A stretch of 31,270 nucleotides of DNA from Spirogloea muscicola. Lineage: Eukaryota; Streptophyta; Zygnematophyceae; Spirogloeales; Spirogloeaceae. This document shows positions 1 to 31,270 of the stretch, piece after piece (position 1 is the stretch's first letter; each line of letters opens with the position of its first letter). Location: contig WELB01000439.1 in NCBI GenBank assembly GCA_009602725.1, positions 1-31,270 on the forward strand, in the 5' to 3' direction. The notes beneath the pieces are model-generated. The model ran no database searches. It was not told where the DNA came from and worked only from the letters and a program-made list of their open reading frames with translations. The position numbers were made by a program, and so were the translations under genes.

Positions 1-134
1 GGGAGGCCGCCCGCCGGGGCTGCTCTCCCCGCCCGCCGGACGACGCCCCGCCGTCACCGACTCGCGCGGCGACGAGCGGCAGTTCCCAGGGCAGCGAGAC
101 GGGCGGCCGCGCGGTGCGTGCCCTGGGCCAGAGA
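1..134. other. GC-rich edge sequence, no gene recognised
   Basis: This first stretch is strongly GC-rich and CpG-rich, unlike the AG-rich repeats that follow. Its composition resembles two other blocks in the window that lie at gene starts: 5640-5760, next to the GATA gene, and 16330-16459, the signal-peptide exon of the receptor kinase. It could be the first exon or promoter of a gene that continues to the left. I see no domain or motif in any frame. Confidence 0.3.
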
Positions 135-357
135 GAAGGCGCGCGGGGCGCATCAAATGAAATGGAGGCCAATCCAAGCCGATACATGTTGCTCAGGCAG
201 AGTCTAGGGCAGACTAAACAGGGTTACATACTACGGAGACCTGAACTAAAGTGCCTAAGGTGACATCAGTACCCACGGGTGAGCACAAACAAATCCGACA
301 AGCTAACTTGGGGAGCTGGAGCGCCGCCACGGAAAGCCGGAGGCCTGACTCAGAGAA
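135..357 (+). repeat. Dispersed repeat family X, copy 1
   Basis: A block beginning with a GAAGGCGCGCGGGGCGCAT-like sequence, then a GGCCAATCCAAGCC segment, a GTTCAGGCAGAG-like segment, a GGAGACCT segment and CCCACGGGTGAGCAC. The same succession of blocks recurs at 809-984, 29702-29785 and 29876-30110, and inverted at about 2310-2430. There is no coding potential. It is usually found next to retrotransposon tail hairpins, so it may be an untranslated part of a retroelement or a separate non-autonomous element. Confidence 0.7.
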
Positions 358-660
358 TGAGCTCGCCCATAGAAGAGAGGGGCTGGCAGAAGCCAGCCAA
401 GAAAGAATGGACAAAATCCAAAGAGCTACAGGAGAATCACTCAGTAACCTGACTCAGAGCGCGCCCTGCCAAAGAAGAAGTGAAGCTCTTCGAAGAAGAT
501 GAGCTCGCCCATAGTAGAGAGGGGCTGGCAGAAGCCAGCCAAAAAAGAATGGACAATATCCAAACACTAGCTAGGCATCTAGACAACTAGACATGACGGA
601 ACCACACGAAGTTCAATACCCGCGGGTGAGCAACATCAGGTCAGAGTAGCTCGAGGGGGC
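358..660 (-). repeat. Retrotransposon-tail hairpin repeats
   Basis: Two similar units (about 360-420 and 500-560) each carry GGGGCTGGCAGAAGCCAGCC followed by AAGAATGGACAA. This is the reverse complement of the hairpin found in the tails at 5775-8450. At 613-660 the minus strand reads the retrotransposon C-terminal end SYSDLMLLTRGY followed by a stop, so this is a fossil 3' end of the element family in minus orientation. Confidence 0.65.
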
Positions 661-808
661 GGGGGCTGTGACTGGCCAGCCCAGGCCAAGAAGAACGGAC
701 AAGGTCCAAAGAAGAAGAAAGCGCTCGCCCATTGAGAATAGGGGCTGGAAAAAGAAGAAAGTGCTCGCCCATTGAGAATAGGGGCTGGAACAACCAGCCC
801 GAAAGAGA
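661..808 (-). repeat. Degenerate tail hairpins
   Basis: Contains CTGGCCAGCCCAGGCC at about 672, then a tandem pair of units of the form GCTCGCCCATTGAGAATAGG-GGCTGGAA (about 724-753 and 762-791). These are the reverse complement of the CCTATCCTCAATGGGCGAGC end of the tails on the other side of the GATA gene. No coding potential beyond the element tail. Confidence 0.6.
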
Positions 809-984
809 GAAGGCGCGCGGGGCGCATGAATTGAAAGGGAGGCCAATTCAAGCCAATACATTGTTCAGGCAGAGTCGAGTGCAGACTAAACAATGCTATA
901 TAATACGGAGACCTAATCTAAGGTACCTAAGATGACATTAGTACCCACGGGTGAGCACAAACAAATCTGACAAGCTAACCGAAA
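809..984 (+). repeat. Dispersed repeat family X, copy 2
   Basis: Matches copy 1 (135-357) block by block: the GAAGGCGCGCGGGGCGCAT start, the GGCCAATTCAAGCC segment, the CAGGCAGAGTC segment, TACGGAGACCT, and CCCACGGGTGAGCACAAAC at the end. It diverges from copy 1 by scattered substitutions and small indels, as expected for old interspersed copies. Confidence 0.7.
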
Positions 985-1310
985 GCTAACCCGAAAAAGA
1001 ATGAACAGAGTACGAGAAGGGGGCCAGGGGAAGCGCTAAGTAACAGAAACAAAGCTGCTACGAGACACTCAGTAACCCCTGCTAAGCAGCCGCAGATCAG
1101 AGATGCTGGGCTCCTGGAAGTGGGTCCCCTGGCCAGAGCCAGAGGCCAGAGGCTGGAAAAGCCAGCCCAAAATGAAGCCAGCCCCAAGGGCCGCAAGGCG
1201 CCAACAGCACACAGGTATGGCAGAGACTATAGCGACTGGGTGGAAAGAAGAAGCGCGGCCAGATTGACTGGTGGGAAAGGCCAGCCCAAAGGAATGGACA
1301 AGGTCTGAGG
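985..1310 (-). repeat. Retrotransposon tail fragments, minus orientation
   Basis: On the minus strand this segment encodes the conserved end of a retrotransposon protein, reading GQGTHFQEPSISDLRLLSRGY and stop at 1069. The stop is followed, still on the minus strand, by the 3' untranslated block (GCGCTTCCCCTGGCCCCCTT type) at about 1005-1068. Further hairpin remnants (GGCTGGAAAAGCCAGCCC at about 1150; a GGCCAGCCCAAAGG block at about 1270) follow to the right. It is a 5'-truncated fossil. Confidence 0.65.
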
Positions 1311-2110
1311 GAGCCTGGTGGAAAGGCCTGGCCAAAGAAAGGGAGCCGATACACTGCTCCGGCACCCTGGAATCGGAAAGGGACCGCTCTTCCCAATGCA
1401 AGGCAGTGGCTGTTAGAGGCCAGCCCAGCAAGGAATGAACGAGGCTGGAAGGCGCCCACTCTGTGACTACGCCGAATGGACGCTCAATAGCCTCAGGTCA
1501 AGAATGCAGATCGGAATAACAAGAGAGCTAGTGCGAGAAGGTGAAGCCAGGTTCCGCAGCCGGCCTCCTTCGCTCACCTGGATTTCTAGTGGTAAACGCG
1601 CTTTCTGACTCCTTGTTCTTTTCTGATGGGCTGGCCTCTCACAGCCAGCGCCTTAGAAGAAGCCAGCCCCTCACAGCCAGCGCCTTACAAGAAGAAAGTG
1701 CTCGCCCATTGAGAATAGGGGCTGGAAAAGCCAGCCCAAAAAGATTGAACAGAGTCGAGAAGGGGGCCAGGGGAAGCGCTAAGAAGAACAAGCACACAGA
1801 GAAACAAAGCAGCTACGAATCACTCAGTAACCTCTGCTAAGCAGCCGCAGGTCGGAGATGCTAGGCTCGTGGAAGTGGGTCCCCTGGCCAGAGCCAGAGG
1901 CACTTTTCTTTTTGGAGGGCCGGCGCGGCAGGCGCGCCAGCCCTTTTGGGGGGTGAGCCCTTAAATTATGTCGACCATATGTCTTGATGATCCATACGGC
2001 ACCAGCCGCCGAGCGGGCGGGAGTGGCACAATTTACCAATCGACCCTCTATACAAGAGCCCTTCCAACTCGGGCGAGGCGCTGTGAAAGCTAGCCCGAAA
2101 AGAAGGGCCA
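1311..2110 (-). repeat. Retrotransposon tail fragments, minus orientation
   Basis: A mosaic of tail units. Hairpins of the form GGCTGG..CCAGCC are seen at about 1405-1425, 1629-1647, 1719-1740 and 2085-2100. The conserved protein end (HEPSISDLRLLSRGY, stop at 1824, minus strand) is present again. The part 1920-2080 is less repetitive, and I cannot assign it. Confidence 0.55.
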
Positions 2111-2309
2111 AGGCCAAGGAGCCTGAAGTTGCTAAAAACAGACAATTTGTTTAGGCAAGTTCCTGGAAAGCTCTTCGGTACTCCGGCCCCTTCAGACCTT
2201 GTCCAGCCTATTCTGGGCTGGCCTTTCATAGCCATCGCCCCCATTCTGATAAGAACTTCCGTATTTAGACCCTGCTTTCACAATCTTACCTAAGCCCATT
2301 GAAGCATAG

Positions 2310-2430
2310 GGCTTCGTATCATTAGCCCCAACTTTTGCAATACCTTGTGCCTGAATAGTGTATTGGCTTGACTTGACCTCTTTCTTCGTTCCATGTGCAC
2401 CGCGCCCCTTCTCTCTTTGGACGTTGGTCA
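2310..2430 (-). repeat. Dispersed repeat family X, inverted copy
   Basis: On the minus strand this reads AGAGAAGGGGCGCGGTGCAC, then a segment with CAAGCCAATACACTATTCAGG and a GCAAAAGTTGGGGC block. The same order is seen at 29702-29785 (GAAGGCGCGCGCGGTGCGC, then AGCCAATATTACTGCTCAGG, then AAAAGTTGGGGC). It marks the right edge of the left repeat zone and lies just beyond the presumed 3' end of the GATA gene. Confidence 0.55.
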
Positions 2431-3235
2431 TCCTTATTGGGCTGACCTTTCGGGCTGGTTTCCGCACCGTCAATCCCTTTGGAAGAGCTTACTCTCTTTC
2501 ACAGCAACCGAAGAGCTTCTTGGTCTGACGACTGGCTCTCTGGCCCATGTGTGCATGCGCGACTTTCCGCCTACCTGCAGCGGCCCTGGCTTCATGCCTG
2601 TCGCATATCCCTGCTGGTCGTGCCCTGGCTGCTGCCTCAGGCAACAGGCAAGACAACTCCTCTCCAGCTGCTACGTTCCCGTGGCTTGCGGCTATTAACA
2701 GAGGCCCCTGAGGCTTCACCTGTAGGCCGGCCTGCCACAGCCTCTGCCTCGTTGTGGAATAGCTTTCTTCAAACCATCTCCGCTGAGCGGGAGCCACCCA
2801 TCTACTCCAGCATTGGCGCCCTTTGCCTTAATGCTGCGCACCTCGAACATGCAATCCCCGAAGCCACCCTGCACGACGAAGACCCTCACCATTACCACCC
2901 CCGAAAGCCATTCACAACCCCCTTTCATGACTACTCATGCTGCTTCTGCTGTACAACCTTCCAGCAGCTGAAAGCCTGCTGCTTGGACCTGCATGCTGGC
3001 AGCATGCAGCAGGCTTGCTCGATTCAGGAGTGCTGGGTGCCCTCTTCCATGGGGCAGACAAGGTCTCGCAGCATGCGATACCGGGCATATGCACTGCCTA
3101 GCTCCGGTCAAAATGGGCCTCTTCTCAGCAAGGAAGCTGATTCACTGACTGCCTACACTGCTAAGCTTAGCCTGGGGATTGAGTATAAGTATAGAACCGC
3201 ACCTCTAGCTTGCTACGCCTCTTGCTCGTCCTGCC
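2431..3235 (-). other. No gene seen; probable 3' UTR and flank of the GATA gene
   Basis: About 800 bases directly downstream of the GATA stop codon on the minus strand. Long open frames cross it on both strands, but none shows a motif and none has a convincing start or splice context. It is not built of the repeats seen elsewhere. The simplest reading is a long 3' untranslated region plus intergenic sequence. Confidence 0.45.
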
Positions 3236-5620
3236 TCACGCAACTACAGGCTCAACAGGAGAGTCTGAGCGTCCTGCTTGCTCCCTGCGCATCTCCAAGA
3301 TCTTCCTGTGCGAGTTGCAGTGTACGGAGGGGATGAAGCCAGGGCTGCCTGCTGGCCGGTACTCGGGAACGAGCCGCCCCGACTTGAAGCGCACGCCACA
3401 AGCATTGCACAGTGTCTTGGGGCCCTCAGGGCCAGCACGCCACTGCAGGAATGGACAGCAGCAGTCTGTGTCATTGGGCTACTCATCATCGAAAGTCCTA
3501 TTGGAGCCCCCCCTCCCCACCCCACCAATGAGCACTGCAACTAAAGCCCCAGCAACAGGAGGCAACCAGTACGCAGTTGCTGCTTGGCCACAGTTGGCGA
3601 GTGTCTGACCACACCTGAGGGGTTTTCTGCGTGGAGCAATGGGTGCATTTGCGTGATTGGCCCCCTTCCATCGAGCAAGAGCTGCGCGGCGGCGTCTTAG
3701 GCCCTGATGGCTTCTTCTTCTTGCTCTTGGGTGGCTTGGACTCCACGACGCTGCCAAAAGCGTCCGACGCCATCTCAGACGACTCGCCTGAAGTGGTGAA
3801 TGACTCATATGGCGAGAAGCCCATGTAGGAGTTGCTCCAGTCGGCAGAGGCCACGCGGGGCATTTTAGCCTGCACAACGCAGTGCAATAACAACCTCAGT
3901 TCCTGCTGCTACAATAGCCATTTTGGCGCCAGTTTGATGTTGTCACCGAGAGCGTGCCAGCCTGGCATCTTGTAAGCTGCAAGGTAGTGTGGGTGCATGT
4001 CCAAACCTGTGGATGCTCTTGCAGAGCTGATTCAATGAACCCACTGGACCACGAGCGGGCAATAGTTCGCACACGCTTGCTCCGAGCACGGCCAGGCACG
4101 TTCGGGTCGGTGGCAGCTGCAGCAGCCGCTGCAACCTCGGCCTCGATGGAGTGCATCCCAGAAGTGCCACTATTCTCAGGCCCATCTGGAAGAACCGAGA
4201 CAGGGCTGGCGGAGCCATCCACACTCTGCAAAAATTGTCAAGGGGGGAAAGCGGATGCACTGAGCTTTTAGCCAATATTAGCCGGAACCCTAACAGGGAA
4301 AGGCCTCAAAAGCTTCTTAAGCATTGCTTACTCCCTGACCCTGAGGTCGTAAAAACCCTAGATTGCAGCTACACTGCCCAGTTGTGCATTAGTGTGATCA
4401 TTACAGAGCCTTGCCCAACTGCTGCCAGAAGGGCGGGAACACAGGGAAGTAAGTTCAGTCTATGCATCGGGCTCGAAGACAATGAGGAGAGCTATGCACC
4501 TTCTTATGTACAGAGCTCCAGTACTGAGAGTATGCGGCGCTCGTGCATGTCTGGCCGCTTGGGGCCATCGAGAGATGCATGGAGTCGCTGACAGCGAGGC
4601 CATCATCGCACAAGGTGGTCAACCAGTCCAGCTCAGCGAGGTCGTCAGCCTGCGGAAATTTGGAAACTCCAAGGTTAATCACCGACAACACTGACAACCC
4701 ATTCATGAACACAAATGGCAGCTCAGACCTGACATTGTCCAGCAGGAAAGTCTGCCCTTGATGCATACGCAGAATGTCCTGCTTGCTAAAGGAGGGCAAG
4801 CAGAGCATGCTCGGTGCAAGCAGCATGATGGCACAACAGCCAAGCGGGCAAGGCTGGAAATGGCTATCACAGGTCCGGGCAATTTCAGAAAGGCAGGGTC
4901 CTAAATGTGCTCAATTGTGCCACTGCGAGAGAAGGTGGTGTGACCTACAGGAACGCAAAGATTGGCGGGCTCCAGCGCCAGCGAGGCGCCCAGATGCACA
5001 CAGCCAGCTTCTAGTGCTTCTGGTGCTGCAGCCATGAGCTGTTTTGGGACGGCTGAGGCAGCTGCAGCGTGATCGGGCAGGGGGTGCAGAGGAGCTGCAC
5101 TGCATGCTTCGGCCGCCGAGGTGACCTCCACGCCTTCAATGGGGCCCGCAATGTCCTCCTCTGAGAAGTCCATGAGGTCCTCCACGATCGGTTGGGCGGG
5201 CTTGACCGGCTGGCCATCTCGCCTGCTCGGCAGCCGCTCCCACTTGGCGGCGGCCTGCAGCCATGCGCGAGCTGTGTCAATTGAAGGGTGGTGCTTGCGT
5301 CGCAATTGCACGCTGCCCTGCTGCCTTGCCTTGTGTCCTGCAGGAGTCTGGTATGATCAGGGGTCGAAGCCCGGAAGTGGAGCAATGCGCTGGAGGAGAG
5401 GGGGGGCAATGCAAACCGCGAGCAGGGCACGCAAGTGCACGGAGGGCAAGGGGGAGCAGCGGAGAGCAGCGCAGAAGGCGAGGGCGCTCACGGCGGTGCT
5501 GGCGGGCTGGCCGTCGAGATCGGCGAAGGGAATGCGGTGGTGGGGGGCGGCGGAGACGAGGTTGCAGGCGTGGCAGAACATCTGCCGGTCCCGCGGGCAG
5601 AACACCACCGCCTTGCCCGC
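3236..5620 (-). CDS. Plant-type GATA zinc-finger transcription factor (six recognised exons)
   Basis: Likely a nuclear DNA-binding regulator that recognises GATA sites. Exons I can join on the minus strand: 5620-5492, 5254-4949, 4649-4512 (or to 4500), 4225-4007, 3869-3615 and 3442-3236, stop TGA at 3238-3236. All junctions are phase 0 with GT/AG ends, giving at least 417 residues. Seen directly: an acidic MDFSEED segment, the DDLAELDWL motif typical of subfamily I plant GATA factors, a [11 protein letters not shown] basic motif, a lysine-rich likely nuclear-localisation segment (KSKKKK), and the zinc finger C-X2-C-X18-C-X2-C followed by [10 protein letters not shown] and a HRKILEMRR tail. 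The finger is split by the last intron after KTPQ. The true start is not visible, and the 5' end abuts a G run with an N. The first exon carries a B-box-like motif and is the least certain. The zinc-finger call is very secure. Confidence 0.9.
3395..3653 (-). other. GATA zinc finger, split by an intron
   Basis: The first half, [13 protein letters not shown], ends exon 3869-3615. The second half, [19 protein letters not shown], opens the last exon at 3442. The loop between the second and third cysteines is 18 residues once the 172-base intron is removed, which is the plant spacing (animal and fungal GATA fingers mostly have 17). The donor is CAG/GTGTGG and the acceptor CCTGCAG/TGG. Confidence 0.93.
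5492..5620 (-). other. B-box-like half motif in the putative first GATA exon
   Basis: The minus strand encodes [18 protein letters not shown], then a short spacer and [10 protein letters not shown]. The spacing C-X2-D-X4-C-X2-C followed by H and an HR(I/V)P run resembles the core of CONSTANS-type B-boxes. The first C-X2-C pair that should precede it is not seen, and the loop before the histidines is shorter than usual. The exon is 129 bases, ends in GCC/GTGAGC and joins in phase 0 to 5254, so fusion to the GATA protein is formally possible. Immediately upstream is a run of G with an N at 5627, where sequence may be missing. Confidence 0.45.
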
Positions 5621-5774
5621 CTGAGCNGGGGGGGGGGGGATCTCGGGTCCGACGGTGGGGCGCGCGCCGGGGCGCAGCGCCGCTGGTCGGAGCCGTGGCG
5701 CGGGTCGGCGGGGGCCCCGCGGTCGGTAGGTGGCGCCTCCCCACCTGCCCCCACCTCCCTCGGGGTTACTGCCT
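5621..5774. other. GC-rich block with homopolymer gap
   Basis: A C/G-rich stretch that includes an N at 5627 followed by about 12 G. It lies directly upstream of the first recognised GATA exon and probably holds the promoter, 5' UTR or a missing first exon. Open frames here are proline/arginine-rich and show no motif. The single N in a homopolymer suggests an unresolved assembly join. Confidence 0.45.
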
Positions 5775-6440
5775 TTGGTCCATTCTCTTGGGCTGGCCTT
5801 TCCCAGCCACCACTCAATCTGGCCGCGCTTTCCTGCTTTCGTCAAATGGGGTGACTGCCTTTCTGAGTGTTACTGAGTGATTCGTAGCTGCTTTTGTTCT
5901 TCTTCTTTTGTTTCTTTGTGTGCTTGCTTTTCTTAGCGCTTCCCCTGGCCCCCTTCTCGTATTCTTATCTCCTTTGGGCTGACTTTTCCAGCCCCTATCT
6001 ATCCTCATGGCCGAGCACTTTCTTCTTTCTTCCCTTTGCCAACCGCTCTTCTCCAAGGGCGAAAGTCCAGCCCCTATCCTCAATGGGCGAAAGAACACTT
6101 TCTTCTTTCCTTCCCCGCGGCTCATCGCTCTCATTTGCGACTGCTAACCAGACGTCCCCAAGTGGTTATCCCACATGGTCCCCCTCGCTGACTTATGTTT
6201 CAGCGCTTTTCAACGCGGCAGACTGCCTCGCCCAATTGTATCGCATGCACCTGTCAGTGTCGCTGTAGCGGTCAATGGCACACGCGTTGCATCTGCGTGC
6301 CGGTCCGCTCTTTGGCTGCAGCCCTTCTGGCTCTCTGTTTCTTCTTTTAGGGGGCTGGCTTTTGCAGCCCCTATCCTCAATGGGCGAGCACTTTCTTCCT
6401 CTGGCTATAAAGAGAAGTGTAGACAGTGGGACCCCGGAGA
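5775..6440 (+). repeat. Retrotransposon tail hairpin repeats, plus orientation
   Basis: Contains GGGCTGGCCTTTCCCAGCC at 5790, the CACTCAATCTGGCCGCGCTT block that recurs at about 1250 and 29572 in the other orientation, a GCGCTTCCCCTGGCCCCCTT block at about 5936, and GGGCTGGCTTTTGCAGCCCC at about 6352 followed by CTATCCTCAATGGGCGAGCA. The order (untranslated block, hairpin, CCTCAATGGGCGAGC) is that of the element 3' end. No intact reading frame. Confidence 0.65.
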
Positions 6441-6670
6441 CTAATAACTGTGCATAGCCTCTCCGACCTGCGCCTGCTTAGCAGGGGTTACTGAGTGGTT
6501 AGTAGCTGCTTTGTTTTTTCTTGTGTGCTTGTCATTTCTGCTGCTTCGCCTTAGGGCTTCGCCTGGCTTCCACCCCCCCTCTTCTTGTACTCTGTTCATT
6601 CTTTTTTGGGCTGGCTGTTCCAGCCCATATTCTCAATGGGCGAGCCCTTCTTCTAATAACTGTGACCTGC
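6441..6670 (+). mobile_element. 5'-truncated retrotransposon tail (protein end plus 3' UTR)
   Basis: Starts within the last codons of the element protein (SLSDLRLLSRGY, stop TGA at about 6490-6492). It then has the untranslated region GAGTGGTTAGTAGCTGC, a pyrimidine-rich tract, and the hairpin GGGCTGGCTGTTCCAGCCC at about 6608 followed by the CTCAATGGGCGAGC end. It is one of at least three successive tails in the same orientation. Confidence 0.6.
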
Positions 6671-7064
6671 GGGCTGCTCAACACGAGACAGTGGGCACCC
6701 AGTGGCCACTTGAGTCCCTGTGTGCCGATTCTTTATTATCAGCAGCCGCATTCTCGTACTCTGACGCTTTTCGGCCTCAAGTACGCTTCAAGAGCTCAAG
6801 TACGCAGACCATCCGCGGGAAGACGAGTTCTTCCCGTTGGCAATAGACACCCGTGGGGCGCTGGGCGCTCGGTGGCTCGAGTTGCTCACCCAGCTCGCTC
6901 GCCACACCATCGCCCGTCGCTTCCATGGGGAGCCGGTAAACTTTCCTGCAGCCGGGTCGCTGGCGCAAGTGCATCGAATGCGCCTGGCCGTCTCGCTGCA
7001 GAAAGAAGGTGCTCGCCCATTGAGAAGAGGGGCTGGCAAAGCCAACCCAAAAAGAATGGACAAT
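6671..7064. repeat. Rearranged repeat segment with one inverted tail
   Basis: Carries ATCAGCAGCCGCATTCTCGT at about 6738, matching the terminal CAGCAGCCGCATTC of LINE-A. A minus-orientation tail end sits at 7008-7060 (GCTCGCCCATTGAGAAGAGG, then GGCTGGCAAAGCCAACCC). The stretch 6780-7000 shows nothing I recognise. Confidence 0.45.
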
Positions 7065-7335
7065 GTTCAAAGCCCGTGCGCTGCACCTTCGTGCCGGGAG
7101 AGCCCTCGCTGCTGCCTCTGGCTCTGTCCAGGGGACCCACTTCCAGGACCCTAGCCTCTCTGATTTGCGGCTGCTTAGCAGGGGTTACTGAGTAATTTGT
7201 AGCTGTTTCTTTCTTTGTGTGCTTTGGTTTCTTAGCGCTTCCTCTGGCTTCCTCTGGCCCCCTTATCGTTCTTTGTTCATTCTTTTTTGGGCTGGCTTGT
7301 CCAGCCCCTATCCTCAATGGGCGAGCCCTTTCAAA
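7065..7335 (+). mobile_element. 5'-truncated retrotransposon tail
   Basis: Open frame ARALHLRAGRALAAASGS, then QGTHFQDPSLSDLRLLSRGY and stop at 7190, followed by the untranslated region and the hairpin GGGCTGGCTTGTCCAGCCCC at about 7290, ending in TATCCTCAATGGGCGAGCCC. The coding part is related to the LINE-A C-terminus (RRAGRALAAASGLRSG.. ..LLLTRGY), but the last 20 residues differ, so this is a distinct subfamily. Confidence 0.7.
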
Positions 7336-7640
7336 GCCAAAGAAAGAGGTGCTGAAAACTATGGCTCGGGCGTTGCACATTCGTGCCGGCAGAGCCCTCG
7401 CTGCTGCCTCGGGCTCTGACCAGGGAACCCACTTCCACGAGCTTAGCATCTCCGACCTGCGGCTGCTTAGCAGAGGTTACTGAGTGATTCGTAGCTGCTT
7501 TGTTTCGCTGTGTGCTTGTTTTTCTTAGCGCTTCCCCTGGCCCCCTTCTCGTACTCTATTTATTCTTTTTTGGGCTGGCTTTTCCAGCACCTATTCTCAA
7601 TTGGCGAGCACTTTCTTCTTTCTTCCTTCGAACCTTCGAA
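7336..7640 (+). mobile_element. 5'-truncated retrotransposon tail, next in tandem
   Basis: Same structure as the preceding tail: ARALHIRAGRALAAASGS, HELSISDLRLLSRGY with stop at 7483, untranslated block, and the hairpin GGGCTGGCTTTTCCAGCACC at about 7573 followed by TATTCTCAATTGGCGAGCAC. It follows the previous tail head-to-tail with almost no spacer, which suggests repeated insertion at or just after a previous 3' end. Confidence 0.7.
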
Positions 7641-8478
7641 ACTTTCTCCTTCCTGGGCTGGCCAATCACAGCCATCGTCCTCTACTGGGAGAGTCTTTGT
7701 CCTTTTCTGTTTAGGGCTGTTTCTTCTTTTCGGCCCCTTCGGACCTTATCAATTTTTGGGACTGGCTTTTCACAGCCCTCGTCCCCTTCGTATGAGCTTT
7801 GCACTTCTCCTAATCACTGCACCGAGCTTTTACAGCCGCTTTCTGTACACCAGCAGCAGCAAGTACTATCACATTATAGTAAGAAAGAAAGAAACAGCTC
7901 TTCCAATCTACGGCAATGGCTGTGAGAGGCCAGCCCAGAGAACGGTAAGAGGTCTGAAAGGCCCGACATCATAGTAAGTCAGTGAGACTCCGACTCAGTA
8001 CGCTTTGTTTTGTGCTTGTCTTGGCTATTTGGCCTCTCATTCCTTCAAGACCTTGTACACTCTCTCTGGGCTGGCCACTCACAGCCCCGCCCCTTTGGCT
8101 CACTTCTTTGAGAGAGCCACTTCTTTGACCACAAACACTAAGTCCCTCCATATGCTTCTCTTCTTCTCTTCTCCTCCATTCTATTCCGGTCAAAGCTGTG
8201 GAAAGCCGGTTTCGGGCTGGCTTTTTACAGCCCTCGCCTCTTTGCGTAAGCTTTGCACTTCTCCATATCGCTGCACCCAGCAGACTTCAACAGGCGCATT
8301 TCGTACATCAGCAGCAGCAAGGACTAAAAGTTTGCAGTAAGACTCAGACTGTACGTTTTCTTCTGTGCTTGCCTCAACTACTTGGCCTCTCATCCCTTTG
8401 GGCTGGCCTCTCAAAGCCATTGCCTCATATTGGAAGAGTGTCACTGAATCTCTGACACTGAATCTCCTGCACTGAGCG
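7641..8478 (+). repeat. Hairpin repeat array between tails and the kinase gene
   Basis: Several GGCTGG..CAGCC hairpins (about 7656, 7758, 8069, 8213, 8400). Two units about 450 bases apart (7755-7870 and 8205-8330) share GGCTGGCTTTT-ACAGCCCTCG, then AAGCTTTGCACTTCTCC and a CATCAGCAGCAGCAAG end. The last hairpin lies about 70 bases past the stop codon of the receptor-kinase gene (which reads leftward), so the 3' UTR of that gene must run into this array. Confidence 0.55.
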
Positions 8479-10938
8479 TCATCTGTACTGCGACGCAGGA
8501 AGGTCAATGAAGTCGCGCGAGGAGTCGCTGGCCTCTGTTGACATGCTGGGCTCATCCAGCAGCAGCCGCTGCTTCTTTGAGACGGTCCGCATGGATATCT
8601 TCTGCAGAGCCGTGCAAACCTCGCCTATAGGTGGCCTGAACTCCGGCTCCGGCTGCCAGGAGGCAGCCACAGCATACACATGCGGGTTAATAACCACCTT
8701 GGTCAATAGGTCCGCAAATGTGACCAAGAGCATTACACACATTCTCGTTGTGCAATGAGGGCAGTTGGCCACCACGGGCCAACAGAGCTCCTAACTTCTG
8801 GACTCACCACCAAACAGTATGCAAGATTGCAAGCAGATGACAAGCCCCTGAGCAACACGTGCCGGGCAATCCACAGAAGGTAATGAGCTTGGCAACTCTC
8901 ATGGAAGGCAACAGCTTATCAGCTAGGGCAAGACTCTTATTGCAGTGTATAAACCCACCTGTATGCAGAGGGCAATCACGTCAGCAAATCTTGTGAGAGC
9001 CTTCTGTGGATATTGCCCAATAATCAGGGGATCCACCAAGCGCTGGAGCTCCTCTGCATCATGGAGAAGAGGCGCTGCCCATCGCACTAACGACTGCTCG
9101 GTCCTAGGCCGAGTGCTGCAAGCACAGACATTGGCTTATGAGAAAGCCGGGTGCATAGCGAGCACAAGCCTGTGTTGTACAACAGAGAGTACACAGGCTT
9201 ACCAGCCCTGTCATGCTTGAAAGCTGTTCAGGCAGATTAAGACAGAGACGTCAGTGGCAATGCAATTTACGAAAATGGAGCCCTTTCCACAGCCAAGTGC
9301 TTCACATGTCCAAAAAAGCGAGCATTGCTCCTCGGCATTCCAGCATCAGCACAGCTCCGACCCTCATGTGAGCTCAACTTGCCAGTCGACTGATCACATG
9401 TGCTCATCAAGCAGATGCTCAGCAGCCATGTCGCTAATCAAGGATGCTCACTTGTCCAAGGGTCTTCGACCCGTGAGAAGCTCCAGGAGGACTACTCCGA
9501 AGCTGTATACATCGCTCTTCACGGTATAGATCCCAGACATTGCGTACTCTGGGGCAGTATAACCACTTGAACCAATCATCTGAGCTGTGCCCTGCACATA
9601 ATTGTGAATATGCTTTGTGAAGGGGTATCGATGAAGGTGGCATGATTGTAACTCTCTCCTTCATTGTCATCTGTGAGGCTAAGTGCAAGTGCGTAGGAAA
9701 GAGCTCGCTGTGCTTGGTGTGGACAGATTCTATAGATCAACTCACTATCACAACAGTATCACCAAGCTGCTAAACATTGAGCGATTATCAAGACCAAAGG
9801 AATTTAAGAGCCCCGGCTTAATCTATGCCAGCAACCGCAGTAAGACGAGTGCTGGTCCAAATGACCTAGTTTCACCGTCTTGGTTTAAGCTTGTTATGAA
9901 TGGCGGCTTCCAGTAGCCAGCAGCACATCTATGTAACAGGACAATTATGATGCTAAAAGTCTTGGCAGAGCAAGTCCTACAAACACTAGGAGGGGACGAG
10001 GTCTGACTGTATCTCTCACCCCTCCAGTTGGAGTCAAGACGGCTAGTCCGCAGTCCGATACATACGGCTCCAAGTCGTGGCTCAATAGAATGTTATGGGA
10101 CTTGAAGTTTCTATGTACAATGGTTGGAAGGCACTGCTCGTGCAAGTACCTGCGAGACAACACAGAGAAAGGTCCGGTCAAGTTCAAACTTTCTTCCCTT
10201 GAGCAGCAGGCAGGTTTGGCTTAGTCACTGTCATATGTAAGAAGTGCCTGCATGATCTGAGCCCACCTAGCTGAGATTAGGCAGAGACTCACTCGAGGGC
10301 TCTGGCAGCACCAACAGCAATCCTCATTCGTACACTCCAGCTGAGAAGAGGGCTCCCCTCGGGCGAATGGAGGTACTCAAACAGTGACCCACCATCTATG
10401 AAGCTGTAAGCAAGCAATCTCTGATTGTGCTCCAAGCAATATCCTAACAATTGCACAATATTTGCGTGTTCCAATCGGGCCACGCCGTTGACGAAACCCA
10501 AGAAATCCTCTTCACTCTGAGGAACGCTCTCAAGTTTCTTGATGGCTATGAACTGCAACGGTGTGCACCATCCCATCAATGTGCTTTTCATGGTCTTAAG
10601 TCTCTTGTTCATGTCAGAGAACACGCAATACAAAGCATAGACAATAAATACGCGCAAACATTCTGGCCATACTCAGAGCTGCTTCTTGGCTGCTTGGTGA
10701 TGAAAGCTAAGGTACACATGAGGAGGATGCTGTACCCTGCCATTTGGTAGCTCGCCCTTGTACACATATCCTAGCGAGCCTTCCCCAAGTATGTACTGCT
10801 CTGCGAAAGAATCTGTCGCAGCCTGCATCTCTGCCACAGAGAACTCCTGTGCATTGATGGGCGAGAGCTTCTTTGGCACGCCACCTGTTGCAAGCCCAGA
10901 ATTTATAGGAGCATCTGATTTCTTGCTGCCCCACTTCC
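8479..10938 (-). other. SRF-type kinase-like domain (six exons)
   Basis: Reading the minus strand: glycine loop [12 protein letters not shown], the ATP-site lysine in IAIKKL, hinge region [17 protein letters not shown], catalytic-loop equivalent [13 protein letters not shown], Mg-loop equivalent VSDCGLA, activation segment end [30 protein letters not shown], and a conserved end [12 protein letters not shown]. The catalytic aspartate of HRD is Asn and DFG is replaced by DCG. Both changes are typical of land-plant STRUBBELIG-family kinases, which are regarded as atypical or weakly active. I infer a signalling scaffold role more than strong phosphotransfer. Confidence 0.9.
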
Positions 10939-13900
10939 CTGTCAAGGTCGGCAAGGGCAAGATGCTTCTGCGTTGTGTCAGACACTGTATACCAAACAGG
11001 TAAGAACTCCGGCAGAAGATGCTTCAGAGACCAATATACTTTGCCAACTGGGGTACAGAAGGAAACTCACTGAGAAGGGGAGCTGGTGATGGCACTGAAG
11101 GAGATGCAACTGAAGGAGAACCATCCCCTCCAGCTTCATTTCTCAGTGTCTCCACCTTCCTCGTTGCCTTTGGCAGGGTCTGCAGTTTCTGTTCTTTCTT
11201 AGGTTCTCCAGGCACAGCCCTGATGCTCTTCCAGCATACCAAGCCAATAATGGCAGCAATAGCTACTGCTGCCACCACCGCGCCAATCACAATCCCAGCA
11301 ATTGCACCGCCACTGAGACCGCTGCTTTTATGATGCGTGCTGATGGGCGCAGGAGGAGGTGTTGGAGGGGGCGCAGGAGCTGCCAAGGTCACCTTTTTTA
11401 TTTCAGTTAGAAGCTGATAGCAGTGCCCGGATGACAATGAATGCACGGTGGTCCAAGTTATTGATCAATGCAAGGCAGTACTTGCGACTCCAGCTCAAAG
11501 GGGTTGATGTGAGCAGGGTACTGTCACATGCATGATGCATCAAGCTTGCCAGTACCGTTCAGAGTGTTGGTTGGTACAATGACTTGCAAAACGGTCACTG
11601 TACCAAATTGGTTGCCAAGGTTCAAGCTCTGACCACTCCCTCCATTCAGGATGCCACTGTCTCTCATTACGGTCGTGTAGTCAAGTCGAGTTGCTGGAGG
11701 AAGTGGCACGCCGGCCGTGTTGACAAGGACACTTCCGGGCATTTTACTCAAGACAACTATCTGGCCCTGCTGCAAGCCAAGATTGTTGGCAAGAGCATTG
11801 ATAAAATTCTGCAGGAAGGTTCAGAATTGGTGAGTCAGAAGCGTGCACTTGACGCCCACAATGTCAAACTTGGGAATTAGTACCGGAGGGGTGGCTTGAG
11901 CTAACATATGAGGCTTCCTCCACTCAAAACCAGGTTGCTTACAAGATTCAAGATGCTGACTTTGGACATTCACCAAAGGTCACACCAATTATGTGTGATC
12001 AATGATCAAGAGCGTAATCCAAGCAAGAATTTGCAAGTCGCTCACACCAAAGGGTTCTTCCTGCCAGACCCAGACCTTTGAGGGGGTTTAGGGATCTCTG
12101 CTGTACCTGCTCCATGTTCTGGTCAAACTGGTTGAAGTCCATATCCAACCTGAAGTTGGCAAATAACGGGTATATGCAGTCACAGAGGCTGCTGTTTGGC
12201 CGTTGAATGGCGCCTGCAGAGCAACTGACACTACAAGATGGAGAGGGGGGCGGGTTCGAACCAGATGGAGGAGGGCTGGCTGGGGTAGGAGACAAGGTGA
12301 CAGGGGGAGGCAGCAATGCCAGAGCAGGGGGAGGAGTTGTGCTTGATGGAGGTAATAAGGGTGGAGAAGGAGAAAGCTGAGGGGGAGACACTGAGACTAC
12401 AGGGGAGGGAGTGGGAGGGGCAGGGGTGGGTGCCAGAGCAGGCCCAGGAGGGGCCTGTGCGGGACCCAGCCAGCTGCTCCCCTGCAGCCCAGGATTGCCT
12501 GATGCTCTGTCCAGGCATGAAGTTGACCTCTGTGAGCAGTCGCTCTTCCCTCGGTTGATGGGTTCTGAACTCCTACTAATCACTGCAGACCTACTATTGA
12601 CTCAGAAACTCCTGCTGATAGCATAATGCATGCCCAATGAACCAGGATAACATATACCATGACATACATAAGTCATACTCATGCCACAAGCCAGCAAATG
12701 CACCATGATGAGGCAATTGTTAATCATTAAATCTGTTGACCTTCGACAACCTGAGATTCGATATCCTGGTATATCTAGCTGGTATACTGCCAATAAAGTG
12801 GTTGTTGCGAATGTCCCTGAGGAGGCATCAGCAATAATGCATGAGATCAAGATGAGCACATCTGAATGGCAGGTGAATGCAGTCCCCTGCTGTCACTCCA
12901 GCCAGGAGGGGAGAGAAGGCTGACTACATGCAAGCAGGAGTCCATCAGTGTCCAAGTAATAGCCATCGAATACTATAACGGTCTTAGAGAGCACTGTGAT
13001 GCTAATCTGCTAGTCAAATAACAGGGAAGAGGCTACAGATGGGGTTTCTTACAGCTCCGCAAGGCCGATGGCCCCGAGGCTACTGGGCAGAGGGCCACTC
13101 AGCTGATTGTTCTGGACGGTCCTGCGGGGCACAAGCAGGGTCAACAACAAGCCTTGCATAAGACAAGTTCCATGACTTCAGAGATATCTGGCAACTGAAG
13201 ATTAAGTGTTGAGGCTCTCTTTAAAGCACGCCTTCCGCGCTCTGACACACAATCTGCAGAATTGTTGCATTAGGCATTTGCAAACTCTGGCTGGGGACTA
13301 GCACCAAGGGGCCTGCACAAACAACTCAAAGACCAGCCTACCACCACAACTGAGCCTCCCAGAAGGCATGAAAGCCCTTGGTCTGTCTCTATGAAACGTC
13401 CTCAGGCCGTGGTGCGCACTTTTGGATGCTCACAGAGGCATTTCTGCATGTTGCACTTTCCAAGTGCTATTGTATCGACTCATCCCTTGCAGACGACGAA
13501 TACTCTGGGAGCAACAAGCAGGACACAGAAGCAACATTTTCTTTCTCCAGATGAGTATTCGTACAAGATAGAGAGGCTCGTGTCCCCCCCGAGCTCGCTA
13601 GGAAGTGGGCCACTCAGCTTGTTATTCTCCAAGTGCCTGTCCATCATACATACTCCAAGAGGCCTCATAACACAATCAAAGTCCATTAGACAGTTGCGAT
13701 TTGCTATACAGGACTTAATGTTCATCAAGTAGACTCGGAAGGTCGAAATAAGCCAGACTAGTGTGACATGCTGGAAGCAATCTCGATTTGTCGCAGGAGT
13801 CCGCATGCAAGGCAACGGCGAAAAAGGCGTGTAACAACTGACAGCTCTTTCAGCTTGGAGAGGCCTCCATAACTGCCGGGGATGTTGTCGCTGAAGGCAT

Positions 13901-16446
13901 TGGAGGCAAACGATCTGACCAGCACAGTTGATTTTATCATTACAGGTCAAGGGCGTGCTCCACTGGCTTATGGAGACTTGATATCAAAGGGACACTGGGT
14001 CCATCACTTCTGCATGCACGAATGACAGCGCCACTGTATGATGCTGCCGTGCAGCTGCAGCACCTCATGATCCATGAGGATACTCCTTGCAAACATGGTG
14101 CCATGCAGAATTGCATCTGCCAGCTCATCAGACATGGCACTGACTTCTGACAAAGACTCAATAGCTGGCTCTGGGCTCACATGAACTCCAGCTTACTATT
14201 CTGCCCCAAGGTGGCTGGCAGCTGGCCAGTGAATTGATTGCCGTCCAGATTCCTGCAGCCAGAGAGTGCATCTTCTTTTGAGTTTCCACATTGACAATCA
14301 AACCGGCCAGAGCGTTGCATTGATGGACCTGCTTTCACTGGCATGCAACAGGCACCGCAGGAAAAATGCAAGAGCGGAAAGCAATGTGCGTCATTGGCTT
14401 CACAGCTTCTCTCAAGCCAGAGTGAGCAGGTAATGAGAAGGAGGCCACTAATTCTCACACTGTTGTAAGATTGTCAAGGCCTGCCCAGTTGTCAGGTACG
14501 CTGTCGCTTAGATTTGCAGACTGCATGTTCCTGCCATAGAAAACTATCTCTTAGTTGAGAGAGCGACAAGGGCCCAAGGCTAGCCCCTCGAGTGAGATTG
14601 ACTGATGGTGACAGTGATGAATGTTACAGTTTTCAGTACTTACAAAGTTACAAGGCTTATGAGTGCATTGATCTGATAAGGGATGGAGGAACCAAGCGGA
14701 TTGTTGCTCAAATCCCTGCAAGGTGACAGGGAATCTAGTGAGAGAGACTACAGATGCCTCTTGTAGTAACAAGAATCATGGACTGTTGTCAATGTAAAAA
14801 GACTCCAGCTTCCTGGAGTACTGCCAACATGGCATGCCTGAGGGTGGGCCATCTAACTTCAAGCATCACTTGATGACTCACAGCTCCTTCAGCTGCAGCA
14901 GGCCAACCACTGAATATGGCAGGCCGCCTGTGATGTTGTTTCCATCCAGCTTCCTGATCTCAAATACATGTCAGAGCCTCCAGACAACAATGCCGAAGGA
15001 GCTATGACATCCGAAAGGAAATTGAATCCAAATTGGACAGCGTCCTGTCCACAGAGGCTGGTGGAAGGGCGCAAAAAAGGGCATTCTATGAATGGTGAAC
15101 AAGTAATCGGTGGAACTCACAAAATCTGTAGGTTCGCAAGATTCCCCACACTGTAAGACAAGGATCCTGACAGGCCTTTGTTGCTCAATACTCTGGTCAT
15201 GTCATTTACGGTGCAGGTCAGTCCATTGCTGCTAAGGCCCCTGATGATCAGTGCCAACAACAGCAGCACCACATGCATACCAGCTGCTGCATTCCTTGAG
15301 CAACCTGCCATCAAATTGCCTGGCAGTATTTCAATTCAAGTCGCCCCTGCTCCTCCATCGTCCTTTACTCTAAGCAGACCCCTCCCACCAATGAGGTGCT
15401 GAATGGCCAGAGGCACGGACATGGAGGTGACATGCTGAGAGCGCCTGGACGATGAATCACAGGTGACACCAACCCAGGAGCCCGAGCACGGGTCGGTATT
15501 TGCTGTCCAGCTCCGCAGTGCACGCGGGCTCGTGAACTGCCTCTGGATAGACTGCAGGTCCTGCACTGCGTACAGCAGATCAAAACTGCTGTCAGGTTCT
15601 TGTTTCTGTAGTCACAGTGAAAAGTAGCCTGCAACCTTGCCTTGCTGTGCAAACGGAGGCAGAAGTGGCAAAGCCAGGCCAACGGCCTTCAAAGAGTCTT
15701 TCGTCCACATTGAATGACAGACGGCACAGTTGAGCACTTTAGGAAGTAATGCTTGTGCTCTGTGCGTTTACATCAATGCTGTGGGGCCCTGCCCCGTGCG
15801 ATTCCCCTCTGCAAGCCTGACCATGCTACCAGGAGGATCGCACAAAGACCAGCTGGACATGGAGGGGCACCCCCCACCATTGGAAGGGCCTGACCAGCGG
15901 GACGGCTCGCATCAGGTGCTCACGGCCACTACTGGATGAGCGACCGAGGACAGGCCTTCAAATTGCGGCGCTCAATGAGCTGCAAATTTGCAGGTGGAGC
16001 CCAACGATCCATGCAGCCCTGAGCAGCTGGCACCAACTGCTCGCTTCGTGTATGCAGTGCTTCGTCCAACGAGGCGTGATCGGTCTCTTTCAAAGCGATA
16101 CAGCTTAGCCCTCGCGTCGCCAATTTGGCCAGGCTATGCCGCCTGGTCCACACAACCCGGGCCCAATAGTGGACAAGCAGCGACAGCCAGGGACAGGTGG
16201 CGTGCTGGCTTGAGAATGGAGCGGACGGCTGAGTAGCAAGGCGGCTGCCCCATGTGACCACTGTTCATACGTCCAACGGTCCGGCATGAACAGCAGTCTG
16301 GGGGCAGAGCCCAGCAGCTTGACAGTGAAAGGCGGCAGGAGAGCGACTCGCGTTCAGTGGGGTCGAGGGCGGCCAGCGCGGGCGCAGGCGCGGCGGCCGC
16401 CAGCAGGAGGAGGACGAGCACGGCGGCGGCGCGGGCGCGAGCCATG
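8479..16446 (-). CDS. LRR receptor-like kinase with SRF-type (STRUBBELIG-like) kinase domain
   Basis: Predicted plasma-membrane receptor: signal peptide, LRR N-cap, eight LRRs, proline-rich stalk, cysteine-containing extracellular region, one transmembrane helix and a cytoplasmic kinase-like domain. Exons on the minus strand: putative 16446-about 16285; 15605-15421; 15192-15121; 14953-14882; 14715-14644; 14530-14459; 14252-14181; 13914-13843; 13636-13565; 13121-13053; 12816-12788; 12582-12107; 11808-11578; 11413-11071; 10938-10736; 10552-10293; 10149-10020; 9591-9452; 9115-8959; 8652-8479 (stop TGA). From 15605 onward these sum to 2901 bases, exactly 967 codons with stop, and every junction agrees in phase, so the gene appears intact. 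Closest family by motif: STRUBBELIG receptor family (HRNFKS and SDCGLA loops). The exon 1 to 2 join, the start of 12582 (or 12564) and the 11578 donor are the least certain points. Confidence 0.88.
11071..11413 (-). other. Transmembrane and juxtamembrane exon
   Basis: A proline-rich stretch ([12 protein letters not shown]) is followed by a single hydrophobic helix ([20 protein letters not shown] and on to IIGLVCW, about 11232-11317), then basic residues and a Ser/Pro-rich juxtamembrane segment. The exon is 343 bases, phase 0 in and phase 1 out. The donor CTCA/GTGAGT joins to the acceptor TTGACAG/GGAAG at 10938. This fixes the topology: LRRs outside, kinase inside. Confidence 0.85.
11578..12582 (-). 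other. Extracellular stalk: proline-rich region and cysteine-containing domain (two exons)
   Basis: The exon ending at 12107 encodes about 80 residues rich in Pro, Ser and Ala ([20 protein letters not shown] and on), then a C-X3-C pair, [11 protein letters not shown] and a segment with alternating Arg/Phe/Asp. The exon 11808-11578 continues with [20 protein letters not shown]. The pattern C..C...(S/C)CxCxYPL..., F.. LxL..GQ(V/I) resembles the region between LRRs and membrane in plant LRR-VIII-1/HPCA1-like receptors and the extracellular part of ALE2-like kinases. Assignment is by motif only. Confidence 0.65.
13053..15192 (-). other. LRR array: eight exons, one repeat each
   Basis: Seven exons of exactly 72 bases and one of 69 (13121-13053), each interrupted in phase 2 within a Leu/Ile/Val codon, encode one 24-residue LRR apiece. 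Examples: [63 protein letters not shown] 29-base exon (12816-12788) adds a half repeat, DIRNNHFIG. The consensus is that of plant extracellular LRRs (LxGxLP). The periodic exon pattern shows expansion by exon duplication. Confidence 0.9.
15421..15605 (-). other. LRR N-terminal cap exon
   Basis: Encodes [19 protein letters not shown], then [20 protein letters not shown] and GVTCDS, ending in HVTSI across the junction CCAT/GTCCGT. The W...TDPC...W.GVTC pattern is the LRRNT cap found at the start of plant LRR receptors. The acceptor could be GACTACAG at 15606 or a site about 18 bases further in (CTGACAG), and this affects only a few residues. Confidence 0.85.
15606..16284. other. Intron 1 or upstream region; nothing recognised
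   Basis: About 680 bases without a repeat of the families seen elsewhere and without a motif-bearing frame. If the signal-peptide exon is correct this is intron 1 of the receptor-kinase gene. If not, it is promoter sequence. Confidence 0.4.
16285..16446 (-). other. Putative first exon with signal peptide
   Basis: From an ATG at 16446 the minus strand reads [19 protein letters not shown], then [16 protein letters not shown]: a short basic start, a hydrophobic core and an A-x-A cleavage region, i.e. a convincing secretory signal. It is GC-rich and lies 13 bases from the N gap. It precedes the LRR cap exon by about 700 bases in the right orientation. The donor is uncertain: candidates are CACT/GTCAAG at about 16327, GACC/GTTGGA and GGAC/GTATGA near 16275-16285. 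Confidence 0.5.
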
Positions 16447-16459
16447 CGGGCGGGCGGGC

Positions 16460-17047
16460 NNNNNNNNNNNNNNNNNNNNNNNNNNNNNNNNNNNNNNNNN
16501 NNNNNNNNNNNNNNNNNNNNNNNNNNNNNNNNNNNNNNNNNNNNNNNNNNNNNNNNNNNNNNNNNNNNNNNNNNNNNNNNNNNNNNNNNNNNNNNNNNNN
16601 NNNNNNNNNNNNNNNNNNNNNNNNNNNNNNNNNNNNNNNNNNNNNNNNNNNNNNNNNNNNNNNNNNNNNNNNNNNNNNNNNNNNNNNNNNNNNNNNNNNN
16701 NNNNNNNNNNNNNNNNNNNNNNNNNNNNNNNNNNNNNNNNNNNNNNNNNNNNNNNNNNNNNNNNNNNNNNNNNNNNNNNNNNNNNNNNNNNNNNNNNNNN
16801 NNNNNNNNNNNNNNNNNNNNNNNNNNNNNNNNNNNNNNNNNNNNNNNNNNNNNNNNNNNNNNNNNNNNNNNNNNNNNNNNNNNNNNNNNNNNNNNNNNNN
16901 NNNNNNNNNNNNNNNNNNNNNNNNNNNNNNNNNNNNNNNNNNNNNNNNNNNNNNNNNNNNNNNNNNNNNNNNNNNNNNNNNNNNNNNNNNNNNNNNNNNN
17001 NNNNNNNNNNNNNNNNNNNNNNNNNNNNNNNNNNNNNNNNNNNNNNN
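16460..17047. other. Assembly gap
   Basis: 588 consecutive N between the GC-rich putative first exon of the receptor kinase and a truncated LINE-A copy. The promoter and 5' UTR of the kinase gene and the missing part of the LINE-A endonuclease region are probably hidden here. Confidence 0.98.
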
Positions 17048-17805
17048 ACCAGATCGACACGCCGCGTCCGAGGGACCCCCTTGCGGAGCTGGACGGGCAT
17101 CACCCCGGTGCTCTCCAACGCCACTTGATATCCCGCCTCCTTGACGATGCCATATATGGCGTCACGTAGGAGGTTGTGGGAGCCCGTGCGCTCACTGCCT
17201 TTGGCACACCTGAGCATGTGGTCACCCATGAGCACTGCATCATGCTCAACCAGCCCACATTCACATTGGGTCACCCCTGCCAAGCACAGGGATGGTAAGC
17301 CAAGACGGCGGCGCATAGCATCGCAAAACAAAGCATTTCCCATCCGCAAGCCCGCATGCAAAGGCAAAGCGCGGAGCCACTCAGACGCTCCCAGAGACGA
17401 TACAGATAGGAGCCGAGCCTGGCCTCGAGCATCCCCTTGGAGGAGACTCCGGAGATGCTCCAGTGGTTGCTCGTCTGCAGCACGGGAAAACCGCGATTGA
17501 GCCTTAACATCAGAAACGTCAGCCCAGGCAGCAAAGCTAACAGGCTCATTCACCAGAGGCGGGTATGCGGCAAAGAGGTCCTGTTGGCATGCTTTGAGAG
17601 TCACTTGGAAAGGCAGACTCCCCTGAACCACGTTACTGATGTGAGGCGCCAACACACGTTGTTGCTCAAGGAGGAATCGTCCAAGGGGAGAGCAACCCAG
17701 CTACGCAAGCCAGAGGCTGCTGCAAGGGCGCGACCAGCCCGGCGATGCAAAGCGATCGCCTGGGACCGCTGTAGGCACATAGATAAACGCATGCGGTAAA
17801 CTAAT
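17048..17805 (-). mobile_element. LINE-A fragment: C-terminal part of ORF, cut by the gap
   Basis: The minus strand is open from about 17655 to the gap. It encodes the post-RT region (VVQGSLPFQVTLKACQQDLF), a LRRRLGLP-type segment (here MRRRLGLPSLCL), a zinc knuckle CECG...GDHMLRC, a HNLLRDA motif and VPRTRRVDL, the start of a restriction-like endonuclease motif. At 17690-17805 the frame switches to a C-terminal tail segment (RRAGRALAAASGLR). The two pieces are joined at similar AAASGLR/AAGLR sequences, so this copy is probably chimeric. Confidence 0.8.
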
Positions 17806-18085
17806 ATTGAAAGAGCGGCTGTGAAAGCCAGCCAGATGCATACAGGTGTTCATGACAGACCCACAGGCTAGGCAGCCAGGGCGCTCTTAGTAGGGGTTAC
17901 TGAGTGCTTCGTAGCTGCTTCGTTTCTCTTTTGTGCTTGTTATTCTTTGTACTTCCCCTGGCCCCTTCTCGTCCTTTGTTCATTCTTTTTTGGGCTGGCT
18001 TTTTCCAGCCCCTATCCTCAATGAGCGAGCCCTTCACCTCTTAGTAACCCCGTGTCAGCAGTAGGAAGTCAGATGAGCTGAGGCG
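17806..18085 (-). mobile_element. LINE-A 3' UTR with nested insertion
   Basis: In minus orientation: CTGACTTCCTACTGCTGACA (protein end, LLLT.GY type), then GCGCCCTGGCTGCCTAGCCT, and finally GGCTGGCTTTCACAGCCGCT followed by CTTTCAATATTAG. It repeats, in tandem, the tail at 18086-18230. The unit is split by the 147-base insertion at 17891-18037. Confidence 0.75.
17884..18044 (+). mobile_element. Nested 147-bp retrotransposon tail with target-site duplication
   Basis: Host sequence CTCTTAGTA is present on both sides (17884-17892 and 18038-18046; 7 to 9 bases duplicated depending on where the element starts). The unbroken host sequence is visible in the sister copies at about 18180 and 21700. 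The insert, in the opposite orientation to its host, begins in the last codons (GGGGTTACTGAG) and ends with the hairpin GGGCTGGCTTTTTCCAGCCC and CTATCCTCAATGAGCGAGCC. It is a 5'-truncated or SINE-like insertion of the tail variant. Confidence 0.8.
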
Positions 18086-18505
18086 AATGCGGCTGCTGAT
18101 ATTGAAAGAGCGGCTGTGAAAGCCAGCCAGATGCATACAGGTGTTCATGACGGAGCCACAGGCTAGGCAGCCAGGGCGCTCTTAGTAACCCCGTGTCAGC
18201 AGTAGGAAGTCAGATGAGCTGAGGGGAGGAAGAGCAACCCCGCTGCGCAAGCCAGAGGCTGCTGCAAGGGCGCGACCAGCGCGGCGATGCAAAGCAAGCG
18301 CTTGGAAACGCTGTAGCGACATAGACAAACGCATGCGGTAGCAGGACACAAGACCCGAAGGGACCGAGCCACCGGGAAGGGCTGCACCCTGTCCCCGGCG
18401 CCGCTGGTCAGCTTGAGATGCCAGCAGCGAAAGCAACGAGGACCACCGACCCCCGTAACACCCATGGATGTCCATGGCCAGGGGGTAAAAGGTATCACCC
18501 GCGAA
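18086..18505 (-). mobile_element. LINE-A 3' end (C-terminal codons plus 3' UTR)
   Basis: The minus strand encodes GDTFYPLAMDIHGCYGGRWS, ASQADQRRR, SCYRMRLSMSLQRFQALALH, RRAGRALAAASGLRSGVALP and ends SSDFLLLTRGY at 18182. The 3' UTR ends in CAGCAGCCGCATTCG at about 18086. It is almost identical to the copy at 21601-22390, so it is young relative to the other fragments. It is 5'-truncated at about 18505, where LINE-B sequence in plus orientation begins. Confidence 0.85.
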
Positions 18506-18700
18506 CAGGGTGCAGCACTTCAAAATATTGCCAATCTAGGCTATGCACGTCGTGCAGGTATGCTTCTGGCTGAGATGGGCTTGCCAGCTGCATATCTGTC
18601 ATTCTTGCGACGAAGAGTGTTGGCCTGTTTGCAGCATGCTCAGGCTCACGCTTTGCACCAGAAAGCTGGGAGAGCTTCAGTTGGTGGCTCTGCCATCTGG
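18506..18700 (+). mobile_element. LINE-B C-terminal fragment
   Basis: Encodes NIANLGYARRAGMLLAEMGL, PAAYLSFLRRRVLACLQHAQ and LHQKAGRASVGG. The same peptide occurs on the minus strand at 20730-20920 and on the plus strand at 31170-31270. It is equivalent in position to the LINE-A end (MRLSMSLQ...LHRRAGRALAAASG), which shows that the two families have related but distinct C-termini. Confidence 0.75.
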
Positions 18701-18850
18701 TAGTCAGGCATCGATTAGCAACCTTTGTGTATTGACCCGTGGTTAGTGAGCGGGTCAATCTGCAGTGGGTGATGTACGTCATGAGATGTGCTTGCCTTTG
18801 TACTTGGCCGACTTGGCCTTCGTCTCTTTCAAATACACGAAACTGCATCT
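18690..18850 (+). repeat. Inverted repeat arm, partner at 19545-19700
   Basis: About 150 bases (from CCATCTGGTAGTCAGGCATC to CTTTCAAATACACGA) recur in reverse complement at 19545-19700. Both contain a self-complementary GACCCGTGGTTAGTGAGCGG-type stretch (ATTGACCCG...CGGGTCAAT). I see no coding motif in it. The two arms flank LINE-A fragments. Confidence 0.65.
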
Positions 18851-19195
18851 CAAGCTGACCAGCGGCGCCGGGAATAGGGTACAGCACTTCCTGGAGGCTC
18901 GGTGCCTTTGGGTCTTGTGTCCTGCTACCGCATGCAATTGTCTGTCCCTCCAGCAGCCGCTTGACAGCGCTCCCAAGCGCTTGCTTTGCACCGCCGCGCT
19001 GGTCGCGCCATTGCAGCAGCCTCTGGCTTGCGCGGCGGGGTTGCTCTTCCTCCCCTCAGCTCATCTGACTTCCTACTGCTAACCCGGGGGTACTAAGAGC
19101 GCCCTGTCTGCCTAGCCTGTGGCTCCGTCAAGAACACCTTATGCATCTGGCTGGCTTTCACAGCCGCTCTTTCAATATCAGCAGCCGCAGATCTT
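18846..19195 (+). mobile_element. LINE-A 3' end, degenerate
   Basis: Carries the C-terminal codons in broken frame (GGSVPLGLVSCYRM-type, then HRRAGRALAAASGLRGGVAL and SSDFLLLTRGY with stop TAA at about 19094), followed by the 3' UTR with GGCTGGCTTTCACAGCCGCT at about 19150 and TCAATATCAGCAGCCGCAGA at about 19174-19193. Frameshifts make it a dead copy. Confidence 0.75.
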
Positions 19196-19423
19196 TTTAA
19201 GAGCCCATCCCGCGAGGGGGTGTCAAGGCAGTAGGTACAGGAACTCGGCGCCCCGGGGTTCTCCGGCCCGCCCATACGGATTGCGCCCTACCCAGCGAGT
19301 CACCCCAAGGGTTACCCCCGCTGAGGTTCCCTATACCACCTTCTACCTGAGATATCCGACTAGGGTTAGCCCTGCTCGGTTCCGCCCTCAAGCCGAAGCT
19401 ACGACAACGCTACGCGCCCGGGC
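19196..19423. other. No gene seen
   Basis: About 230 bases of GC-rich sequence between a LINE-A 3' end and a LINE-A N-terminal fragment. A short open frame crosses it without a motif. It contains none of the recurrent hairpins. Confidence 0.35.
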
Positions 19424-19545
19424 ATGACATTGATGCCATGGGTTCAGCGAGCGGTGGCAGTGGCACTGGGGATGCAAACGGGACCGTGGAGGGCAATGCC
19501 GCTGTTTCAGCTGCCCCTGGGGAAGGAGAGCAAGGCCAAGAATTC
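19424..19545 (+). mobile_element. LINE-A N-terminal fragment
   Basis: Reading from about 19430, one frame gives DAMGSASGGSGTGDANGTVE, then GNAAVSAAPGEGEQGQE. This matches the minus-strand N-terminal segment at 28900-29023 (IGGSSAGGAGGTMEGDAAVS, APGEREHGQEDL). It is cut short before the zinc finger and runs into the inverted repeat arm at 19545. Confidence 0.7.
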
Positions 19546-19700
19546 TCGTGTATTTGATAAAAACGAAGGCCAAGATGGTCAAGTACAAAGGCAAGCACAT
19601 CTAATAACTTACATCACTACCTGCAGATTGACCCGCTCAGTAACCACGGGTCGACCCATGGAGGTCGCTAATCGATGCCTGAATACCAGATGGCAGAGTC
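19545..19700 (-). repeat. Inverted repeat arm, partner at 18690-18850
   Basis: Reverse complement of the arm described at 18690-18850, including AGATTGACCCGCTCAGTAAC with the complementary ACGGGTCGACC. The LINE-A N-terminal fragment stops exactly where this arm begins. Confidence 0.65.
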
Positions 19701-19754
19701 GAAGGCCCTTCTGTAGCGTCCCCCCTGTTTGTGAGAATCAACGGTACCGGTAAG

Positions 19755-19926
19755 CGGCTTCACGCGCGGCTTCACGCGCGCCACACGCCAGTCACGCACT
19801 TCACGCGCAAGTCACGCGCGGCACGCGCCAGTCACGCTCGGCACGCGCCAGTCCCCAGGACTCGGTGTACCATTCGTCAGGCTCGCGCCACGCGAGCCCA
19901 GCACCTTGCGCGTCACGCGCCAGTCG
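19755..19926. repeat. Short-period GC-rich minisatellite
   Basis: Repeats of a motif of about 16 bases built from CACGCGC(G/C) and CACGCCAGT: for example TCACGCGCGGCACGCGCCAG, CACGCTCGGCACGCGCCAG, and at the right end CGTCACGCGCCAGTCG. About eight degenerate units, interrupted by CCCCAGGACTCGGTGTACCA. No coding motif. Confidence 0.7.
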
Positions 19927-20639
19927 TATCCCCATTGTGCGGGTCCGCTCCTCCGGGGTGCGGGGGCCGGACCTTGGGGCTACCCTCGTCACACCCTCGG
20001 GGGAGGGGTAAAGGTGGAACGCTATTAAGTAGTAAGAAGAAGAAGAAGAAGTGGCTCTCCCAATGGGGGCAAGGGCTGTGAGAAGCCAGCCCGAAAATAA
20101 TTGACAAGGTTCGAAGGGGCCACACTACGAGCTAAGCAGCGACTGTGGGGCCTGAAGAGGCTATGGCAGAAAGGGGGAGGATGGACCACTCAGTAGTTAC
20201 GAGTAAGGAGCCTCACATCCGACAGACTAGCTGCCGGAAAACTATCCCCCTGACGAAAGCCGGAGGCCGCAGCGAGAGCACGGCCAGCACGCAGATGCAA
20301 GGCGTGGGCCATGGACCGCTGGAGGGAGACGGGAGTAGTAGGCCGAGGCCAGACTCCTCAGTCGGACCAGTGACGCCCAGAGAGAGGCACAGCCCTGCTT
20401 GCCTGCCGCCGCAGCCGCCCCCCCAGCCCTGCTGCTGCCGTCTGCTGCCCAGCCCGTCGCCGCAGCCCGTCGCTGCGGACATCGCCGCCTCTCCGTAAGT
20501 GCCATGGTTGCGCCCCATCTGGGGACAGCTACTAAACCAGAACTGTAGAGTCGCCGCCTTCTGGCGGTGCCTCATGGCAAAACTTCCGCTGTGCTATGTG
20601 ATGCACGTGTGTGCTCCGTGTGCGCTGGCGTTCCACTAG
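19927..20639. other. Repeat debris and GC-rich block, no gene
   Basis: Contains an AAG run (about 20036-20050), a minus-orientation tail hairpin (GGGCTGTGAGAAGCCAGCCC at about 20071), and at 20380-20490 a proline/alanine-type GC-rich block (CCGCCGCAGCCGCC) that resembles the block at 30640-30720 in the other orientation. I see no intact protein motif. Confidence 0.45.
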
Positions 20640-21110
20640 GGGGGTTAGATCCTAAACCCCCTGGGTCTGAACTCAATAATGACGTACTTACCCCTAACTG
20701 CGTGTATAGGAATCAGGACGTCACACTTTCTGCCACCAACTAAAGCTTGCCCAGCTTTCTGGTGCAAAGCAGGAGCCTGAGCACGCCGTAAACAGGCCGA
20801 CACTCGTCGTTGCAAGAAAGACAAATATGCAGCTGGCAAGCCCATCTTAGCCGGAAGCACATCTGCAAGACGTGCATAGCCTAGATTGGCAGTATTCTGA
20901 AGGAGAGTGTGGAAACGAGGACCTAAACAGCCAAAGTTATCAACTGCAGTTGGCAGGAGCTGATCGCATTCGGGGGTAATCGAAGTACAGCTGCAGCTTT
21001 CTGTGTTCTGCACTGCCCACTGCATGGCCAACGATGTGCGTCGATGCTGGACCATTGCAAGCCTCCGCAACAACAACATCGATCAAGGCCCGTGGTCCAC
21101 CACAGGTTAA
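20640..21110 (-). mobile_element. LINE-B 3' end (endonuclease end, C-terminus, 3' hairpin)
   Basis: The minus strand encodes RALIDVVVAEACNGPASTH, HAVGSAEHRKLQLYFDYP, a frame change, LPTAVDNFGCLGPRFHTLLQ, NTANLGYARLADVLPAKMGL and PAAYLSFLQRR. The DV...AE..K...Y pattern is that of the restriction-like endonuclease of R2-type elements. The 3' part carries the perfect 7-bp stem GGGGGTT/AACCCCC (20640-20662), also seen in weaker form at about 30497. Confidence 0.75.
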
Positions 21111-23446
21111 AGAGGACCTCCACCCACCTGCGGAGGCAACCTCTTGCCTACCCGTGGAGCTCTGCTGCTTTGCCGGCGGCGCTGTGCCACTTCGGCAGGT
21201 CTGAGCACGCACGAGCGGGCCTGCGTGCATTCTGCTGACAGATAGGCGCAGCAGGCAGAGGCAGTAGCCACTGCTCGCAGAGCCCCTTCAAGAGGGGCGA
21301 TGCCAACACCACCACCAGGGCCTACCCTACGGCAGAAAGTAGCGGTGGCGATGGGCGGAGAGCGTGGACGTCTCCAAGATCCTGCTGACGACCAACGCGC
21401 AGCTCCTTAGGCACATCCCAACCTGGGCTCGACCTCACATTCGGCGAGCCCTTTGGCCTCTCCTGACACGTCTGGCTTGTGACAGCGAGGATGAAGCTGC
21501 ATGGGCGGAAGTTCTGTTGTTCCCGCCACTTTGGCTTGATCGCCTGCCGCAGGGGAAGGCGGGTCGCAAGGAGCTTCAGCTATACGCGTCCACCTATTTG
21601 GGGAAGCGGCTGCTCATATTAAAAGAGCGGCTGTGAAAGCCAGCCAGATGCATACAGGTGTTCATGACGGAGCCACAGGCTAGACAGCCAGGGCGCTCTT
21701 AGTAACCCCGTGTCAGCAGTAGGAAGTCAGATGAGCTGAGGGGAGGAAGAGCAACCCCGCTGCGCAAGCCAGAGGCTGCTGCAAGGGCACGACCAGCGCG
21801 GCGATGCAAAGCAAGCGCTTGGGAACGCTGTAGCGACATAGACAAACGCATACGGTAGCAGGACACAAGACCCAAAGGCACCGAGCCACCGGGAAGGGCT
21901 GCACCCTGTTCCCGGCGCCGCTGGTCAGCTTGAGATGCCAGCAGCGAAAGTAACGAGGACCACCGACCCCCGTAACACCCATGGATGTCCATGGCCAGGG
22001 GGTAAAAGGTATCACCCGCCGGGTGGTCCTTGTACTTGTGCAACTTCTTCTGTTCGGCCACCTTCACGGCATAGCCCGTGTCAGAAGTTACGGGGCCCTT
22101 CGTCCGGAAGCTGTCGGTTAGGACGACGTCCATGAGAAGCCGCTTGCCACCTCCCAGGGGGACGCCGACCAGATCGACACGCCGCGTCCGAGGGACCCCG
22201 TTGCGGAGCTGGACGGGCATCACCCCGGTGCTCTCCAACGCCACTTGATATCCCGCCTCCTTGACGATGCCATACATGGCGTCACGTAGGAGGTTGTGGG
22301 AGCCCGTGCGCTCACTGCCTTCACACCTGAGCATGTGGTCACCCATGAGCACTGCATCATGCTCAATAAGCCCACATTCACATTGGGTCATATTTGCAGG
22401 AGGGGCGTGGCAGCTGCTACTTGTAAAGCACCAAGCAGCTGTGCAACTCGCAAGCCAACATAAGGCCCGCCACGTCAGAACATGATGTCAAGGAGGCGGG
22501 CAAGCGACGTGCCATCCAATTCGACGAGCCGGCGACCTTGCAAGGGCTGCCCAAGCCTTGGGAGCCCTCCACACCAGCACTGCATGATGCGGCTACCTTG
22601 GCCGCACTAGAGCAGCGCCATCCTCCAGCCCCGGGAATTTCAGATACTTGAATAGCTTCACGCCTGCTCAAGCCGTGGACCTGGACCCGGTGTCTTGCGT
22701 CGACGATCATAAGAAGCCGCAAGGCAGTCGCGGGAGATCCAGGGAGCACTATGCGAGAGCTGTATGTGGAGGAAGACTGGGATATTCTGATCTGCCTCAC
22801 AGGGTCGCCCGACATGTTGCGCGTGGACTCCGTATCTACCGTGTAGGCGCAGTCCTTTGCACAAGCAATCTCATTGCTTTTGCAATCTCTTTGCAGAAAG
22901 GACAGCGGGCAAGGTCCTAGGTTCAATGGGGAAGGTCCTGGGGCGCCTCGTGGGGCGCACCCTGATCATGCAGATTCAGGACGATGCCCAGGCGCACTTC
23001 CATCCCCACCAGTTAGGGCCAGGTTGCCTGCTGGCGCTGAGACCCTGGTGCACAGGGCATGGACGGCAATGGATGTCAACCCCCATTGGCTGGCCTTAGA
23101 GCGTGGACTCACAAAATTCAATGCCATGGATCGGCAGGTCATTGTCAAGCAGCTAAGGCAGTACGTCCCCACCTTCCTCCCTCACTTCCACTGGCTCGCC
23201 ATCTGCAATATTGCGAGGGGCACGGAAAACTCTTTGGCTGTTTTGCAGTCAACAATGGGGATACGGCAAGGTGATCCTATGGGTGGTTTTCTCTTTGCTC
23301 TGGCGCGTCTTGTGCCTTGCGCAACAAGGCGAGCGTTCACCCTGGCGTCCTCCTCTCGAGCTATGCGGATGATACCACGCTCCTTGGCCCCCCAGAGGAG
23401 GTGCTGCGAGCTTTTGGCACGCTCCAGCACCAGCTCCACCAGCTCC
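21105..23446 (+). mobile_element. LINE-A copy (N-terminus to RT), interrupted
   Basis: Starts with EDLHPP and a broken zinc finger (LCRRRCATSAGLSTHERAC at about 21165-21225). It continues with TWARPHIRRALWPLLTRL, DEAAWAEVLLFPPLWLDRLP and QGKAGRKEL. The insertion at 21601-22390 splits it, and it resumes with WQLLLVKHQAAVQL. It then holds reverse-transcriptase motifs with several frameshifts: VLGRLVGRTLIMQIQDDAQA, a VNPHWLAL block, RQGDPMGGFLFALA and SSYADDTTLLGPP (about 23366-23400). Stops and shifts make it non-functional. At 23446 it jumps to the N-terminal region of the next copy. Confidence 0.85.
21601..22390 (-). mobile_element. Young 5'-truncated LINE-A insertion with TSD
   Basis: Open on the minus strand from about 22391 to the stop at 21699. 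It encodes the zinc knuckle CECG...GDHMLRC, HNLLRDAMYGIVKEAGYQVA, RTRRVDLVGVPLGGGKRLLM, DVVLTDSF, AVKVAEQKKLHKYKDH and the end LLLTRGY, about 230 residues without a break. The DL...DV...AE..K..KY pattern fits a PD-(D/E)xK restriction-like endonuclease. The 3' UTR ends at GAGCAGCCGCTTCCC (21601). TATTTG flanks both ends (21595-21600 and 22391-22396) and the host frame resumes beyond it. Confidence 0.88.
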
Positions 23447-26037
23447 AGCGACCAATGCGCAGCTCCTACGACACATCCCGTATTGGGCCGGCCCCACATA
23501 CGGCGAGCCCTTCGGCCCCTCCTGACACGTCTGGCTCGTGACAGCGAGGATGAGGCTGCATGGGCTGTGTTTGTGTTGTTTCCGTGACTCTTGCTTGGTC
23601 GCTTACCACAGGGGAAGGCAGGTCGCAAGGAGCTGCTGCTGCGCCTCCATCTGTTTGAAGGTGGGGAGTGGCAGCTGCTACTTGCAAAGCACCAAGCGGC
23701 TGCGCAACTCGCGCAAGCCAACTATCGGCCCACCTCGTCGGAATCCGATATCAAGAAGGCGGGCAAGCGACGTGCCATCCGATGTGGACGAGCCGGCGAC
23801 CTTGCCAGGGCTGCCTAAGCATTGGAGCCCTCCACACCAGCACCGCATGATGCGGCAACCTTGGCCGCACTCGAGCAGCTCCATCCTCCGGCCCCGCGAA
23901 GATTACATACATGGATAAAGAGCCTTCATAGCCTGCTCAACCGGTGGACCTGGACCCGGCTGCCTTCCGTCGGGCGATTGTGAGTAGCCGCAAGGCAGTC
24001 GCCGGGGGTCCATCGGGCATGCTCTTTGAGCACTTGCGGGAGCTGTATGGGGAGGACGACTCGGAGGATTTCAATCTGCTGCTTAGGTCGCACAACATGT
24101 TGCACGTGGACACCTCACCCAACGTGTAGGCGCTGTCCTCTGCACAAGCAATCTCATTGCTTTGCAGAAGGACAGCGGGGGAGTGCGTCCTAGGTCGATG
24201 GGGGAGGTTCTGTCGCGCCTCGTGGGGCGCACCCTAATCATGCAGATCCAGGACGATGCCCAGGCGCACTTCCATCCCCACCATTGTGGGGCTGGGATGC
24301 GTGCTGCCGCTGAGACCCTGGTGCACGGGGTACGAGCGGCACTGGATGGCAACCCCCATTGGCTGGCCTTGAGCGTGGACGTACAGAATGCCTTCAACGC
24401 CGTGGCTTGGCAGGTTATCGCCGAGGAGCTAAGGCAGTAATTTCCCACCCTCATCCCTCACTTCCGATGCATGTATGGCTCGCCGTCTGCATTGTTGTGG
24501 GGGGCAGGGAGTTCTTTGACTGTTTTGCAGTCAAAGACGGGAACACGGCAAGGTGATCCCATGGGTGGTTTTCTCTTCGCTCTGGCGCATCACCGTACTT
24601 TGCGCAACACGGCGAGCGCTCACCCTGACGTTCTCCTCCCGAGTTACGCGGATGATACCACGCTCCTCGGCCCCCCAGTGGAGGTGCAGCAAGCTTCGGC
24701 ACGCTTTAGCACCAGCTCCATCTTATCGGGCTTTGGTTTGATACGGCAAAGTGTTCCGCCTGGTCCCCCGATGGCATCCCTGTTTCCCTCTTGTTGCCTA
24801 CATCTTGTCAGACACCAGAGGACGGCTTGAGGATCCTGGGAGTCCCTTTAGGGGACTTTCTCGGAGTGCGCTGTCCTTCGCTGGTCTCCTGGGATGTATG
24901 CAGGTCCTCTTTAGAGCTTCCCACCCTCTGGGACTCTCAGTTGGCATTGGCCATTTTGACCAGAAGTGTTGCACAGCGGCCGTGTGACCTTTTGCAAACG
25001 GTCCCACCTTCGGTCACCTTGGATGCTGTCTATGCAACATCAATGGGAAGCTTTAGCGATGCCTTGCGGATTTGATTCCTCACCCAATCCTAGAGCAGTC
25101 CCCAACAGCACTGTTTAATATACGCTGCCCATACGTCACGGTGGGCTTGGTTGTCGCCCCTTGGTCCGCCTGTACAGACCAGCCTACCTTAGCTGCTGGG
25201 CTCAGGTGGCTTCGTCCACATCTGGACGATTCCTCCTTGAGCAACAACGTATAGTAGCGCCCTATATGAATAACGTAGTTCAGGGAAGTCTGCCTTTCCA
25301 AGTGACTCTCAAAGCATGCCAACAGGACCTCTTTGCCTCCTACCCGCCTCTGGTAAAAGAGCCTGTTAGTTTTGCTGCCTGGGCTAACGTTTCTGCTATG
25401 AGGGCTCAATCGCGATTTTACTGTGCTGCAGATGAGCAACCACTGGAGCATCTCCGGAGTCTCCTCCAAGGGGATGCTCGAAGCCAGGCTCGGCTCCTAC
25501 CAGTTTCGTCGCTGGGAGCGTCTGAGTGGCTCCGCGCCTTGCCATTGCATGTGGGCATACGGATGGAGATGCTTATTGTGCAGTGCTCTGCACCACCGTC
25601 TGGGCTTACCATCTCTGTGCTTGGCAGGGGTGACCCAGTGCAAATGTGGGCTTATTAAGCATGATGCATTGCTCATGGGGACAACCACATGCTCAGGTGT
25701 GCCAAACAGTGAGTGCACGGGCTCCCACAACGTCCTACATGACGTTGATGATGCCGTACATGCGATGTATGGTATCATCAAGGAGGTGGGATATCAAGTG
25801 GCGTTGGAGAGCACCGGAGTGATGTCAGTCCAACTTCACAACGGGGTCCCTCGGACGATCTGGCTGGCTTTCACAGCCGCTCTTTTAATATCAGCAGCCG
25901 CTTTCCTGACGAGGCGTGTCAATCTGGTGGGCGTCCTTCTGGGAGGTGGCAAGCGGCTCCTCATGGATGTAGCCCTCACTGACAGCTTTCGTAAAAAGGG
26001 CCCCATTACTCCTGAGGCCGGCTATGCTATCTTCTGA
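23446..26037 (+). mobile_element. LINE-A copy, most complete plus-strand copy (degenerate)
   Basis: Order of recognisable parts: N-terminal HIP..RPHIRRAL-like region (23450-23600), EGGEWQLLLAKHQAAAQLAQ (about 23660), KAGKRRAIRCGRAGDLARA, PAAFRRAIVSSRKAVAGGPS (about 23960), GEVLSRLVGRTLIMQIQDDA, VDVQNAFNAVAWQVI (about 24380-24420), RQGDPMGGFLFALA, SYADDTTLLGPP (about 24640), GLRILGVPLGDFL (about 24825), VVQGSLPFQVTLKACQQDLF (about 25275), a degraded knuckle CKCG...HAQVC-like region, and the endonuclease start RRVNLVGVLLGGGKRLLMDV (about 25912). It has several stops and shifts, and is 3'-truncated at GYAI (26037), where it meets the inverted copy. Confidence 0.88.
25854..25912 (+). mobile_element. 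49-bp terminal-hairpin insertion with 5-bp TSD inside LINE-A
   Basis: GACGA at 25854-25858 and 25908-25912 flanks 49 bases that match only the extreme 3' end of LINE-A: TCTGGCTGGCTTTCACAGCC, then GCTCTTTTAATATCAGCAGC and CGCTTTCCT. Sister copies at 22170, 17070 and 26270 lack the insert and read straight from the Arg-Thr codons into RR(V/I)(D/N)L. Insert plus duplication is 54 bases, 18 codons, and stays open. Confidence 0.85.
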
Positions 26038-29000
26038 TGTATCTGCCTTGGCCGTAATGGCACCCCTGATGACACCCGTGGATGTCCTTGGCCAGTGATT
26101 AGAAAAATTCCCAGCCCTGCTCGTTCTTGTACTTCTGTAGCTTCTTCTGCTCGGCCACCTTCACAGCATAGCTGGCCTAATGGGGCTTTTCCTGTGGAAG
26201 CTGTCAGTGACATCGACGTCCATGAGGAGCTGCTTTCTTCCAGTGGGACAATCAACAGATCAACACGCCTTGTTCGAAGGACCCCATTGTGAAGTTGAAC
26301 AGGCATCACACCGGTGCTCTCGAGAGCCACTTGATATCCCGCCCCCTTCACGATGCTATACATTGCGTCTCGTGGGAGGTTGAGGGAGCCTGTGCGCTTG
26401 CTTGGCACACCTGAGCATGTGTTTGCCCATGGGCAAGGCATCCTGCTCAATTAGCCCACAACTCATAGTGGGTGACCCTGCCAAGCACATGGATGGTGTC
26501 CAAACGGCGCAGAGCATCTCCAAGTGCCAGCCGCGTACAAAGGCGAGGCACGGAGCTACTCAGACGCTCCTAAGAACCGTAGGGATGGGTGCCAAATGGG
26601 ATGGGAGCTAAAAATGGCCCCGAGCATCTCCTTGAAGGGAACAGAGAAGGAGATCTCTGTGGTTTCTCATCTGCAGCACGGGAATTCCGTGATCAAGCCG
26701 TCAGATCAGAAACATAGCTGAGGCAGCAAACCTAATAGGCTCTTTTACCAGAAGCGGGTAAGAGGCAATGAGGTCCTGTGGCATGCTTTACAAGTCACTT
26801 GGAAAGGCAGACTTTCCTGAGCCACGTCACTGATATGGGCCGCCGATACACATTGCTGCTCAAGGAGGAATCATCTGGACAGGGACGAAGCCACCTGAGC
26901 CCAGCAGCCAAGGTACTCTGGTCTGAACATGCGGACCAAGGGGCGAAAACCACGCCCACCATGACGTATGGGCAGTGTCCATTAGTAAGTGGTTCTCGGG
27001 ACTGTTGTAGGAGTGTGTGAGAAATCAAATGGGCATGGCATTGATGAAGCTTGCCATGAGTGGATGCATATACATCATTCAAAGTAGCTGAAGGTGAGAC
27101 CACTTGAAGCAGGTAACACGGCCGCTGGGCAACACTCCTAGTCAAAGTGGCCAATGCCAAATGAAAGTCTCCAAGGGTGGGAAACTCTGGAAGGACCTGC
27201 ATATATCCGCTGAGGCGAGCAAGCATTACGTCAACCAAGAATAAAGGGTCCCATATTGGCACTCCCAAGATCCTCAACCACCACCTGGTGTCCAACAAGA
27301 TGTGGTTTACGAGAAGGGAAAGAGGGATGCCATGAAAGGACCAGGCGGAGCACTTAGCTGTATCAATTTCAAACCCGATATGCAGGAGCTGGTGCTGGTG
27401 CTAAATACGCCAAAAGCTCGAAGCACCTCCTCTTGGGGGGCCAAGGAGCGTAGTATCATCCGCGTGGCTCGGGAGGAGCAGCCAGGGTGAACGCTCACTG
27501 TGTTGCGCAAGGCTCGGTGATGCGCCAGAGCAAAGAGGAAACCACCCATAGGGTCACCTTGCCGTGTCCCTGCCTTTGACTGCAAAACAGCCAAAGAATT
27601 CACAGCCCCCCACGAAATTGCGGATGGCGAGCCATACATGCAGCGCAAGTGAGGGAGGAGGGTGGGAAAGTACTGCCTTAGCTCCTCGGTAATAACCCGC
27701 CAATCGATGGAGTTGATAGGATTCCATGCTCATGGCCTGCCAATGGTGGTGAATGAAATCCAATGCCGCTCGTACCCCATGCACCAGGGTCTCAGTGCCA
27801 GCACGCATCCCAGCCCCACACTGCTGCGGATGGAAAGTGTGTCTGAGCCTTGTCCTGGATCTGCATTATCAGGGTGCTGCACGAGGCGTTCCAGAACCTC
27901 CCCCGCTGTGCTTCTGCAAAGCAACGAGATCACTTGTGCAGACGACTGCGCCTACACAATAATTGAGGTGTCCACGCTCAACATGTTGTGCAACCCCATG
28001 AAGCAGATGAATATCCTCCGAGTCTCCCTCCCCATACAGCTCCCGCCAGTGCTCAAAAAGCATGGCAGAGGGGCCCCCGGCGACCACCTTGCGGCTTCTC
28101 ACAATCGCCTGACGGAAGACAGCCGGTCCAGGTCCACAGGTTGAGCAGGCGTGAAGCTCTCCATCCATGGATTTGAATTTCCCGGGGCCGCAGGATGGAG
28201 CTGCTCAAGTGCGGCCAAGGTTGCCGCGTCATACGGTGCTGGTGTGGAGGGCTCCAATGCTTGGGCAGCCCTTGCGAGGTCGCCGGCTCGCCTGAAGCGG
28301 ATGGCACGTCGCTTGCCCGCCTCCGTGACATCAGCTTCCGACGTGATGGGCCGATAGTTGGCTTGCGCGCGTTGCGCAGCCACTTGGTGCTTTGCAAGTA
28401 GCAGCTGCCATGCCCCACCTTCAAACAGGTGGAGACGCAGCATCAGCTCCTTAGCGACCCGCCTTCCCCTTCCCCTTCCTCCTCAGACCCCATATGGACC
28501 AAGCAAAAGTCGAGGGAGCAACAGAACTACCGTCCATGCAGCTCATATTCGCTATCAAGAGCCAGACATGTCAAAAGGGGCCAAAAGTCTCGCCGTATGT
28601 GAGGCCAACCTCAGTATGGGATGTGCCTGAGGAGCTGCACGGTGGTCGTCCGCAGGATCTCGAAGAGCTGCGCCCATTGCCAGTGTGCTGTAGGCCCTGG
28701 TGGTGGTGTTGGCATCTCCCTCTTGAAAGGGCTCTGCGAGTCCGAGCGGTGGCGGATGCCTCTGCCTGCTGCTCTTAAATGTTAGCAGGACGCACGCAGG
28801 CCAGCTCGTGCATGCTCCGTCCCGCTTTAGTGGCACAGGGGCGCCGGCAAAGCCTGCAGCAGAGCTCCACAAGCGGGCAAGAGATAACCTCCGCAGGCGG
28901 CCGGAGGTCCTCTTGGCCGTGCTCCCTTTCCCCAGGTGCAGCTGATACAGCGGCATCGCCCTCCATGGTTCCGCCAGCACCGCCAGCGCTACTGCCACCA

Positions 29001-29400
29001 ATAGCCGAACCCCATGGCGACAACCACTTCCATGCGCCGCCGGGCTCCTCCGCTGCGGCGTGACCTCCCCAAGATGCAGGGGGGTTTGTGGAAGCCGGTC
29101 ACGGCAATGGTAGTGGGTGGGGCTCAGAGCCCGTAAGCACAGCAGCATGAGAAGCAGTGGGAGACGGTACTGGGAGAGTGGGTCCTGTGCCCCTCTCCGT
29201 GTTGTCCTCCTCCATGGCATCCTCGGATGGCGTTGGGGCCGTGGTCGGGACAGCCGTCTCGTCCATCCCTGGCCTGGCGGGGCCCGGGATGAGCGCATAG
29301 CACAGCAGCTGCTGCAGCTCCGGTGCGCCGCTCTCGCGCTGGCCGCCAATGCGGCCTCTTCCCCGGCACAAGTGAGCCGAGGCTCAGACCGCAACCGGCG
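26038..29400 (-). mobile_element. LINE-A copy, minus strand, N-terminus to endonuclease (degenerate)
   Basis: Going leftward from about 29370: acidic/Pro-rich N-terminus (TAPTPSEDAMEEDN), GGTMEGDAAVSAAPGEREHG, zinc finger CCRLCRRPCATKAGRSMHEL followed by AC (28785-28860), GGAWQLLLAKHQVAAQRAQA (about 28410), AGKRRAIRFRRAGDLARAAQ, AALEQLHPAAPG, FRQAIVRSRKVVAGGPSAML (about 28110), HREALRNTVSVH-type RT block with RQGDPMGGFLFALA (about 27560), YADD-region remnants (about 27465), LRILGVPIWDP (about 27270), the knuckle remnant (about 26430) and VALESTGVMPVQLHNGV. Broken by shifts throughout. It ends at about 26038, facing the plus copy. Confidence 0.85.
28785..28870 (-). other. N-terminal zinc finger of LINE-A
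   Basis: C-X2-C-X12-H-X3-C spacing (CRLCRRPCATKAGRSMHELAC) at the end of the N-terminal region. A decayed second copy lies at 21165-21225 (LCRRRCATSAGLSTHERAC). N-terminal fingers of this kind are typical of R2-like non-LTR elements, where they bind target DNA. That function is inferred here from position and spacing. Confidence 0.75.
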
Positions 29401-29439
29401 GCGGCATGCGCGCCCGGCGGCGCTCTGGCGCTCAAGCGC

Positions 29440-29870
29440 TCCGGGGGTTGGGGTTTTGATGCAAGAATGCGGCTGCTGGCATTCGAAATATGGCTGTGAA
29501 AGTAAAAGCCCATTCGAAGGAGCAGGGGTTGCAGAAGCCAGCCGGTGCACACCGAGGAAGTAGAAAGCGCGGCTAGATTGACTGGTGGCTGTGAGAGGCC
29601 AGCCCAAAGGAAGCGAGGGTGTTCGTGAACGTACTAGCGGAGGCACAGGCCAAGTAAACAGAATGCGCTCTTATCACTCCCGTGTCAGCATTCGGAAGTG
29701 AGAAGGCGCGCGCGGTGCGCAAGGGAAGGGTGGCCAATTCAGCCAATATTACTGCTCAGGCAAAAGCGAGTCCAAAAGTTGGGGCAGATGATGGGTCAGA
29801 TGAGCTGAGGGGGCAAAGCGCAACCCCGCTGCGCAAGCCAGACGCAGCTACAAGGGCGAGACCGGCTCGC
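29440..29870 (-). mobile_element. LINE-A-related 3' end (C-terminal codons and 3' UTR)
   Basis: In minus orientation: HRRAGLALVAASGLRSGVAL-like codons (as RRAGLALVAASGLRSGVALC, about 29810-29870), a second protein-end remnant near 29680-29700 (CTTCCGAATGCTGACACGGG), the hairpin GGGCTGGCCTCTCACAGCC at about 29590, and the terminal CAGCAGCCGCATTC at about 29475. It lies immediately upstream, in element orientation, of the minus-strand LINE-A N-terminus. That is a 3' end next to a 5' end. Confidence 0.65.
29702..29785 (+). repeat. Dispersed repeat family X, partial copy
   Basis: GAAGGCGCGCGCGGTGCGC, GGCCAATTCAGCCAATATTA, CTGCTCAGGCAAAAGCGAG and AAAAGTTGGGGC: the left half of family X, embedded in LINE-A tail sequence. 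Confidence 0.55.
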
Positions 29871-29875
29871 CGAGA

Positions 29876-30115
29876 GAAGGTGCGAGGTGCGCATGAAATG
29901 AAAGAGTGGCCAATGTAAGCCAAAACACTGTTCAGGCAAAAGTCAGTGCAAGAAGTAGGGCTACATAAATCGAAGCCCACTGCTGAGGTGGCCAAGTTAA
30001 CAGCATGACGTTAAAGAAACCACGGGTGAGCACACGCACATGGCCAGGCCAACTTGGGCAGCCGGAGCGCCGCCGTGGAAGCTGGTGGCCTGACTTGAAG
30101 CGCGCCCAGCACGCT
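29876..30115 (+). repeat. Dispersed repeat family X, copy near right end
   Basis: GAAGGTGCGAGGTGCGCATG, GGCCAATGTAAGCC, ACTGTTCAGGCAAAAGTCAG, ACCACGGGTGAGCACAC and TTGGGCAGCCGGAGCGCCGC. It extends as far as copy 1, including the CGGAGCGCCGCC(A/G)(C/T)GGAA block, so that block belongs to the family. Confidence 0.65.
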
Positions 30116-30935
30116 GATGAATAACGGGAGCTTGAGAGCGCTGCAAGTAAGCGAGAGCCGCATTCAGTGACATGCAACTTATGCCTGCGGAATGCTAGCG
30201 TCCGTCCACGTCAACCAGCGGGGCAGATGCTGGATGAGGGAGGGACCATTACATAAGTAGCCACCGCATAGCGCACGGATAGAAGTGGTTTCCTGGGGGT
30301 GGTCCTTTGTTATGCCTCTCCTTTTTGCGCTACCCACTGGACGTTGCCCAGCCAGGCACTGTTGACGTGGGTGCTCCAGCTTTAGATGCGTAAGCGCATC
30401 TAGGAGTGCAAATCAAGCTGGCTACTCACAGCCGCTGTAGTGAAGTCGCCCCTACACACGCAGTTAGGGTGAGTCGTCCTTGTTAAGTTCGGCTGTAGGG
30501 GGTTTAGGGACCAACCCACTACACGGCAAAGCACTAGCGCATAGCGCAACGGAAGACAGGCCCTGTGGCGACGCCGTCCGGCGGCGACCCCACCTCCTGG
30601 GCGCGAGCCAGCAGCTGGCCCCCAAAGGGCGCAGCCACGGACTCCCCGCAGCGAGCCCCGCAGCAGGCTGCGGCGGCGGCTGCGGCGGCGAGCAGCGGCA
30701 AGGCTGCTCCTGGGCTTCGCCGGTCCCAATTGATGTCGGGTCTCGGCTCAAGGCTCGTAGTGCTCCCCCGTGCCAACCCCCCTCCAGGGGTGTGAGCGGG
30801 TCGCCCCAAGGCCTGCCCTTGCGGCGGGCCCAAGTTCCCCCTTTGGCAGGGTGGAACCTGGCGAGGGTCAGTCCAGGACGGGCAGGAGTTGCCCGCACCT
30901 GGGCGGGCCCACTTGTCCTTCAAGCGGCTAGCTGT
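30116..30935. other. No gene recognised; LINE-B-like tail and GC-rich block
   Basis: At 30450-30520 the sequence CACACGCAGTTAGGGTGAGT and GGGGGTTTAGGGACCAACCC matches the LINE-B 3' part at 20640-20720 (opposite strand). From 30560 to 30920 the sequence is GC-rich with a short CGG-type run (GCTGCGGCGGCGGCTGCGGC at about 30668). Open frames here are low-complexity. Confidence 0.45.
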
Positions 30936-31270
30936 CATGTAACGCTAACAGCATCGTGTGGCATAATCAAACGGCTGGATCGTTACAGCCCCCGCCCCCC
31001 TTGGATATTGTGGTTACGGAGGCCTATAAAGGTCCAGCATCGACACACATCGCTGGCCACGCAGTGGGTAGTGCTGAACAAAGAAAGTTGCAGCACTACT
31101 CCGATTACCCCCGATAAGATCAGCTCTTGCCAGCGGCACTCGACATCTTTGGCTGCTTAGGTCCTCGTTTCCTTACTCTCCTTCAAAACATAGCCAATCT
31201 AGGCTACACACGACATGCAGATGTGTTCCCGGCTGAGATGGGCTTGCAAGCTGCTTATCTGTCGTTGTTG
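30936..31270 (+). mobile_element. LINE-B C-terminal part, continues beyond the window
   Basis: Encodes in shifted frames TEAYKGPASTHIAGHAVGSA, EQRKLQHYSDYP, then DIFGCLGPRFLTLLQNIANL, GYTRHADVFPAEMGL and QAAYLSLL to the end of the window. It matches the minus-strand copy at 20730-21110 across its whole length. At least one stop and one frame change, so it is a decayed copy. No further C-terminal sequence is visible. Confidence 0.75.

Follow-up and report, generated by a model that had tools for sequence, protein, structure and literature searches.

The 49 nucleotides that interrupt an old LINE-like reading frame in a contig of Spirogloea muscicola (WELB01000439.1, 31,270 nt, analysed over its whole length and called the window here) are very probably a severely 5'-truncated copy of the retrotransposon LINE-A, laid down by target-primed reverse transcription in a relict where its in-frame length is due to chance. 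The identity of the element, the duplication of the target, the empty sites and the spectrum of copy lengths across the genome were observed directly. The insert is a product of ordinary incomplete copying, a known kind of event, with unusually short products.

A 49-nt insertion in a decayed LINE copy

The original prediction described an exact insertion of the extreme 3' terminus of LINE-A, and both points hold. GACGA stands on either side of the 49 nt, the site is empty at base level in three sister copies (Table 1), and the inserted bases comprise about 44 nt of element with a pyrimidine tail, TTTCCT, behind the LINE-A 3' end. The final A of GACGA doubles as a LINE-A base, giving 1 nt of microhomology. 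Both flanks of the empty site are visible in sisters B and D, the latter at ~68–70% identity; in C just ~18 bases past the junction can be seen before the Ns. We assign the tail to LINE-A because the coding region of copy B, which matches LINE-A residues 1256–1488 (the endonuclease-like region) at 96%, runs on into the same 3' end as the insert.

Table 1. Position of the insert, its host, the sister copies and further LINE-A 3' ends in the window
Feature	Position	Strand	Remarks
GACGA, first copy of the 5-bp target-site duplication	25854..25858	+	Single in sisters B and C (as GACGC); single and changed in D
49-nt insert	25859..25907	+	Last ~44 nt of LINE-A (TCTGGCTGGC...CAGCAGCCGC) and tail TTTCCT
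Stem-loop GGCTGGCTTTCACAGCC, 5–6 bp	25862..25878	+	Only firm hairpin of the insert
GACGA, second copy of the target-site duplication	25908..25912	+	
Host, relict LINE-A-like copy A (RT, linker, putative endonuclease region)	23382..26031	+	tblastn, 1488-aa LINE-A frame
Sister copy B	22069..22390	-	Empty site ~22185; frame on to 21702, 3' end to ~21601
Sister copy C	17048..17503	-	Empty site ~17065; cut by N run 16460–17047
Sister copy D, diverged	26165..26679	-	Empty site ~26273; tail-to-tail with copy A
LINE-A 3' end belonging to copy B	21601..21649	-	
Further LINE-A 3' end	18085..18132	-	
Further LINE-A 3' end	19145..19188	+	
LINE-A 3' end with different last bases	17801..17837	-	By eye, LINE-A internal sequence next

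The insert is 100% identical over 50 nt to three genome copies, all on other contigs, and 94.6–97.7% identical over 37–49 nt to four LINE-A 3' ends within the window. The stem-loop GGCTGGCTTTCACAGCC has nine matches in the window at up to two mismatches where 0.03 would be expected, so its recurrence is not chance. It takes up only ~17 of the insert's 49 nt, and the full insert shows no folding advantage over shuffled versions (z -0.48; 61 of 200 shuffles equal or better). What had been described as a 49-base hairpin is thus a real 49-nt insert, but one in which the hairpin is confined to this short stem-loop. On the minus strand, at 17686–18502, pieces of LINE-A appear to be nested in each other's 3' ends.

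Judged from its sequence, the host of the insert is a frameshifted LINE relict. Using tblastn with the LINE-A frame, copy A was matched in frames 3, 2, 1, 3 and 1, that is with four frame changes, and with no match past residue 1367 of 1488; its stop-to-stop segments show stops inside the matched parts. Directly behind the insert copy A has VN against VD in the LINE. The insertion probably postdates its host by a long time, since copy A is ~16–19% different from sisters B and C and the insert is identical to three genome copies. Insert and duplication together add 54 bp, or 18 codons, and the frame at 25402–26034 stays free of stops. The claim of an in-frame insertion in an endonuclease-coding region therefore stands as far as the 18 codons go, but the region belongs to a decayed LINE copy rather than an intact gene, and the endonuclease is named from motifs only. 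We found no sign in copy A that the 18 codons ever belonged to a functional protein. Relicts A and D lie tail to tail at 25200–26680, where in both the match to the LINE stops short of its last codons.

Lengths of LINE-A 3' ends across the genome

We probed the 153-Mb genome with a 22-mer of the LINE-A 3' end (CTCTTTYAATATCAGCAGCCGC), which gave 199 exact matches; the reversed 22-mer gave none in the genome. Dropping two duplicates from the first 100 of these listed left 98 distinct copies for the measurement of length. As the sample was picked by a 3' 22-mer its fixed 3' end is built in and is not a result; copies differing from the 22-mer lie outside it, and only some of the remaining 99 places were read. 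Element length was counted to the last CCGC, with a comparison limit of ~442 nt and junctions that are approximate by a few nt.

The lengths ran continuously from 27 nt to more than 420 nt, with 12 copies below 44 nt, 8 at 44–65, 12 at 66–87, 11 at 88–131, 7 at 132–175, 8 at 176–263, 11 at 264–351, 6 at 352–421 and 23 at 422 nt or above. The shortest held 27, 28, 30, 33, 34, 35, 37, 41, 42, 45, 47, 51 and 56 nt of element and so on upwards; 20 of the 98 held 66 nt or less and 12 held 43 nt or less. The 98 copies did not form a size class at 44 nt. The 5' arm of the hairpin was missing in nine, one of which (L072) is weakly aligned. The stop rate per nt seemed higher near the 3' end, at 0.004–0.007 below 88 nt against 0.002–0.004 at 88–422 nt, and a single constant stop rate may not fit. 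The stretch behind the pieces is pyrimidine-rich, with a fraction of 0.74 in the first 12 nt compared to 0.55 farther off.

The 5' ends were also examined for clustering. The densest 6-nt interval held nine ends (P 0.056 against a smoothed model), and we claim no clustering. We considered the hairpin as a cut-off, given that two selective patterns returned nine starts at the hairpin base and no hairpin-less copies. This was dropped, as the patterns cover few nt of the possible 5' ends, at least four of the nine have other 3' sequence (L041, L042, L045 and L046) and no cut-off was visible once the copies were read. Nor do we claim a preference for sites just behind hairpin tails (within 75 nt), where 10 of 74 lay on the same strand and 5 of 74 on the opposite one; a far control stretch of double length gave 10 same-strand and 7 opposite of 53. 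Four distinct insertions (the duplicates L010/L019, L038, L091 and L098) begin at the same base (TGTATGCAT), which may be chance or a stop site. In L015 and L018 a rearranged stretch precedes the hairpin (ACCTATGTGTTCATGCATGTATGCAT), possibly from fold-back or a template switch, and the two loci look like one duplicated event.

Target-site duplications and empty sites at other short copies

The original prediction would have been refuted by short matches to the LINE-A terminus that lack duplications or empty sites. This was not the outcome: duplications at other short copies exceeded permuted controls, and three such copies had base-level empty sites. We scored the best exact match near both junctions in 79 truncated copies from all loci read, excluding three duplicates and copies with short or masked flanks, and used 200 permutations of the flank pairs as a control. 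A duplication of at least 6 nt was present in 33 of the 79, against a permuted mean of 7.0 and maximum of 14.75. For the 23 shortest copies the count was 11, against a mean of 1.9 and a maximum of ~5.5. Six of the nine copies without the hairpin 5' arm also reached 6 nt, with L062, L072 and L073 scoring 3, 0 and 4. The automatic score of the window copy is just 4, the fifth base having been assigned to the element. Extra bases were observed at several 5' junctions.

We then turned to empty sites, searching with the joined flanks of 10 of the 18 short sites; L068, L114, L099 and L087 were searched again in a smaller query. The 28 nt of element in L071 sit in a dispersed repeat of which many copies (at 95–98%) are unbroken, and the three of these that we read are empty to the base. 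For L109 (34 nt of element) an empty copy at base level is 96% identical across the joined flanks; for L068, which has 27 nt of element with AGCC possibly the target's, there is one at ~79%, also at base level. No unbroken match to the joined flanks was found for L114, L099 or L087. For the remaining sites of the ten none appeared among the 40 candidates scored, a list crowded by L071, so that this absence means little. As L068, L071 and L109 are insertions that lack the 5' arm of the hairpin, the hairpin is not the boundary of a moving unit.

Origin of the insert

A 5-bp duplication alone is weak evidence; what carries the case for truncation is the empty sites together with the pattern across the family. 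We infer an RNA intermediate, a nick in the target and an early stop. The LINE-A ribonucleoprotein would have nicked an old LINE-A relict, with cDNA synthesis primed at the 3' end of the LINE-A RNA. About 44 nt and a short pyrimidine tail would have been copied before synthesis stopped, and the 5' end would then have been joined to the target, leaving the 5-bp duplication and the 1 nt of microhomology. Binding of the RNA precedes copying in target-primed synthesis, and how much is copied is settled only later, so the 49-nt product is silent on what the enzyme recognises. The suggestion that the 49 nt are themselves what the reverse transcriptase recognises is not borne out: the lengths are continuous and extend to copies lacking the hairpin 5' arm, the pattern that recognition of a longer RNA and an early end to copying would give.

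It could be argued that the hairpin tail is the mobile unit, a minimal SINE-like cassette: the LINE-A reverse transcriptase would recognise short hairpin-ending RNAs and insert each of them in full. The duplication and empty sites are compatible with this, as are a second insertion of almost equal length with a 10-nt duplication (L044, described below), the occurrence of the hairpin in other families with different 3' ends, and the relative frequency of short copies (20 of 98 at 66 nt or less). Such a cassette, the form in which the original prediction had cast the hairpin, is nevertheless very unlikely: in the 98 copies the lengths are continuous and show no constant 5' boundary (27, 28, 30, 33 nt and so on), and of the nine copies that lack the hairpin 5' arm three have base-level empty sites. 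Slightly less probable again is that microhomology-mediated repair closed a break in the target with a short stretch copied from LINE-A DNA or cDNA. The single nucleotide of microhomology, the short duplication and the extra bases at several 5' junctions would all suit such filler DNA, but duplications exceed the permuted controls and a pyrimidine-rich stretch lies behind the pieces, although the sample in which this was seen, chosen by the LINE 3' end, covers 3'-end pieces only. The presence of several LINE-A 3' ends in the window brings to mind gene conversion or recombination with a longer nearby copy as the route by which the tail entered the relict. The exact duplication, the lack of LINE-A 3' sequence beyond the 49 nt, and the closer match of the insert to copies on other contigs than to any end in the window leave this explanation with almost no credibility.

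Target-primed reverse transcription, which had been inferred at the outset, is thus the best-supported reading, consistent with the LINE-A tail, the duplication and the empty sites. Truncated human L1 copies offer a comparison; the part of PMC2912911 that deals with them describes short duplications, extra 5' bases and microhomology at 5'-truncated insertions. LINE-A is alike in its variable 5' end, short duplications, extra 5' nucleotides and microhomology. It differs in that its pieces go down to ~23–34 nt of element, in an endonuclease that is restriction-like by motif, and in a pyrimidine-rich tail where L1 has poly(A), as given in a section of PMC4176376. LINE insertions with only ~23–34 nt of element do exist, as the empty sites and the permutation control show, and LINE events that easily escape notice may account for small insertions flanked by duplications in such genomes. 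It also follows that the shortest inserted piece should not be taken as the piece that the enzyme recognises.

The LINE-A element

A search with the LINE-A protein gave at least 152 scored matches, and several open frames of ~1,340–1,490 aa are among the matches listed. At locus L121 the frame runs for 1,488 aa from stop to stop, and its sole Pfam match is RVT_1 (E 3.9e-17). The closest relative of the LINE-A frame among solved structures in the PDB is an R2 protein (E 1.7e-06). Reading the C-terminus of L121 by eye we observed VDLVGVPLGGGKRLLMD, KLHKY and GRW, with V replacing P before the first D. The LINE-A frame also contains a Cys/His set, CECGLIEHDALLMGDHMLRC, and an N-terminal Cys/His finger seen by eye. 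The endonuclease region matched no Pfam family, and single-sequence structure prediction gave a mean pLDDT of 36 and no fold match. A match to Peptidase_C70 in the linker frame (E 0.0011, 19.3 bits with a cut-off of 19) was judged spurious. LINE-A is a non-LTR retrotransposon whose single open frame, up to ~1,490 codons from stop to stop, encodes a reverse transcriptase and, on motifs read by eye, a putative restriction-like endonuclease.

LINEs with a restriction-like endonuclease include the clades CRE, R2, R4, NeSL and HERO, according to the relevant part of PMC4640811, and carry PD..D, KX2KY, GXW and a CCHC knuckle of the form CX2-3CX7-8HX4C, according to that of PMC5678591. As far as these accounts go, LINE-A is similar in having a single frame in which the reverse transcriptase precedes a Cys/His region and sequences that by eye correspond to D-x14-D, KX2KY and GXW, and in R2 being its best match in the PDB. 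It differs in the V for P and in the spacing of its Cys/His set, which departs from that of the knuckle. Unlike single-target LINEs, the LINE-A copies that we read sit in varied sites.

A 3' hairpin shared between families

The sequence GGCTGGC..CAGCC recurs near the 3' ends of at least four other dispersed families (families B–E) with different last bases. Using anchors outside the hairpin, the exact stem was kept in 95 of 115 rows for LINE-A, 22 of 30 for family B, 11 of 18 for C, 6 of 9 for D and 3 of 5 for E, rates that are not unbiased because families B–E were noticed through the hairpin. In the window, family B lies behind a C-terminal coding region that is ~60% identical to LINE-A over 40–42 residues, and has the same hairpin with a different tail; among B–E this link to a LINE protein was seen for B only. 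Hairpin-tailed families are found in the window at 6353, 7290 and ~7573 (plus strand) and at 1151 and 1720 (minus strand), as well as at many loci, and then run into differing sequences of ~25 nt, often with a (TTC)-rich tail. At 709–788 two head-to-tail 40-bp units correspond to the family B end on the minus strand, one without the hairpin 5' arm; they either arose by tandem duplication or mark another minimal tail insertion.

That the hairpin is common to several families makes its recognition by the LINE-A enzyme plausible. Recognition of a 3' stem-loop has been demonstrated for zebrafish L2-clade LINEs, and R2Bm and R2Dm also need their 3' UTR, as reported in a section of PMC4176376. Compared with the stringent-type LINEs ZfL2 and UnaL2 in that account, LINE-A likewise has a short stem-loop near its 3' end that is kept in several families; ZfL2 belongs to the L2 clade, whereas LINE-A is of the restriction-like type by motif.

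Insertions in coding sequence

Among the 33 insertions with a duplication of at least 6 nt, seven added a multiple of three, which is not above the one third expected, and the in-frame length of the window insert looks like chance. In a second case, L044, 43 nt of element with a 10-nt duplication add 60 bp (20 codons) and no stop. Relatives of this frame at seven or more other places match across the junction and leave no room for the insert. The L044 copy itself is broken, with a stop on each side of a 126-codon stretch. L127, the one relative of L044 that we scanned, contains a C-5 cytosine methylase and a zinc knuckle and matches an aspartyl protease at a score short of the curated cut-off, and a retrotransposon of such a kind is named in part of PMC5890265. 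The L044 host looks like the relict of an LTR-retrotransposon polyprotein. We had considered L044 as a lengthened host exon, and rejected this because the L127 domains are retrotransposon-like and the L044 copy is broken. L127 lies at G000:C134 and L126/L044 at G000:C263. The L044 insert ends GT...AG, and a new intron was considered as a candidate.

The idea that such insertions spread peptide cassettes into genes is therefore not supported: the window host is a frameshifted relict, L044 lies in a polyprotein-like relict, and in-frame additions are no more frequent than expected. Among the copies read, none was seen to interrupt an intact host gene. It is conceivable, if rather unlikely, that frequent aborted copying near the priming site is a distinct source of duplication-flanked micro-insertions of 25–60 nt, some of them in frame in coding sequence (two cases, both mobile-element relicts) and perhaps lengthening host exons, with the shared 3' hairpin being the recognised part of the full RNA. 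At L122 (~1830–2400, G000:C198) a 3' part of LINE-A lies antisense, within a few hundred bases upstream of the start of a beta-tubulin-like gene, and an FtsZ-like gene was also seen.
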